A stretch of 64,000 bases of DNA from Methanoculleus taiwanensis (GTDB lineage Archaea > Halobacteriota > Methanomicrobia > Methanomicrobiales > Methanoculleaceae): positions 1 through 64,000 of the forward strand of contig NZ_LHQS01000003.1 of NCBI RefSeq assembly GCF_004102725.1, read 5' to 3'. Numbering within the stretch: position 1 is the first letter of the stretch; the number at the start of each line of letters is the position of its first letter. This document shows positions 1 to 64,000 of the stretch, in pieces. Made by a program: the position numbers and the translations under genes. The notes beneath the pieces are model-generated. The model saw only the letters and a list, made by a program, of their open reading frames with translations, made no database searches and was not told where the DNA came from.

Positions 1-3
1 ACG

Positions 4-48
4 AAAAAAGAGCGGCGGATCTGCCTCCACCAGGAGCGATCCGCCGCT
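4..48 (-). terminator. Hairpin plus T-run terminator after glgP
   Basis: A perfect 11-bp inverted repeat has arms at 11-21 and 38-48 with a 16-nt loop. Read on the minus strand it is followed directly by a run of six T (the A-run at 4-9). It sits just past the glgP stop codon and looks like an intrinsic terminator ending the whole minus-strand glycogen cluster. Confidence 0.8.
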
Positions 49-55
49 GCCGCCT

Positions 56-2305
56 TCAGTCGGTCTCGCCCGGAAACTCGATCGCGTTCTCCGTGCTACT
101 CCTGCGCTCGAGGTCCCATGCCGCCTTCTTCTCAAGGACTGCAGAGACCGCACGGTAATCGGCTTCGGCAGCCTTCTGGAGGGAGGGGTAGTACTTCCAG
201 ACGTACTCCTTGACCATCCGCCGTGCGGAGAACTGCGGACTGTTGCTCGTGATCGACTCCTTCATCATCTTCACCCAGTCGTGGGGGATGCCGTCGATCG
301 AGCGGGAGTAATACCGCGGGATGACCTCTTCTTCGAGGATACGATAAATGGCGCCGGCGTCGACCTCGTCGCGGTTGCACGAGACCGCTTCCCCGCCGAA
401 GGCCCAGCCGTTCCTGCCGTTGTAACCCTCCACCCACCAGCCGTCGAGGATGGAGAGGTTCAGAACGCCGTTTAAGGATGCTTTCATCCCGCTCGTCCCG
501 CTCGCTTCCATCGGCGGCAGCGGATTGTTGAGCCAGACATCGACGCCGTGCACCAGGTACTGCGCCATCTGCTCGCCGTAATCCTCGACAAAGGCGATTC
601 TGCCGCCGAACTCGGGTCTCTGAGCGTACTGGTAGATCTCCTGGAGGATGCGTTTGCCGTCGTTGTCCGAAGGGTGGGCTTTCCCGGCGAAGATTATCTG
701 CACCGGCCTCCACGGATCGGTCAGGATCCGCTTTAACCGCTCGAGATCCTCGAAGATCAGGTTCGCGCGCTTGTAGGTCGAGAACCGCCGGGCAAACCCG
801 ATGGTGAGGATGGAGGGGTTTAAGAACGCCCCCTCGGCCACGAGGTTGATCGGCTCGTCCCGCCCTTCGTTCCACTTCACCCGTTTTCGCTCCCGCATCC
901 GGTTGAAGAGCTTTGCCTTCAGCCACTGGTGCAGGTGCCAGATCTCTTCGTCCGGGATCTCGTCGGCGAGCTTCCAGATCGCCGGGTCGTCGTGCACCTC
1001 CATCCAGTCCGGGCAGACCGGGCCGATATGCCGGTCGTAGAGCTCCCGCACGCGGGGATTCATCCAGGTGGGGACATGGACGCCGTTTGTCACGTGATCG
1101 ATCGGAACGCACCCCTCGGGCGCTCCCGGCCAGAGGCACTTCCACATGTCCCGTGCAACCACGCCGTTCATCCGGGAGACCCCGTTATGGTGCGCCGATG
1201 TCCGAAGAGCAAGCGCCGTCATATTGAAACCATGCCCGGGATTCTCCGGGTGGAGACCGAGCTGGAAGAAGGTATTCCTGTCGATCCCGAGGGACGGGTA
1301 GTAGCTCCCGAAGTAGCGGTCGATCAGGTCGAAGGGGAAGATATCGTGACCTGCCGGAACCGGGGTATGCGTCGTGAAGACCGAGGTGCCCCGCACGTAT
1401 TCCAGGGCCTGTTCGAAGGACATGCCTATCTCGACCCGCTCTCGGATCCGCTCGAGCAGCGCAAACGCCGGGTGGCCTTCGTTGAGGTGCACCGCCGAGT
1501 ACTCGATACCGAGCGCGTGCAGCACTTTCCGACCGCCTATCCCGAGGACGATCTCCTGCCGGAGACGCTGTTCCCTATCGCCGATATAGAGCTGCGAAGA
1601 GATCGTCCTTGCACCGGGGTCGTTGATCGGGATGTCGGTATCGAGGAGGTAGACGGGGACCCTCCCGACCTGCACCTTCCAGACCGCGACATAGATCGGC
1701 GGTTCGATATGCGGCACCTGGACGATGATCTGCTCGCCGCTCTCGTCGAGCACCCGGGTTATGGGAGCGGCCTCACGGTCGAGCGGCTCATTGATGCCGT
1801 CCTGCCAGCCGTCGGGACGGATATGCTGGTGGAGGTAGCCTTTCGAGTACATGAACCCGACGGCGACCATGGGGACACCGAGGTCGCTGCACTCCTTGAG
1901 GTGATCACCGGCCAGGAATCCAAGCCCTCCCGCATAGAACGGGAGCGAGTGGTGGAGGCCGTACTCGGCGGAGAAGTACGCGATCGTCGGAGCGTCGCTC
2001 TCGCCGAACTTCTCAGAGAACCACCCGCCGGTCGCATCCATATACCGGTGGAACCGGTGCATGATGATATCGTAGCGGTGGAGATACTCGGGATGTGCGG
2101 CGGCTCTGTCGAGGAACTCCTGCGGGATCTCCCGGAGCATCCTGACCGGGTTGTGGGCGCTCGCCTTCCAGGCCTGCTGATTCAGTTGTTTGAAGAGGAA
2201 CCGTGCCTCCGGATTCCAGCTCCACCAGAGATTGTATGCAAGATCGACAAGACCTCCGATACGCTCCGGAACGTGTGAAAACTGCTCTCTCTTTGCGTTC
2301 TCCAT
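56..2305 (-). CDS. glgP: Alpha-glucan (glycogen) phosphorylase, GT35
   Basis: This 749-residue protein would release glucose 1-phosphate from the ends of cytosolic glycogen or maltodextrin. Its N-terminal ~100 residues resemble the DUF3417 region of the non-classical GlgP subfamily, and the catalytic GT35 fold follows. The pyridoxal-phosphate site is visible as EASGTSGMK, with the Schiff-base lysine at about residue 608. Length fits the subfamily. A GGGGAG ribosome site lies 7 nt before the ATG. It is last in a minus-strand glycogen cluster, but a TATA box in the 105-nt gap behind malQ suggests it is also transcribed on its own. Family call is firm; substrate preference is inferred. Confidence 0.95.
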   Translation of the reverse strand: MENAKREQFSHVPERIGGLVDLAYNLWWSWNPEARFLFKQLNQQAWKASAHNPVRMLREIPQEFLDRAAAHPEYLHRYDIIMHRFHRYMDATGGWFSEKFGESDAPTIAYFSAEYGLHHSLPFYAGGLGFLAGDHLKECSDLGVPMVAVGFMYSKGYLHQHIRPDGWQDGINEPLDREAAPITRVLDESGEQIIVQVPHIEPPIYVAVWKVQVGRVPVYLLDTDIPINDPGARTISSQLYIGDREQRLRQEIVLGIGGRKVLHALGIEYSAVHLNEGHPAFALLERIRERVEIGMSFEQALEYVRGTSVFTTHTPVPAGHDIFPFDLIDRYFGSYYPSLGIDRNTFFQLGLHPENPGHGFNMTALALRTSAHHNGVSRMNGVVARDMWKCLWPGAPEGCVPIDHVTNGVHVPTWMNPRVRELYDRHIGPVCPDWMEVHDDPAIWKLADEIPDEEIWHLHQWLKAKLFNRMRERKRVKWNEGRDEPINLVAEGAFLNPSILTIGFARRFSTYKRANLIFEDLERLKRILTDPWRPVQIIFAGKAHPSDNDGKRILQEIYQYAQRPEFGGRIAFVEDYGEQMAQYLVHGVDVWLNNPLPPMEASGTSGMKASLNGVLNLSILDGWWVEGYNGRNGWAFGGEAVSCNRDEVDAGAIYRILEEEVIPRYYSRSIDGIPHDWVKMMKESITSNSPQFSARRMVKEYVWKYYPSLQKAAEADYRAVSAVLEKKAAWDLERRSSTENAIEFPGETD

Positions 2306-2341
2306 GTCTGCTCTCCCCTGGTTGCACGCACTTCGGTACGC

Positions 2342-2358
2342 CTATAAATATAATTATA
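2342..2358 (-). promoter_or_regulatory. TATA-box region for glgP
   Basis: A 17-bp block made only of A and T except for its first base reads TTATATTTATA on the minus strand about 40-50 nt before the glgP start. With a start site ~25 nt downstream it would leave a leader of ~20 nt that includes the GGGGAG ribosome site. It suggests glgP has its own promoter inside the cluster. Confidence 0.6.
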
Positions 2359-2410
2359 CACCTTACAGTATTTTAGTGTAGATCACAGATCAGGGAAAAT
2401 GCAGCAATTT

Positions 2411-3907
2411 TCACGCTCTTCCGTAGATGGCCGCCATGGCGGAGAGGCGGTGAGCAAGATCGTCCGATACCTGATCCGCCTTCACCCGCCACTCCCAGTT
2501 CCCTTCCGCTATACCCGGCCGGTTCATCCGTGCTTCTGCGCCGAGTCCTAGGAGATCCTGCATCGGGATGACCGCGGTCTCCGCGACCGACATCATGATA
2601 AGCCGTATATACTCCCAGTGGACAGCGTCAATCGAAACCTCCCTCCCACTGTAACTGAAGAACGCTCGCCGCTGCTCCTCTGTTGCCTCCTCCTCAAACC
2701 ATCCCCGCACGGTATTGGTGTCGTGCGTACCCGTGTAGGCGACGGAACAGGGCGGATAATGGTGCGGACTGAACGGACTCCCCGCAGGGTCGCCGAGGAA
2801 TCCAAAGATAAGAAGACGCATCCCGGGAAGGGAGAACCGCTGCATCAGTTCCCGCACCTCGGCGGTGATGAACCCGAGATCCTCGGCGATGAAAGGGAGG
2901 CAGGGGAGTGAACGGAGAAGATGGGTGAAGAAGTCCGCGCCGGGTCCTCCGACCCAGTAACCGTTCTTTGCTGTTTTTTCTGATGCCGGTACTTCCCAGT
3001 AACCGACAAAACCGCGGAAGTGATCGATCCTGACCTGGTCGACGAGGGAGAGGGTATGCTCGACCCTCTGTATCCACCAGCGATACCCCTGCGCCCGGAG
3101 CGCATCCCAGTCGTAGACGGGGTTGCCCCAGAGCTGGCCGTCAGGGTTGAAATAGTCTCCGGGAACGCCGGCGACGACGGACGGCAACAGGTCGTCTCCC
3201 AGCTTGAAGAGTTCCGGGTTCGCCCAGACATCGGCACTATCGTAGGTGACGTAGATGGGGATATCCCCGATGATCTGGATGCCCCGCTGCCGGCAGTACC
3301 GCTTCAACCACGACCACTGGCGAAAGGCAACGTACTGCAGGAACCGCTCCCGCTCAATACGGTATCCAAGCCCGGAAACGTTCCGTTCGAGCGCCTCCGG
3401 GTCGCGGTCGCGCAGTCCCGGCGCCCACTCGTTCCAGGGGCGCCCGCCGTTCTGCTCTTTGAGCGCAACGAAGAGGGCATAGTCGTCGAGCCAGTAACGG
3501 TTCGCATCGCAGAACGCCCCGAAGTGAGCATCCGTCCCGTTCTCCCGGAACCGGGCATAGGCACGGTCAAAGAGTCCGGACTTGTATCCGGCCGTGCCGC
3601 GGTAGTCCACCCGGTCTTCGGGAAACGCCGGCCAAGGTTCAATATCGGCCTGATCGAGGAGCCCGACCGCGACGAGCTGTTCCGGGCTGATCAGCAGGGT
3701 ATTGAACGCAAACGCAGAGAGGCTCTGGTAGGGGGAGTTGCCGCCGATCGCGCTGATAGGATTTATGGGGAGGATCTGCCAGATCGTCTGCCCGGCACGG
3801 GCGAGAAAATCCGCAAACCGGTATGCGCGAGGTCCGAGGTCGCCGATGCCATAGGGGGACGGAAGGGACGATATCGGGAGGAGGACGCCGCTCTTCCGGA
3901 TGGTCAT
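2411..3907 (-). CDS. malQ: 4-alpha-glucanotransferase (amylomaltase), GH77, copy 1
   Basis: A 498-residue GH77 enzyme that transfers maltooligosaccharide segments between 1,4-glucans and so makes chains usable by GlgP. The N-terminus reads SGVLLPISSLPSPYGIGDLG, typical of MalQ. The catalytic regions are RIDHFRGF (nucleophile Asp), IAEDLG (acid/base Glu) and TGTHDTNT (third carboxylate). Length is normal. A GGTGG ribosome site lies just before the ATG. The upstream DUF3536 gene ends 61 nt away, and glgP follows after 105 nt. A second malQ lies at the other end of the same cluster. Confidence 0.95.
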   Translation of the reverse strand: MTIRKSGVLLPISSLPSPYGIGDLGPRAYRFADFLARAGQTIWQILPINPISAIGGNSPYQSLSAFAFNTLLISPEQLVAVGLLDQADIEPWPAFPEDRVDYRGTAGYKSGLFDRAYARFRENGTDAHFGAFCDANRYWLDDYALFVALKEQNGGRPWNEWAPGLRDRDPEALERNVSGLGYRIERERFLQYVAFRQWSWLKRYCRQRGIQIIGDIPIYVTYDSADVWANPELFKLGDDLLPSVVAGVPGDYFNPDGQLWGNPVYDWDALRAQGYRWWIQRVEHTLSLVDQVRIDHFRGFVGYWEVPASEKTAKNGYWVGGPGADFFTHLLRSLPCLPFIAEDLGFITAEVRELMQRFSLPGMRLLIFGFLGDPAGSPFSPHHYPPCSVAYTGTHDTNTVRGWFEEEATEEQRRAFFSYSGREVSIDAVHWEYIRLIMMSVAETAVIPMQDLLGLGAEARMNRPGIAEGNWEWRVKADQVSDDLAHRLSAMAAIYGRA

Positions 3908-3968
3908 ACTTCCACCGCCGGTAGATGGGGCACGGATGCGGCTCTGTCTGCAGACTCTCCATGGTCGG

Positions 3969-6386
3969 TCATCGGATCTTCACCTTCAGGTATACCCCGA
4001 GGCGCTGAAAGGTATTAAGCCATTCCGCGGCAGCGGGGTTTCCCGCGCCCATCCGCTGCTGCATCTCTGCATACTGCTGCCGGTATATCGAGAAGAAGAT
4101 CTTCTGGCTCTCACGGAGGTCTGGCCTGACCGGGATGCGCTCAACTGCTTCGATATGCTCCACGATGCTCCGAAGCGGCGGAAGATCGCCGGGTCTCCGC
4201 GCGAGGTTCGTCAGGCAGACGTCCAGCCGATCCGCCGCCGCCCGGTTCGTCGCCGGACTCTCCGGCCGCACCCCCCACGCCTCCATCGCCGAGAGCACCG
4301 CATCAAGGGCCTCTTGGTCGAGCTCCGGTCTGGTGAGCAGCGTGGAGAGATCTGCCTCCAGGATGAATCCGGCGTAGTCGGAAGGCGGCCGCTGTCCGAG
4401 TTCGCCGATGCGCGGGAGCAGCGTGCCGTGCTGCCGGGCAGTCCCCCTCGCGGCACGTTCCGCCGCCCGGTGCCGGGAGGCGAGAGTGCGATGCAGTATG
4501 GTCGTCTGTTCGTCACGAGTGAGGCTCAGGAGCGGATAGAGTGCATCGCCGAAGAGAGCGGCAAAGGTTGTGTGCACCTGATCATCTCCGCTCTCCCGGA
4601 GAGCCTCCGCCGCCTTCCGGAAGAGGCGGGCTGCCGCCTCATCGTCCGTATGCGGCCGTGCGCCGAGGACAAACCGGCCGGAACCGGTGGAGAGAGCGGC
4701 GCAGTCGAGCATGATGGTATCAAGGGTCACGGCGGAACGGAGAGAGAACGTCCCTGCCGTAAACCGCCGATCACCGGCCCGACATTCCTCCCCGGCCGTA
4801 AACGTGCCGGTATACTCGGCCGGCATATCAGGCAGGTCAGGATCGCCGGAGAGCGTGAGTGCGGCGAAATGAACGGCGACCCTTGATAGATCCATTCGGT
4901 ACGGCCGGACACAGGCAGCATAGACCTCGGCGCCGTTCGTGAACGTTTCCGAGTTGCTTGGGGCGTTTCGAAGCGGTTCCACATACTCCTCCTCGAGATC
5001 AACGCCCGCAATCTCCCGGGCAAGGTGCATCGCCCGCGCCGCATGCCGCATCACCTGCACCGAACCGAGTTCGGAGATGTCGTCGAAGAACCAGCCGCAA
5101 CTGGTGGCCATCAGCATCGCCTGCCGCTCCATCTCGAGGAGCTGGAGCAGCACTGCCGTCTCTTCCGGCGGAAGGCTTGCCGCTCCATGACGGGCGAGAA
5201 ACTGCTCGGTATTCGCATCCGACCGATCCCTGATAAGGCTGATATAATCGTCCCGCATCTCCCAGGGGTATCGCACCAGCGAAGCTATCCGACGCAGGTA
5301 GATCTCACCGAGCCTTTCGCGGAGTCGAACGGTGGCCTCATAGAGGCCGACCCGCCACTCATGTGTCCCGTCCGGGTATTTCCCGGTGCCGCAGGAACAC
5401 CCGCTCCGCCACCGCTCGATCCCGTGGATGCAGCTCCAGGAGGTATTCTCGCGGATCTCTACCTCACGAGTGGGCGGGAAACGCTCCAGGTACTCACCGT
5501 AGACAGTGAGGTTGGCCCGCCCCACCCGTTCGATCGTCCGGAGGCAGTAGGCGAGCGCCATCTCCGTAAACCGCCGGTGGTGGCCGTAGGTCTCCCCGTC
5601 CGTGGCGACGTGAGCGAGGCGGGGGCCCGGCAGGTCGGGGGATACGGCGTTCACCAGCCGTTCGGCGAACCGCTGACCGTCCGTGAGGAGATCGCCGAAT
5701 GCGATCTCGTGCGAGATGGCACCGTCGTAGAAGAAAAGCGCGATCGACCGGCCCGAGGGGAGGGAGCAGTGGTAGGGCACGGTGGTGTCGAGACTGCCGC
5801 CGTCGACCTCCTCCCACTCGCCGCCATCCCGGGACCGGACCCGGTATGCCTGGTGGGGGGCGAGGATGGTGAAACGGATCCCCTCGCCGGCCATGATATC
5901 GAGCGTCTCGAGATCGACCGCGGTCTCGGGGAGCCACATCCCTTCCGGTCTCCGGCCGAACCGGGATGCAAAGTCCCGGACTCCCCAGACCACCTGCGTC
6001 CTTTTGTCCCTGGTGCCGGCGAGAGGGAGGATCAGGTGATTATAACCCTGGGCGATCGCCGGGCCGTGTCCGCCGAATCGTTCCTGCCCATCCCGGTCGG
6101 CGGCGAGAATACTCTCGTAGATATCGGGGCGACGGCGCTCCATCCAGGAGAGCAGCGTCGGGCCGGTGCTGAAACTGATCCGCCCGTAGGTGCTCACGAT
6201 CTCCGTGATAAGCCCGTCATGATCGAGGATACGGGCGTCGGCGTTCGGAGCATAGCACTCGGCAGCGATGCGCTCGTTCCAGTCGTGATAGGGGTACGCA
6301 GACTCCTGCACCTCCACCGTCCCGAGCCACGGGTTCTCCCGGGGAGGCTGGTAGAAGTGACCGTGGATGCAGATATACCGGCTCAT
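3969..6386 (-). CDS. GH57 glycoside hydrolase with DUF3536
   Basis: An 805-residue protein whose first half is a GH57 (beta/alpha)7 barrel; it opens with the family motif IHGHFYQPPRENPW and has a later ATDGETYGHH segment typical of the catalytic region. The second half matches the long helical DUF3536 extension. GH57 members include amylases, branching enzymes and glucanotransferases, so the exact activity is not fixed by sequence. Its position directly after glgB (9-nt gap) and before malQ and glgP makes storage-glycogen remodelling the likely role. No signal peptide is seen, so it should be cytosolic. Confidence 0.88.
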   Translation of the reverse strand: MSRYICIHGHFYQPPRENPWLGTVEVQESAYPYHDWNERIAAECYAPNADARILDHDGLITEIVSTYGRISFSTGPTLLSWMERRRPDIYESILAADRDGQERFGGHGPAIAQGYNHLILPLAGTRDKRTQVVWGVRDFASRFGRRPEGMWLPETAVDLETLDIMAGEGIRFTILAPHQAYRVRSRDGGEWEEVDGGSLDTTVPYHCSLPSGRSIALFFYDGAISHEIAFGDLLTDGQRFAERLVNAVSPDLPGPRLAHVATDGETYGHHRRFTEMALAYCLRTIERVGRANLTVYGEYLERFPPTREVEIRENTSWSCIHGIERWRSGCSCGTGKYPDGTHEWRVGLYEATVRLRERLGEIYLRRIASLVRYPWEMRDDYISLIRDRSDANTEQFLARHGAASLPPEETAVLLQLLEMERQAMLMATSCGWFFDDISELGSVQVMRHAARAMHLAREIAGVDLEEEYVEPLRNAPSNSETFTNGAEVYAACVRPYRMDLSRVAVHFAALTLSGDPDLPDMPAEYTGTFTAGEECRAGDRRFTAGTFSLRSAVTLDTIMLDCAALSTGSGRFVLGARPHTDDEAAARLFRKAAEALRESGDDQVHTTFAALFGDALYPLLSLTRDEQTTILHRTLASRHRAAERAARGTARQHGTLLPRIGELGQRPPSDYAGFILEADLSTLLTRPELDQEALDAVLSAMEAWGVRPESPATNRAAADRLDVCLTNLARRPGDLPPLRSIVEHIEAVERIPVRPDLRESQKIFFSIYRQQYAEMQQRMGAGNPAAAEWLNTFQRLGVYLKVKIR

Positions 6387-6395
6387 GCACCCCTC

Positions 6396-8276
6396 TCACT
6401 CATGCTTGAATATGAGTGTTGCGAGCGGCGGCAGGGTCAGCGCGAGGGAGTGGGGCTGACCGTGAAGGGGACCCGGATCGGCCGCAACACCGCCGAGATT
6501 CCCGACCCCGCTTCCTCCGTATACATCGGCGTCGCTGTTCAGCACCTCCCGCCAGAACCCTCCTTCCGGGACACCGATCCGGTAGCCGTACCGGGGCACG
6601 GGGGTGGCGTTGCAGACGACGAGGACGGTGCCGGCCGCCGGGCCGCCGGTTCGCAGGTAACTGATGACGCTCTTCTTCACGTCGCTGCAGTCGACCCAGG
6701 AGAATCCCTCCGGGTCGGAGTCCCGTTCATACAGTGCGGGTTCTGTCCGGTAGAAACGGTTCAGATCCTGCAGATACTTCCGAAGACCGGCATGGAGGGG
6801 GTATGCGAGAAGGTACCACGCAAGACCCGTATCATGGCTCCACTCCTCCCACTGCCCGAGCTCGCTGCCCATGAAGAGGAGTTTCTTGCCAGGGTGGGTG
6901 TACATATAGCCGAAGAGGAGGCGGAGGTTCGCAAACCGCTGCCAGGGATCACCGTGCATCTTGCCGATCAGGGAGGACTTTCCGTGGACGACCTCGTCGT
7001 GCGAGAGCGGGAGGACGTAGCGCTCGGTGAAGGCATACCAGATACTGAACGTCAGCAGATTATGGTGATACTGCCGGAATATCGGGTCGAGGCCGAGGTA
7101 GCGGAGGGTGTCGTGCATCCACCCCATATTCCACTTCAGGTCGAACCCGAGCCCTCCTGCCGGAACCGGGCCGGTGACATGCGGCCAGGAGGTCGCCTCT
7201 TCGGCGATGACGAGCGTATCGGGGTAATCCGTCCGTATTGCCTCGTTAAGCCGCCGGAGGAAGTCTATTGCCTCGAGGTTCTCCCTCCCGCCGTAGACGT
7301 TCGGCGTCCACTCCCCGGGCTTCCTCGCGTAGTCGAGGTAGAGCATCGAGGAGACGGCATCCACCCGGATCCCGTCGACGTGGTACTTATCGAGCCAGAA
7401 GAGGGCGTTACTGATGAGGAATGCACGAACCTCGTGCCTGCCGTGGTTGAAGAGGTTGCTCGTCCACTCCGGGTGAAGCCCCCTGACTTCATGGGCATGC
7501 TCGTAGAGGTGCGTACCGTCGAATGAGGCGAGCCCGTACTCGTCGACGGGGAAGTGCGAGGGCACCCAGTCGAGGATGATCCCGATTCCCTCGCGGTGGA
7601 GACGATCGATCAGGTACATGAAGTCCTGCGGCGTGCCGTACCTGCCGGTGGGCGCATAGTAGCCCACCGTCTGGTACCCCCACGACGCGTAGAAGGGGTG
7701 CTCCATCACCGGGAGAAGCTCAACGTGGGTAAACCCCATCTCCCGGACGTAGCCGGGGAGCTCCTCTGCAAGTTCCCGGTACGTCATGAACCGGTTCGGG
7801 TCGTCCTCCGGCCGCCGCCACGACCCGAGGTGCACCTCGTAGATTGAGAGCGGCGCACCGGTCGCGTTGCTATGGTGGCGGGAGCGCATCCAGTCCTCGT
7901 CATGCCATGTATATGCAAGATCCCAGACGACCGAGGCCGTCCGGGGCGGTGTCTCCCAGAAGAATGCATACGGGTCACCTTTCTGCACGCACCCGGCAGG
8001 GGTGGTTATCGCATACTTATAGAGGGCTCCTTTTCCTACGCCGGGGACGAAACCCTCCCAGATCCCGGACCCGTCCTCCCGGAGCAGAAGAGGATCGGCA
8101 CCGTCGTTCCAGCCGTTGAAGTCACCGACGACCGAGACGGCCCGGGCGTTCGGTGCCCAGACCGCAAACTCCGTCCCCCTCCGCCCGTCGCTATCGACAG
8201 GCCGGGCGCCGAGCCGGGTGTAGAGCCGGTAGTGGTACCCCTGCCTGAAGAGATAGGTGTCGTAAGCACTGATCAT
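6396..8276 (-). CDS. glgB: 1,4-alpha-glucan branching enzyme, GH13
   Basis: A 626-residue branching enzyme that forms alpha-1,6 branches in glycogen. An N-terminal CBM48-like domain (about residues 30-115; [20 protein letters not shown]) precedes the GH13 barrel. Catalytic segments are [10 protein letters not shown] (nucleophile Asp), IAEEATSWP (acid/base Glu) and [13 protein letters not shown] (transition-state Asp). The C-terminal beta domain is present. The ATG overlaps the stop of the upstream glycogen synthase by four bases (ATGA), so the two are probably translationally coupled. Bacterial-type GlgB is known in some methanogens. Confidence 0.95.
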
Positions 8277-9439
8277 GGTGCTTCAGCATCGCTCCGGATT
8301 CCGCCTTCAAGCAGCCGGCGATAGAGATCTTCCATGCTGCCCGCGATGGTGTTCCAGTCAAACTCCGCCTCGACCTTCTTCCTCCCGGCCGCACCGAGCG
8401 CCCGGACGGTCGCCGGATCCTGGATGACATGCTCGATTCCCCACGCTATCGAATCCGGCCTGACCGGCACTTTGACGCCGTCCGTGAAGTTCTCGATATT
8501 CTCGGCAAGCCCGCCGACCTCGGTCGCCACCACACACCGACCGGCACTCCACGCCTCGGTCAGCACGAGGCCGAACGGCTCGTTCCTGCTCGGGATGACG
8601 ACGACATCCGCTGCGTTCAGGAGGCGCAGGTGGTCGGTATCAGAGATGTAGCCGAGGAACTGCACGGGAAGACCGGCAGCCATCGCCTCGAGGTGCTCGC
8701 GCATCTGCCCGGTGCCGGCGATGAGGAACTGAACGTCCCACCTTTTTTCGAGAATGTGCGGTATCGCCTCGATCAGAAGGTCGGGTCCTTTCTGGTAGAC
8801 GAGCCGTCCGACGAAGAGGACGGTCGGAGCCAGCGGGTGGATGCCGTACTGCTTTTTCACCGCTCCCGGGTCCACATTCATCCGGTAGTGATCGGGATAG
8901 ATCCCGTTCGGGATGACCGTGACCTTCCACTCGGGAACGTGGTAGAGCCACATGATCTCGGTCTTGGTATGCTTCGAGACGGTCGTGATCGTCTTTGCGA
9001 TATAACCGGCATACCACTCTTTCGCCGAGACCTCGCCAAACTCCCACCATCCTCCGAACTGGCTGCCGTTTCGCCCATACTCGGTCGAGTGGTAGGAGAG
9101 CACCGTCTGCCGGTCTTTCAGGAGGTGCAGCGCTTCGGTGAAATGCCAGTCGTGGAAATGGAGGATATCGAACGGCGGCCGGTCGTGTTCGAGGAACTTT
9201 CCGGTCGCCTCGAGGCTCATATTCCGGCAGTAGTCGAGAATATTATCGCCGGTCGGCCGGCAGTAGTGGTAGTGAACGTTGTTTATCTGGCGGTCTTTCC
9301 CCTCACCGCGGGTGAAGAAGTGAACCTCGTGCTTCCGTGCGAGTTCCTCCGCAAGGTGCGTCGTCGCAGGCGCAAGACCCCCGACTTTGACCGAGAAGAG
9401 CGACTCCCAGCTGAAGAAGGCTATCTTAAGCGATCCCAT
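8273..9439 (-). CDS. Glycogen synthase-like GT-B glycosyltransferase (GT4 type)
   Basis: A 388-residue GT-B enzyme, probably elongating 1,4-glucan from a nucleotide sugar. The start chosen gives [20 protein letters not shown], the usual N-terminal donor/acceptor loop; a 35-residue extension upstream is not family-like. The C-terminal domain shows [19 protein letters not shown] and the E-x7-E signature within [12 protein letters not shown]. It overlaps the preceding GH57 stop by 19 nt and glgB by 4 nt. GT4 synthases of this sort use ADP- or UDP-glucose; which one cannot be read here. Confidence 0.88.
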
Positions 9440-10890
9440 GATTCCCGTATCCTGTTCTGTATTGCCGTGCGGAGTTCGTCGCGGTTCGTGCAGTCCCGGG
9501 CGATTGCGCCAAGCCGCGTATCGCCGATCACATCGGAGATCCACCGGGCAAAGTCGTCGCGCTCCCGGTGGTACGCGATCGCCTCTTCCGGTGCAAATTC
9601 GAGCATATCGGAAAGTTCCTGAAGGCTGTATGCGGAGTACCCGGCGGATCTCTCCTTCGAGGAGAAGTGGAAGGCCGCCTCGGGCGGAATCGACCGCAGA
9701 GTCCGGGCGGCATCCTTCGAGGCGGCGGCCGGGAGTGATGCCTCTTCAAGGTGCGAGAGGGCGCGCATGAATGCGGTAAAGGAGTCGAACGCCTCCTGCT
9801 GGCTGACCTGCCGATACGCTCTTCCGCAGCCCCCCGAATGCATCGTCATTGCATGGAAGTGGTCGGTCGCAGAGAGGCGCCGCCAGATTCGTTTGTCCGG
9901 AAGCCACCGACCTGCACACTCAAGGGCGTCGAGCGCCGACTGCTGAAACATATTCTTCTCCCAGATCGAAGATGCGTCGCCCCAGGTCTCGTCGGCAGAC
10001 CCGGGGGTATCGGCGAGAGCGTCCACCACCACCGACGGGGTGGTCGGGGTGATGCCGTGATCGGCGAGTGCCTCAGGGAGCGAGCGCATGAACTCCTGAA
10101 GAGTATGTTCGCGTCCGCCTCTCGTCCGGAAAGCGGCAAGATCGATGGAGAGATGGATACAGTCCCCGGGCGACGATGCGATCCACCCGGCGAAGGTATC
10201 GGGGGTGAGCGGGTACCTGTCCCAGCCGGGATGGTGGAGCCGCTCTGTAATATCGTCGGAGAGCGGGCAGTGTTTTACCAGCACCGGAAGGCCGGCGTAG
10301 CGATACACAAAGCCCGGGTCCATCCCGGCGGACGTCGCCCCCCTTCCCTCGATATACGCCCCCCGCATACCCGTCGTGCGGAGGCTCGCCGCCATCACGG
10401 GGCTAAGCGGAACCCCGGCGGAGTCGAAGATGCGAGGCTTCTCGCCGCCGAGCGTCTCCATCAGTCCGAGGTGCATGCCTACCTGCTCGAGAAACTCGTC
10501 CTGATCGGAAAAGAGGCCGACGACACTCTGATAGTAGGTTCCGGCGATGAGTTCGGTCCTGCCGGCCGCGATGCAGTCGCGGAAGAGATCGTATGCCTCC
10601 GGCGCCCACCGTTCGAGCTGTTCGACGGTCGTTCCCGAGCAGCTCATGCTGCAAGGGACGCCCCGATCACGCCAGGTCTGCAGGATTTCGAATGCGGGCA
10701 GGTATGCCCCGGCGACCAGCTGCAGGAACCGATCCCTCCCGTCCCGGTCGAAAGAGCATTCTTCAGGATCTCCGGAGCGGGGATGAAAATCCGTGTTTAC
10801 GGGATACGGATGGTGCATCGAAAATACGAAACAGACTCGCGCCACACCCGCCCCGCCGTTCCTCATAGGCATAGTGTTGTACAGCCCCAT
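9421..10890 (-). CDS. GH57 family alpha-amylase-like protein
   Basis: A 489-residue GH57 barrel protein. The start at 10890 (GLYNTMPMRNGG) has a GGGGAG site nine nt upstream; reading further upstream lacks one. VCFVFSMHHPYPVN near the N-terminus is the usual first strand with the H-x-P motif; GTYYQSVVGLF and a PRIFDSAG stretch follow in the barrel. The later Trp/Met-rich helices fit amylase-type members. It lies between malQ2 (99-nt gap) and glycogen synthase (overlap), so it likely trims or remodels intracellular glucan. Alpha-amylase is only the conventional name; the activity is inferred. Confidence 0.85.
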   Translation of the reverse strand: MGLYNTMPMRNGGAGVARVCFVFSMHHPYPVNTDFHPRSGDPEECSFDRDGRDRFLQLVAGAYLPAFEILQTWRDRGVPCSMSCSGTTVEQLERWAPEAYDLFRDCIAAGRTELIAGTYYQSVVGLFSDQDEFLEQVGMHLGLMETLGGEKPRIFDSAGVPLSPVMAASLRTTGMRGAYIEGRGATSAGMDPGFVYRYAGLPVLVKHCPLSDDITERLHHPGWDRYPLTPDTFAGWIASSPGDCIHLSIDLAAFRTRGGREHTLQEFMRSLPEALADHGITPTTPSVVVDALADTPGSADETWGDASSIWEKNMFQQSALDALECAGRWLPDKRIWRRLSATDHFHAMTMHSGGCGRAYRQVSQQEAFDSFTAFMRALSHLEEASLPAAASKDAARTLRSIPPEAAFHFSSKERSAGYSAYSLQELSDMLEFAPEEAIAYHRERDDFARWISDVIGDTRLGAIARDCTNRDELRTAIQNRIRESWDRLR

Positions 10891-10989
10891 ATTTAAGTTC
10901 TCCCCGCCATACACGGGCACAGAATCCATAACAGGCTCCGCTGCCCATCGTTTATGCCTCAATCTCCCCGAAATAAGCGTATCAGGCGA

Positions 10990-12489
10990 TCATACCCGAC
11001 GGTACACCTCCGCAAGCTCCCGCAGCCACTCAGCAGGTGCTTCTGCACATTTCCCGGCGGTCAACCGCCAGACCCAATTTTTCTCCACCGTTGCCGGGCG
11101 GTTCATCCGGGCGGCGTTTCCCATACCGAAGAGATCCTGAACCGGGACGATCGCCACCCGGGCGACCGAGGAGAGTGCCATCCTGACGAACTCGCGATGG
11201 ACTTCGCGGCCCGGGATACGCCTTCCGAGATACCGGAAGAGAACCTGACGCTCCTCATCCCCGGCCGACTCATCAAACCAGCCCCGCACCGTCTCGTTGT
11301 CGTGCGTCCCGGTGTAGACGATGCAGTTTCGGATATGGTTGTGGGGAGCGTGCGGGCTCGTCGCAGGATCGCCGGCGAAGGCGTAGAGGAGAACCCGCAT
11401 CCCCGGGAACCCGAACCGGTCGAGAACCATCTGGATGGCAGGGGTATTATCCCCGAGATCTTCGGCGATGATAGGGAGGCAGGGGAAGTGCTCGGCCAGA
11501 CGGTTGAAGAACTCGGCTCCGGGTCCATCGACCCAGTAGCCGTTCTCTGCCGTCTCCTCTTCCGCGGGTACCTCCCAGTAGTCGATAAATCCACGGAAGT
11601 GATCGATCCGGGTGAGATCGTACAGGTCAACTGCACGAGCGATACGCCGTACCCACCACGTATAGTCCTGTTCTTTGAGGGCTGCCCAGTCGTAGACGGG
11701 GTTGCCCCAGAGCTGGCCGGTCCTGCTGAAACAGTCCGGCGGAACACCGGCGACGACCGTCGGCCGCTTCCGGTCATCGAGTTTGAAGATTCCGGGGTTC
11801 TTCCAGACGTCGACGCTGTCGTAAGCGACGTAGATCGGGATGTCGCCTATAAAATGGACTTTCCGATCCGCAGAGTAGCGGCGGAGAGACGCCCACTGCT
11901 CGGCGAAGATGCACTGGAGGAAGCTTTCCCGCTCGATCCTCTCTTCGAGCTGCTCTCGCATCCGTTCAAGCGCTTCGGGCTCTCGGTCGCGGAGCGGTGC
12001 CGGCCAGTTGCTCCAGGACTTTCCACCGGTATACCCTTTGAGCGCGACGAAGAGAGCATGGTCGCCGAGCCAGTCTCTGTTCTCCCGGCGAAAAGCATCG
12101 AAACGATAATCCCCGCCGCTCTCCCGGAACCGCTCGAACGCCGTATCGAAGAGACGGTTGCGGAACCCGGCCGCTTTCGCGTAATCGACGAAATTTGCCG
12201 GGAATACCGGGACGGGGTCGAGATCTTCCACGTCGAGGAGCCCGACTGAGACCAGCTCCTCGGGGCTGATGAGCAGAGTATTGAACCCGAACGAGGACGG
12301 GCTCGAGTAGGGAGAGTGAGCGCATTCCGGGCTCGTAGGGTTTATCGGGAGGATCTGCCAGTAGCGCTGACCGGTATCGGCAAGAAAATCCGAGAATCTA
12401 TAGGCGGCAGGCCCAAGGTCGCCGATACCGAACCGGGACGGGAGCGACGTTATGTGCATGAGAATGCCGCTCCCCCGGGTGATGATCAT
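10990..12489 (-). CDS. malQ: 4-alpha-glucanotransferase (amylomaltase), GH77, copy 2
   Basis: A 499-residue MalQ paralog of the gene at 2411-3907. The start chosen (IITRGSGILMHITSLPSRFG) matches the family; a nine-codon upstream extension is possible. GH77 catalytic regions are intact: RIDHFRGFIDYWEVP, IAEDLGDNTP and TGTHDNETVRGWF. It is the first gene of the minus-strand glycogen cluster. Having two similar but clearly diverged amylomaltases in one cluster suggests different chain-length preferences, which is inference. Confidence 0.93.
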   Translation of the reverse strand: MIITRGSGILMHITSLPSRFGIGDLGPAAYRFSDFLADTGQRYWQILPINPTSPECAHSPYSSPSSFGFNTLLISPEELVSVGLLDVEDLDPVPVFPANFVDYAKAAGFRNRLFDTAFERFRESGGDYRFDAFRRENRDWLGDHALFVALKGYTGGKSWSNWPAPLRDREPEALERMREQLEERIERESFLQCIFAEQWASLRRYSADRKVHFIGDIPIYVAYDSVDVWKNPGIFKLDDRKRPTVVAGVPPDCFSRTGQLWGNPVYDWAALKEQDYTWWVRRIARAVDLYDLTRIDHFRGFIDYWEVPAEEETAENGYWVDGPGAEFFNRLAEHFPCLPIIAEDLGDNTPAIQMVLDRFGFPGMRVLLYAFAGDPATSPHAPHNHIRNCIVYTGTHDNETVRGWFDESAGDEERQVLFRYLGRRIPGREVHREFVRMALSSVARVAIVPVQDLFGMGNAARMNRPATVEKNWVWRLTAGKCAEAPAEWLRELAEVYRRV

Positions 12490-12585
12490 GCTGCACCAGC
12501 CCTGCCGTCCCGGCAATCCCGGAGGGGACGGCCGGAGTCCGTGAATGCGATCCTGGAAGAGTGCATGGTATCACACCGGATACTC

Positions 12586-12605
12586 CCATAGTGCAATAAA
12601 GATTC
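12586..12605 (-). promoter_or_regulatory. Candidate promoter of the glycogen cluster
   Basis: On the minus strand this stretch reads GGAATCTTTATTGCACTATG, with a TTTATT TATA-like core about 105 nt ahead of the malQ2 start. No stronger AT element lies closer, so a leader of roughly 80 nt is implied. It would drive the cluster opposite to the GNAT gene on the other strand. Confidence 0.4.
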
Positions 12606-12698
12606 CAGTCGGCACGGCCTCACCCTGCAGGCTGCCGGTGCTGCAATTGAAAAAGCGGATATACCGCTGGACTGAATACTTCATCAGGAGAGAGCTGC

Positions 12699-13544
12699 AT
12701 GAGTAAAGAGCTTGTTGTACGGAGGATGGAGCCGCGGGAGGTCGATATCGCAGTTGCCTGGGCGGAGCAGGAAGGGTGGAATCCCGGAATACACGACGCG
12801 GAGTGTTTCCACGCCGCCGATCCGCGGGGCTTCTTCCTCGCCGAGCTCGACGGGGAGCCGATAGGATGCATGTCCGCCGTCGTATACAACGATACCTTCG
12901 CTTTCGGCGGATTTTATATCATCAAACCGGCTTTCCGCGGCAGGGGCTACGGAAGCCGGCTCTTTGATGCGGCGATGGCGCATGCGGCCGGTCGGAATAT
13001 CGGCGGGGACGGTGTCGTCGAGATGCAGGAGAAGTACAAAGAGCGGTCGGGGTTCACGCTTGCGTACCGGAACATCCGGTTCGAGGGGATCGGCGGCGGC
13101 GGAGAACCGCCCGGCCTCGTCGACGTTGCCGATCTTCCCTTCGAGCAGGTGCTCGCATACGACACGGCGCATTTCCCTGCACCACGGCCGGCGTTCCTCC
13201 GGGCGTGGCTCAGCCAGGGGGACAGTATCGGTCGGGCGGTCGTCCGGGACGACGGGACGCTCGCCGGCTACGGCGTCATCAGGACGTGCTTCAACGGCTA
13301 TAAGATCGGCCCGCTCTTTGCGGATACCCCCGCCGATGCGGAGACGATCTTCCACGGGCTGATGGCGTTCGCGCCCGGGGAGTGCGTCTACTTCGATACG
13401 CCGGAGCCGAATACGGCTGCGGTCGATATCGCCCGGAGGCACGGGATGGAGCAGGTCTTCGAGACGGCGCGGATGTATACGCGGTCGGTTCCCGACCTTC
13501 CCCTGCACGAGATCTTCGGCGTCACGTCGTTCGAGCTCGGGTGA
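12699..13544 (+). CDS. GNAT N-acetyltransferase with YitH/HolE-type C-terminal domain
   Basis: A 281-residue protein with an N-terminal GNAT fold (about residues 5-130; acetyl-CoA loop FRGRGYGSRLF) and a second acyltransferase-like C-terminal domain (about 140-270), the layout of the YitH/GNAT_18 family. It would acetylate a small amine or protein; the substrate is unknown. An AGGAG site lies eight nt before the ATG and a TATA-like GGATATACC about 40 nt upstream, so it has its own promoter divergent from the glycogen cluster. The decarboxylase gene starts 67 nt downstream, and N-acetylation of its polyamine product is a possible but untested link. Confidence 0.85.
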   Translation: MSKELVVRRMEPREVDIAVAWAEQEGWNPGIHDAECFHAADPRGFFLAELDGEPIGCMSAVVYNDTFAFGGFYIIKPAFRGRGYGSRLFDAAMAHAAGRNIGGDGVVEMQEKYKERSGFTLAYRNIRFEGIGGGGEPPGLVDVADLPFEQVLAYDTAHFPAPRPAFLRAWLSQGDSIGRAVVRDDGTLAGYGVIRTCFNGYKIGPLFADTPADAETIFHGLMAFAPGECVYFDTPEPNTAAVDIARRHGMEQVFETARMYTRSVPDLPLHEIFGVTSFELG

Positions 13545-13566
13545 CCTCCCTGCCCCGATAGCAACC

Positions 13567-13588
13567 CTTATGTAGCCATTCCGGCTAC
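13567..13588 (+). promoter_or_regulatory. TATA element overlapped by a perfect dyad, decarboxylase promoter
   Basis: GTAGCC (13572-13577) and GGCTAC (13583-13588) form a perfect inverted repeat with a 5-nt spacer. It overlaps the end of a TATA-like CCTTATGT and lies upstream of the GGAGAGGG ribosome site at 13601-13608 and the ATG at 13612. A dyad between TATA box and expected start site is where an archaeal repressor would act; a short RNA hairpin is the alternative. Confidence 0.5.
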
Positions 13589-13611
13589 CTCCTCTTCTCC
13601 GGAGAGGGACC

Positions 13612-15927
13612 ATGGAGTATTTCGAGGAGTTTCCGATTCTCATCATCGACGACGAGCTGCACTCCGAGACCGCCGAAGGCAGAGCCTCGCGAGAGATCGT
13701 CGGAGAACTAAAAAAAGAGGATTTCACCGTCATCGAGGCGCTCACCGCCCGGGACGGCATCCATGCGTTCCTTTCGCACCCGCACGTCAGCTGCATCATC
13801 ATCGACTGGGACTTAACCCCCGAACAGGGGGACGGGATGCTGACGGCGGCCGACGTCATCACCCTCATCCGTGAGCGGAACCGGAAGATCCCGATCTTCC
13901 TCTACACCGAGCGGCTCGCCATCAGCGCGATCCCGCTCGAGGTTATCTCGACGATCGAGGGGTATATCTGGAAGCTCGAGGATACGCCCGACTTCATCGC
14001 CGGCCACATCAAACGGGCGGCACGCACCTACCTCTCCGACGTCCTCCCTCCCTTCTTCAAGGCGCTCGTCGAGTATGTCGACGAGTACAAATATTCCTGG
14101 CATACGCCGGGGCATATGGGCGGGGTTGCGTTCCTCAAGACCGCGGCCGGCCGGATCTTCTTCAACTTCTTCGGCGAGAATACGCTGCGTGCCGATCTCT
14201 CGGTCTCGGTCGCGGAGCTCGGGTCGATCCACGAGCATACCGGCGTCGTCGGCGAGGCTGAGCGACGGGCTTCGGATGTCTTTTCCTCCGACCGCACCTA
14301 CTTCGTGACGAACGGAACAAGCGGAGCGAACAAGATCGTCTGGCTCGGGACGGTGACGGCGGGCGATATCGTTCTCGTCGACCGGAACTGCCACAAATCG
14401 ATTATGCACGCGATCATCATGACCGGCGCAATCCCGGTCTACCTCATCCCGTCGCGGAACGAGTACGGCATCATCGGCCCGATCCACGAGAGCGAGTTTC
14501 ATCTGGAGACGATCCGAAAGAAGATCGCCGCCTGTCCCCTTACGGGCGACCCCTCGAAACACGCGATCCGGCTCGCCGTGATCACGAACTCCACCTACGA
14601 CGGTCTCTGCTACAATGTCGAAACGATCCACGAGAACCTGAAGGATACCGTCCCATTCATCCACTATGACGAGGCATGGTTTGCGTACGCAAAGTTCCAC
14701 CCGCTCTATGCCGGGCGATACGGCATGCACCCGGTGGAAGAGGGTGGCCCGACGGTCTTTGCGACGCAGTCGACCCACAAGGTCCTCGCCGCCTTCTCGC
14801 AGGGCTCGATGGTGCATATCAGGCAGGGGAGAGAACCGGTCGACCCCGGGCGGTTCAACGAGGCGTTCATGATGTTCACCTCAACCTCCCCGCAGTATAT
14901 GATCGTCGCGTCGCTCGACGTCGCGACCAAGATGATGGCCGGCCACTCCGGCAAGTTCCTGATCGAGGAGGCGATTGAGGAGGCGATAGTCTTCCGCAAG
15001 AAGATGGTGACGGTCGGCGAGGAGATCGCCGCGAGCAGGCGGCCGGTGGAGAGGCTCTGGTGGTTCACCGTCTGGCAGCCGGACTGCATCATGGACGAGG
15101 AGGTGACGGTTCCGGTCGCCGAGGCCGCGGAGACGCTCCTTCGGAACACCGGAGGGTGCTGGACGCTCCGACCGGGGGACGAATGGCACGCCTTCGGCGG
15201 ACTTGAAGAGGATTACATTATGCTCGACCCCATCAAGGTCACCATCCTCACTCCCGGCGTACGCGTGGGAGGAGGTATGGAGGAGTCGGGCATCCCCGCC
15301 ACAATCGTGACGAAGTACCTCCGGAACCACGGGATCGTCGTCGAAAAGACCGGATACTACTCATTCCTGGTGCTCTTCACCCTCGGCATCACCAAAGGCA
15401 AGTCGGGGAGCCTCCTTGCGGAACTCTTCCGGTTCAAGGCGCTCTACGACGACAACCATCCCCTCACCGAGGTTTTCCCCGACCTCGTCCGCGACTATCC
15501 TGCCCGCTATACGGAGAAGGGTCTTCGCGATCTCTGCCAGGAGATGCACGAGTACCTGAAGGCCGGGGAGATAACCGGAATCGTCCGAAAGGTCTACGAA
15601 AACCTCCCGCAGCCCGAGATGACGCCTGCCGAGGCCTACCGGCACCTCGTCCGGGGCAGGGTAACGGAGGTTCCCGTCCGCTGCCTTGCGGGAAAACCCG
15701 TTGCAATGATGGTCGTCCCCTACCCGCCGGGAATCCCGGTCATCATGCCCGGGGAGCGCTGTTCGGCGGAGACGCGGGCGATCGTCGACTACCTCGCTTT
15801 CTGCGAGGATTTCGACAACCGCTACCCCGGCTTTGAGAACGAGATGCATGGGATTGTCGTCCGGGAGGAGGAGGGGCGGCGGTCGTACTACGTCACCTGT
15901 ATCGATACGGACGGCGGCGATCGTTGA
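13612..15927 (+). CDS. Orn/Lys/Arg decarboxylase, group III, with receiver-like N-domain
   Basis: A 771-residue PLP-dependent basic amino acid decarboxylase, resembling arginine/lysine decarboxylases (AdiA, LdcI). Residues ~1-130 form the response-regulator-like wing domain (FPILIIDDEL, IIIDWDLTPEQG), known in bacterial enzymes to mediate oligomerisation rather than phosphotransfer. The aspartate-aminotransferase fold follows; the PLP lysine is K390 in STHKVLAAFSQGS, and the C-terminal domain is complete. An own TATA box and GGAGAGGG site precede the ATG. Substrate (Arg, Lys or Orn) cannot be fixed by eye. Methanogens usually make agmatine with a pyruvoyl enzyme, so this form is a likely acquisition from bacteria. 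Confidence 0.92.
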   Translation: MEYFEEFPILIIDDELHSETAEGRASREIVGELKKEDFTVIEALTARDGIHAFLSHPHVSCIIIDWDLTPEQGDGMLTAADVITLIRERNRKIPIFLYTERLAISAIPLEVISTIEGYIWKLEDTPDFIAGHIKRAARTYLSDVLPPFFKALVEYVDEYKYSWHTPGHMGGVAFLKTAAGRIFFNFFGENTLRADLSVSVAELGSIHEHTGVVGEAERRASDVFSSDRTYFVTNGTSGANKIVWLGTVTAGDIVLVDRNCHKSIMHAIIMTGAIPVYLIPSRNEYGIIGPIHESEFHLETIRKKIAACPLTGDPSKHAIRLAVITNSTYDGLCYNVETIHENLKDTVPFIHYDEAWFAYAKFHPLYAGRYGMHPVEEGGPTVFATQSTHKVLAAFSQGSMVHIRQGREPVDPGRFNEAFMMFTSTSPQYMIVASLDVATKMMAGHSGKFLIEEAIEEAIVFRKKMVTVGEEIAASRRPVERLWWFTVWQPDCIMDEEVTVPVAEAAETLLRNTGGCWTLRPGDEWHAFGGLEEDYIMLDPIKVTILTPGVRVGGGMEESGIPATIVTKYLRNHGIVVEKTGYYSFLVLFTLGITKGKSGSLLAELFRFKALYDDNHPLTEVFPDLVRDYPARYTEKGLRDLCQEMHEYLKAGEITGIVRKVYENLPQPEMTPAEAYRHLVRGRVTEVPVRCLAGKPVAMMVVPYPPGIPVIMPGERCSAETRAIVDYLAFCEDFDNRYPGFENEMHGIVVREEEGRRSYYVTCIDTDGGDR

Positions 15928-15959
15928 CCGGGCAGGGCGGTGGGGGGCTCTGTGCGGAC

Positions 15960-16035
15960 GTTCCCCCGGGTAAGGTTCCGATAAAGCGCCTTAGCGATCA
16001 GGAGATAATCCGGGGTACGAATCCCTGTATGAACG
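15960..16035 (+). pseudogene. Degenerate tRNA-like sequence
   Basis: A tRNA-sized stretch has a T-arm of five pairs (CGGGG 16011-16015, CCCTG 16023-16027, one G-U) around a seven-nt loop TACGAAT, one base off the TTCGAAT consensus. Four terminal acceptor pairs match (GTTC 15960-15963 with GAAC 16031-16034). The anticodon-arm position folds as a stem with one mismatch closed by GCGA, three nt short. The D-arm does not fold and three acceptor pairs fail. This looks like a decayed tRNA or chance resemblance, not a working gene. Confidence 0.3.
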
Positions 16036-16041
16036 GATTCC

Positions 16042-16260
16042 ATGAACCCGGAAGTACACTTTGATCCATTAAATCTGGAGGACCGTTCCAACCTTGAATC
16101 GACCGCAGCGCTGGTGATTTTCTGGGCGCGTGACCTGTACCGTACCGGCAGTGCAACCCGGTTTTATTCCATCCTCGATCTTTCCGAGAGTGAGCGGACG
16201 CGGCATGAGTGCGATGAGGCCTGTCCGTGGTGCGGGCAGGTGACCCTGAACAGGAAATAG
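16042..16260 (+). CDS. Small CPWCG-containing hypothetical protein
   Basis: A 72-residue open frame ending with a CDEACPWCGQVTLNRK tail, in which CPWC could be a redox or metal-binding pair together with the preceding Cys. The middle is an amphipathic helical stretch (LVIFWARDLYRTG). No clear ribosome site or TATA box is seen, and it directly follows the tRNA-like sequence. It is not recognised; it may be a small single-gene unit or a spurious frame in an otherwise non-coding gap. Confidence 0.45.
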   Translation: MNPEVHFDPLNLEDRSNLESTAALVIFWARDLYRTGSATRFYSILDLSESERTRHECDEACPWCGQVTLNRK

Positions 16261-16394
16261 TCCATCCGGCACCTTGCGGGCGAATGTACTGCCGCAGCCG
16301 GCAGCCCGTGCCAGGATCTCCCCCCCATGCTCATGATGTCCGGGAGCAGATTGTCGGGTTTTTGAAGAGGTATTGCAGGGAATAGTCTCGGAGG

Positions 16395-16994
16395 TTACCC
16401 CGGAAGGTTCATCCCGATGGCGTATGCTTTCTCCGTTAATTCAGGCCGCTCTGAAACCGGCGGCTTTACCCCTTTCTCACAGTCCGTGGCAATCATGATG
16501 TCCCTGACAGACATTCCTGTCATTGCCACCCCGCCTGCAAATGAGCGGAGTGCCGTTTCAAAGAGAGTCGGATCAGGCATGTTCTGCACAAAGATAAAGG
16601 ATACAGGGTAGTGCCCGGAAAACCGAGGTGACAGATCCATTCCGATATACGGCACAAGCCTGTCCAGCCAGGCCTTTGTCATTGCCGGGACATATCCGAA
16701 ATAAACAGGTGCAGCAATTACAAGGCCGCAGGATGACTCCATCATCCGGTACACCTGCTGCATATCATCCTGTACAATACAGCGGCTGTTGTTCTCCGTT
16801 TTGCACTGATGACAACCCCTGCAGTCATGAATCGTCAATTCATCCAAAAAGATTACCTGCGTTGCAATCCCCTGATCACGGAGTGCCCTTTCTGCCTCTT
16901 TTAAGAGAAAGTGGGTGCTGCCGTTCCTTCTCGGACTGCCCATAAGAAGCGTGACCGTCTTTTGATTACCGGTATCTGAATTTTTTTGCTCCAT
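16395..16994 (-). CDS. Iron-sulfur flavoprotein, NADPH-dependent FMN reductase-like
   Basis: A 199-residue flavodoxin-fold protein. The N-terminal FMN phosphate loop reads GSPRRNGSTHFLL, and a compact cysteine motif C-x2-C-x2-C-x7-C follows (CRGCHQCKTENNSRC), the spacing known for the [4Fe-4S] cluster of methanogen iron-sulfur flavoproteins (Isf). APVYFGYVPAMTKAWLDR is the conserved second flavin loop. Such proteins reduce quinone-like compounds, O2 or peroxide with ferredoxin or NAD(P)H. It is divergent from an HxlR regulator and shares its promoter gap, which implies regulation by that protein. The region is visibly AT-richer than its neighbours. Confidence 0.88.
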   Translation of the reverse strand: MEQKNSDTGNQKTVTLLMGSPRRNGSTHFLLKEAERALRDQGIATQVIFLDELTIHDCRGCHQCKTENNSRCIVQDDMQQVYRMMESSCGLVIAAPVYFGYVPAMTKAWLDRLVPYIGMDLSPRFSGHYPVSFIFVQNMPDPTLFETALRSFAGGVAMTGMSVRDIMIATDCEKGVKPPVSERPELTEKAYAIGMNLPG

Positions 16995-17035
16995 TGTTGC
17001 AGGAAATCTTGGGTGTACATGGCGAAAAATGGAGC

Positions 17036-17072
17036 AGTACTTAAAAAGTTTTATAGGATTAAAAAATGTACT
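17036..17072. promoter_or_regulatory. Divergent promoter with AGTAC/GTACT inverted repeat
   Basis: AGTAC at 17036-17040 and GTACT at 17068-17072 are complementary and flank an AT-rich core containing TTTTATA. The core can serve as TATA box for the HxlR gene on plus (start site near 17076-17080) and, read on minus, for the flavoprotein gene. The repeat brackets both and is a candidate HxlR operator. Confidence 0.5.
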
Positions 17073-17081
17073 AATGGGGAA

Positions 17082-17423
17082 ATGGCCATTAATAGTGAAT
17101 CAGACGCCCTGCCAATCCATGTTTACATCCGAGTAATTGGCGGTAAATGGAAGCCGGAGATACTCTGGTTCCTGCGTAAAGGACCAGTCCGGTTTGGTGA
17201 ACTGATGAAGCTGATCCCCGGCATTACACAGGTTACGCTAACGAAGAATCTCCGTGAACTTGAGGCGGACGGTATAGTAATCCGCACTGTTTTCCCGGAG
17301 ATTCCGCCCCGTGTGGAGTACAGCCTCACGGAGTTCGGAGAGTCGGTATTCCCGGTACTTGATGCGATCAGTGCATGGGGACGGAGGTTTTTCCGGTATA
17401 AAAAAGAGATTCCGGAAGAGTGA
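17082..17423 (+). CDS. HxlR-family winged-helix transcriptional regulator
   Basis: A 113-residue HxlR/MarR-like dimeric repressor or activator. IGGKWKPEILWFLRKG opens the winged helix, LTKNLRELEADG is the recognition region, and VEYSLTEFG precedes the C-terminal dimer helix. The start at 17082 was chosen because it gives the normal family length and lies right after the expected start site from the TATA box, so the mRNA is probably leaderless; in-frame ATGs at 17019 and upstream lie ahead of that TATA box. Unlike many HxlR members it contains no cysteine at all, so thiol sensing is unlikely. Its probable target is the divergent flavoprotein gene. Confidence 0.88.
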   Translation: MAINSESDALPIHVYIRVIGGKWKPEILWFLRKGPVRFGELMKLIPGITQVTLTKNLRELEADGIVIRTVFPEIPPRVEYSLTEFGESVFPVLDAISAWGRRFFRYKKEIPEE

Positions 17424-17578
17424 TTATGAGTGGCTCTTCCGTCCGGGGAATAAGATATTACGGTAAAAATCATTGTACTGTTCTGGAACTTTCAGGCGTA
17501 CTTTATACGGATGTGACACCGCGCAAAACCGTATTAATGCCGGATGAGCGCCAACAATAGTGAGGGATGAACCAGAGC

Positions 17579-17851
17579 ATGAATAAAACCATTGTCACCG
17601 TCGTCGGTAAGGACACTGTGGGGATTATAGCACGGGTCTGCACGTATCTTGCGAATAACAATGTAAATGTCGAGGATATTTCGCAGACGATCGTGCAGGG
17701 CTATTTCAATATGATGATGATCGTCGATACGAGCGGGTCGGAAAAGCCGTTCGGTGAGATGGTTACCGAGCTCGAAAACCTGGGCGATGAGATCGGTGTG
17801 AAGATCCGATGCCAGCGTGAAGATATTTTTACAAAAATGCACCGCATCTGA
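17579..17851 (+). CDS. ACT domain protein, UPF0237 family
   Basis: A 90-residue stand-alone ACT domain (TIVTVVGKDTVGIIARVCTY) of the UPF0237 family, which usually binds an amino acid or related small ligand at a dimer interface. The ATG at 17579 gives the family N-terminus; another ATG four codons upstream abuts a GAGGG site. A TATA box CTTTATAC lies at 17501-17508. It is 12 nt ahead of the UPF0210 gene, a pairing conserved across archaea and bacteria, so the two proteins probably act together, with this one as a sensor. The ligand is unknown. Confidence 0.9.
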   Translation: MNKTIVTVVGKDTVGIIARVCTYLANNNVNVEDISQTIVQGYFNMMMIVDTSGSEKPFGEMVTELENLGDEIGVKIRCQREDIFTKMHRI

Positions 17852-17863
17852 GGGGGATTTTTC

Positions 17864-19228
17864 ATGATCAATATCCTCGAGGTAAACGAGACGAACAAGA
17901 TGATCGAGCAGGAGATGCTGGATGTCAGGACGATCACGCTCGGCATCAGCCTTCTTGACTGTTGCGACTCCGACCTCGACACTCTGAACCGCAACATCTA
18001 TGACAAGATCACCCGGCTGGCAAAGGATCTCGTCTCGACAGGCCGTCAGATCGAGCTCGAATATGGCATCCCTATCGTTAACAAAAGAATCTCCGTAACT
18101 CCTATCGCTCTTGTCGGGGGAGGGGCCTGCACGACCCCCGGGGATTTTGTGGAGATTGCAAAGACGCTCGATAAGGCCGCGAGGGACACCCGGGTAAACT
18201 TCATCGGCGGCTACTCCGCTCTTGTCTCGAAAGGCATGACTCCTGCCGATGAAAACCTGATTCACTCCATTCCGGCGGCCTTATCCTGCACCGAAGGGGT
18301 CTGCAGCTCCGTCAATATCGGCTCGACGAAGACCGGGATCAACATGGATGCCGTAAAACTGATGGGCGAGATCGTCAGAGAAACGGCAGAAGCCACGAGG
18401 GAGAACAACTCGATGGGGTGTGCGAAACTGGTCGTCCTCTGCAACGCTCCGGATGATAACCCGTTCATGGCCGGAGCGTTCCACGGGGTTACCGAGGCCG
18501 ATGCGGCCATCAACCTCGGTGTCAGCGGCCCGGGTGTCGTAAAGCGCGCACTCGAGAGGGTGCGTGGAGAGAACTTCGAGGTGCTCTGCGAGACGGTCAA
18601 GAGAACGGCTTTCAAGGTCACCCGTGCAGGGCAGCTTGTCGCCCAGGAGGCATCGGAGAGGCTCGGCATTCCGTTCGGGATCGTCGATCTCTCTCTTGCC
18701 CCGACGCCCTCCGTCGGGGACAGCGTCGCCGAGATCCTCGAGGAGATGGGGCTCGAGTCGGTCGGTGCACCGGGAACCACGGCCGCACTTGCCCTCCTCA
18801 ACGACCAGGTGAAGAAGGGAGGGGTTATGGCGAGTTCCTTTGTCGGCGGGCTTTCGGGTGCATTCATCCCGGTCAGCGAGGACCAGGGGATGATCGATGC
18901 AGTGAACCGCGGTGCCCTGACGTTCGATAAGCTCGAGGCGATGACCTGCGTATGCTCGGTCGGCCTCGATATGATCGCAATTCCGGGCGACACACCCGCT
19001 TCGACGATATCCGGTATCATCGCGGACGAAGCTGCAATCGGGATGATCAACCAGAAGACGACAGCCGTCCGGCTGATCCCGGTGATAGGAAAAGATGTCG
19101 GGGACACCGTCGAGTTCGGCGGCCTCCTGGGCCATGCACCGATCCAGCCGGTAAACAGGTTCGGCTGCGCTGACTTCATAAACCGCGGCGGGCGGATTCC
19201 CGCACCGATTCATAGCTTTAAGAACTGA
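17864..19228 (+). CDS. UPF0210 (DUF711/PFL-like) family protein
   Basis: A 454-residue protein matching the full length of UPF0210, a family distantly related to pyruvate formate-lyase-type barrels but lacking a known reaction. Visible conserved stretches are [18 protein letters not shown], a Gly/Ser-rich [16 protein letters not shown] and [21 protein letters not shown]. It lacks the glycyl-radical motif, so radical chemistry is not implied. It is co-transcribed with the ACT protein. A GGGGG site lies about eight nt before the ATG. A T6 run at 19272-19277 behind a GC-rich stretch may end transcription. Confidence 0.92.
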
Positions 19229-19766
19229 TTGCCGGGACGCTGCCGCAACCGTTCCGGCACCCGGGCAGGATCTTTTTTACTCCTGATTCCGGTGGCGACC
19301 CGAATATATGCACGGCAGGAATATCCGATACGGAGCTCCGGCAGGGATGCGAAACGCAATAAAGGTCAAGCAAAGCTTAAATACCCGCAATCCGCGGGAG
19401 AGCCGCCAGGATCTCGACCCGCACAGAAGCCCTCAGACGGCCGATCTCGGGGCGAGCCAAGGGAGATATCCTCCCGAAAATTACCCTGCCGCATATCGCC
19501 GATATATCCCTCCTATCCTGCCGGTTCTCGGGAATCGGAGCGATATCCGCCGGTTAATTCCGATCACCCCGATCTACCCTCCGATGAGGGCACAAAATTC
19601 GAAAAAGAACGTCGATCTGCCCTTTGTTCGGGACGGGATGGGGATGCGTTCCCCTCGGCAAGTGGCCATCCGGATCCGTCTGCTCCGTGTGAACCGCTCC
19701 CCTGTCATCGGCGCACCGGCACGGACTGACAGCCTTATTACGGCCGCCCGAAAGAGACTACTGCAT
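19229..19766. other. 538-nt gap without a supported gene
   Basis: No convincing gene is seen. A frame open upstream of the thioesterase has no family similarity and odd composition. The gap holds the T6 run at 19272-19277, a TATA-like GCTTAAATA at 19375-19383 followed at once by the hairpin CCCGC-N5-GCGGG (19384-19398), and a TTATTAC element near 19735 that suits the thioesterase. A transcript starting near 19404 would be about 340 nt of non-coding leader or a separate RNA. Confidence 0.45.
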
Positions 19767-20171
19767 ATGGTCGCACCAGACGATTCGGCACGGTTCTTCG
19801 CGGCCGATGCCTTTGCACACCATACCGGGATAGAATGCATGGAGGTCGCACCCGGCAGGGCGGTGGTGAAGATGGAGGTTCGGGACTACCACAGAAACAG
19901 CCACGGCACGGTGCACGGCGGGGCGCTCTTCACCCTCGCGGATGCGGCCTTCGCCCTCGCCTCGAACTCCCACGGCATTCCGGCGGCGGCGATCAACGCA
20001 GAGATCTCGTACCTCGCGGCCGCACGGGAGGGAACGCTCTACGCCGAGGCGGAAGAGTTCGCCCAAAACCCGAAGATTGCCTCGTACACCGTCAGGATAA
20101 CGAATGATGCCGGAGAGCGGATCGCCATCTTCCAGGGGATGGTCTACCGGAAGACGCCCCGGAACGTGTGA
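19767..20171 (+). CDS. PaaI/hotdog-fold acyl-CoA thioesterase
   Basis: A 134-residue hotdog-fold thioesterase of the PaaI family that hydrolyses an acyl- or aryl-CoA. NSHGTVHGGALFTLADAAFALASN is the catalytic helix, with the HGG turn and the Asp of LADAAF. The start at 19767 gives normal PaaI length and lies about 30 nt after a TTATTAC box, so it is probably leaderless; no ribosome site is visible. It converges with the oxidoreductase genes at 20219. The substrate is not predictable. Confidence 0.88.
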   Translation: MVAPDDSARFFAADAFAHHTGIECMEVAPGRAVVKMEVRDYHRNSHGTVHGGALFTLADAAFALASNSHGIPAAAINAEISYLAAAREGTLYAEAEEFAQNPKIASYTVRITNDAGERIAIFQGMVYRKTPRNV

Positions 20172-20218
20172 ACCGGCAGACTGCATAGCCGGAGCATGGA
20201 AAAAGAAAAGGCGGGGTG

Positions 20219-21562
20219 TTACTCTTCCCTGAGCATCCGGTTGATAGCGGCGGCGGCCTTCTTCGCCGTGCCCATCGCCTCGATCACCGTCGCTGCTCCG
20301 GTGGCGATATCGCCGCCGGCGTAGACGTGGGGGATCGAGGTCTTCCCGTTCTCGTCGACAACGACGTTCCCCTTCCGGGTCCGCTCGAGCCCAGGGATAA
20401 GCGAGACGAGGAGCGGGTTCGGGCTCGTCCCGATGGCGATGATGACCATATCGACGTCGAGGGTAAACTCGCTCCCTTTCTCCTCCTGCGGGGAGGGGCG
20501 TCCGCTTGCGTCGAGCTTGCACATCGTCATCTTCACGCACTCGATCCCGGTGACGAACTGGTCGCCGATGATCCGGGTCGGGTTCGTGCAGGTGGCGAAC
20601 TCGATACCCTCTTCCTTTGCGTGGTGCACCTCGGCGAGCCGTGCGGGCATATCCTCCTCACGGCGGCGGTAGATGAGGGTGACCTTCGCACCGAGCCTCC
20701 GGGCGACCCGGGCGGCATCCATCGCGACGTTCCCGCCGCCGACGACCGCGACCCGCGCACCGTGCTTCACAGGCGTGTCGAAGACGGGGAACCGGTCGGC
20801 GTGCATCAGGTTGACGCGGGTTAAGAACTCGTTCGCCGAGTAGACGCCGGGCAGGTTCTCCCCGGGAATGCCCATGAACGAGGGGAGCCCCGCACCCGTG
20901 GCGAGGAAGACCGCATCGTACTTGAGGAGATCGGCAGCGGAGAGGCTCCTCCCGACGAGATAGTTCTTCTTCAGCCCGACACCCATCTCGAGCACCTGGT
21001 CGATCTCGGTCTTCACGATCTCTTTCGGCAGGCGGAACGCGGGGATACCGTAGGTGAGAACGCCGCCGGCCTCGTGGAGTGACTCGAAGATAGTCACTGC
21101 GTGGCCGGCCCGGGCGAGCTCGGCCGCGGCGGTGATCCCGGCAGGTCCAGACCCGACGACGGCGACCCGCTTACCGGTCGGCTCGGCTTTTTCCGGGGAG
21201 ACAAGCCCGTTCTGCTGCTCCCAGTCGGCGACGAACCGCTCAAGGGCACCGATCCGGATCGCCGTCTCCTTCTTTCCGAGGATACAGACACCCTCGCACT
21301 GGGTCTCCTGCGGGCATACACGGCCGCAGATGGCTGGGAGCATATTCTGCTCCTTCACGATCGCCGCCGCCTTCCTGAAGTTGCCTTCAGCGACCTCGGC
21401 GATGAAACCGGGGATATCGATGCAGACGGGACACCCGGCGACGCAGAGCGGCTTTTTGCACTGCAGGCAGCGCTCGGCTTCGGCGATCGCCTCGTCGACG
21501 GTCATGCCGAGATCGACTTCCTTGAAGTCGCGGACCCGGACGTCGGCCGCCCGGTCAGCCAT
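20219..21562 (-). CDS. NADPH-dependent oxidoreductase, NfnB / glutamate synthase small-subunit family
   Basis: A 447-residue FAD flavoprotein. The N-terminus carries two [4Fe-4S] cysteine sets (CLQCKKPLCVAGCPVC and CGRVCPQETQCEGVC), then a FAD Rossmann loop (VAVVGSGPAGITAAAELA) and an NADPH Rossmann loop (VAVVGGGNVAMDAARVARR). It is paired and overlapping with the NfnA-like gene, the layout of ferredoxin-dependent NADPH oxidoreductase (NfnAB) or sulfide dehydrogenase. Start 21562 was chosen for its AAGGAGG site eight to nine nt upstream, over a GTG six codons earlier. No large glutamate synthase subunit is nearby, so electron transfer rather than glutamate synthesis is favoured. Confidence 0.88.
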   Translation of the reverse strand: MADRAADVRVRDFKEVDLGMTVDEAIAEAERCLQCKKPLCVAGCPVCIDIPGFIAEVAEGNFRKAAAIVKEQNMLPAICGRVCPQETQCEGVCILGKKETAIRIGALERFVADWEQQNGLVSPEKAEPTGKRVAVVGSGPAGITAAAELARAGHAVTIFESLHEAGGVLTYGIPAFRLPKEIVKTEIDQVLEMGVGLKKNYLVGRSLSAADLLKYDAVFLATGAGLPSFMGIPGENLPGVYSANEFLTRVNLMHADRFPVFDTPVKHGARVAVVGGGNVAMDAARVARRLGAKVTLIYRRREEDMPARLAEVHHAKEEGIEFATCTNPTRIIGDQFVTGIECVKMTMCKLDASGRPSPQEEKGSEFTLDVDMVIIAIGTSPNPLLVSLIPGLERTRKGNVVVDENGKTSIPHVYAGGDIATGAATVIEAMGTAKKAAAAINRMLREE

Positions 21563-22406
21563 GGTGGTGGCCTCCTTCACCGCACCGGCAGGTGTGCTCG
21601 GCGAACCGCTCCACCGCCGCCTTCTCCTGATCCGTGTAGATCCGCTGCCGCTGCATCAGCTCGACGAAATCGACCTGGTGGGCGTCGAACTCGGGGCCGT
21701 CGACGCAGGCGAACTTCGTCTCGCCGCCGACGGTTACCCGGCACGACCCGCACATCCCGGTGCCGTCGACCATGATGGGGTTTAAGCTGACGAACGTTTT
21801 GACGCCGTAGGGAACGGTTGCGGCAGAGGTGACCTTCATCATGATCGCAGGCCCGATGATCCAGACACGGTCGATCGTCCGGTGGTCGAGCTCCCGTTTG
21901 AGGACGTCGGCGGCATATCCGTGGAACCCTTTGCTGCCGTCGTCGGTGGTGATGAAGAGTTCGTCGCAGATCTCCCGCATCTCGTCTTCGAGGATGAGGA
22001 GCCCGGCGTTCCTCGCCCCGATGATCCCGATAACGTGGTTTCCTGCTTCTTTCAGCTCACGTGCGATGATCGGCAGGCAGGCGATCCCGGCACCCCCGCC
22101 GACGACACAAGCGGTGCCGAAGTTCTCAATCTCGCTCGGTTTTCCAAGCGGCCCGACGACATCCGCAAGAGCATCGCCTGCTTTCAGGGTTGCCAGGTGC
22201 TGGGTCGTCTTCCCGACTGCCATAAAGACCACCCGTACGGCGTCGCCGTTCACGGCAGAGATGGTGAGGGGTATGCGTTCTCCCTGTTCGTCGATCCGCA
22301 GGATCAAAAACTGTCCTGCCCGTGCGTTACGCGCCACCTGTGGGGCGCGTATCCAGAATTCATAGATCCTTTCAGCGATCTCACTCGCCGTATTCACTGT
22401 ATACAA
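21555..22406 (-). CDS. NfnA / sulfide dehydrogenase-type ferredoxin:NAD(P) reductase subunit
   Basis: A 283-residue ferredoxin-NADP reductase fold. The N-terminal FAD barrel has GQFLILRIDEQGERIPLTIS, the pyridine nucleotide domain has ACVVGGGAGIACLPI, and MCGSCRVTVGGETKFAC supplies three cysteines of a [2Fe-2S] site as in NfnA, with another candidate in CRCGEGGHHHG. The TTG start at 22406 is chosen: AGGAG lies eight nt before it and the TATA box lies just upstream, so the longer ATG frame from 22523 would begin ahead of the promoter. It overlaps the NfnB-like gene by eight nt and should form a complex with it. Confidence 0.86.
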   Translation of the reverse strand: MYTVNTASEIAERIYEFWIRAPQVARNARAGQFLILRIDEQGERIPLTISAVNGDAVRVVFMAVGKTTQHLATLKAGDALADVVGPLGKPSEIENFGTACVVGGGAGIACLPIIARELKEAGNHVIGIIGARNAGLLILEDEMREICDELFITTDDGSKGFHGYAADVLKRELDHRTIDRVWIIGPAIMMKVTSAATVPYGVKTFVSLNPIMVDGTGMCGSCRVTVGGETKFACVDGPEFDAHQVDFVELMQRQRIYTDQEKAAVERFAEHTCRCGEGGHHHG

Positions 22407-22438
22407 CCGTGTCACTCCTGTTAGTGCCTTGGAATCGT

Positions 22439-22453
22439 GGGTATTTATTGTGT
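22439..22453 (-). promoter_or_regulatory. TATA box for the nfnAB-like operon
   Basis: The minus strand reads ACACAATAAATACCCAC here. An AATAAATA box about 40 nt ahead of the TTG start would place transcription near 22420, leaving a short leader that holds the AGGAG site. This supports the TTG start. Confidence 0.55.
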
Positions 22454-22651
22454 CTTCTGCCTCTTTACTGCATCTGTCGAAGCATACCCGGGATAGAATC
22501 CATAACAAGCATCTCGGAGCCATTTTGTCGCTCTGAACCTGGAACAGAGCCCGGAAATTCGCTGTAGCATCAGGATCCTGTGGGGCGCCATCCGACCTTC
22601 ACTGCCTCGTATGGAAAAGCCATTATCCGTCCGGAGCACCGATACTACAGT

Positions 22652-22819
22652 ATGAAGAGTCAGGTGAAGTGGGGAGCCGCGCTGATCCTCCTCGGGGTCG
22701 TCATCGCGCCCTTTGCTTTTCCCTTTCTCCTCTTCTACGCCGTCCCCCTTATCCTGATCGGAATCGCACTCGTCGTCTTCCGGTCGCGTGAGGATCGGAT
22801 CGAGCAGATACAGGAGTGA
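22652..22819 (+). CDS. Small two-helix membrane protein
   Basis: A 55-residue protein. Almost everything between residues 7 and 43 is hydrophobic (GAALILLGVVIAPFAFPFLL, then AVPLILIGIALVVF), giving two membrane helices or a hairpin, followed by a charged tail FRSREDRIEQIQE. The stop codon directly abuts the ATG of the YbjQ gene, so the two are surely co-translated. It is not recognised as a named family. Frames upstream of the ATG at 22652 lack family features. Confidence 0.75.
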   Translation: MKSQVKWGAALILLGVVIAPFAFPFLLFYAVPLILIGIALVVFRSREDRIEQIQE

Positions 22820-23146
22820 ATGAACGTGCTTCTATCAACGACAGAATTCGTGCCGGGTTACGAGACCACCGTCATCGGCGTGGTCTACGGCAACACCGTC
22901 AGGTCGAAACATATCGGAAAAGACATCATGTCGGGCTTGAAGAGCATCGTCGGCGGCGAACTCGAGGCATACACCGAGATGCTCAGCGAGTCGAGACTCG
23001 AGGCCATCAACCGCATGGTGAACACCGCAAAGGGCATGGGCGCGGACGCCGTGGTCGCTATCCGGTTCACCACCTCCGAGACGATGCCGGGCGCAGCGGA
23101 GATGCTCGCCTACGGAACGGCGGTGAAGCTGACTCCGAAGAAATAA
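22820..23146 (+). CDS. YbjQ family (UPF0145) protein
   Basis: A 108-residue member of the YbjQ/UPF0145 family, a small pentameric fold with suggested but unproven heavy-metal binding. TTEFVPGYETTVIGVVYGNTV at the N-terminus and GADAVVAIRFTTSE are hallmark stretches. Length is typical. It starts at the base after the stop of the small membrane protein, suggesting a membrane-tethered partner. No cysteine is seen in it, so any metal site would use other ligands. Confidence 0.9.
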   Translation: MNVLLSTTEFVPGYETTVIGVVYGNTVRSKHIGKDIMSGLKSIVGGELEAYTEMLSESRLEAINRMVNTAKGMGADAVVAIRFTTSETMPGAAEMLAYGTAVKLTPKK

Positions 23147-23180
23147 CTTTTTTAAAAATCGGTAGAGTAAGGGGGCACCC

Positions 23181-24815
23181 TCACTCGAGCTTGCGCACCT
23201 TCCGCGCTTTGACGGCGACGCCGCGCTTCGAGCGGAGCATCTCCCCGGCGCTCATCATCGCCCTTCCCGTGGCAAGAGCGGACTCGCCGACGATCAGCAC
23301 CTCGTCGCCCTCACGGATAGCCGGGTCGGCATCCGTCACGCCGGGAGCGAGGACGTCCCCCTGCGGCACGAAGTTGTCGATCGCCACCCGGTAGCCCTCC
23401 GGGATCAGCTGCCACCCTTCGAAGGTCGGCCGGAAGAGGCCTGTCCCGGGATCGAGGCTGAAGAACTGCTGCTTGCCTTTGAGCACCGAGACCTGTGGGC
23501 CTTTACTCCGGACACGGAGGCCTCGCATATCCATATCCGTCCCGAACTGCCACGAGATCGTTCCCCGCACCATATCGGGCAGTATACGCCGCTCTCCCTG
23601 GAGCGCCGCATCAAGCGCCCGGAGCGAGGGGGCACTCGTCGGGCGGTCGCTGCAGGTCACTTCGAGCTCGATCCCGAGCGTCTCCGCAGCCATCTCCGCC
23701 ACCGTGAGCGCTCCGCCCTCGAGGTGCGCGATCACCCGGCGGTAGGCGTGCTTTGCGAGGTAGCGGGCGAGGATATCGGCGATGAATGCGCACTCCTCCC
23801 GATCCCAGTACCCGGTCACCGGCACGTCGTAGTGGCCGGCGGGGTAGACGCGTTCGAGCTCCCGCGGCACGAGGCCGAGGGGCGAGGTGACGATCAGCTC
23901 GTGGCCGCGGTTCGCCACCGCAGCGATGAACTTCTTATGGCTCTGGGAGAGGCAGTAGGGCTTCCTCGCAGAGCAGGGGAGGAGCACCGCGACGTCGGTC
24001 CGCGTAGGGATGAAACGCTCGATGACGCGCTCGGCATACCGCCGCACCTCCGGACGGTTCTGGGACTCGGCAGAGTTCGCCCGCATCGTGATATCCCGTG
24101 CGATCGGAAGGTGGCGCTCCATGAAGGCGTAGTTCCGGTCGAGGAACCGCAGAATGCCGACCTGGTTTGCGTCCAGCCGGCAGCGCATCTCCATCAGCTC
24201 GCGGAGCTGCCCTGCCTCGATAAACCGCCTGACAAGGGCAATCTCCCGCTCGAGCGCGAGGCGGTTATGCTGTTTGAGGTCGCCTTCCCGGCACCCGACG
24301 CAGCCGCAGAGCCCCTCTTCCATCGCCGACGCCGGGAACTCTCCTTCGGGAGTGCAGAAGACGCCCCGGGCGGTCGCAAGATCGACGCCCGTGAAATCGA
24401 AGAGATCGAACCCCGAGTAGATGAGTATGGCGGCCGTCGACGGCAGTGCCGCGGCCGGTGCGTACCATGCCGTATCGGGAACGACCTGCTCTTTGAGGGC
24501 GACGAGCCACTCGACGTAGTTCCGGGGATTTTGAAGCGCCGTATGCCAGTCCGCCGCCATCACGGCGTCGCCGGAGGATGCGGTATTCTCCGCGGCCGGA
24601 TGGATGGCGACCGGCTGGCCGGCGCCCACCGCGAGATACCGGCGGACGAACGAAGGGTCGGCGGCGAGAGGCACGTTCGAGAACGCCCGGGCGGCGAGAT
24701 CGGGGAAGAGAATTTCGGTCTCCACCGCGGCCGGGAGGGAGAGGCCCCGGTCGCCGTCTTCGAAGGTGCTGATTCGCGCAAGGCCGTCCCGCTTCTTCGC
24801 TTCATACCTGCTCAT
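23181..24815 (-). CDS. arcS: Archaeosine synthase with PUA domain
   Basis: A 544-residue paralog of tRNA-guanine transglycosylase that converts preQ0 at position 15 of tRNA to archaeosine. A TGT-like N-domain keeps a C-x-C-x2-C zinc-type motif (CGCVGC) with a nearby His. The ArcS core motif [17 protein letters not shown] is complete, and a PUA RNA-binding domain occupies roughly the last 80 residues (from [12 protein letters not shown]). The ATG at 24815 overlaps the end of tgtA by 14 nt, so both modification steps are co-expressed. Confidence 0.9.
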
Positions 24816-26253
24816 CGTACACCTCCGCGCCGGGCACTTCCTCACGGACAACCGTCGCCCAGGCTGCACCGCACCTGACCGTGAACCTGCTCTCGGGGTG
24901 GGCGGCCATCAGGCTTCGGATTCCGGCGCACCCGCTCCGCACCATCGCGTCGTCGTACTCCGGTATCTCGCTCTGGCCGACCGGGAAGGTTTCACCGAGT
25001 TCCGGAGGGTACGGGCCGAAGGGGGGCTTGAACCCGAGCACCGTATCGAACCCGGGGAGTTCTCTGCCGTCGAAGGAGATGAGCACCCGTTCACCGAGCG
25101 TGATACGGGGGATCATCTGGTGGTAGCGGAGCACCTCCGTCCGGAAGCAACTCTCGTCGCCCCGGTAGAAGAACCGGCGCTTTGAGGCTCGGTCCTGCAC
25201 CTCGAGCTCCGGGGCATGCTTGAGGAGCTCACGGTAGCCGGCAAGAAGCCGCGGGTGACTCCTACACCGCTCGTCGACGAGCTCCCAGAGCGTGCCGTCC
25301 TGGATCGCCTGCCGTATCCGGGCGATCTCCGCGAGCGTGACGTAGAGGTTGTGGAGGGCGAGCAGCCGTTCGCGGTCGGGGGACTTTTTGAGCTCCTCGG
25401 CAGTGTGCGTCCGGCAGACCCGGCATGCACAGGGGAGTTCCGCAAGTTCGTCCACCTTCAGGCTCCCGTGCGTCGTGATGTAGCGTCCCTCGCGGGCGAA
25501 GAGTGCGTATGCCGCCGAGTCGAAGAGGTCGCACCCCATCGCGACGGCGAGTGCGAACATCGAGGGATGGCCGGCGCCGAAGAGGTGGATACAGGTCGCC
25601 GGGGAGAGGCCGCGTTTTGCGGCGAGGACGACCTCGACGAGTTCCTTGTAGCGGTAGCTCTCCATCAGCGGGACGACCGCGCCTATCGGGCAGAAGGTAA
25701 ACCCGAGCTCCTGCACCGCTGCTCCCGCCTCTTCACGAAGGTCGGTGTAGATGCCGCCCTGGACGGGGCCGGCGAGGTGCGCCTCCGGAAAGAGCGCCTG
25801 CCCTTCACGGATCCGCTCCATCGTGACCGCAAGTTCCGCCCGTGCGGTCTCGCGATCGGTGCCGGGCGGCGTCGGTATATCAAGGGGGACGACAATATCG
25901 CTGCCGATTGCCTGCTGGAACTCGAGAGTATCCCGGTTCGTGACCTCGACCTCGCCGTAGACCGAGAGCTGGAACGAGCCTGAGTCGGTCATGATCACGC
26001 CGTCGAAGTCAAGCACGGCATGGAGCCCTTCGGCGAGCGCCCGCTCCCGGAACTCGGTGCTCCTATTGAAGATATAGGCGTTCGTGATCAGCGCCTCGAC
26101 GCCCATCTCCTGCATCTCGCGGGGCGTCACGAGCGGGAGATGAGGGTTGACGACAGGCAGGAGTGCCGGCGTCCGGATCGTCCTCTCACCGACTTTGAGC
26201 TTGCCGATACGTCCTGCAATGTCTTTATGGATGATTTCAAAGCTGATTGCCAT
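24802..26253 (-). CDS. tgtA: Archaeal tRNA-guanine(15) transglycosylase
   Basis: A 483-residue enzyme exchanging guanine-15 of tRNA for preQ0, the first tRNA-level step to archaeosine. The barrel shows [19 protein letters not shown] (nucleophile Asp region), the substrate loop [15 protein letters not shown] and the zinc site CACRVC with a downstream His in LALHN. It ends after the TGT-associated C1-like region and lacks its own PUA domain; that domain is instead found on ArcS next door. AMMECR1 ends five nt upstream. Confidence 0.93.
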
Positions 26254-26258
26254 TCGAG

Positions 26259-26825
26259 TTAAACCGCCTGCTCCTCAAATATCTGCCCCTCGAAGGTAAG
26301 TACGTTGACATCACCACGCTTCCAGCAGTCAGGATTCAGCCCCGCTTTCTGACAGGTGTGATCGAGGAACTCTCTGCTCTCCCAGTTGTATTCGACCGGC
26401 ACCTGGGGGAGCAGAAGGCCGCTCGTGCCCATGCCGCTGACGATCAGGCCGTGCTTCCCGATGACGACGTTCGCCGGCCGTTCCGCCGGCGGACAGGTGA
26501 GCGGTTCGGGCAGCGTGAGCACGGTCACTTCAAGTTCGAGCTCGGAAAGTTCCCGCCCGGATACCGCCGGGAAACGCGGATCTTCGAGCGCCGCCGAGAC
26601 CGCGGCCTCGACGATGGCGTCACCGAGGGGGCGGATGGGGTAAGGCAGGCCGATACAGCCGCGTAGCGTTCCCTGCCGCTTGATCGTCACAAACACGCCC
26701 CGTTTTTCATCGAAGATCGGCGGGAGCGCCGGGGGCGTATACCGCTCTCTGTTGACTGCATGCTCGATGGCCTTGCGGGCAACCTGCAGAGCGAGTCTTC
26801 CTTCTTCCGGAGTCAGCATATCCAT
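26259..26825 (-). CDS. AMMECR1 domain protein
   Basis: A 188-residue AMMECR1 family protein of unknown biochemical role found in archaea and eukaryotes. The signature [18 protein letters not shown] is present (family LRGCIG), and the C-terminal strand pair includes [11 protein letters not shown] and [11 protein letters not shown]. The start at 26825 (MDMLTPEEG) matches the family; a second ATG lies two codons later. It sits between an archaellin-like gene and tgtA. The radical-SAM partner often seen near AMMECR1 is not here. Confidence 0.9.
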
Positions 26826-26899
26826 CAGAGTGGGTCGTATGCCGTTGAATATGTTAGTCTTTTGCGGAGCCCGTGCGGGCAGGGGAGAGGTGAGGAGCA

Positions 26900-27433
26900 C
26901 TAGGCAGAAGAGACGGGTATGGTATGCCGGAGGATCGTCGGACCGGCACCCTCCGGCCGAATGACGAGACTCACCTCCGCATCCCGCACCAGGGGTTCCG
27001 GCAGGCCGATCAGGATATCAAACGCCTCGCCGGGTGCGTGGCTGCCGGCGTTCGTCCACTCACCCCGTCCGGGGAGCGGCGTGTCGGTGTAGGAGAGGAT
27101 GGCGATCCGATCACGGGTCATGACGGTCACGGTCGTCTGCTTGATATCAAGAGGTCGATCGGCCGCTACCGGGACGACCGTCAGTCTGAGGACATCGATC
27201 AGGGGAGACGAGGTAGTATGAGGTGTCCCGATCCCGACGACGTCACCAACGATCGCAAGAGACGGACTGCCGACCGGAGAAACCGGACAGGATGCATCGA
27301 TGCCGCCTGCAAGCGGAGCCGTACTCGCACCGAGAGCCATATACGAAAAGAGAGTAGTGACGGCGATGAACGCCCCGAAGACCAGAGCAAGTTCGAGCTC
27401 GGTGCTGGCTTCGGGTGTGCCTCGGAAAGTCAT
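26900..27433 (-). CDS. Archaellin/type IV pilin-like protein
   Basis: A 177-residue protein with a short hydrophilic leader (about ten residues, ending near PEAST), then an acidic Glu and a hydrophobic helix (ELALVFGAFIAVTTLFSYMALG) that matches the archaellin/type IV pilin N-terminus. The C-terminal beta region holds DIKQTTVTVMTRDRI, reminiscent of archaellin strands. It should be processed by a PibD-like peptidase and assembled or anchored at the surface. No other archaellum genes are near, so it may be an isolated minor archaellin or pilin. Confidence 0.7.
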   Translation of the reverse strand: MTFRGTPEASTELELALVFGAFIAVTTLFSYMALGASTAPLAGGIDASCPVSPVGSPSLAIVGDVVGIGTPHTTSSPLIDVLRLTVVPVAADRPLDIKQTTVTVMTRDRIAILSYTDTPLPGRGEWTNAGSHAPGEAFDILIGLPEPLVRDAEVSLVIRPEGAGPTILRHTIPVSSA

Positions 27434-27459
27434 GGTAAAATCAAAACGTAAGACTTTAA

Positions 27460-27476
27460 TACTGATATTTAATAGT
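27460..27476 (-). promoter_or_regulatory. TATA box for the archaellin-like operon
   Basis: The minus strand reads GGAACTATTAAATATCAG, with an ATTAAATA box about 35 nt ahead of the ATG at 27433. Transcription would start only ~10 nt before the gene. It probably drives archaellin-like, AMMECR1, tgtA and arcS together. Confidence 0.55.
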
Positions 27477-27541
27477 TCCGCTACCCTGAAGTAACCCTCA
27501 CGGTACCGTCACCAATATGTAGCTGGCGCACCAATTGTATA

Positions 27542-27870
27542 GGGGAGAGGGAGAGGGCGGCCGACGGTGGCACAAACGTGCTGCTGAGGAAAGTCCTCCC
27601 ACCGACCGGGAACGCAGCCGCATGCAAGTGCGGGTGGCGAGAGTCACGGCAATGGCACAGAAACGACACGGCCCATCGTCAGTAATGAAACGATCGAGCC
27701 CTTCGGGGCGATACCTAACTCGTTGAACGTAGCGATGGGATACGATGAAACGGTGAATCCCTGCGGGTGCAAGCCAAAACAGGGCAAATGGATCGCCTGG
27801 TATCCGCCCGGGTATGGCGCTTAGCTGAATGCCGCCATGAACAGAAGGAGGCTTACTCCTCCCACTCCTC
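27542..27870 (+). ncRNA. rnpB: RNase P RNA, archaeal type A
   Basis: The catalytic RNA of RNase P, which matures tRNA 5' ends. The universal core is visible: GAGGAAAGTC at 27586-27595 and ACAGAAGGAGGCTTAC at 27841-27856. The ends pair as helix P1: GGGGAGAGGGAG (27542-27553) with CTCCCACTCCTC (27859-27870), with one mismatch and one G-U. Total length near 329 nt suits archaea. A CAATATGT element near 27512-27519 is a plausible TATA box. Ends are set by P1 pairing and may be off by a few bases. Confidence 0.94.
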
Positions 27871-28130
27871 ACACATTCGGTCTCTTCTTATCCGGGATTG
27901 CACTGTCCTGTAGCTTCTTTTCCGTACCCCGAGAGCAGCTATAACCCGTCTTGAGGGAATTGTAGACTACCACGCAGAACTTACGGCTGCCGGAAAAGCC
28001 GGATCTCAACCCACAGGCTTTCATCCACAACCTGCAAGGGGCTCCCCGGGCATGAGAGGGGAAGGGATCCGGGGTCTATACCGCGTGCGAAACAGGGAAA
28101 ACTTTCGGCCGTCAGAAAGGAGAATAAGTA

Positions 28131-28143
28131 AAGCCTAAATAAC
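28131..28143 (+). promoter_or_regulatory. TATA box for the PAS sensor gene
   Basis: AGCCTAAATAACC is centred about 25 nt before the ATG at 28162, so transcription should begin at or next to the start codon. No ribosome site is present, in keeping with a leaderless mRNA. The rest of the gap from 27871 shows no gene. Confidence 0.55.
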
Positions 28144-28161
28144 CCTTCGCCACGATATCTC

Positions 28162-29484
28162 ATGATGTCTCCTGGCCAGAATCGTCAAACAGATGCACCT
28201 GCTTCGGCGTATCCATATGTTCTCCTGATCACCGCCGCCCTTGCTATAGTAACTACAATTTTCTGCCTTCAAGCAGGAATCACGAACGTTTTCCCCCACC
28301 TCTACTACCTTCCGATAGTGCTTGCTGCCTACTGGTATCCCCGTCGCGGGGTATCTTTTGCTCTCGTGATGGCAGTCACATACTGTGCACTTGTTCTGTT
28401 CCTCGGCTATACCGACATTGCTTCGCTTATCACTGCCGTCATCCGTGCCGCTGTATTCATCGGCATTGCCGCAGTTGTCGCATACCTTGCAGGACGGCTC
28501 CAGAATGATATGAAAGAATACCGTGCACTCTTCGAGTCTACCGGTACGGCCATGCTGCTCGTCGGGCGTGACGGTATCGTCGCTCGTATCAACGGCGAAC
28601 TCGTGCGTATGCTGGGATACTCCCGGGATGCAACAGCCGGCACTATCCGGTGGGAAGAACTCGTTGCACCCGATGGGCGGGAAGCGGTCGGTGCACTGCT
28701 TGCAACCCGGGATCAGCAAAGCGGCACTGCACCTTCTTCCTTCGAAATGCGGGCTCTTAAGAAGGATGGCACCATCTTCGACGCGATGATGACCGTTGCG
28801 CCGGCACCGACCATGGGAGGCTACATCATCTCGTTGGTGGATATCTCGGAGCGAAAACAAGCAGAAGTAGCGCTAAAAGCATCAGAAACACGGCTCCGAA
28901 CGACTCTGGACAGTCTGCAGGCAGGTGTCGTAATCATTGAGGAGGAGACGCACAGGATAACGGACGTGAATCCGGCAGCCGAAAAGATGATCGGCGCTGC
29001 CCGGGAAGAGATCATCGGTCACGTCTGCCACCGGTTCATCTGTCCTGCAGAAGAAGGCTCGTGCCCCATCACCAATCTCGGACAGCGCGTGGATTGTTCC
29101 GAACGGGTTGTCGTAAATCTGCAGGGCGAAAAGATCCCTGTCATCAAGACCGTAGCGCAGATGACCATTGATGGACGTGCATATCTCGTCGAGAATTTTG
29201 TCGACATCCGTGACCGAAAAGAGGCGGAACAAGCCCTCCTTGCCTATGTAACCGAAGCGGCACTCCGTTTAAAGCAGCCAGTCGAACTGATCCGCGATAA
29301 CCTTGCAGACATTCTCCAGCAGGTGCATGACGGTGAAACCGCTCGTGAGATTGTAGAGACAGAGATCAAGGTTCAGATCATGAATGCCGACCGGATCGTT
29401 GACAACCTCCGTGATCTCGACTGTGCTATCGCGCAGGAGCGGAAGGAGATCCCCGAAGCATTCAGAGCATTCCTGTCCAGGTGA
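28162..29484 (+). CDS. Membrane-bound tandem PAS sensor without kinase domain
   Basis: A 440-residue protein. Residues ~14-110 form about four membrane helices (LLITAALAIVTTIFCLQAG onward), followed by PAS1 (about 115-235, ending with a SERKQAE linker) and PAS2 (about 240-355). PAS2 carries a cysteine set C-x4-C-x6-C-x10-C within residues ~290-315. The last ~85 residues are helical and resemble a histidine-kinase dimerisation helix (ALRLKQPVELIRDNL) but with Gln/Pro where the phospho-His would be, and there is no ATPase domain. Output probably passes to the KaiC-like protein encoded six nt downstream. Confidence 0.82.
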   Translation: MMSPGQNRQTDAPASAYPYVLLITAALAIVTTIFCLQAGITNVFPHLYYLPIVLAAYWYPRRGVSFALVMAVTYCALVLFLGYTDIASLITAVIRAAVFIGIAAVVAYLAGRLQNDMKEYRALFESTGTAMLLVGRDGIVARINGELVRMLGYSRDATAGTIRWEELVAPDGREAVGALLATRDQQSGTAPSSFEMRALKKDGTIFDAMMTVAPAPTMGGYIISLVDISERKQAEVALKASETRLRTTLDSLQAGVVIIEEETHRITDVNPAAEKMIGAAREEIIGHVCHRFICPAEEGSCPITNLGQRVDCSERVVVNLQGEKIPVIKTVAQMTIDGRAYLVENFVDIRDRKEAEQALLAYVTEAALRLKQPVELIRDNLADILQQVHDGETAREIVETEIKVQIMNADRIVDNLRDLDCAIAQERKEIPEAFRAFLSR

Positions 29485-29490
29485 AGAGGA

Positions 29491-30051
29491 ATGACCGTCA
29501 ACCATATCAGGTTCGAAAATCAGGAGAAGAAGATAATCCTGGCACTCTCTTCCGCAACCAGAATAAAAGAGAATAATATCGCTCTCACCCGGGAGATAAC
29601 GGAGCAGGGCATCACCGTTATCTACGTCTGCGCAAACATGCCGTCTCAGTATCTCGCGGATCTCTTTGCGAAGCGGGATATTGATATCTCACGAATCGAG
29701 TTTATCGACTGCATCACCAAGTATGCAGTGGGCTCTGTCCCGGATACCCAAGCGAGGATCAAATTCATCAGCCACCCGGGCAACCTCACCGATCTCGGCA
29801 TTGCCGTTACGGACTTGCTGAAGAGGCATTCCGGAGAAGAGAGCCTGGTGTTCATCGATTCCGTTAATGCAATGCTGATCCATACACCATCCGACAGCCT
29901 GATAAAATTTGTCCACTTCATCACGAGCAAACTCCGCCTTCTGGAAGTCAAGGGAGTCATCCTCGCAGTGGAAACCGGCCTTGATCCCGTTCTCTTCTCA
30001 CATCTGACATCATTTACGGACGAAGTGCTCACAATCAGCGATGAGGGCTGA
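29491..30051 (+). CDS. KaiC/RecA-like protein lacking Walker A
   Basis: A 186-residue protein with a RecA-like fold. The Walker B strand is clear (SLVFIDSVNAML), and strands such as TVIYVCANMPSQ and GVILAVETG fit KaiC-like archaeal regulators, but the P-loop position reads LALSSATRIKENN, with no GKT/S, so ATP hydrolysis is doubtful. AGGTGA six nt upstream and the short gap tie it to the PAS sensor. Archaeal genomes often pair such MEDS/DUF835-like proteins with PAS sensors; the function is unproven. Confidence 0.7.
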   Translation: MTVNHIRFENQEKKIILALSSATRIKENNIALTREITEQGITVIYVCANMPSQYLADLFAKRDIDISRIEFIDCITKYAVGSVPDTQARIKFISHPGNLTDLGIAVTDLLKRHSGEESLVFIDSVNAMLIHTPSDSLIKFVHFITSKLRLLEVKGVILAVETGLDPVLFSHLTSFTDEVLTISDEG

Positions 30052-30604
30052 GATCATCCCGGCATTCTTTAGCAGATGACGGCAGATAAGGCGGGTCAGC
30101 CAGGGAGAGCGAGTACGCACGGTGTCCGTACCGGAGCGTAACCACCGTGAACGCTTGTGATCCGTCTGAAGGACTGCTCACCGGCATTTCATATCCCGGA
30201 GAACTCCGGGTCACACCCGGGAGGCCATCCCCCTGTCGGTGTATCCGGGATCTCCGGCCACCCGGGATAATGCCCCAGATACCCCGGTTCCGGTTGCAGT
30301 ACAGGATCTCCCGAATCCTGCTCCATGTAAAACGAGCAACTCACGAAACCCGATGATGGAAGAAAAACATCTCTGAAAAGGCCGCAGCTAACCGGGATAC
30401 GAATTTCGGGCAGGGGATACTCCAAAAATACAGAAGGTCTCTCGAAAGCTTTCACCGCCGTTCGGTATACTGCCGGATGATTACTTCACATGACCGAAGA
30501 GGTTCACCCAATGAGATGGTTTCAGCAGAGCCGGAAAGCAGGAGGCTCCGGGGTTTTGTCCCGGCACCGTTCACACCCGCAAAACTGTATTCGCCGGAAG
30601 TGTA
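30052..30604. other. 553-nt gap with several dyads, no supported gene
   Basis: No frame here has family features or a start signal. The stretch contains a perfect 7-bp dyad CCCGGAG-AA-CTCCGGG (30195-30210), an imperfect TATCCGGG/CCCGGGATA pair (30242-30269) and a hairpin CAGGAT-N7-ATCCTG (30302-30320). It lies between two genes that point towards each other. It may be a structured RNA, a terminator region or decayed DNA. Confidence 0.4.
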
Positions 30605-30868
30605 TCACACCTTCCTCACCGGCTTGAGCTCAATCTCGTCGAACGTCGTGACGTGATCGCCGACGACCTGGCCGGCCTCGCCCATCCGGATCAGCACGAA
30701 GATCTCGGCGTCTGCATTCTCCATCGAGACGGCGTCGCCGTGCTCGGCCTTGACGACGAATCCTTCGGACTCGAGCTCGCTCCTGACGGCATCCGCCGTT
30801 CCGTAGGCAGAGAGTATGTCGTGCACTTTCCGGAGGATTCGCTGCTGGTCTTCTTTGTCAACGGCCAT
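30605..30868 (-). CDS. Small conserved-looking acidic protein of unknown function
   Basis: An 87-residue protein, not recognised. It begins MAVDKEDQQRILRKVHDIL with an amphipathic helix, then beta-rich segments (FVVKAEHGDAVSMENADAE, IFVLIRMGEAGQVVG) and ends FDEIELKPVRKV. AGGAG lies six nt before the ATG at 30868, which supports this start over the longer frame to 30976. A TTTATA box lies near 30890-30895, close to the gene. It is divergent from the HTH-CBS gene. Confidence 0.7.
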   Translation of the reverse strand: MAVDKEDQQRILRKVHDILSAYGTADAVRSELESEGFVVKAEHGDAVSMENADAEIFVLIRMGEAGQVVGDHVTTFDEIELKPVRKV

Positions 30869-30971
30869 GCCTTCTCCTATGCCCGTGCTCGTATAAATCT
30901 TGCGAGGCTCAAAGGCTCGCTGTACCGAGCCGTAGGGAGAGGGGTCGAGAAAAGCATATTCTCGCATCCCA

Positions 30972-31000
30972 TGCATAATGGTGCATAACCTTTAGATATT
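30972..31000 (+). promoter_or_regulatory. HTH-CBS promoter with TGCATAA direct repeats
   Basis: TGCATAA occurs at 30972-30978 and again at 30982-30988, exactly ten bases or one helical turn apart, next to a TATA-like TTTAGATATT at 30991-31000. The ATG at 31022 is ~25 nt past the TATA box, so the mRNA is probably leaderless. The repeats cover the usual BRE position and are a candidate binding site, perhaps for the encoded regulator itself. Confidence 0.5.
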
Positions 31001-31021
31001 GAAATTACCATTGCTAATATC

Positions 31022-31576
31022 ATGGACATCCCCACACCGGCGGAACTTCGGGAGAAAAGAACGCATCTTGGGCTGAAACAGGCAGACGTAGCCCGTATGG
31101 CGGGAATCAGCCAGTCGATGGTCGCCCGCATCGAGGCGGGCAGCGTCGATCCGAGGGTCAGCACGCTGATCAAGATCGTCAACGTCCTGAAGACCGCAGA
31201 GAACTCAGCCATCACGGCCGCGGATCTCATGCATACCCCGGTACAGAGCGTTTCCCCGGCCGAGCCGATCAGCCTCGCCGTGGAGATCATGGGGAAGAAC
31301 GGGATCTCCCAGCTCCCTGTGATCGAGGACGGCGTGCCGGTGGGATGCATCTCGGAGTCTGCCATCATCAACGCGATGGAAGAAGGCGGCCTCCAGAAGA
31401 CGCAGAACCACAGTGTCAGAGACTTCATGGAGCCCGGTTTTCCGACCGTTCCGCCGTCCATGCCGATAGAGACGGTCGTCCATATCCTGCAGCAGAACCA
31501 TGCGGTGATCGTGGCCGATAAAGGAAAGGTGCAGGGTGTGATCACCAAGCACGACCTGATATCGCTGATCGTCTGA
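31022..31576 (+). CDS. XRE-type HTH regulator with paired CBS domains
   Basis: A 184-residue predicted transcription regulator. Residues ~7-60 are a Cro/C1 helix-turn-helix (LGLKQADVARMAGISQSMVARIE), and residues ~65-184 hold two CBS motifs (MHTPVQSVSPAEPISLAVEI and FMEPGFPTVPPSMPIETVV) that usually bind adenosyl ligands such as AMP, ATP or SAM. The architecture is common in archaea, with DNA binding tuned by nucleotide level; targets are unknown. Its stop codon directly abuts that of tpiA on the other strand, giving the shared hexamer TGATCA. Confidence 0.9.
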   Translation: MDIPTPAELREKRTHLGLKQADVARMAGISQSMVARIEAGSVDPRVSTLIKIVNVLKTAENSAITAADLMHTPVQSVSPAEPISLAVEIMGKNGISQLPVIEDGVPVGCISESAIINAMEEGGLQKTQNHSVRDFMEPGFPTVPPSMPIETVVHILQQNHAVIVADKGKVQGVITKHDLISLIV

Positions 31577-32245
31577 TCAGAGCAGCGAGACGAGTTCGCG
31601 GAGCACCTTCTCGGGGTCGTCCGCCTTGACGACGCTCGATGCCAGCAGAACGCCGTGGGTGCCGAGGTCGAGTGCAATCTTCACGCACTCGCCCGACTGG
31701 ATCCCGGCTCCGGTCAGCACTTTTACGCCATCGTGTACCTTCCGGACAGCGGCGACCGAGTTTTCGATAATCCCCGGATCTGCCTTCGATACCGAGACCC
31801 CGCTCCCGATCAGCTCCGGCGGTTCGATCGCCACGTAGTCGGGGGAAAGAGCTGCCGCGGCGGCGCTGGTCGGGACGTTGTTCGTGCAGACGACCGTCTC
31901 GAGCCGGACTCTCTTTGCCGCGGAGACGGCAGCTTCGATATCGGCGAGGGTGAGCCGCCGCTCCGAGTGGTTGATAAGCGTCCCATGGGCACCCGCGAGT
32001 TTCACGGCCTCGGGGAGGATGTGGCCGGTACCGGTGCCGGGGCTGATGCCGTCGATATGCTGGGCGTAGACGGGAATGGCGTAGTGGCGGCTGAGCGGGT
32101 GGATCTCCATAAACGACGGAGCGATACCGATAGTCACGCCGCTCTCGGCACTCACGGTCTCGGCAGCGGCGGCGATGCGGTGCGCCCGGTCGCCGATGCC
32201 CTCCTTGTAGGTCTTCAGGTTGATCAGAATCAGAGGTGACTCCAT
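31577..32245 (-). CDS. tpiA: Triosephosphate isomerase, archaeal type
   Basis: A 222-residue enzyme interconverting dihydroxyacetone phosphate and glyceraldehyde 3-phosphate, used in gluconeogenesis and glycolysis. The short archaeal form is recognised from NLKTYKEG (catalytic Lys), INHSERR (catalytic His) and [12 protein letters not shown] (catalytic Glu), with the phosphate loop GAGIQSGE. The ATG at 32245 gives the family N-terminus; a GTG nine codons earlier is less likely. A TTTATTAAAA box lies near 32275-32285. Confidence 0.95.
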
Positions 32246-32307
32246 TTCAATCACTTCTGACTGATAGGGCACTCATTTTAATAAACGATAGCCCCGGGGA
32301 GAGGGGG

Positions 32308-34866
32308 CTACTCCTCTGAGGTGCCCCGGAGGAAGTGACCGGCGGTGATTCCGCCGCACGACCGCTGCTTCACCGCATCTTTCAGGCGTGGAGCGACGCC
32401 GCCCGACTCGATAGCTGTCCGGTATAATCCGGCCATCTCCCGTGCATACCGCCCGCCCCTGCCGCGTGCATCGATTACGAACGAATCGAGACCGGCTCCG
32501 ATCAGGGCGGGCAGGTGATCGATCAGGGACGTCTCGACCGCGTTTGCAAGGTATGTCCTCCCCTCGCCGTCGATTCTGATCGGAAAGATGCGGCGTTTCG
32601 TATCCCGGATACCATAGAAAGCATCCCCCGTTTCTGCCCCCGCAACCCGGAGCAGGCGGTCTTCGGTGACCATCGCCTCAAGGTTGCCCTGGACGATGAA
32701 CCCGAAGAGCATGCCGGAGCCGGTCTGCCGCACTCGTGCGACGAGACCCGCAAGATCGGCGCCCGAGAGTTCCGGCGAGAGCGTGAGGTACCGGAAGAGC
32801 GGGCTCATCCCGCCGACCGTCCGGTGATTCCAGATGTTGAGGCCCGCCGCACCGTAGAGCGGGAGATCGGGCACGGCCTCCGCTGCCGCCGCAGCCGCTC
32901 CGCTGCCGCTCACCATAACTCCGCCAAGTCCCGCAGCCGCGAGGGAAGGGAGGAGAGGGACGGCCACGTCGAGAAAACCGCGGGGGGTGATAGGCGGCCA
33001 CTTCCAGATGAGATCAGCCCCTTCGCTCCTGCAGACTGCCGCCGCTTCGGCAAGGAGGGGGAGGAAAACGCCGGAATCTGCCCTGACCTGCGGCTCAAAG
33101 AAGACGGCGCCGGCTCCGCCTGCCGCCCCGCCCCGAACCTCGTCGATGGTCGCGGCATAGACGGCGACGGCGGGGTGCCGCGGTTCGTCCGACGGCACGG
33201 GATCTGCAGTCAGTGCGGGGAGGAATTCCCGGAGCCGCTCCGCCGCCGCTCGTACCGCTTCATCATCCGGCCTGTACGCGGCGGCGAGGGCTGAAGCGGC
33301 ATGATCGAGGAACGACCTCCGCAGCCGGTTCAGATCGCCGATGGGAGCAAAGAGCCCGCCCGGATAGTCAAGCCGGAGATTCCGGATCGTAAACACCGTC
33401 CCGCCCGTCTTCGTCAGCTGCGCCGCGATCTGGTCCCCGGTAAGCGGGCGGCTCCGCGCCGGCTCCATCGCAGCATCGGATCGCATGCAGAACCGAATCT
33501 CCCGCCCATCCGGGGCAACGACCGTCCCCTCGAAGACGGGGACACGCTCCTCCCAGGACACCCGCATATCGAGCGGAAGCGGCGGGAGTTCGCGGGCGAT
33601 GATGCTCCGGGCGCGCTCTTCGAGTCCCGCCCGCTTTGTCAGGAAGACCCGGGTGCCCCGGCCGACCGGCACCGGAGACGGAAGCAGTATTCGATTGCCC
33701 CGGACAGCCGGAGGCGACCGAAGCACCAGCCCCTCGTCACCGCCAGGCCTATCCCGGCAGAATACCAGCCCGTCGCCCGGAGCGGGGATGAAGTCTCCAT
33801 CGCGGAGCACCGTCGCTTCCCTTCTGCCGGGGTCGTACCCGGTCACCGTCCCGATGAGAAGACCCCGGTTTCCGGGGAGGTCTCTGCCCATGATCGACGC
33901 ATCGCCGAGGATGTGCCCGGCGGTAAAACCGCGGGAGAAGGCGAGCGCCAGATCCTGCATATCGTCCGGAGAAGGCGACCAGGTCCCGGCGGCAATGGCG
34001 TCGAGCGCCTGCCGGTAGATGTTCACAACCGTCGCGACATACTCCGGCGACCGCATCCGCCCCTCGATCTTGAGGGATGCGATCCCGGATGCTACGATGC
34101 GGTCGAGGTGCGGGTAGACCGCAAGGTCCCGGGTCGAGAGAAGGTACGTCTCGTCGAGAGGCACCGGGCGGAGATCCACAGGCCTGCCGTACTCGTCTTT
34201 CCGGCCGGCAACCAGATCGTACTGCCTTCGGCACGGCTGGGCGCACATTCCACGGTTCCCGCTCCGTCCGCCGATAACCGACGAGAGGAGGCACTGACCG
34301 GAGTAGCAGTAGCAGAGAGCACCGTGAATAAAGACCTCAAGCCCGATCCCGTATGCTTCCGCCGCTTCCCGGATCTCCTCAATCTCGGCGAGGGGCATCT
34401 CGCGTGCGAGCACGACGCGGGAAAAACCGTGCCCGGCAGCATATGCCACCCCTTCCCGGTTATGGATCGTCATCTGGGTCGATGCGTGGAGCGCAAGATC
34501 AGGTGCGAGTTCCCGTGCGAGTTTGGCGACGCCGGCATCCTGCACCAGCACGGCATCGGCACCCATCTCGTAGAGCCAGACAAGGTAGGCGGCGACGTCG
34601 GCGAGTTCGGCATCCCGGATCAGCGTATTGACCGTGACGTAGACGGAGACATCCCGGAGGTGAGCGTACTCGATCGCCCGCGCCAGATCCTCCTCGGTGA
34701 AGTTCGCCGCATACCGCCGGGCACCAAACCGCGTTCCACTCAGGTAGACGGCATCGGCCCCTGCCGCGACCGCCGCGACGAGCGCGTCGAAAGAGCCTGC
34801 GGGGGCAAGGAGCTCAGGGAGCGATCCGATCTGTCGTGGCTTTTTTTGCGAGATCTCCGATATCAT
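32308..34866 (-). CDS. U32 family peptidase, long form
   Basis: An 852-residue U32 family protein. The N-terminal barrel starts ELLAPAGSFDALVAAVAAGA, and the family signature EVFIHGALCYCYSGQCLLS and CAQPCRRQYDL follow at about residues 195-230, supplying four or more cysteines typical of members that bind an Fe-S cluster. The C-terminal half includes a second barrel-like domain with weaker similarity. Several U32 proteins prove to be RNA or cofactor hydroxylases rather than proteases, so the activity is open. GGAGAAG lies just before the ATG at 34866; a TATA box CGCATATAG near 34908-34916 fits. Confidence 0.88.
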   Translation of the reverse strand: MISEISQKKPRQIGSLPELLAPAGSFDALVAAVAAGADAVYLSGTRFGARRYAANFTEEDLARAIEYAHLRDVSVYVTVNTLIRDAELADVAAYLVWLYEMGADAVLVQDAGVAKLARELAPDLALHASTQMTIHNREGVAYAAGHGFSRVVLAREMPLAEIEEIREAAEAYGIGLEVFIHGALCYCYSGQCLLSSVIGGRSGNRGMCAQPCRRQYDLVAGRKDEYGRPVDLRPVPLDETYLLSTRDLAVYPHLDRIVASGIASLKIEGRMRSPEYVATVVNIYRQALDAIAAGTWSPSPDDMQDLALAFSRGFTAGHILGDASIMGRDLPGNRGLLIGTVTGYDPGRREATVLRDGDFIPAPGDGLVFCRDRPGGDEGLVLRSPPAVRGNRILLPSPVPVGRGTRVFLTKRAGLEERARSIIARELPPLPLDMRVSWEERVPVFEGTVVAPDGREIRFCMRSDAAMEPARSRPLTGDQIAAQLTKTGGTVFTIRNLRLDYPGGLFAPIGDLNRLRRSFLDHAASALAAAYRPDDEAVRAAAERLREFLPALTADPVPSDEPRHPAVAVYAATIDEVRGGAAGGAGAVFFEPQVRADSGVFLPLLAEAAAVCRSEGADLIWKWPPITPRGFLDVAVPLLPSLAAAGLGGVMVSGSGAAAAAAEAVPDLPLYGAAGLNIWNHRTVGGMSPLFRYLTLSPELSGADLAGLVARVRQTGSGMLFGFIVQGNLEAMVTEDRLLRVAGAETGDAFYGIRDTKRRIFPIRIDGEGRTYLANAVETSLIDHLPALIGAGLDSFVIDARGRGGRYAREMAGLYRTAIESGGVAPRLKDAVKQRSCGGITAGHFLRGTSEE

Positions 34867-34974
34867 AGCTTCTCCGGAAAGTATGCAGGTACGTGTGAGG
34901 GGCGGCACTATATGCGTATGCCCGGCCGGAGAGGGGAGCAGGCCTTATGAGGAGAGAGGCTCCAGCTTGTACGT

Positions 34975-35811
34975 ATGCGGAAGGGGCAGCCGCTGGTCGG
35001 TATCATCGGCGCAGGGCATATGGGGAGCATGATGGCGGAGAGATTCCTCTCCTCCGGGGTGCTTGAACCCGGCGAGATCGCCGTCGCTTCCCGGTCGCGG
35101 AGAGGAACCGACCCGCTCCGGGAACGCTGGCCGGATATCACGGTTCTCCCCGACAATCAAAGCCTCGCACGCCTCTGCAGTGTTATCTTTCTCTGCGTCA
35201 GACCACCCGATATCGACACGGTGCTCGGTGAGATCGCCCCGGCGCTCTCCGGGAACGAACATATCGTCTCTATTGCGGCGGGAATACCCCTTGAACACCT
35301 GGAGAGACGGTATACCGGCCCGCTCTCGCGTGCTATGCCGAACGCCACCTCCGAGACCGGCCGCGGGATCACGCTCGTCTGCTACGGACGAGAGGTATCG
35401 AGAGATGCGGCACTCCGGATAGAGAAACTCCTCTCCGCGCTCGGCAGGGTGATCGAGGTCAGCGAGGAAAATCTCCCCGCCGCCACCGTCGTCTCCGGCT
35501 GCGGACCTGCGCTGATTGCGGCGATCATCGATGAACTCGCCGCTGCAGCCAGGCGGCAGAGCAGCCTCTCTTCGGAGGAGGCCGCGATGCTGGCGCGGGA
35601 GACGTTCATCGGAACCGCCGTGCTTCTGCAGAAGACAGATATGAGCGCCGCCAGTCTGGTAGAACGGGTGGCGACGCCGGGCGGCATCACCGAGGTGGGT
35701 ATATCGTCGCTCCGGGAAGACCTCCCGGCAGCCTTCGACCGCATGTTCGAGCGGGCGCGTGCACGAGACGACGCCCTTGCAGCCGATCGGAAGAGCGCTC
35801 CCGAAAGATGA
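34975..35811 (+). CDS. proC: Pyrroline-5-carboxylate reductase family protein
   Basis: A 278-residue NAD(P)-dependent reductase of the ProC family, last step of proline synthesis. LVGIIGAGHMGSMMAERFL is the dinucleotide loop, followed by AMPNATSETGRG and the conserved C-terminal segment VATPGGITEVGISSL. No second proline gene is adjacent. Methanogens vary in proline routes, so a related imine reduction cannot be excluded. The start at 34975 keeps a short six-residue leader before the first strand; no strong ribosome site is seen. Confidence 0.85.
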   Translation: MRKGQPLVGIIGAGHMGSMMAERFLSSGVLEPGEIAVASRSRRGTDPLRERWPDITVLPDNQSLARLCSVIFLCVRPPDIDTVLGEIAPALSGNEHIVSIAAGIPLEHLERRYTGPLSRAMPNATSETGRGITLVCYGREVSRDAALRIEKLLSALGRVIEVSEENLPAATVVSGCGPALIAAIIDELAAAARRQSSLSSEEAAMLARETFIGTAVLLQKTDMSAASLVERVATPGGITEVGISSLREDLPAAFDRMFERARARDDALAADRKSAPER

Positions 35812-35850
35812 ACAGGCTTAATACCGAATACCGACTGTATACCTCCAGAT

Positions 35851-36480
35851 ATGAAGATCGTCGCCTCCATCAACGATCCCGATATGCTTGACCTGGCCGT
35901 TTCGGCAGGTGCGAACTTCATCGAGCTGCGCCTCGACCTGATCGAAGACGATCTTGTGAGTACCATCGAACTGATACGGGCGAGAACAGTCATTCCGATA
36001 ATCGCCACGCTTCGGAGCAGAGACGAAGGTGGACGGTTTACCGGGGATGCGGATGCGTGGTTCGAGATTGTAGATCCGCTCATCAGGCACGTCGATATCG
36101 TCGACGTGGAGGTGAGATACCGGGAACATGCACCGGCCATAAAGACGCACGGCGTGCAGATCATCGCGTCGCACCACCGCCCGGAGATGCCGGACCGGCT
36201 CGAGCTCGATGCAATCGAGAGCGACCTCCGAGCGTTCGGGGATATCCCGAAGATCGCCGTCGGCCCGCAGTCGCAGGCCGACGTACTCGCCCTCCTCGCG
36301 TTCACCGCTGAAGCGCAAAAACCGATCTGCGTCAGCATCGTGGGGGACAAGTACCGCTATACCCGTGCCCTCCTCCCGCTCTTCGGTTCGGAGTTCGCGT
36401 ACTGCCATGCCGGAACCCCGACGGCAAAGGGGCAATACCACGTCGAGGAACTCAAGCAGCTCCTCGAGATGCTCCAGTAA
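35851..36480 (+). CDS. aroD: 3-dehydroquinate dehydratase, type I
   Basis: A 209-residue class I dehydroquinase forming 3-dehydroshikimate through a Schiff base. ELRLDLIE near the N-terminus, IIASHHRPE with the catalytic His, and the lysine segment IPKIAVGPQSQAD are visible; KYRYTRALLPLFG and the final GQYHVEEL also fit. A TTAATA box at 35819-35824 lies ~27 nt before the ATG and no ribosome site is present, suggesting a leaderless mRNA. Its stop is one nt from the aroC stop on the opposite strand, completing the aromatic gene set head-on. Confidence 0.93.
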   Translation: MKIVASINDPDMLDLAVSAGANFIELRLDLIEDDLVSTIELIRARTVIPIIATLRSRDEGGRFTGDADAWFEIVDPLIRHVDIVDVEVRYREHAPAIKTHGVQIIASHHRPEMPDRLELDAIESDLRAFGDIPKIAVGPQSQADVLALLAFTAEAQKPICVSIVGDKYRYTRALLPLFGSEFAYCHAGTPTAKGQYHVEELKQLLEMLQ

Positions 36481-36481
36481 C

Positions 36482-37489
36482 TCACTCTTTTCTTGCGGAG
36501 AACCCGCGGTACTTCTCCTGCTCAAGGAGAGCGTCGAGGATCACGAGCGCCGTCATGCACTCGGCGACCGGCACGATCCGCACGGCGATGCAGGGGTCGT
36601 GACGACCGCCGATCCGTATCTTCCGCTCGTCTCCGCCCGTATCGATCGTCGCCTGCTCCATCTCGATCGAGGGCGTGGGCTTGACGGCGATCCTTGCCAC
36701 GATCGGCTGACCGGTGCTGATCCCACCGAGGATCCCGCCGGCGTTATTGCCGGCGAACCCGTCAGGGGTGATCGGATCGTTGTTCTCGCTCCCGCGCATC
36801 CGTGCTGCGGCGAACCCGGCTCCGATCTCGACGCCCTTCACCGCACCGATGCCCATAAGGGCGGCGGCGATCAGTGCGTCGAGCTTCGCAAAGACCGGAT
36901 CGCCGAGCCCCGCCGGACACCCGGAGACGACGACCTCCACGATCCCGCCGACGGAGTCACCCTCCTGCCGTGCGGTGCGGATCGCCTCTTCCATCCCTTC
37001 GGGAGTGGTCTTTCCGTGGATCTCAGAGATCCGCCCGGCAACACCGATCCCGTAGCGCTCGAGGCATTTTGCCGCAACCGCGCCTGCCGCGACGCGGGAG
37101 AGCGTCTCCCGGCCGGAACTCCGTCCGCCTCCCCGGTGGTCGCGGATACCGTACTTCGCGGTGTACGAGTAGTCGGCGTGGCCGGGGCGGAAGATATCGC
37201 GGAGCGCGTCGTAGTCGCCGGACTCCTGATTCCGGTTGTAGACGACGAGAGCGATCGGCGTCCCGGTCGTGACGCCCTCGAAGGTGCCGGAGAGGATCTC
37301 GACTCTGTCCGCCTCTCTCCTGGGGGAGACCAGGCTGCTCGTCCCCGGCCTCCTCCTGTCGAGGCAGGGTTGGATATCCGCCTCGGTGAGGGCGATACCG
37401 GCGGGGCAGCCGTCGATGACGGCGCCGAGCGCCTTTCCGTGGCTTTCGCCGAAGGTCGTTACCCGAAAGTTTCTCCCAAACGTATTCAT
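36482..37489 (-). CDS. aroC: Chorismate synthase
   Basis: A 335-residue FMN-dependent enzyme turning EPSP into chorismate. The start [20 protein letters not shown] overlaps the preceding aroK-aroE stop by four bases (ATGA). Signatures [36 protein letters not shown] and [19 protein letters not shown] are intact, with the conserved FMN/EPSP-binding Arg and His residues. It is the last gene of the minus-strand aromatic operon. Confidence 0.96.
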
Positions 37490-38820
37490 TGCATCATCTC
37501 CCGCACGCACGCCGCGTCAACGGCGATGCCGGTGATCAGGCGGAACTGCGCTGCGGCCTGGTGGACGAACATCTCGGTGCCCGGGATAGTCTCGCAGCCC
37601 ATCATCCGCGCCTCCCGGATGAGCTTCGTCTCGGGGGGTGTGTAGACGAGGTCGAAGACCGTCATCCCCCGCTCGAGACGGTCTGCCGGAAGAGGGCTCC
37701 GCCTCGCATCTTCCATCCCGACCGGGGTCGTGTTGACGACGACGTCGGTGTCCCGCCCCTCGAACTCGTCGAACCCGCCCCACGCGCATCCGAACCGTTC
37801 CGCAAGAATCCGGGCTCGCTCGCGGGTCCGGTTCAGCACGGTCACCGCCATGTCGAGATCCCGGAGCGCGTAGACCGTCGCCGCTGCCGCACCTCCCGCA
37901 CCGAGCACGACCGCTCTCGCACCCCGCCGGTGCTCGAGCGGCATCTTCACGCCGAGCCAGTCGGTGTTGAATCCGTGCAGCCTTCCGCCGCACTGGACAA
38001 CCGTGTTGACCGCCCCGATTGCGGCGGCATCCGCGTCGACCTCATCGAGGAACGGAATAATATCCTGCTTGAACGGGATGGTGACGGAGAGCCCCCGGAC
38101 GTCGAGGGCGCGTGCGAGCCTGACGATCGGTTCTACCGTAGGCCACTCGAACCGCGTATAGTAGTAATGTAACCCGTACTCCTCAAAGAGCCTGTTGTAG
38201 AGGGCGGGGCTCCTGCTGTGCGAGCAGGGGTTGCCGGCGATGCCGCAGATCCGGGTGAGCGGGTCGCGCTCTCGCACCGCCATAAGGTCCCCCGGAACGC
38301 TGAAGCCGCCCGGCATCGCCGGCACTGCGGTGAGCAGGGCGGCAAGCTTCTCGACAGTCTCCCCGACGCTGCATGAGCCGGTATCGATGCAGACATCAGC
38401 GCTTGAAAGGTATGCGAGCCGTCTCTCTCGGAGAACCTCGCGTATCTCATCCCGAAGCGGGAGCACCGTGAGCCCCGGCCGGTCGCTGCCCCGGATACGC
38501 TCCTCGATGACTGCAGGATCGGCCGTCAGCAGAACAACCGTCCCGTCCCTGCGGAGCATCGCCACGTTCGCCGGGTCGGTGACCGCCCCTCCGCCGGTGC
38601 TGACGACACCGTTGAAATTCCGGAGCGACGCGATAACCTCTCTCTCGATACGCCGGAACGCCGTTTCGCCCCGTTGCTCGAAGATCTCCGGGATAGCGAT
38701 CCCCGCCTTCTCCTCGATCAGGGCATCGGTATCGGCAAACGGAAGGCCGAGGCGGTGAGCAAGCCGCCGTCCGACGGCCGTCTTCCCGGTGCCCCGATAC
38801 CCGGTCAGGACGATCTTCAT
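37486..38820 (-). CDS. aroK-aroE: Fused shikimate kinase (P-loop type) and shikimate dehydrogenase
   Basis: A 444-residue bifunctional protein. Residues 1-165 are a bacterial-type AroK: Walker [12 protein letters not shown], the shikimate-binding Asp in [19 protein letters not shown] and STGGGAVTD. Residues ~185-440 are Aro[15 protein letters not shown], catalytic Lys in TIPFKQD, Asp in [12 protein letters not shown] loop [12 protein letters not shown] and the final [11 protein letters not shown]. It performs two consecutive steps, dehydroshikimate to shikimate to shikimate 3-phosphate. Archaea generally use an unrelated GHMP-type shikimate kinase, so the P-loop domain is unusual. It overlaps both neighbours by ATGA. 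Confidence 0.93.
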
Positions 38821-40085
38821 AGCAGCCCCGCTCCTCTGAGGGCGTCCCAGAACCCGGGGAACGACTTGCCGACGCACTCCGCATCCCGGATCGTCATCCC
38901 CCCGACCCCGAGGCCGAGGACGGCGAAGCTCATGGCAGTCCTGTGATCGTCGACCGGGTTGACCGTCACGCCGTGCAGCGGGGCGGGGGTGATGGTGATC
39001 CGGTCGGCGCCGACCGAGACGCCGGCCCCCATCCTCTGCAGGTTCTCTGCCGTGACCCGGACGCGGTCGCTCTCCTTGTACTGCAGGTGCCCGACCCCGG
39101 TGATCGTCGTCGGCGTCGCTGCCGTGGCCGCCACGACCGCGAGGGTCTGGACCGTATCAGGCGCGGAGGACATATCGATGGTGATGCCGAAGAGTTCGTC
39201 CTCCCGCGTGACGGTCACCGTATCGCCCGATGCCGCAACGAGGCACCCCATCGCTTCGAGCGCGTCGAGGAACCGCCGGTCGCCCTGCACCGACGCGGGG
39301 GAGAGGCAGTTTACGCGGACGGTGCCGCCGCAGATCGCTGCAACGGCGAAGAAGTAGGAGGCCGACGAGTAGTCGCCCTCGACGGTGTACTCCCTGCCGG
39401 TGTAGCGGGTGCCGCGCCGCACCCGGAACCGCGTATACCCATCCCGCCCGACCGTGGCGCCGAACGCCTCCATGACGTCGACCGTCACGTCGAGGTACGA
39501 GCGGGATGCAGGCATCTCCGGGACTTTGAGCTCGACGTCGCCGTCGGCGGAGGGTCCGGCCATCAGGATCGAGGATATGAACTGGCTGCTCATACTCGCA
39601 TCGACGGCGGCCGTCCCGCCGGAGAAGCGCCCCTCGACCCGTATCGGGGGATAGCCGGATCTCCCGAGGTACGCGACCTCGCCGCCAAGGGCACGGAGCG
39701 CCTCGACGAGCGGTCCGAGAGGCCGTTCCAGCATCCGCCGGTTCCCGGTGAGCACCACCGGACGCGGCGAGACGAGGGCTATCGAGGAGAGGAGCCGGAG
39801 ACTCGTCCCGGAGTTGCCGAGATCGAGCGTGACCGGATCTCCGCCCGGAAGCGCCCCGCCGGTTCCGTCGATGACGATCTCGTTGTCACCCCAGTCGACC
39901 GGGACGCCGAGGCTCCGGAGCGCCCGGGCGGTCAGGCGGGTATCCTCGGCGTCGAGCGGGCGGCAGATCCGGCTCCGGCCCGCAGCGAGCGAGGCGGCGA
40001 TCAGCGCCCGGTGAGTATAGCTCTTCGAGGGCGGAGCAGAGAAGGTAACGTCCACCACGGGACTCCGGGAGATGTTTACGTCCAT
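38817..40085 (-). CDS. aroA: EPSP synthase (3-phosphoshikimate 1-carboxyvinyltransferase)
   Basis: A 422-residue enzyme joining phosphoenolpyruvate to shikimate 3-phosphate. The start at 40085 gives DVNISRSPVVDVTFSAPPSK; further upstream residues are not family-like. Signatures are SAPPSKSYTHRAL, LGNSGTSLRLLSS, SSQFISSILMAGP and the late YKESDRVRVTAENL. It overlaps pheA by ten nt and the kinase/dehydrogenase gene by four, so it is part of one translationally coupled operon. Confidence 0.95.
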   Translation of the reverse strand: MDVNISRSPVVDVTFSAPPSKSYTHRALIAASLAAGRSRICRPLDAEDTRLTARALRSLGVPVDWGDNEIVIDGTGGALPGGDPVTLDLGNSGTSLRLLSSIALVSPRPVVLTGNRRMLERPLGPLVEALRALGGEVAYLGRSGYPPIRVEGRFSGGTAAVDASMSSQFISSILMAGPSADGDVELKVPEMPASRSYLDVTVDVMEAFGATVGRDGYTRFRVRRGTRYTGREYTVEGDYSSASYFFAVAAICGGTVRVNCLSPASVQGDRRFLDALEAMGCLVAASGDTVTVTREDELFGITIDMSSAPDTVQTLAVVAATAATPTTITGVGHLQYKESDRVRVTAENLQRMGAGVSVGADRITITPAPLHGVTVNPVDDHRTAMSFAVLGLGVGGMTIRDAECVGKSFPGFWDALRGAGLL

Positions 40086-40873
40086 GCCGGCACCTCCCTT
40101 CGGGTGTAGCAGCCGAGCTCTTTGACCACGGTCATCCTTCTGAGGTCTTCCCTCGCCTCCTCCCACCCGGGTGCGAGATCGAAATCGATGAAGAAGACAT
40201 ACTGCCCCATCCCCCGCCGGGAGGGGCGCGACTCGATCCTCGTTAAGTTGATAGAGCGGGAGGCAAAGACCCCGAGAAGGTCATGGAGCAGGCCGGCCCG
40301 GTTCGCAGCCGGGTCGACGAGGATGCTGCATCTCGTGCAGCCTGCGTCGTCCCGCGGCGTCGCCGATATCCGGACGAACCGGGTGACGTTCTCGCTGCTG
40401 TTCTGCACATCCCGCCGCAGAACCGGGAGCCGGTAGATCTCTGCGGCGCTCAAGGAGACAACGGCTCCCGCATCCTCACGCTCGAGCATGGCAAGCGCAC
40501 TCGCCGCGTTGCTGCTGGTATGCACGATCCCGACCCCGAGCCGGTCGAGGAAACCGCTGCACTGCTCGTGCGTCTGGGGGTGGGCGTAGATCACAGCAAG
40601 GTCGCCGGGATCGCATCGGGCTGCAAAATGGTGGCGGATCGGCATGTACGCTTCCTCGACGATGAAGACGTTGGCATCCTGAAGCCCCCTGAGGGTCGAC
40701 CCGACACCGCCCGCTTCGCTGTTCTCGATCGGCACGAGGCCGTCCGACTCTCCGGAGGCGACCGCCCCGATGATCTTTCCGATCGTAGGGAGCAGCTCGA
40801 TATCGTCGCCGTAGAGCCGGAGGGCAAGTTCGTGGCTGAAGGTTCCGGCAGGGCCGAGCGTTAGAACGGTCAT
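40076..40873 (-). CDS. pheA: Prephenate dehydratase with ACT domain
   Basis: A 265-residue enzyme giving phenylpyruvate from prephenate. LGPAGTFSHELALRL starts the catalytic domain, followed by VPIENSEAGGVGSTL and the catalytic NVTRFVRI (Thr-Arg-Phe). An ACT domain at about 185-260 (NRAGLLHDLLGVFASRSINL with the IESRP phenylalanine-binding motif) implies feedback inhibition by Phe. No chorismate mutase domain is fused. It starts within the tyrA stop (ATGA overlap). Confidence 0.95.
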   Translation of the reverse strand: MTVLTLGPAGTFSHELALRLYGDDIELLPTIGKIIGAVASGESDGLVPIENSEAGGVGSTLRGLQDANVFIVEEAYMPIRHHFAARCDPGDLAVIYAHPQTHEQCSGFLDRLGVGIVHTSSNAASALAMLEREDAGAVVSLSAAEIYRLPVLRRDVQNSSENVTRFVRISATPRDDAGCTRCSILVDPAANRAGLLHDLLGVFASRSINLTRIESRPSRRGMGQYVFFIDFDLAPGWEEAREDLRRMTVVKELGCYTRREVPAWT

Positions 40874-41694
40874 CGCGTCACCATATACCTGATAAGATCG
40901 TCGGTCTCTTCCGTGGCGGTTTTCCCATAGGAGGCGTAGTGATCGGTGTTCTTCGCGAAGAACTCACGGAAGGCAGCAGGATCGCCCGCTTCCACGATGG
41001 TGCGGAGATGCTTTACGGCATCCTCGAACGCTGCCAGTACCTCGGGCACGGCCGGATTTTCCCGGAGCATATCGCCGTAGAGGTCGGCGTCCTGGGCGAG
41101 CAGCCGCCCGATCAGACCCATCTGGATCCGGTAGATCGGGCTTGTGAACGCAAGCGACTCCTCAACGTCCACCCCGGTACGCCGGATCGTATCGGCCGCA
41201 CAGAGGGTTGCAAAGTGCGTCAGCCCCTGGATGACCGCCATCATCCGGTCATGCTCCTCGGGCGTCGCGAATGTCAGTACCGCTCCCTGCTCGCGGAAGA
41301 CGCCGAGCAGGCGGTCGAGCGCCGCCCCGCCGCACCGTGCGGGAGTGACGATGATCGTCTGGTTTCGGAGCGACTCCGCACCGGGTCCGAACATCGGGTG
41401 CAGTCCCACGACAGCGGCTTTCGTGGCGAGCATCGCGCGGACGGGCTCCACCTTCAGCGAGGTGATGTCGCAGAGGATCTGCTCCTCCGTAAGCACCGGG
41501 GCAACCTCGCCGATAACCTCTATCGTCCTTCTTATCGGAACCGCGACCATGACCGCGTCCGCTCTCTCCGCCACTTCGCGGTTCGAAAGCGGCGTTTCCG
41601 GTCCCGATACAATGACGTCCCATCCGGCGGCAGCAAAGACGGACGCGAAGAACCGTCCCATCTTCCCGGTGCCGCCGATGATCCCTGCCAGCAT
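40870..41694 (-). CDS. tyrA: Prephenate dehydrogenase
   Basis: A 274-residue NAD(P)-dependent enzyme forming 4-hydroxyphenylpyruvate. The dinucleotide loop reads AGIIGGTGKMGRFFASVF, and GLHPMFGPGAES and the helix region MMAVIQGLTHFATLCAADT are typical. Neither an ACT nor a chorismate mutase domain is attached. The ATG at 41694 leaves a four-nt gap to the previous stop; an in-frame TTG five codons earlier would overlap it. It lies in the aromatic operon between the dehydroquinate synthase II gene and pheA. Confidence 0.93.
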   Translation of the reverse strand: MLAGIIGGTGKMGRFFASVFAAAGWDVIVSGPETPLSNREVAERADAVMVAVPIRRTIEVIGEVAPVLTEEQILCDITSLKVEPVRAMLATKAAVVGLHPMFGPGAESLRNQTIIVTPARCGGAALDRLLGVFREQGAVLTFATPEEHDRMMAVIQGLTHFATLCAADTIRRTGVDVEESLAFTSPIYRIQMGLIGRLLAQDADLYGDMLRENPAVPEVLAAFEDAVKHLRTIVEAGDPAAFREFFAKNTDHYASYGKTATEETDDLIRYMVTR

Positions 41695-41698
41695 GCGC

Positions 41699-42685
41699 TC
41701 ACTTCTCAAGGATCGTCTCCTTCACCGCGATCCCGAAGTGGCGGCCGCCCTCCGTCGCCGACCCGAGGATCCGGTCGCCCTCTTTGAGGTCGACGACCGA
41801 GATCGCACCGCCGTCCTCGGCGACGAGGCGTATCGTCTCGGCGTTCTGGAGGATCAGGCCGACGCGGGCGTCGCCTGACTCGGCCTCGACGAGGAGGAGC
41901 GGCCGGCGTTCAATCTTCACCCGCCCGACCACCGCATCGGTCGTCCTGCCGCCGCGTTCCGCGACCGCGACGTGGTCTCCGACCTTCAGGTCGGCGAGGT
42001 ACGCCGTCTTCCCGCCGGGAAGCATGATGTAGGCATGGACAGCACCGGCGTTGACACGGAACGGCCGGGGTGCCACGTAGGGGTTCTCGAGCGTCTCCGG
42101 GTGCACGAGCAGGAAGGCAGAGGAGGTGTTCCCGACGAGCATTCCCTGCCCGTCTGCGAGGAGCGAGCAGGTATCGACGCAGACCCGGTCGCCCATCCCG
42201 ACCGGCCGGATGCCGGTGACGGTGAAAGGAATGAGGGCGGTGCTCCCCCCGGAGGCGGATACCAGCGATGCGACTTCACGGATGACGGCCGGATCGCGGG
42301 TCTTCAGCAGAATTCCCGCAACACCGCGCTCAAGGACGGTCAGCGCGATCTCCGCTTCGGCACGGCTCGTCACGGCCGCGATGATACGATCGGACGCCGC
42401 GACCAGATTCTCGAGCGGGATCACCGTCCAGTCCCCGGTGCTGACGATCACGTATCCCTTCCGCGAGAGCCTGACCGCCTCCTCTTCACTCTCCTTGTCC
42501 ACGATCGCGACCTCGAAGACATCTTCCCCGGGGACAAGGTCGCCGCCCGGGGCGATCGCCGTCGTCCGGGCAAGTTCGCGGAGGTCTTCCGCACGGTCGA
42601 CCACGAGGGCATCCGCACCGCTCTCGATGGCGGTCGTGGCAAGATCCTTATCCCACGGCCGGATATCGACCCAGAAGATCTTCAT
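41699..42685 (-). CDS. aroB': 3-dehydroquinate synthase II
   Basis: A 328-residue archaeal DHQ synthase II, unrelated to bacterial AroB. It uses NAD to deaminate and cyclise 2-amino-3,7-dideoxy-threo-hept-6-ulosonate to 3-dehydroquinate. MKIFWVDIRPWDKDLATTAI, the central RPVGMGDRVCVDTCSLL, GMLVGNTSSAFLLVHPE and AGAVHAYIMLPGGKTAYLADL are family hallmarks, and length is typical. The ATG overlaps the upstream stop (ATGA). Confidence 0.96.
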   Translation of the reverse strand: MKIFWVDIRPWDKDLATTAIESGADALVVDRAEDLRELARTTAIAPGGDLVPGEDVFEVAIVDKESEEEAVRLSRKGYVIVSTGDWTVIPLENLVAASDRIIAAVTSRAEAEIALTVLERGVAGILLKTRDPAVIREVASLVSASGGSTALIPFTVTGIRPVGMGDRVCVDTCSLLADGQGMLVGNTSSAFLLVHPETLENPYVAPRPFRVNAGAVHAYIMLPGGKTAYLADLKVGDHVAVAERGGRTTDAVVGRVKIERRPLLLVEAESGDARVGLILQNAETIRLVAEDGGAISVVDLKEGDRILGSATEGGRHFGIAVKETILEK

Positions 42686-43467
42686 CCTTCCATCTCCAGC
42701 GCCCGGGCAGGGTCGGTTCCGTCGTGCACCACCCGGCAGATCGCCTGAATGAACTGGCGCGGATTATCGCGCTGGAACGCGTTCCTGCCCATGCAGACAC
42801 CGGCGGCTCCTGCCGCCACGGCCTCCCGGATGGTCGTCAGTGTCTCGATGTCGCCGCCTTTCTCACCTCCCGCGACCATCACGGGAACCGAGCATGCATC
42901 CGTGATCTGGCGGAACGACGCCGCATCCCCGGTGTAGTTCGTCTTGATGAGGTCGGCACCGAGTTCCTCCGCCACCCGGACGCAGTGGCCGAGTGCCGTC
43001 GGAGAAGTCGGATCGATCCCTTCGCCGCGGGGGTAGATCATGATGAGGAGCGGCATTCCCCAGCGGTTGCACTCTTTCGAGACCTGCCCTGCGGACTCGA
43101 TCATCCTTGATTCGTTCGGCGCACCGAGATTGATATGGATCGAGACCGCGTCCGCACCGAGAGCGATCGCCTCCTCGACGGTGCAGACGAGCACCTTGTC
43201 GTTCGGGTCGGGGTTCATCGAGGTGCTTGCCGAGAGATGGACGATGAGCCCGATATCCCGGCCGTGCTTCCGGTGGCCGCCCTTGACCATCCCTTTATGC
43301 AGGACGATGGCGTTTGCACCCGCTTCGCTGACCTCGGAGACGATCTCCGTCATGTTGCGGAGCCCTTCGATCTGCCCGAGCGTAAACCCGTGATCCATGG
43401 GGATGATCACCGATCTGCCCGTATTCCGGTTCATGATTCGTTCAAGCCGTATCTCTTTTCCTATCAT
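42682..43467 (-). CDS. 2-amino-3,7-dideoxy-D-threo-hept-6-ulosonate synthase, copy 2
   Basis: A 261-residue class I aldolase of the DhnA-like family that condenses aspartate semialdehyde with 6-deoxy-5-ketofructose 1-phosphate. Residues equivalent to the known catalytic set are present: Asp in PMDHGFTLG, Tyr in IMYPRGEG and the Schiff-base Lys in LIKTNYTGDA. GGTGAG lies just ahead of the ATG at 43467; an in-frame GTG at 43476 would overlap the upstream stop. It is a diverged tandem paralog of the next gene, and one of the two may act mainly as a fructose-bisphosphate aldolase. Confidence 0.88.
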   Translation of the reverse strand: MIGKEIRLERIMNRNTGRSVIIPMDHGFTLGQIEGLRNMTEIVSEVSEAGANAIVLHKGMVKGGHRKHGRDIGLIVHLSASTSMNPDPNDKVLVCTVEEAIALGADAVSIHINLGAPNESRMIESAGQVSKECNRWGMPLLIMIYPRGEGIDPTSPTALGHCVRVAEELGADLIKTNYTGDAASFRQITDACSVPVMVAGGEKGGDIETLTTIREAVAAGAAGVCMGRNAFQRDNPRQFIQAICRVVHDGTDPARALEMEG

Positions 43468-43472
43468 CTCTC

Positions 43473-44264
43473 TCACCCTCTCAGGATCTCAACTGCTTCG
43501 TCTGCCCGCTTTCCTTCGTGTACAATGAGCGCCGCGGCCCGCATCAGCTTCTCCGGAGCGGGGTGCTGGAACGCGTTCCTCCCGATGGAGATACCGGCAG
43601 CGCCGCCTTCCATCGCCCCCTCGATCAGTTCGAGGATGGCCATATCGTCGGTCTTGGACCCGCCGGCGACGACCACCGGAACCGGGCAGCCCCGCGTGAC
43701 CTCGCGGAAACTGTCGGGGTCGCCGGTGTAGACGGTCTTGACGATATCAGCGCCGAGCTCCGCCGCCACCCGGGCGGCGAGTTTGACGTGTTCGACGTCG
43801 TGCTCGTTCCCGATCTTCGTGCCGCGGGGGTACATCATCGCAAGCAGCGGCATCCCCCACTCCATGCACTCGATCGCCACCCGCCCGAGGTCTTCGAGCA
43901 TGCGGGCTTCCGAGTTCGCACCGACGTTGATATGCACCGAGACACCGTCCGCTCCCATCTTAAGTGCGTTCGTGACGGTATTGACGAGCACCTTATCGTT
44001 CGGGTCAGGCCCGACGGCGGTGCTCGCCGAGAGATGGAGGATGAGCCCGACGTCTCTGCCGTGCCGCCGGTGGCCGTGCAGGGCAAGCCCCATATGCCCG
44101 ATCACCACGTTTGCCCCGCCCCCCGCCACGAGGTCGATGGTCTTTCCGAGGTCAATCAGCCCCGGGATTGGCCCAACCGTAACACCGTGATCCATCGGTA
44201 CGATGATGGTCTTTCCGGTATTACGATCCATGATACGTTCCATGCGAATTTCTTTTCCTCTCAT
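43473..44264 (-). CDS. 2-amino-3,7-dideoxy-D-threo-hept-6-ulosonate synthase, copy 1
   Basis: A 263-residue paralog of the downstream gene, leading the minus-strand aromatic operon. It has [26 protein letters not shown] and [13 protein letters not shown], matching the catalytic Asp, Tyr and Lys of the family, and the phosphate-binding [19 protein letters not shown] nine nt ahead supports the ATG at 44264. A TTATTATC element on minus near 44325-44333 is the likely TATA box of the operon. Its closer match to the usual VYTGDP form makes it the better candidate for the true synthase, by inference. Confidence 0.9.
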
Positions 44265-44518
44265 AGACAGATACTCCTCATCCGGCACGTCAGCGATTCT
44301 GGTGTGAAAACGCTTCAGTTCCGGGGATAATAACTAAAGGTGCTAAAAAAGCGGAAATAACTGCAGACAGGCAGGCACCATCCGGTGGACGAGCGAACCT
44401 GCAGAAGAAGTGTGTCGCTTTGACCTGCACGGCGGATAGATCCTTCGCTACCAGTGATAAAAGCATTCACCGGCGAAAAAACATTCACCACGCATTGATA
44501 GTATCATATTTCGTCAAT

Positions 44519-44612
44519 CTATAAATAGGTAAGCACGCAGGATGAGAATTGGCGAGGGGAGAAGAGACCGGGACTCGCCCCGGCAGATATCGACGCTGCC
44601 CTGCTTTTTCCG
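44519..44612 (+). ncRNA. Candidate small RNA: TATA box, two hairpins, T-run
   Basis: A strong TATA box CTATAAATA (44519-44527) predicts a start near 44550. There begins GGCGAG (44551-44556) pairing with CTCGCC (44574-44579), then GGCAG (44582-44586) pairing with CTGCC (44596-44600), then T5 at 44605-44609. CCGGG (44568-44572) can instead pair with CCCGG (44579-44583), which would disrupt both hairpins. No reading frame of note is inside. It runs towards the 3' end of the MBF1 gene on the other strand. Confidence 0.45.
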
Positions 44613-44635
44613 GATAAGAACTCTGTTCCTGCCGA

Positions 44636-45133
44636 TCACTTCCGGATCTTCTTAAATGAGATGACATCTCCGACGGTCGTCGCCATCCTGCCGCCGCCGC
44701 GTACCTCGGTCTCGTCGGCCGCGGAATCGATCAGCTTGATGCCGAGCGCCCGCTCGAGTTTCCTCCGGACAGCGTCTTCCGGAATCAGATCGCCTTTCTC
44801 GATCTTCTTGATCAGGATTTCACGCTCTTTCGTAGCGTGAGCGAGATCCAGCGTCGACCATTCCTTCTCTTCCCGGGCAGCGCGAATCCGCTCGGCGTAA
44901 TCGTCAACGATCTCGCCCTCAATCAGGTCGAAGACATCCCTCGGCCTTCTTCGGGGTTGCGGCGTCGAGGCTGCCGGCACTCCGGGCCTTCGCACAGGAG
45001 CTCCACCTCGCCGTGATTGCTGGATTTCCTTACCATATTTTGCACATTTGATGCATACACAGAGTTCTGCACCTTCAACCTGGACTGTCTTTGACGGTCC
45101 GTGGATAGGAGCGCCGCATAATTCACATTGCAT
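44636..45133 (-). CDS. Archaeal multiprotein bridging factor 1 homologue
   Basis: A 165-residue aMBF1: an N-terminal zinc ribbon (CELCG and CIKC pairs, residues ~3-33), a Pro/Arg-rich linker and a Cro-type HTH (about 80-135; AREEKEWSTLDLAHATKERE, then IKKIEKGDLIPEDAV). It is thought to work with the transcription or translation machinery. The ATG at 45133 starts MQCELCGAPIHGPSKTV as in other archaea; it lies close to an AT box, so the mRNA is leaderless or nearly so. It is divergent from the PAN1 gene with a 57-nt gap. Confidence 0.92.
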   Translation of the reverse strand: MQCELCGAPIHGPSKTVQVEGAELCVCIKCAKYGKEIQQSRRGGAPVRRPGVPAASTPQPRRRPRDVFDLIEGEIVDDYAERIRAAREEKEWSTLDLAHATKEREILIKKIEKGDLIPEDAVRRKLERALGIKLIDSAADETEVRGGGRMATTVGDVISFKKIRK

Positions 45134-45149
45134 AGTTCTCGCAAAGAAC

Positions 45150-45177
45150 TTTATATCCATTTTACCCTATATAATTA
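45150..45177. promoter_or_regulatory. Divergent promoter, MBF1 and PAN1
   Basis: Two AT boxes lie in the 57-nt gap: CTTTATAT (45150-45157) and CTATATAATT (45168-45177). Read on plus, the first puts transcription near 45179, just before the GAGGAG site (45181-45186) of PAN1. Read on minus, the second puts it near 45147, just before MBF1. Each box therefore lies closer to the gene it does not serve. Confidence 0.5.
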
Positions 45178-45190
45178 ATCGAGGAGACCT

Positions 45191-46429
45191 ATGGGAGATA
45201 TTGCTCGGCAAGCACCAGACAAGGATACCGGTGAAGATCTTTACCAGTACCTTCTTGAACGGATAACCAACCTCGAAAACCGAAATCTGGAGCTGCGGGA
45301 GCAGTTCCGGCAGATGGAGTCCGAAAAACGCTATATCGAAACCCAGAAGATCCGGTACGAGCGGGAGCTCCGGAAGCTCAAGAGCGAGATCGAGCAGCTG
45401 CGGAGCCCTCCCCTCGTCATCGGAACGGTCACCGATGTCGTAGACAACAACAGGGTCATTGTACGAAGCAGCGCTGGCCCGCGATTCCTCGTCCGCACAT
45501 CGCAGCTCATCGATCCCGATCTCCTCAAGCCGGGTGTGCGGTGTACCTTAAACCAGCAGTCCCTCGCCATCGTCGACGTCCTCCCCACGAGCTACGACTC
45601 GCAGGTCTACGGCATGGAACTCGTAGAGTCCCCTGACGAGCGTTACGAGAGTATCGGCGGCCTGGAACCGCAAATTGTAGAGATCCAGGAAGCAGTCGAG
45701 CTCCCGCTCACAAAACCCCATCTCTTCGAGCAGATCGGCATCGCACCGCCGAAGGGCGTCCTCCTCTACGGCCCTCCCGGAACCGGGAAGACACTGCTCG
45801 CGCGGGCGGTCGCGCATCAGACAAACGCGCACTTCCTCCGTGTCGTCGGTTCGGAGCTCGTCCAGAAGTACATCGGCGAAGGGGCGCGGCTCGTGCGCGA
45901 GCTCTTCGAACTCGCCAAGCAGAAAGCGCCGTCGATCATCTTCATCGACGAGATCGATGCGATCGGTGCGCACCGGAACGACTCGACGACCTCAGGAGAC
46001 CGCGAGGTGCAGCGGACGCTCATGCAGCTCCTCGCCGAGATGGACGGGTTCGAGAACCGCGGCGACGTCAAGATCATCGGCGCCACGAACCGGATCGATA
46101 TCCTGGATCGCGCCCTCCTCCGGCCGGGCCGGTTCGACCGGATCATCGAGATTCCACTCCCCGACTTCCACGGACGGCTGTCGATCATGCATATCCACAC
46201 GAAGGGCATGAACCTCGGCGAGAACGTCGACCTTGCGGAGGTCGCCCGTCTCACCGAAGGAAAGAACGGTGCCGACCTCCGGGCGGTCTGCATGGAGGCG
46301 GGTATGTTCGCGATCCGGAGCGAGCATGAAACCGTCACGCAGGACGACTTCATGAAGGCGATCGACAAGCTCTCCCTGGACTTCGACAAGCATCACATCA
46401 ACACCTCGTACGGTGCGATGTTTGCCTGA
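45191..46429 (+). CDS. pan: Proteasome-activating nucleotidase, PAN1
   Basis: A 412-residue AAA+ ATPase that unfolds substrates for the 20S proteasome. An N-terminal coiled coil (~15-70), an OB domain (~75-135) and the AAA domain follow in order. Walker A is [13 protein letters not shown], Walker [12 protein letters not shown], and the arginine finger region is [11 protein letters not shown]. The C-terminus ends MFA, only a variant of the HbYX gate-opening motif. GAGGAG lies five nt before the ATG. A T-rich stretch just after the stop may end transcription. A second, canonical PAN is encoded 0.7 kb away. Confidence 0.95.
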
Positions 46430-46683
46430 AGAACTCCTTTTTCTCTCCCCCATATCTTTCTCCCGCAGCGAAAGTCCGCGAGCCTGTGCAGTCGATAGTC
46501 TCCGGCAAAGACGATACCTCCTGACCGCATTCGCCGGCTGAAAACGCCCGCAGAGGCCAGAGCGGCCCGCGTAACGATTATATCCGGATGCATAACATTG
46601 ATACCGGAGAATAGAGGTTTATTCGGCTGATGCCCCCTCGCGGGCAATTCCGGGACGGCCCCGCCCGGAAGAGGATACGGCTC

Positions 46684-47127
46684 TCAAAGCCCGGCGTGCT
46701 CGCTCTCCGAGCACCAGACCTCGAGGACGTCGTCCATGCCCTCGAAAGCCTCGCCGTAACTCTCCCGGTCTCTGCCGGGATCCATCTTCACCGACTGAAC
46801 GAGCCGGCCGTCCAGGATACCGTAGAGCAGGCGGTATTCCCAGGGAGCGGCAAGTTTCGTATCCCGCTCGTAGACCTGTTTTGCGAGCTCGAACGAGCAA
46901 TACGTCTCGTCCGTTAACCGGAAGAGCACCACCTCGACGTAGCGCCTGATATACCAGCGGATCTCCGAGATGATAGAGAGGCTGCTTGCGAGGGACGCCG
47001 TCCTGATCAGCACCCCGAACTCGAGGCGCGAGGGGTGATAGAACCGGAGCACCCCCCGGCTGGTCTCGGATTTCAAAAGGGTGGAGTAGAGGTCGACCCC
47101 ATCGGCCTGAACCAGCAGCACGTCCAT
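46684..47127 (-). CDS. DUF5804-like protein, partner of PAN2
   Basis: A 147-residue protein resembling DUF5804, a family of unknown role known from haloarchaea and methanogens. Recognisable stretches are LLKSETSRGVLRFYHPS and SLSIISEIRWYIRRYVEVVLF. It is mixed alpha/beta, soluble, and begins one base after the PAN2 stop codon, so it is co-translated with PAN2. That linkage suggests an adaptor or regulator of proteolysis, but this is inference. The family name rests on visual resemblance only. Confidence 0.72.
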   Translation of the reverse strand: MDVLLVQADGVDLYSTLLKSETSRGVLRFYHPSRLEFGVLIRTASLASSLSIISEIRWYIRRYVEVVLFRLTDETYCSFELAKQVYERDTKLAAPWEYRLLYGILDGRLVQSVKMDPGRDRESYGEAFEGMDDVLEVWCSESEHAGL

Positions 47128-47128
47128 A

Positions 47129-48307
47129 TCAGATGTACATCCGGGTATCCTGGGCCTGGGCCTTGTGCTCCTCGCGTTTTACTTTCTTGATCGCAGCGGT
47201 GAAATCATCCTGCTCCACCGCTTCCGCGTCGCGGCGGACCGCTATCATACCGGCTTCGCGGGCGACTGCCTGCAGTTCCGCACCGGTGGTCTTCTCGGTC
47301 TGGCTGACGATCGCTTCGAGGTCTACATCCTTCATCGTCATCTTCGCCGTGTGGATCTTCAGGATCTCGCGCCGGGAGTCCGCATCGGGAAGAGGCACCT
47401 GTATGATCCGGTCGAACCGGCCCGGCCGGAGGAGGGCGGGGTCGAGCATATCGATCCGGTTGGTTGCAGCCATGATCCGCACGTTTCCACGGTTGCCGAA
47501 CCCGTCCATCTCGGCAAGGAGCTGCATGAGCGTCCGCTGCACCTCTGCGCTTCCACTCGTTCCATCGTGCATCCGCATGCTACCGATCGCATCGATCTCG
47601 TCGATGAAGACGATCGATGGTGCACGCTCCCGTGCAAGGATGAAGAGCTCGCGCACGAGCTGTGCTCCTTCACCGATGTACTTATGCACGAGCTCGCTCC
47701 CGGACATCCTGATGAACCGGGCATTCGAGTTGTGGGCGACCGCCTTTGCGATCAGGGTCTTCCCGGTTCCGGGCGGGCCGTAGAGGAGGATGCCCTTCGG
47801 AGGCTCGACGCCGATCCGCTCGTAGATCTCGGGTTTGGTCAGCGGGTACTCGACCGCCTCGCGAACCTCTTCTATCTCTTCCTTGAGGCCGCCGACCTGC
47901 TCGAACGTGACGTCCGGCTGCTCTTCGAGTTCCATGACGCGGATCCGGGAGTCGAAGACGTTCCCGATGATCTTGACGATGGAGAGCGTGTTATTGACGG
48001 CAACCTTCGTGCCCGGTTTGAGGGTGCGGTGCAGTTTTTCGTTCACCGACGTGACGTATTCCTGATTGTTGCCCTGCTGCCGGAGATATACTTCACCTTT
48101 GTCCAGTACATCGACCACAACGGCAACAAACAGCGGCACACGTTTCAACTGGCCGTTCTCTTTCCGGAGCTGGACGAGTTCCTTCTCGGCCAGCTCGTTC
48201 TTGAGTTTGAAATCCAGGAGCTGCGCCTTCAGATCCTGAATCTGGAGTGCGAGCATGTCGTGCTCACTGCCAGGGTTGTTGCCAATGGTTTCGTCCATGG
48301 TACTCAT
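47129..48307 (-). CDS. pan: Proteasome-activating nucleotidase, PAN2
   Basis: A 392-residue PAN with an N-terminal coiled coil (~17-55), OB domain (~58-120) and AAA+ ATPase (Walker [14 protein letters not shown], Walker [23 protein letters not shown]). It ends MYI, a canonical HbYX motif that docks into the 20S alpha ring. GGAGAAA nine nt upstream supports the ATG at 48307. The coiled coil is shorter than in PAN1 and the sequence is clearly diverged. The DUF5804-like gene follows after one base. Confidence 0.95.
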   Translation of the reverse strand: MSTMDETIGNNPGSEHDMLALQIQDLKAQLLDFKLKNELAEKELVQLRKENGQLKRVPLFVAVVVDVLDKGEVYLRQQGNNQEYVTSVNEKLHRTLKPGTKVAVNNTLSIVKIIGNVFDSRIRVMELEEQPDVTFEQVGGLKEEIEEVREAVEYPLTKPEIYERIGVEPPKGILLYGPPGTGKTLIAKAVAHNSNARFIRMSGSELVHKYIGEGAQLVRELFILARERAPSIVFIDEIDAIGSMRMHDGTSGSAEVQRTLMQLLAEMDGFGNRGNVRIMAATNRIDMLDPALLRPGRFDRIIQVPLPDADSRREILKIHTAKMTMKDVDLEAIVSQTEKTTGAELQAVAREAGMIAVRRDAEAVEQDDFTAAIKKVKREEHKAQAQDTRMYI

Positions 48308-48343
48308 ATAGTTGTTTCTCCAACCACTTATTACTGTGGTCGC

Positions 48344-48748
48344 ATGATTCTGAAGGGAAGAGCTATTTCAAAAGGGTCGGGCAGGGGAGAGCTCCTCGTC
48401 AGCCCTGCGCCGATCTCATTTCTCTCCGGTGTTGATCCGGAAACGGGCATCGTCATCGAGAAAGGCCATCCGCTCGAGGGCGAGAGTGTTGCCGGTCGTG
48501 TCCTTGCATTCCCGTACGGGAAGGGATCGACGGTCGGTTCGTACGTCATCTATGCGCTGGCGCAGAACGGCCGGGCTCCTGCTGCTATCATCAATACAGA
48601 GGCTGAAGCGATCATCGCCGTCGGGGCAATCATCGCCGGGATTCCCATGATCGACAGCCTCCCCGCGGATCTCTCCGATCTTCCGGGCGGCAGCATCGTG
48701 ACGGTCGACGGAGACACCGGCGAGCTCGCCTGCGACGATGCCACGTGA
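48344..48748 (+). CDS. Aconitase X swivel domain, phosphomevalonate dehydratase small subunit
   Basis: A 134-residue DUF126/AcnX swivel protein, in archaea the small subunit of phosphomevalonate dehydratase in the modified mevalonate pathway to isoprenoid lipids. LKGRAISKGSGRGELLVSPAPISFLSG, the substrate loop GRVLAFPYGKGSTVGSYVIY and the final GGSIVTVDGDTGEL are visible. The ATG at 48344 gives the exact family N-terminus. The catalytic large subunit is not in the window. It starts 36 nt from divergent PAN2. Confidence 0.9.
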   Translation: MILKGRAISKGSGRGELLVSPAPISFLSGVDPETGIVIEKGHPLEGESVAGRVLAFPYGKGSTVGSYVIYALAQNGRAPAAIINTEAEAIIAVGAIIAGIPMIDSLPADLSDLPGGSIVTVDGDTGELACDDAT

Positions 48749-48800
48749 GAAGTATCGGGCGAAAGGCTGATACCATCACGGGTGTCACCGAAGGACCACG

Positions 48801-49289
48801 ATGAATACGTACCGGCCGAAGACTGCCGAGACCTACTACGACGTCCTCGGCATCAGCCGTGAAGCGAACGCGGATGAAATCAAAGCCGCATACCGGAGCC
48901 TCGCCAAACAGTATCACCCCGATATCAGCACCGCCCCGGGCGCCCAGGAGAGATTCCTGAAGGTTCAGGAGGCATATGACACCCTCTCCGATCCCGAGAA
49001 GCGAGCCGAGTATGACAGGCTCCTTGCGGCCGGTACTGCCTATTCCCCATACCGCACTCCGGGCGGGGGTGCGTCCGCCGCATACCGGCAGGCGAAATCC
49101 CGGACTTATTACTATCACTACTCTCCGAACGAAGGCTTTTCATCATCAGAAAGACCCGGAGAGGCCACTCCCATAAGCCGATCCTCTCTCGCGCTGATCC
49201 TGCTCAGCGGCATCCTGATGATCGTCGTGCTCGTGTTCCGGGTGCTGCTCGGAATCCTCTTTGCCGGAAATAGGAAAAACGAGCGGTGA
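48801..49289 (+). CDS. J-domain protein with C-terminal membrane anchor
   Basis: A 162-residue protein. Residues ~12-75 are a J domain with the HPD motif (KQYHPDIST), which would stimulate an Hsp70 ATPase. A Tyr/Ser-rich linker follows (about 80-125), then one hydrophobic helix ([20 protein letters not shown]) near the end, so the J domain is tethered at the cytoplasmic membrane face. It lacks the zinc-finger and C-terminal domains of DnaJ proper. Its stop is two nt from the stop of the convergent Usp-GNAT gene. Confidence 0.9.
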
Positions 49290-49291
49290 CG

Positions 49292-50581
49292 TTACGGCAT
49301 CCGCTTCATCGGACTGACGTTCGAGCCCTCCATGTTGCCGCCCGCAAAGGCGTACCGCTCCCGGATTGTGGGCGGCAGCTCCCGCTCGCTGATGAGCGCA
49401 AAGCCGAAGGATGCGTAGAACGAGACGAGATCGTTTGTCGAATGCATGTACAATACGTCGTTCCCACAGGCGGAGACGAGCGCTTCAACGGCCTTCTTCG
49501 CGTATCCCCGTCCCCTGAACTCTTCGGGAGTGAAGACACCGTCGACCTCCCTCCCGTCCGGATGCCGCCGGCACCGGGCGAGGCTGACGAGGTTGCCGTC
49601 AAGGAAAACGCCGAAGATCCGGTCGGTCTCCTTATTCGCCTTCTGTTGGTGATACCCCTTCCAGATCGCCTCTGCCTTCGGAAACTCCTCCGGTGCAAGT
49701 TCACGGGCTTCCACAGCGAGTGACAGAACGGGGTATTTTACAAGAACCGGACGACGGGCTCGTTTTGCCACGTCGGCTACCGTAGTTCCGAGAGGAATAT
49801 CTCTGAAGTAGTCCTGCTCGCCGTACCGGGAGATGAGGATCAGAGAGGCATCCTCTTCCTCGGCGAGATCGGTGATCTCCTGGCTCGGGTTTCCGAACCG
49901 CACGATCGTCCTGACGGAGAGTCCTTCGCGCGCAAGTTCCGCCGCAAGCCCGGAGAGCTTTCTCTCCGCCTCCTCGATCCCCGCGACCAGTTCCTCTTTT
50001 GTCTCTGCGCTCCTGATGACATGAACAAGGATAAGTTCCGGGATATCCTCTATTCGTCCGACAAAATCGATCACCATCCGGGAAGGCCTCGAGAAATCGA
50101 CCGGACAGAGCACCCGTGAGAAGATATTCGTCCGGCACGCCTCCGGAGCCGCGTCCCGGTAGCGGGTGATCAGGATATCGACGGTGCTTCGGCGAAGGAC
50201 GTCGGATGAGACGCTCCCAAGGAAGTATCCCTGGATGATCCCCTTACCCCGTGCACCGATAACAATCAGCGGAATCTGTTCGCCGGCAGCACGTGAGACA
50301 ACTGCTCCGGCGATGTCACCGTCCCGGACGATATCGAGGATAACTATCGGCTCAAGGCCGAGCTCCTCCACCCGTTCGCTCTGTATCGCCAGTCGGCGCT
50401 CTGCATGCTCCGCAGGCGTCTCGAACGTCTGACCGGAGAGCCATGTCCGCATCGACGCACTCTCCGCATCAAGGGCATGGAGCAGCATCACTTCCCTGAC
50501 TCCGGGGATCTGTCCAAGGCACTCTACAGTTCTCATCGAGTACTCGGAGAAATCGGTCGGTACCAATACCCTCTCAAACAT
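49292..50581 (-). CDS. Tandem universal stress protein domains fused to GNAT acetyltransferase
   Basis: A 429-residue fusion. Usp1 (about 1-145) keeps the nucleotide motif G-x2-G-x9-G-S (GARGKGIIQGYFLGSVS). Usp2 (about 150-280) has a weaker version, RYGEQDYFRDIPLGTTVADV. A GNAT domain (about 290-429) follows, with the acetyl-CoA loop FRGRGYAKKAVEALV. This suggests an acetyltransferase under nucleotide control, perhaps for protein lysines, comparable in principle to cyclic-nucleotide-controlled GNATs in mycobacteria. A TATATTTTAA element near 50622-50633 is the likely TATA box. Confidence 0.88.
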   Translation of the reverse strand: MFERVLVPTDFSEYSMRTVECLGQIPGVREVMLLHALDAESASMRTWLSGQTFETPAEHAERRLAIQSERVEELGLEPIVILDIVRDGDIAGAVVSRAAGEQIPLIVIGARGKGIIQGYFLGSVSSDVLRRSTVDILITRYRDAAPEACRTNIFSRVLCPVDFSRPSRMVIDFVGRIEDIPELILVHVIRSAETKEELVAGIEEAERKLSGLAAELAREGLSVRTIVRFGNPSQEITDLAEEEDASLILISRYGEQDYFRDIPLGTTVADVAKRARRPVLVKYPVLSLAVEARELAPEEFPKAEAIWKGYHQQKANKETDRIFGVFLDGNLVSLARCRRHPDGREVDGVFTPEEFRGRGYAKKAVEALVSACGNDVLYMHSTNDLVSFYASFGFALISERELPPTIRERYAFAGGNMEGSNVSPMKRMP

Positions 50582-50874
50582 GATGATCTCCGCACCGGAT
50601 ATCTGTTCATAGGGCGGTTGCTCATTAAAATATACCCATTTCGACCGCCCCGAAGGACGCCCATCCGCGACCGGGGGCAGACCAGCCCACCGCTTCAGCT
50701 TCCGCCCTAAAATGCCTTAGATCGACCCTTAAGCGCATTATAACCGGCAACTTCACTGGAGAGCAATAACTACTTAATGCTCAATAACGATAGTATAAAG
50801 AATACGTTGATGTGTATATCCGGTTTTTTTTGCGGACGGGCGGGTGATTCCGCCAGATAAACAGAGCGTGACAG

Positions 50875-53202
50875 ATGGTTTTTTTTGGAAATAGGCCTGG
50901 AGCAACGATAACGGTATCAGTGCTGCTGGTGGATGACGACCCTTCCCTGCTCGAAGCTACCCGCATCTTCCTTGAGAGGAAAGAAGGTTTCTCCGTCAGA
51001 TGCGCACTCTCGGCACGAGAAGCGCTCGAGGCTGCCAGGAAGACCCGCTTCGACGTCATCGTCTCCGGTTACGATATGCCGGAGCAAACCGGAATAGAAC
51101 TGCTTCAGGAACTTCGGACGCGAGGGGACGAGACCCCGTTCATCGTATTCACCGGCAAGGGCAGAGAGCACGTCGCAATCGAAGCCCTCAACAGCGGAGC
51201 AGACTTTTATCTTCAGAAGGACGCCGACGTTCCGGCCGTCTTCGCCGAACTCGAGCAGATGCTCCAGAAGGCGGCCCAGCGCGGCTGGACCGAGGCTGCC
51301 CTCAAAGCGAGCGAGGAGCGCTACCGTGCCGTCGTCGAGAGCCAGACGGAACTTATCAGCCGGTTCAGCCCCGACTGGATCATCCTCTTCGTTAACGAGG
51401 CCTACTGCAGATACTTCGGAAAACAAGGTACTGAGATTATCGGGCACCGGTTCAGGCCGGCGATCCCGAGGGAAGAGCAGGCGCTTGTCCGGGATCACTT
51501 CGCCTCGCTCACCCCCGACAATCCCGTCGCCTCCCTCGAACACCGTATAATCATGCCGGATGGAGAGATCCGCTGGCAGCAGTGGAGTGATCGGGCAATC
51601 TTCGACTCTCACGACCGGCTTCTCGAGTACCAATCGGTCGGCCGCGACGTGACGGAACGAAAAATCGCAGAGGAGGCACTTCGGCAGTCCGAGGCGCGCC
51701 TCTCAAAGATCATCAACCATCTGCCGGAACCGACATTTGCTATCGACAAAAACGCACGGGTCATCGCCTGGAACAGGGCACTTGAGGACCTGACCGGCGT
51801 AGCTGCCGGCGAGATGGTCGGTGCAGGCGGGTACGGGTATGCAGTTCCCTTTTATGGGGAGAAGCAGCCGGCACTGGCCGATTATATCCTCAGGCCCGAT
51901 GCGGCGGCCCTGCAGCGGTACACGTTGATCACGGAGAAAGAGGACGAACTGGCTGCGGAAGTGACATTCCCGCTCCCGCAGTGGAACGGACGTATCTTCT
52001 GGATCAAAGCGACACCTCTCTACGACAACAACGGCTCGGTCGTCGGTGCTATCCAGTCAGTCCGCGATGTTACCGAGATGAAGCGGGCAGAGGCCGAGAG
52101 AGACCGGTTACTTGACGAGATTGAAAGGCGAAAACGCCTCCTCGATACGATCTTCGACGTGACGCCCGTCCAGTTTTACGTTTACGACAGGGATCTGCGG
52201 TACCTCTACGTCTGCTCGAAAGGCGCTGAAGAGCGGAACGTAAAACCGGAAGAGATGATCAGAAAGACCTGGCGTGATCTCGGCATGCCGATAGGGATCA
52301 TGGAACCGATCGAACGGCAGCTCCGGATTGTACTCTCGACCGGCTCTCACCTGCAGGGAGAGTATACCTATCCGACCGCGAGCGGCGACAAGGAGTACCT
52401 GTACGAGCTGACACCGATCTACGGCAGCGACGGGGGGGTCGAAGCGGTGGTCTCGACGGTGATCGATATCACCGAGAGAAAGAAGGCAGAAGAGGCGGTC
52501 ATGCAGACCAACCGGAAGTTAAACCTCCTCAACAGCGTCACGCGGCACGACGTCCACAATCAGCTCACCATCCTGATCGGTTACCTGCACCTCTCATGCG
52601 AGCATACCGACGATCCGCTTCTGCAGGAGTTCATCGGCAAGATGCAGGGGGCGGCAAAGACAATTCACCGCCAGATTGCCTTCACCACCGATTATCAGGA
52701 TATCGGTGTCCAGTTCCCTGCCTGGCAGAACCTCCCCGACGCCGTCGCCCGTGCAACGGCCTCGCTTGATACGGGAGCGGTCACGATATTCGTAAACGTA
52801 CGCGGCATCGAGATCTTTGCCGATCCGCTCCTTGAGAAAGTATTCTACAACCTTCTCGACAACGCCACCAGGCACGGCGGCCCTATCACCCGGATCCGCA
52901 TATACGACAGGATAACCGATTCCGGGCTGAAGATCATATGCGAGGACGACGGAAGCGGGGTGCCTGCGCATAAGAAAGAACAGATCTTCAAGCGGGGTTT
53001 TGGGAATAATACCGGGTACGGCTTATTTCTGGCGCGGGAAATCCTCTCCATCACTCATCTTTCGATCGAAGAGACCGGCACGCCCGGGATCGGTGCACGC
53101 TTCGAGATCTCTGTCCCGAATGGTTCGTATCGCTCAACCAGCTCGGGCGACGCCTGCATACCGGCACGTCTGCCGGAGCACGACCCCGCCGGGTCTCACT
53201 GA
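50875..53202 (+). CDS. Hybrid sensor histidine kinase: receiver, three PAS, kinase
   Basis: A 775-residue soluble protein. A receiver-like domain (~14-125) has the acidic pocket VDDDPS and Lys95, but the phospho-acceptor position is Gly65 (IVSGYDMP) instead of Asp. Three PAS domains follow (about 145-265, 270-405, 420-540). The H-box is [10 protein letters not shown] with His558; the ATPase has N-box [17 protein letters not shown] and [13 protein letters not shown]. No membrane helix is seen. A TATA-like AGTATAAAG near 50791-50799 would give a ~55-nt leader. No cognate regulator is adjacent. Confidence 0.9.
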
Positions 53203-53309
53203 TACCCACCCTCCCCGACAGCGCTCTTCTGCCGTGCCGGAACAGGACAGGGCCAAGGGTTATGGTATGCGAGTGCATGTATGCCGTGATCCCACGCGAA
53301 GGTGACACG

Positions 53310-53696
53310 ATGGAGAAAGTGAAACGGTATCGGTGCAGGATATGCAACTACATCTACTCCCCCGTCCGGGGCGAGCCGCACCGGGGTGTACCCGCCGGCA
53401 CGGCGTTCGAAGATCTGCCTGACGATTACATCTGCCCGGTCTGCGGGGCGACGGGTAAAGGCCCCGTCGGAAAATGGGGTTTTGTTCCCTGGGAACCGAC
53501 GAAGTACATCTGTAAGATCTGCGGGTATATCTACGATCAGAAACGAGGTGAGCCCCGCCGGGGCTTTCCGGAAGGCACGGCGTTTGAAGATCTTCCGGAG
53601 GATTACACCTGCCCGATCTGCGGTATGGATCCGAGAATATCCGAGTTCTACGGGCCGGTCGGCAAGGCGCAGTTCGACCCGATCCTCGACGTATAA
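53310..53696 (+). CDS. Double rubredoxin
   Basis: A 128-residue protein with two complete rubredoxin domains. Domain 1 has CRICNYIY and CPVCGATG; domain 2 has CKICGYIY and CPICGMDP. The eight cysteines should bind two mononuclear iron centres for low-potential electron transfer, in methanogens often to oxygen- or superoxide-detoxifying enzymes. The start at 53310 was chosen for AAGGTGA four to five nt upstream; a longer frame has no such signal. The two domains are similar enough to suggest duplication. Confidence 0.93.
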
Positions 53697-53957
53697 GAGA
53701 GGGGTGCGGGTGCCGTCACCCCCGACCCTTTGCTTGCCGGGGCATACTTTTCTTTGCGCCTTTTACAGGACAGCACAGAACCCGGGCTCTCCATCTTCCG
53801 GATACCCGTCAAGTGTTACAGCAGGGTTTTTGCAGATCTTCCAGCGGAAAGTACGGTCGGACAGGGAGCTTCATCGCATTGTCGGACAAAGAGAGAGAAC
53901 TCATTAAGGAGCAGGTGTACCCAAATATAAGCAATCGCTCAGGGGTATGCGAGGCAT

Positions 53958-56900
53958 ATGGATATATTCGGCAATATTCTGGGGCAGGGAAAGAATCCAA
54001 ATCCATGGATCAATAAAGGGAACACTCAGGCGGAAGCGGGCAACTATCTCGAAGCAGCCAAGAGTTATGAGAAAGCCTTAAAGATCGATTCTGAAAACGC
54101 ACCCGTCTGGTACTCGCTCGGAACGGTGCTCTCCTGCCTCGGGAGGTACGAAGAAGCGGCCGAGTGCCTCAGGAGAGCCGCAGAGAAGAACCCGGAGGAT
54201 CTCGGGACGCTGCGCACGCTCGGCCACGTCCTCGCGAGGCTCGGCATCTACCAGGAGGCCGCAGACTGTTTCGGCACCGTCGCCCTGCGCGAACCCGCCG
54301 ACACCGCGGCATGGTATGAGCGCGGGGAGATGCTTGAACGGCTCGCCCGGTACCGGGAAGCAAGAGAGGCTTTTGAACGGGTGCTCGACAGCCACCCCGA
54401 GAACACTGTCGCACGCCGTCGGCTTGCCCTGCTGCTCGACCGGCTCGGGGAGTACGGTTCTGCGGCGGAGGAGTACGACCGGCTCGTGAAAGCCGATCCG
54501 GACGATATCGATGCGCTCGCGAGACAGGGCGCCGCGCTCGAGCGGTCGGGCGATCATACCGGCGCGGTTGCCTGCTTTGACCGCGTGCTTGAGAAAAAAC
54601 CGGAGGATACGGATACCCTGTACCTGAAGGCCCGTGCATACGAAGGTGCCGGCCGATTCCGCGAGGCTGCCGGCTGTTACGGTGCGATCACGACTCTCCG
54701 CCCCGAAGACGTGCCCGCCTGGTACCAGCGGGGGATCAACCTTACGAGGGATGGCGACTACCGCGAGGCGGCCGCCTGCTTCGACAAGGTCGCCCTGCAC
54801 GACCCCGACCAGGTCCTGGTTCGCTATACGATGGGGCTTGTCTATGACACCCTCGGCCAGTACGACCGCGCTGTCAAGGCATTCGATCAGGTTCTGAAAC
54901 ACGACCAGACGAAATTCCACGTATGGTACAACCGCGGCATCTCGCTCTTCAGGCTCGGCCACTACGCCGAGGCGGTGCGGTCGTTCGACCGGGTGATGGA
55001 GAAGAAACGGGACGGCGGGGTAAGATGGAGCGGAACCGGCAGCGACCTGAGCCTCTTTGACCGCGATGAGGCCGTCGCGTCACAGAAGAGACCCGCGAGC
55101 TACGATGCACGGGACCGGGTCATGCTGTACCATCGCGGCGTGGCACTCCTGCATCTCGGCCGCTACGAGGAGGCAGAGGAGAGTTTTGCCCGCCTGCTTG
55201 AGATCGAACCCGAAAACATCCGTGTACTGGTGAACAGCGGTGTTGCACACCTCCACCTCGGGCGCTACGAGGCGGCGGATGAGTGTTTCAGGGCCGCCCT
55301 TGCAGGCGAGCCGCATAACGCCGTTGCCATGGCGATGCGGGCGGATGCGCTCATGAACCTCGGCAGATACGAGGAGGCTCTCGAGTGCCTCGATCATGTC
55401 CTGAAAGAGGACGGCGAGAGCGTGATGGCGCTTCAGGAGCGCGGAACGGCACTGATGCACCGTTCCAGATACCACGAGGCCGTCGAGACCTTCAATGCGC
55501 TTCTCCGCATCAATCCGGGCGACGGTGCAGTGCTGAAGAGCAAAGGAAAGGCTCTCCTCCAGCTCGGACGGTATCCGGATGCACTCCTCTGCTTCGAGCA
55601 GGTTCTGGAAAAGAGTCCCGACGATCTCGGAAGTCTCCTCGAGATGGGAACGGCGCTCGAGAGGCTCGGCAGATATGAGGATGCTCTCTCCTGCATCGAC
55701 CGGGTGCTGCAGGTAGATACCGACGATACCGGGACGCTCCTCCGGAAAGCAAGAATCTGCGAAGAGCAGGGACGGCTTTCGGGTGCGTGCGACTGCTACC
55801 GACGCCTCTCCGAAGAGTCCCCGTCGGATTCGGGGTACCTGCTGAACCTGGGGATGGTACTTGCAACGCTCGGGCGATTTACCGAAGCATCGGACTGCTT
55901 TACGCAGGTCACAAAAGCCGAACCGGACAACCTCTTCGCCCTGCTCCACCGCGGATTCGTGCTGCTGCACCTCGGGGAGTACGCAGAAGCGGCAGAATCG
56001 TTCGAGCGGATTGTGCAGGAGAACCCGGGCGACGCCGGTGCAACCTTCGCCCTCGCGACGGCGCTTCACCGGCTCGGCATGGATCAACGCGCCATCGAGT
56101 GCTGCGACCGGGTGCTCGCCGCCGATCCGGCGAACGCAGCAGCGTTGAAGATACGTGCCGGCTCGCTCGAACAGCTCGGGAGGCACGAGGAGGCGGCAGC
56201 CGGATTCGAGCAGTACCTTGCCGCGACACCGGGCGACCTGCGTGCCCGGATGGCGTACGGCATGGCGCTCGAGAAGGCCGGGAAATACAGCGACGCCATC
56301 AAGAGTTACGCACAGGTGCTCCAGGAAGACGATACGAACAATGAAGCCTGGCATATGCTGGCGAACGCGCTCGTCCACATGGGACGCTACGAGGATGCAC
56401 TCGAGTGTTCGGACAGCATTCTCGAGATCAACGCCGAAGACCGGTCTGCATGGCAGCAGCGGGGCGAGATATACTCCTGGCTCGGCAGGTACGGTGACGC
56501 GGAGCAGTGCTACGAGAAGGTGCTCGCCGCCGATCCCGGGGACCTGGCCTCGCGCCGCGGCCTTGCCGATGCGCTCGAAAAAGCGGGGAAGTACAGAGAG
56601 GCGCTGGCCGAGTATACGGCAATCCTCGACCAGGAACCGACGAATATCGATATGCTCTACGCTAAGAGCACGGCACTCATCCGCCTCGGTCAGTATGCCG
56701 ACGCAATAAAGCCGGTCGACAAGATCGTCGTGCTCCAGCCCGAGAGTGCGGCGGCGCTCTTCATGCGGGGGACGGTCCTTGAGAAGATAGGCAGGTTCGA
56801 CGATGCCCTGAAGAGTTACGAGACCGCGCTCCAGGTCGATCCGGGGAACGCCGTTATCTGGAACGCAAAAGGTATGCTCCTCGATACCTTCGGGAGGTAC

Positions 56901-57158
56901 GCCGATGCAGTGGCGGCATTCGACCGTGCGGCGGCTCTCTGCAGCGACGACGTCAGCATTCTCTTCAATAAAGCGATCGCCCTTGCGCACCTCGGCGAGA
57001 ACGACGCCGCACTCGGCTGTCTCGACCGGGTGATCGCGGCAAATCCGAATCATGCACAGGCGCTGTACCGCAAAGGCAGGGTCCTCGATCGTCTCGGCAA
57101 GTATCGCGAGGCGGCGGACTGTTTCAGTCGTGCCGTCGAGATGAATGGTTATCAGTAG
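53958..57158 (+). CDS. Giant TPR repeat protein
   Basis: A 1066-residue protein made almost wholly of 34-residue tetratricopeptide repeats, about 30 in number (recurring G-x-YxEAxxxYxxAL and LGRYEEA patterns). A non-repeat linker of about 30 residues (near 345-380; KKRDGGVRWSGTGSD) splits the array into an N-terminal block of about ten and a C-terminal block of about 20. There is no signal peptide or membrane helix, so it is a cytosolic scaffold for protein contacts. A CAAATATAAG box lies about 35 nt upstream. An FKBP lipoprotein gene follows after 13 nt. Confidence 0.9.
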   Translation: MDIFGNILGQGKNPNPWINKGNTQAEAGNYLEAAKSYEKALKIDSENAPVWYSLGTVLSCLGRYEEAAECLRRAAEKNPEDLGTLRTLGHVLARLGIYQEAADCFGTVALREPADTAAWYERGEMLERLARYREAREAFERVLDSHPENTVARRRLALLLDRLGEYGSAAEEYDRLVKADPDDIDALARQGAALERSGDHTGAVACFDRVLEKKPEDTDTLYLKARAYEGAGRFREAAGCYGAITTLRPEDVPAWYQRGINLTRDGDYREAAACFDKVALHDPDQVLVRYTMGLVYDTLGQYDRAVKAFDQVLKHDQTKFHVWYNRGISLFRLGHYAEAVRSFDRVMEKKRDGGVRWSGTGSDLSLFDRDEAVASQKRPASYDARDRVMLYHRGVALLHLGRYEEAEESFARLLEIEPENIRVLVNSGVAHLHLGRYEAADECFRAALAGEPHNAVAMAMRADALMNLGRYEEALECLDHVLKEDGESVMALQERGTALMHRSRYHEAVETFNALLRINPGDGAVLKSKGKALLQLGRYPDALLCFEQVLEKSPDDLGSLLEMGTALERLGRYEDALSCIDRVLQVDTDDTGTLLRKARICEEQGRLSGACDCYRRLSEESPSDSGYLLNLGMVLATLGRFTEASDCFTQVTKAEPDNLFALLHRGFVLLHLGEYAEAAESFERIVQENPGDAGATFALATALHRLGMDQRAIECCDRVLAADPANAAALKIRAGSLEQLGRHEEAAAGFEQYLAATPGDLRARMAYGMALEKAGKYSDAIKSYAQVLQEDDTNNEAWHMLANALVHMGRYEDALECSDSILEINAEDRSAWQQRGEIYSWLGRYGDAEQCYEKVLAADPGDLASRRGLADALEKAGKYREALAEYTAILDQEPTNIDMLYAKSTALIRLGQYADAIKPVDKIVVLQPESAAALFMRGTVLEKIGRFDDALKSYETALQVDPGNAVIWNAKGMLLDTFGRYADAVAAFDRAAALCSDDVSILFNKAIALAHLGENDAALGCLDRVIAANPNHAQALYRKGRVLDRLGKYREAADCFSRAVEMNGYQ

Positions 57159-57171
57159 TGGGGTGTTTGGA

Positions 57172-57690
57172 ATGCAGTGGAAGAATCCGGTGACGGCAGC
57201 GTTTCTGGTCTGCTGTATGGTTGTGCTCGCAATGGTAAGCGGATGCATGGGGAGCAGCGGGGCGGCGACCGCCAAGAACGGCGATACCGTCAGAGTGGAG
57301 TATACCGGGACGTTGGCGAACGGCACCGTCTTCGACAGTTCTGAAGGAAGAACGCCTCTCGAGTTTACTATAGGGACGGGAGCGGTGATTCCGGGTTTTG
57401 ATGCGGCCGTAACCGGGATGCAGGTCGGGGAGTCGAAGACGGTCACCATACCCGCAGATCAGGCGTACGGCGAATACCGTGAAGACCTGATCCTTAATCT
57501 CGACCGGAGCAGGTACCAGAGCTCGACCGCTCCCACGGTCGGGCAGCAGCTGCAGATCAGCACCGCGGACGGCAGGCTGATCAGTGCACGGGTGATCGAC
57601 GTCAACGAGACGACGATCACCGCCGACGTCAACCATCCGCTTGCCGGGGAAGACCTGACGTTTGCGATCACGTTAGTCGAGATCGCCTGA
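57172..57690 (+). CDS. FKBP-type peptidyl-prolyl isomerase lipoprotein
   Basis: A 172-residue protein. The N-terminal signal ends in a lipobox MVSGC with Cys25, so the mature protein should be lipid-anchored outside the membrane. An FKBP domain with inserted flap (archaeal short type) follows: GDTVRVEYTGTLANGTVFDS, IGTGAVIPGFDAAVTGMQVG, DQAYGEYRED and late strands. It would catalyse prolyl isomerisation or act as chaperone. GGGGTG six nt before the ATG supports the start. The 13-nt gap implies co-transcription with the TPR gene. Confidence 0.9.
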   Translation: MQWKNPVTAAFLVCCMVVLAMVSGCMGSSGAATAKNGDTVRVEYTGTLANGTVFDSSEGRTPLEFTIGTGAVIPGFDAAVTGMQVGESKTVTIPADQAYGEYREDLILNLDRSRYQSSTAPTVGQQLQISTADGRLISARVIDVNETTITADVNHPLAGEDLTFAITLVEIA

Positions 57691-57716
57691 TCCCCTTTCG
57701 GGCACTTTTTTTCAGA
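57690..57716 (+). terminator. T-run terminator after the FKBP gene
   Basis: Just behind the FKBP stop the sequence reads CCCCTTTCGGGC, a weak hairpin, then seven T at 57706-57712. This fits an archaeal oligo-T terminator for the TPR-FKBP unit. Confidence 0.55.
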
Positions 57717-57878
57717 AGGGTAACGCTGCATATCACCAGCTCAACGCTCTGTCAAGCGGAGATGGCGAATACAGGAGACCGGAGTACGCTGGTGCGCTTA
57801 CCCGGCTTCGGGGAGAGCCGCTGAAGAGAGCAGCACCGGTGTACGACCCGCAGGGCATTCTATGGAAAGTCATGGCCT

Positions 57879-59327
57879 TCAGGCCTGAAACTCGACTCTT
57901 CCCCACTTCTTATCGATCCGGCCGAGGAGCAGATACGCTGCAATACCGAGCAGAGCAGACAGGCCAAGCTCGGCCAGCAGCATATCGGGAGAGAACGAGA
58001 GGACGATAAGCACGATGAGCGCGGGCGCCACGGCCAGCGCGTAGACGGTCATCACTCTGTAGTCGAACATCAGGCTGTTCGTAAAGATACCGGTCATGTA
58101 CGCCGTCAGCACTCCCGTGTACCCCGAAACCATGAACATGGTGAAGAGGCTGACAGGAAGCAGCGCGAGTTCGCCCCTGGAAAGAGCGATCAAACAGAGG
58201 TAGATTACCGATATGACGGTGTTGAGGACGACAAACAGGATGAGCTTCGCCTTGATCACGTCGGTCATGGTGACGGGCAGTATCCGGTAGTTTGCGTTGT
58301 TGTCGATGTTGTTCAGCCATCCGTAGACCAGAGACGCGAAGAACCCGATGATGACGGCGTAGAAGACCGTGGTAAACGGCAGGCCGATCACTTCGCCGTC
58401 GCTCACGAGGATCATCACGTTCGAGAGCATCCAGAGCAGGCCGGAGAGAAACAAGAGGGGGAAGACGAAGGAGAAGAGCACCGATCCGAGCCCTCCGCTC
58501 CGCACAAGATCGATCCACTCTTTGGCCGCCAGCGCGGAGTAGCGCCCGGCCGGCCGGAATCTGTCCCGGACACCGCCAAAGTTGCTTTTGTATCGCTTCT
58601 CAACAGGGTGCGGCGTCTCCCGGATGAAGTAGAGCGAGAATGCGGAGAGAACGACAAAGACGGCCAGCGACAGCACAATATCGGACACCGACCCGCCGAC
58701 GTATGCCCCGACGGTCGGGACGAACCTGCCGATACCTGAGAGTGCGCTCGCCTGCCCGAGAGACGCCGCGTATACCAACCCGGTTATGGCGAATACCATC
58801 ACGGCAAACAGCACTTTGCTTCGCACGACGACCGTGGAGAGAGCGAAGCTCCCTGAAACGCCGAGCAGGAACGAGAGGATGAACGTCAGCGCCGCCAGGG
58901 GGAGATCGACGGAGAGGCCGGTGACGAACGTGGAGGTGTACAGGCCGAAGAGTACGGGCAGCACGTTCATGCAGACGTAGTAGAGAATATCCTTGAAGTA
59001 AAAATACGCGAAGACTTTTTTGTTGGATATCGGCAGGGTGCCCGGAATGGTAAGGAGCAGTCTCACGCCCGGCATGCGGCGTTCCAGTATCGTCTCCTGA
59101 AAAAGAGCCATGCCGCCGACCAGCATGCCGGAACCGAGGACGCAGACCTGTCCCAGCGTGACGAGCTCGTACGAGGAGAGCGACATGCGCATCGGCATGA
59201 GCATCAGTCCCATGAGTCCCGCCAGAACCAGTATAAAGACCGGGTACATGAGGAACGAGCTCCTGAACATGGACGACTGAGCCCGGTATTCCTCTTTGAG
59301 CAGCAGCCAGAAGAGGTTCGCGCTCAT
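57879..59327 (-). CDS. ABC-2 type transporter permease
   Basis: A 482-residue integral membrane protein with about twelve predicted helices (for example FLMYPVFILVLAGLMGLMLM and LIVLIVLSFSP). The start at 59327 (MSANLFWLLLKEEYRAQSS) has GAGGGG seven nt upstream; an ATG two codons earlier abuts that site. The gene directly follows the ATPase gene (13-nt gap) and the two should form an exporter. Length suggests two fused permease halves or one large ABC-2 subunit. The cargo is unknown. Confidence 0.85.
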   Translation of the reverse strand: MSANLFWLLLKEEYRAQSSMFRSSFLMYPVFILVLAGLMGLMLMPMRMSLSSYELVTLGQVCVLGSGMLVGGMALFQETILERRMPGVRLLLTIPGTLPISNKKVFAYFYFKDILYYVCMNVLPVLFGLYTSTFVTGLSVDLPLAALTFILSFLLGVSGSFALSTVVVRSKVLFAVMVFAITGLVYAASLGQASALSGIGRFVPTVGAYVGGSVSDIVLSLAVFVVLSAFSLYFIRETPHPVEKRYKSNFGGVRDRFRPAGRYSALAAKEWIDLVRSGGLGSVLFSFVFPLLFLSGLLWMLSNVMILVSDGEVIGLPFTTVFYAVIIGFFASLVYGWLNNIDNNANYRILPVTMTDVIKAKLILFVVLNTVISVIYLCLIALSRGELALLPVSLFTMFMVSGYTGVLTAYMTGIFTNSLMFDYRVMTVYALAVAPALIVLIVLSFSPDMLLAELGLSALLGIAAYLLLGRIDKKWGRVEFQA

Positions 59328-59340
59328 GGGCATACCCCTC

Positions 59341-60060
59341 TCATGCGCACTCCTCCTGTACCAGCCTCATGAAGACGTCCTCCAGGCTCTCCCGGGATTT
59401 CTTGAGCTCCGAGAGCTTCCCGCATGCTATCAGCCTGCCGTCGTACAGGATACCGGCGCGGTCGCAGAGCTTCTCGGCGATCTCGAGGATGTGGGTAGAG
59501 AGGAACACCGTCCCACCTTCTTTTACGTAAGACCGCAGGTAGTCCTTCATGGCGTGCTGCACGATCGGGTCGAGGTCGAGGAACGGCTCGTCGAGGAAGA
59601 GCAGCTTCGGCTCGTGTACCAGTGCAGCCGATACGATCACCTTCTTCTTCGTACCTTTGCTGAGATCCTTGCAGAGCACATCCTGTTTCTGTCCGAGATC
59701 GAAGAACTCGATCCAGTGATCGATCCGGGACGCATGATCGCTCACATTCCGAATGCTGCAGACCAGGTCCAGGTATTCCCTGACGGTCAGGAAACTCGGT
59801 GGATACTCCGACTCCGGCACGATGCCTACCGCCTTTTTAACGCCGATGGGATCCTTCGCAACATCGATGCCCATCACGTTCGCGGTTCCCGAGGTGGGTT
59901 CGAGAGATCCTGTCAGTACGCCGATCGTCGTCGACTTGCCCGCGCCGTTCGGCCCGAGGAGGCAGAACGATTCGCCTTCGGCAACCTCAATGCAAAGATC
60001 GGAGAGCGCCTCGAGTTTTCCATACTGCTTTGTCAGGTTCTGTGTAACGATCGCCGGCAT
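59341..60060 (-). CDS. ABC transporter ATP-binding protein
   Basis: A 239-residue ABC ATPase: Walker A LLGPNGAGKSTTIG, signature LSKGTKKKV (a lysine-rich form common in ABC-2 exporters), Walker B LLFLDEPFLDLDP and switch His in STHILEIAE. The start at 60060 (MPAIVTQNLTKQYGKLEAL) gives the standard N-terminus; an ATG at 60072 is also possible. AT boxes ATTTAAAG and ATTATTTA on minus near 60083-60105 make a leaderless start likely for one of them. It precedes the permease gene. Confidence 0.92.
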   Translation of the reverse strand: MPAIVTQNLTKQYGKLEALSDLCIEVAEGESFCLLGPNGAGKSTTIGVLTGSLEPTSGTANVMGIDVAKDPIGVKKAVGIVPESEYPPSFLTVREYLDLVCSIRNVSDHASRIDHWIEFFDLGQKQDVLCKDLSKGTKKKVIVSAALVHEPKLLFLDEPFLDLDPIVQHAMKDYLRSYVKEGGTVFLSTHILEIAEKLCDRAGILYDGRLIACGKLSELKKSRESLEDVFMRLVQEECA

Positions 60061-60264
60061 GAAAGAGATCATGCCCTGTTTTACCTTTAAATGGTAAATA
60101 ATTAGCCATATGCCCTTACTGTCGAGAGAAAAACAGACATGAGGCATTCCGCAGATCTCTGATCGCGTAATACTCTTCATATTCCTTCCGGAGCAGCCGC
60201 ACGATCTCTGCAACGCCACGGTTATACTGGCGGCAATTACCGTCGCCCCCTCCGGGATGCGGGG

Positions 60265-61590
60265 TTACGCTCCACCCTCCTCCGATCCGCTCCGCTCTGC
60301 AACAGATTTCACGAGCACCTTATCGACCCGGTATCCGTCCATATCCATCACCTCGAAGCGGAGATCGTGCCACTCGAACGCATCGCCCGTGACCGGGGTC
60401 CGTTCAAGGTAGGTCATCACAAACCCGCCGATGGTCTGGTAATACCCGCGCTCCTCCCCGGGAAGCAGTCCGATATCAAAGATATCACGGAACTCCTCGA
60501 CCGGGAGCATGCCGTCGAGGAGCCACGACCCGTCGGGGCGCTGCACGGCCGCGAGTTCGACCGGCTGCTCCGCAGAGGGGATCTCGCCGACGATCGCCTC
60601 CAGAATATCGTGGAGCGTGATCAGCCCCTGAAAACTCCCGTACTCGTCGGTGACAAGGGCGATCTGGGTTCCCAATATTTTAAACTGCTCGAGCACCCGT
60701 AATGCCGGGATGCTCTCCGGCACGAAGAGCGGCTCCTCGAGCGTCTGCTTCAGGCCGGGCATCTCTCCCCGTGCCGTGCGTGCCCAGAGATCCCTGACCG
60801 AGACGATTCCGATGACGGTATCGAGGTTCTCCCGATATACGGGGAAGTTTGAGTGCCCGCTCTCGATCATCTTCGTCCAGTTCTCCTCCTCCGGATCGTC
60901 GATATCAAGGCCGACAACCTCCGGCCGGGGCGTGATGAGCGAACTGACCCTTCTGTCGGCCAGACGGAAGACCCGGTCGACCATATCCTGTTCGGCCTCT
61001 TCAAAGACCCCTGCCCGGGTGCCCTGCTCGATCAAAATCCGCACATCCTCCTCGGTCACCTCAGGGCCTGCCGGTTTCCTGGCGCCGAACAGCAGCAGCA
61101 CCGCCTCAGTCGAGAGACTGAGCAGGCGGACGACAGGTGATGCGACGATCGAGAGGAGGCGCATCGGGCGGGCGACGAGCGAGGCGATCTGCTCGGCGTT
61201 GGCGAGTGCCAGGCGTTTCGGGACGAGCTCTCCTATAACCAGCGTCAGATACGTGATGACGAGCACGACGATACCGATGCCGAGCGTCCCGCTGTACGGC
61301 GCGGTGATCGGATACCCTTCGAAGAACGACGCGAGCAACCCGGCAAGGGTCGCACCACCGAAGGCGCCTGCGAGAATGCCGATGACCGTGATGCCGATCT
61401 GGACGGTGGAGAGAAACGATGTCGGCTCTTCTGCGAGCTCGAGCGCAATTCGGGCATTCGTATCCCCTGCCGCCGCCTGCTGCTGCAACCGGATCTTCCG
61501 CGCCGAGACGATGGCGAATTCGCTCATCGAGAAGATGCCATTTGCAAGGATCAACAACAGGATAATGATGATATCGGTGGTGGCAGGCAT
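60265..61590 (-). CDS. CNNM/CorC-type membrane protein with CBS pair
   Basis: A 441-residue hemolysin-like protein. An N-terminal DUF21 domain with about four membrane helices (IIIILLLILANGIFSMSEFA, STVQIGITVIGILAGAFGG) precedes a CBS pair (about 205-330; LITPRPEVVGLDIDDPEE and VPESIPALRVLEQF) and a CorC_HlyC domain (about 345-430; GGFVMTYLERTPVTGDAF). Family members move Mg2+ or other cations or sense them. The start at 61590 follows a TTAATACC box near 61616-61626. Frames upstream of this ATG do not resemble the family. Confidence 0.92.
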   Translation of the reverse strand: MPATTDIIIILLLILANGIFSMSEFAIVSARKIRLQQQAAAGDTNARIALELAEEPTSFLSTVQIGITVIGILAGAFGGATLAGLLASFFEGYPITAPYSGTLGIGIVVLVITYLTLVIGELVPKRLALANAEQIASLVARPMRLLSIVASPVVRLLSLSTEAVLLLFGARKPAGPEVTEEDVRILIEQGTRAGVFEEAEQDMVDRVFRLADRRVSSLITPRPEVVGLDIDDPEEENWTKMIESGHSNFPVYRENLDTVIGIVSVRDLWARTARGEMPGLKQTLEEPLFVPESIPALRVLEQFKILGTQIALVTDEYGSFQGLITLHDILEAIVGEIPSAEQPVELAAVQRPDGSWLLDGMLPVEEFRDIFDIGLLPGEERGYYQTIGGFVMTYLERTPVTGDAFEWHDLRFEVMDMDGYRVDKVLVKSVAERSGSEEGGA

Positions 61591-61817
61591 AGTGTAAGGG
61601 ACAGTTGCTCTTGCGGGTATTAAGTGTTTATTCAGGCATTCCTCAACCCCCGGCCCGGCGGCTGGATATCCTTCCTCCCGTTTTTGCCGTCGCTCCGGTT
61701 CTGCCGGGTGGGTAGACTGAGTACGAAACCCGGATACCCGCGAATGTGCATCGTGCCGCGCCATTCCCAAAGGTATTATAACAATTCCCGGCATGAGGTC
61801 TGTGAGGTGGAGATTGG

Positions 61818-62312
61818 ATGGTGGATATCGGAGAACCGGCACCGGACTTTGTACTCACCGATCAGAACGGCGATCGGTTCACTCTCTCGGATTATCAGGG
61901 CAGGCGGATCGTTCTTTCATTCCACCCGCTTGCGTGGACGAGCACCTGCACGGGGCAGATGAAAGCACTCGAGGAGCACTGGCAGGAGTTTGACTCCCTT
62001 AATACGATCGCCGTCGGAATCAGCGTCGACTCGGTACCCTGCAAGAAGGCGTGGGCACGGGACATAGGGCTTGAGATGACAACCCTGCTTGCCGATTTCT
62101 GGCCGCACGGCGCCGTAGCCCAGGAGTATGCTACCTTCGATGCCGAGAGGGGCGTCGCGTACCGTGCAACCATCATCGTCGATGAGTTCCAGCGGATTAT
62201 GTTTACAAAGCGTTACGCACCGGCGGAGACCCCCGACATAACAGAGGTGATAGCGGCGCTGCGCGAGCAGGAACTTGAACGCATCGAGGACATTCAGGTT
62301 CCGAAGATCTGA
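61818..62312 (+). CDS. Peroxiredoxin (AhpC/TSA family)
   Basis: A 164-residue thioredoxin-fold peroxidase reducing H2O2 or organic peroxides. The peroxidatic site is FHPLAWTSTCTGQM with Cys44; the conserved preceding Thr and later Arg are present. A second cysteine, Cys75 in SVDSVPCKKAW, might act as the resolving thiol. N-terminal VDIGEPAPDFVLTDQNG is typical. GTGGAG lies ahead of the ATG. It suits the oxygen defence expected of a strict anaerobe, together with the double rubredoxin elsewhere in the window. Confidence 0.93.
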   Translation: MVDIGEPAPDFVLTDQNGDRFTLSDYQGRRIVLSFHPLAWTSTCTGQMKALEEHWQEFDSLNTIAVGISVDSVPCKKAWARDIGLEMTTLLADFWPHGAVAQEYATFDAERGVAYRATIIVDEFQRIMFTKRYAPAETPDITEVIAALREQELERIEDIQVPKI

Positions 62313-62390
62313 CCCAGCATCGGAGGATGATGAGAGCAGCCTCCCTCGACCTCCCGATGCCCTTATCGCGTCACCGGCCGAGGGTGTATC

Positions 62391-62915
62391 ATGGATACGC
62401 GGGAATCACCGAAAACATACTTCTCGGAGGTGCAGCATTTTCGCCAGCCGCTGCTCTGGCTCTTTCTCCTTGCCGTTGCGGTGCTTTCCCTGTATGCCGT
62501 CGTATCCCAGATTGTCTTCGGAATACCGTTCGGAACCCGGCCCGCATCGGACGTCCTCCTCGTCGCCATCTGGCTGATCTTCGGTCTCGGGTTCCCCCTC
62601 TTCTTCGCCCTCCTCACCCTCACCGTGGAGGTGCGTGCCGACGGCCTCTGGTACCGGTTCTTTCCGCTGCACCTCTCCTTCCACCGGATAGCCTGGGATG
62701 AAGTGGCGGAATGTGAGGTGCGTACCTACCGGCCGCTCCTCGAATTCGGCGGCTGGGGTATCCGCTACGGCGGGAGAGATAGAAAGGCATACAACGTCAG
62801 CGGAGACCGGGGTGTCGAGTTCCGGCTGAAGAACGGAAAGAGCGTGCTCTTCGGCTCGGCACGACCGGAGGAGTTCGCGGCGGCAGTGCGGACGAGGCTG
62901 CAGAAGCGGCACTGA
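62391..62915 (+). CDS. DUF6141-like two-helix membrane protein
   Basis: A 174-residue protein with a short N-terminal YFSEVQHFRQPLLWLF segment leading into two membrane helices (about 20-43 and 55-77), then a cytosolic beta-rich domain resembling a PH-like fold (VEVRADGLWYRFFPLHLSF, GIRYGGRDRKAYNVSG, GVEFRLKNGKSVLFGSARP). The layout matches DUF6141 as I recall it; the function is unknown. It follows the peroxiredoxin gene after 78 nt and may be co-expressed. Confidence 0.75.
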   Translation: MDTRESPKTYFSEVQHFRQPLLWLFLLAVAVLSLYAVVSQIVFGIPFGTRPASDVLLVAIWLIFGLGFPLFFALLTLTVEVRADGLWYRFFPLHLSFHRIAWDEVAECEVRTYRPLLEFGGWGIRYGGRDRKAYNVSGDRGVEFRLKNGKSVLFGSARPEEFAAAVRTRLQKRH

Positions 62916-62974
62916 CAGCGTCACCCGGGCAGGCGGGCGAAACCCTTATGCCTTTCCTATGAGTTTCAGGAGCT

Positions 62975-63592
62975 GTGCCTCTGACGCGATCGGGTCTGCT
63001 CTTCGCAGCGGTCATTCTTGCCCTGTATGCCGGTATCACCGCAGCTGTGCTGACGTCGCCCTATGGAGATCCGCTCAATGTCATGGTACGGCTCCTTGCC
63101 CTCTGGGGCTTCATCGCTCTCTCCATCGCGACGATTCTGACCCCGTTTCTCCGGGATATCCGGCGGGTGTTCGGCAGGCCGTTTCTTGCGGTCCACCATA
63201 CCTTTGCCGCCGTCGGCATCCTCCTCCCGACGCTCCACCCGGTGGCCGCTGCCATCAACGCGGCAGACCTGGCCGTCTTCATCCCGGTCTTCAGCCCCTG
63301 GACTACCTTCTGGGTGCTCGCGGGGAGGCCCGCGCTCTATATCCTCTACATCGCCCTCGCAGGCGTGCTGCTCCGAACGTATATCCGGGAGTACTGGCGG
63401 TGGGTGCACGGCCTGATGTACGTCGCGCTCGTCCTCGCCGTCGTTCACGGGAACCTGATCGGGACCGACTTTCAGAGCCCGATCGTGCGATGGACTATCA
63501 ATACGCTCTTCGTCCTCACCATCGCAACCTTCGTTATCCGGCGGTGGCAGATGATGACGCGGGCGAAGAAGAGAAGACCACAGAGTGCCTGA
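62975..63592 (+). CDS. Ferric reductase-like transmembrane (heme-binding) protein
   Basis: A 205-residue protein with about six membrane helices. Histidines sit in pairs on two helices, HHTFAAVGILLPTLHP and VHGLMYVALVLAVVHGN, the pattern for two b-type hemes in the ferric-reductase/YedZ superfamily. No cytosolic flavin domain is attached, so it may be the membrane half of a reductase or a heme carrier. The start is a GTG with AGGAG two nt upstream. Few hydrogenotrophic methanogens are known for cytochromes, so heme binding is uncertain. Confidence 0.8.
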   Translation: MPLTRSGLLFAAVILALYAGITAAVLTSPYGDPLNVMVRLLALWGFIALSIATILTPFLRDIRRVFGRPFLAVHHTFAAVGILLPTLHPVAAAINAADLAVFIPVFSPWTTFWVLAGRPALYILYIALAGVLLRTYIREYWRWVHGLMYVALVLAVVHGNLIGTDFQSPIVRWTINTLFVLTIATFVIRRWQMMTRAKKRRPQSA

Positions 63593-63623
63593 AGGGTCAC
63601 CGACCGGGAAGGACGAGTCTCCC

Positions 63624-64000
63624 ATGAAGCGACGCTACCCGTTCCTGCTGTCCATCCCCCACAGAGGGGAAGTGATCCCGCCCGAGGTGCAGGGCCGGAC
63701 CGCGATCACGAGGAGGGACATCCTCTACACGGGCGACCCCGAGACCCGGCGGCTCTATAACTTCAGGAAGCACGTCGCAGCCTGCAGCACGACCGAGATA
63801 GCCCGGCTGATCGTCGACCTCAACCGGGCACCCTACTACGCCCCGTTCATGAGCCCCGACGGCATCATTAAAAGGGTCACTCACGAGGGCGTGCCCGTCT
63901 ACCGGGAGGGGATGTACCCTGACCGGAGGCTGATCCGGGAGCTTCTCGCGAAGTACTACTACCCCTATCACCGGGATCTCCTGGCGGCGCTGAAGACCGG
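63624..64000 (+). CDS. N-formylglutamate amidohydrolase family protein, 5' part
   Basis: The gene runs off the window; 125 residues are visible. The N-terminus YPFLLSIPHRGEVIPPEV with Pro-His, the following Asp-rich stretch DILYTGDPETRRLYNF and VDLNRAPYYAPFMSPDG match the N-formylglutamate amidohydrolase family, zinc enzymes that cleave N-formyl or similar amides. The physiological role in a methanogen is unclear. It starts 31 nt after the heme-protein gene. Confidence 0.8.
   Translation, partial: MKRRYPFLLSIPHRGEVIPPEVQGRTAITRRDILYTGDPETRRLYNFRKHVAACSTTEIARLIVDLNRAPYYAPFMSPDGIIKRVTHEGVPVYREGMYPDRRLIRELLAKYYYPYHRDLLAALKT

Follow-up and report, generated by a model that had tools for sequence, protein, structure and literature searches.

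A tandem Usp–GNAT fusion in a Methanomicrobiales-specific family of putative sensor-linked acetyltransferases

The stretch of DNA analysed here (64,000 nucleotides; the window) carries on its reverse strand, at 49292..50581, an open reading frame that begins with ATG and encodes 429 amino acids followed by a stop codon. A GGAG resembling a ribosome-binding site (Shine–Dalgarno-like; 50588..50591, reverse strand) lies 6 nt 5′ of the ATG, and a scan for bacterial sigma-70 promoters gave no match, the bacterial consensus being uninformative for an archaeal host. Judged against curated Pfam cut-offs, the protein contains two stretches of PF00582 (E 2.7e-37, 128.9 bits against a cut-off of 24), each of which exceeds the cut-off by itself, and one match to PF00583 (E 2.9e-9, 37.6 bits against 20.7). 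On the reverse strand, the first Usp domain (Usp1; amino acids 1–140, 50162..50581; E 1.3e-19 with the stretch run alone) is followed by a second (Usp2; approximately amino acids 155–281, 49739..50119; E 8e-17 run alone) and then by a GNAT domain (amino acids 287–429, 49295..49723), which also belongs to an order-specific subfamily alignment (A1) and is modelled by AlphaFold2 with a pLDDT of 89.4. The AlphaFold2 model of the whole protein, computed with 46 aligned homologues as input, likewise consists of two Usp domains and a GNAT (pLDDT 87.7, pTM 0.80), with low confidence in loop 113–119 at the ATP site of Usp1. Foldseek searches with this model returned tandem Usps first (3loq, Rv2623, UspE and TTHA0350), with the C-terminal part matching generic GNATs. 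Because full-length homologues of approximately 40–71% identity, among them a 71% identical orthologue in Methanoculleus sp. FWC-SCC1, occur across the order and the AlphaFold2 and Foldseek results agree, the Usp–Usp–GNAT arrangement is not a product of chance. The exact reading frame, the Pfam domains, the model and the homologues across the order thus bear out the fusion that the original prediction had read from the letters.

Diverging from this gene, a histidine kinase of receiver–PAS–PAS–PAS architecture by Pfam (50875..53202, forward strand), with an intact H-box (TRHDVHNQL), starts 293 bp away on the opposite strand, and the same arrangement is found in the closest relative (L041/L065). 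Kinase matches in the window's genome number in the dozens, at 53 matched stretches, so this adjacency alone could be chance. On the other side, a short DnaJ-domain protein with a C-terminal hydrophobic segment (48801–49289, forward strand) converges with the Usp–Usp–GNAT gene at a distance of 2 bp. Farther out lie two proteasome-activating-nucleotidase-like AAA ATPases with OB, AAA and lid regions (45191–46429, forward strand; 47129–48307, reverse strand), a pair of paralogues in one methanogen that are less than 2 kb apart on opposite strands and flank a DUF5804 gene. The kinase is followed by a tandem rubredoxin (53262–53696, forward strand; 144 amino acids, two rubredoxin domains) and by a 1,066-amino-acid protein consisting almost entirely of TPR repeats (53958–57158, forward strand), which is kept beside this region in close relatives. 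Across genera, no conserved partner was found beside the Usp–Usp–GNAT gene beyond histidine kinases and the kinase-like protein HKm described below.

Usp1 carries an ATP-type motif, GARGKGIIQGYFLGS, at amino acids 109–123 (50213..50257, reverse strand), which fits G-2X-G-9X-G(S/T), and D10 is the aspartate of its TDFS loop (loop 1). At the motif position of Usp2 (SRYGEQDYFRDIPLGT, amino acids 251–266; 49784..49831, reverse strand) the first glycine is lost and the pattern does not fit, in agreement with the earlier claim of an intact ATP-type motif in the first domain and a degenerate one in the second. The Usp2 motif is non-canonical in 46/46 full-length family members, which instead share a signature of their own, R-x-G-x-x-D; R252, G254 and G265 are invariant and D257 is present in 43 of the 46. 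Because this signature is kept in the family, Usp2 is best described as a constrained domain rather than a decaying one. The Usp1 motif is intact in 30 of the 46 members, including the window's, and broken in 16, with D10 and G122 conserved in all 46, G109 in 45, G112 in 35 and S123 in 33; S12, too, is invariant across the 46 proteins. Nucleotide binding by Usp1 is therefore not universal and is dispensable in some lineages. For the window protein itself, we infer from sequence that Usp1 would bind ATP. D15 and G117 of Rv2623 are needed for that protein to bind ATP and restrain growth (PMC2682197), and by our own matching they would correspond to D10 and G109 of the window protein. Rv2623 has the ATP motif in both domains (PMC2682197), whereas the family described here has it in Usp1 only and never in Usp2. 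The matched tandem Usps (Archaeoglobus 3loq, Rv2623, TTHA0350 and UspE) likewise have two Usp domains per chain but lack a GNAT.

The GNAT module contains an acetyl-CoA P-loop, RGRGYA (amino acids 356–361; 49499..49516, reverse strand), of the form R/Q-x-x-G-x-G/A, which is canonical in 43 of the 46 full-length proteins, with R356 and G359 present in all 46 and A361 in 43. A candidate general base, E345 (49547..49549, reverse strand), lies on the strand before the P-loop and is a glutamate in 45/46; it sits 11 residues before the P-loop, which we take to equal the spacing of E173 in GCN5. W307, R336 and D347 are invariant along with R356 and G359. Since the P-loop and E345/D347 are near-invariant, catalysis is probably retained and the GNAT of the family is probably an active enzyme, with acetyl-CoA as its presumed donor. 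Two cysteines of this domain, C337 and C372, are also near-invariant (45/46 each), as is H340 to a lesser degree (42/46), and could form a metal or redox site.

The original prediction had proposed a survey of Usp–GNAT architectures. Over 232 Methanomicrobiales species, the protein finds matches at E ≤ 1e-10 in 182 of the 232 genomes, approximately 100 of them full length, and the same GNAT also occurs with HKm and without Usp. A profile of the GNAT domain alone (A1, 27 rows), run on archaea with one genome per species, gave hits at E ≤ 1e-15 in 66 of the 393 genomes sampled from the phylum, every one of the 66 belonging to Methanomicrobiales. It found none in 58 genomes of another class, and with thresholds relaxed the matches in 88 genomes outside Methanomicrobiales were all partial and of the generic GNAT kind (best E 3.6e-7). 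Within the sampled phylum, the GNAT subfamily thus looks specific to the order Methanomicrobiales. Besides the fusion, the window's genome encodes another GNAT of this family that stands alone (G000 C1:880595-881017; L136:3599-4006, reverse strand) and is convergent with a large PAS histidine kinase.

Proteins of approximately 610–650 amino acids that lack Usp carry the same GNAT module, approximately 56–66% identical to the window's. Their N-terminal 450 amino acids, here called HKm, comprise three to four transmembrane helices predicted from hydropathy, a PAS domain, an H-box region and HATPase_c (PF02518, E 1.2e-19 and 1.3e-17; N and G boxes kept). These HKm–GNAT fusions (L105–L109, L111–L114 and L150–L155) occur in genera other than Methanoculleus. 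L110, considered as a separate GNAT gene, proved to be an HKm–GNAT copy whose frame is apparently interrupted by a stop; it is HKm-linked and was not counted as an intact fusion. A separate HKm gene, approximately 31–41% identical to fused HKm over nearly its whole length, lies directly upstream of Usp–Usp–GNAT at every Methanoculleus locus examined with enough flank; the same holds for G011 (L104) and for five species belonging to one additional genus (L116–L120). Adjacency was scored by tblastn, and the GNAT lies directly downstream of HKm at L082, L083, L101–L104 and L116–L120; the HKm stop (TGA) and the Usp–Usp–GNAT start (ATG) fall within approximately 10–20 nt or overlap as ATGA. Three apparently huge multi-domain proteins (L059, L060 and L061) were rejected as such, because their N-terminal parts come from reading the HKm gene, which lies upstream and overlaps, out of frame. 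HKm also precedes a Usp-less GNAT at L137, L140, L143 and L146, and at L147–L149 a GNAT whose N-terminal 200 amino acids no longer match Usp. Several families have a three-gene run of HK1 (a receiver–HATPase kinase with an intact H-box), HKm and GNAT (L137, L140, L143 and L146–L150).

Of 31 GNAT-linked HKm copies, 25 have D, N, S, R, Q or T in place of the phospho-acceptor histidine of the TRHD-type H-box, and six keep it. Among 35 unlinked kinases, most of which come from three genomes, 34 retain the histidine, as do all seven alignable HK1 proteins; the difference between GNAT-linked HKm and unlinked kinases gives a Fisher p of approximately 2e-11, ignoring shared ancestry. Judging from these residues, HKm probably does not work as a conventional kinase. 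RdmS, a methanogen kinase without an H-box, binds and hydrolyses ATP with no autophosphorylation (PMC11784639), which provides a precedent for a sensor that binds ATP but does not carry out phosphotransfer. HKm resembles the MA_type 2 histidine kinases of Methanosarcina (RdmS and MsmS) in having a HATPase without a usable H-box, but those have no link to a GNAT and are reported to be without the whole H-box region, whereas HKm keeps the region and usually loses only the histidine.

No clear HKm was found in the window's genome, which contains partial matches and one weak full-length match. The kinase at 50875–53202 was considered as HKm and rejected, having a canonical H-box and no HKm membrane domain. 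Elsewhere in the window, the N-terminal membrane and PAS region of the protein at 28162–29484 (forward strand) resembles HKm (34% over 225 amino acids); its HATPase is seemingly absent, and it may couple this membrane sensor to a different output. In a tree of 83 GNAT modules, all HKm-linked ones fall into one clade of 41 rows (support 82/95) that includes five Usp–Usp–GNATs without an adjoining HKm, and the window's GNAT lies outside it, beside its family relatives. Because the window gene is outside the HKm clade and its genome has no clear HKm, HKm bears on it through GNAT homology only. Outside the clade, 25 of 30 members have an intact Usp1 motif, the window's included, versus 5 of 16 inside (p 8e-4, ignoring shared ancestry); the Methanoculleus motif reads GVRD...GN and is broken. 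One reading, which we infer from these patterns, is that HKm took over ATP sensing, after which the Usp1 site would have decayed, Usp would have been lost and HKm–GNAT fusions would have arisen. The order of these events is uncertain because the GNAT tree has few columns and unsettled bootstraps.

In bacterial type III GNATs, an N-terminal ligand domain switches the enzyme (PMC8556138); cAMP-GNAT (MsPat/Rv0998), NADP+-GNAT (MxPat) and ACT-GNAT (AAPatA) all have an N-terminal small-molecule domain and a C-terminal GNAT (PMC8556138, PMC6434083). The original prediction had likened the fusion to such enzymes in design, not in parts, and this stands: 286 amino acids of Usp–Usp precede the GNAT, Pfam finds only Usp there, and the likeness is one of layout alone. 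Unlike type III GNATs, the archaeal family uses tandem Usp or HKm as its sensor and has no CRP-like, Rossmann NADP or ACT domain. Closer in lineage, haloarchaea, another class, have usp genes linked to GNAT genes (hvo_1820/pat2 and Nmag_1302-1303; PMC12607858, PMC3403918), but as separate genes rather than as the fusion seen in the window. Regulation of Pat2 by the neighbouring Usp has been named an open question there (PMC12607858, PMC3403918). We found no description of a Usp–GNAT or histidine-kinase–GNAT fusion in archaea in the open-licence full-text literature, and the main text of a 2018 census of archaeal two-component systems makes no mention of GNAT (PMC5847659). The ligand-domain GNAT design is known; the family's parts and its link to HKm appear to be new.

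These observations suggest a soluble GNAT acyltransferase under sensor control, with nucleotide at Usp1 or docking of a partner as the input, a description of the window protein that we consider evenly poised. The two Usp domains would form an intramolecular pseudo-dimer in which Usp1 provides an ATP-type pocket and Usp2 a structural, non-binding half; the access to or activity of the GNAT would then change when Usp1 is filled with ATP or a different adenine nucleotide, or when a partner docks on the Usp pair. Such allosteric control by Usp is a putative feature, with a precedent in the archaeal Usp SaUspA, which binds ATP and stimulates PP2A, raising the Vmax of the phosphatase; ATP strengthens the contact between the two while leaving the stimulation itself unchanged (PMC7693658). 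The family as a whole would be of a plug-in kind, one Methanomicrobiales-specific GNAT output driven by ATP-binding sensors in the form of a tandem Usp (as in the window), a tandem Usp with the membrane PAS–HATPase pseudokinase HKm in the same operon, or a fused HKm with Usp lost. Repeated pairing of the GNAT with an ATP-binding sensor supports sensor control in general, at the level of sequence. The broken site in 16 of the 46 members and the absence of Usp from HKm–GNAT fusions argue against Usp1-bound ATP as a simple switch, and the GNAT probably takes its input from 'a sensor', which is not in every case ATP held by Usp.

The same observations bear on a reading in which the Usp pair is a scaffold for dimerisation or partner docking, ATP is a cofactor with a structural role and none in signalling, and the GNAT is constitutively active, with any regulation lying in localisation or expression. 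The Usp domains may indeed be no more than a scaffold: in many Usps the bound ATP serves stability, the D8A variant of SaUspA could not be expressed (PMC7693658), the fold is kept where the Usp1 motif is lost, and HKm–GNAT fusions and standalone GNATs do without Usp. However, where Usp has been lost, a different ATP-binding sensor often stands in its place, and outside the HKm clade the Usp1 pocket shows good conservation; we consider a pure scaffold less likely than sensor control. Far less probable is that the GNAT acetylates its own Usp domains, even though MsPat acetylates a USP in trans (PMC8556138) and a haloarchaeal usp/GNAT pair has been suggested to work in this way (PMC3403918). The best lysine column in Usp1 or Usp2 reaches only 39% across the 46 members, and this absence of a conserved lysine led us to reject auto-acetylation; the same GNAT, moreover, occurs without any Usp in HKm fusions.

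Compatible with sensor control is a small-molecule substrate (an amino acid, a polyamine or the like) with Usp as a stress-linked regulator, which we regard as possible but somewhat short of an even bet. When the GNAT is searched by itself, the top fold match comes from N-acetylglutamate synthase, an enzyme that likewise joins a kinase fold to a GNAT; it is the GNAT half that matches (2r8v; TM 0.73 on the query). By sequence, the matches are generic GNATs, ElaA and XCC2953 among them. The protein acetyltransferases Naa50, GCN5 and RimI match the fold almost as well, however, and no biosynthetic neighbour is conserved. With fold matches of both kinds, protein and small-molecule substrates are both possible.

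Archaeal GNATs are usually described as single-domain enzymes whose regulation is unknown (PMC12607858), and the natural fusions and operons of this family make that regulation directly testable. The family also offers a plausible job for histidine-kinase-like proteins of methanogens that lack a phospho-acceptor, whose output is an open question (PMC11784639). More tentatively, it may be a one-component archaeal family in which an order-specific acetyltransferase is switched either by HKm, no longer phosphorylating, or by a tandem Usp loaded with ATP. If so, a two-component-like system would have acetylation instead of phosphotransfer as its output, with the Usp–Usp–GNAT of the window as its soluble form.
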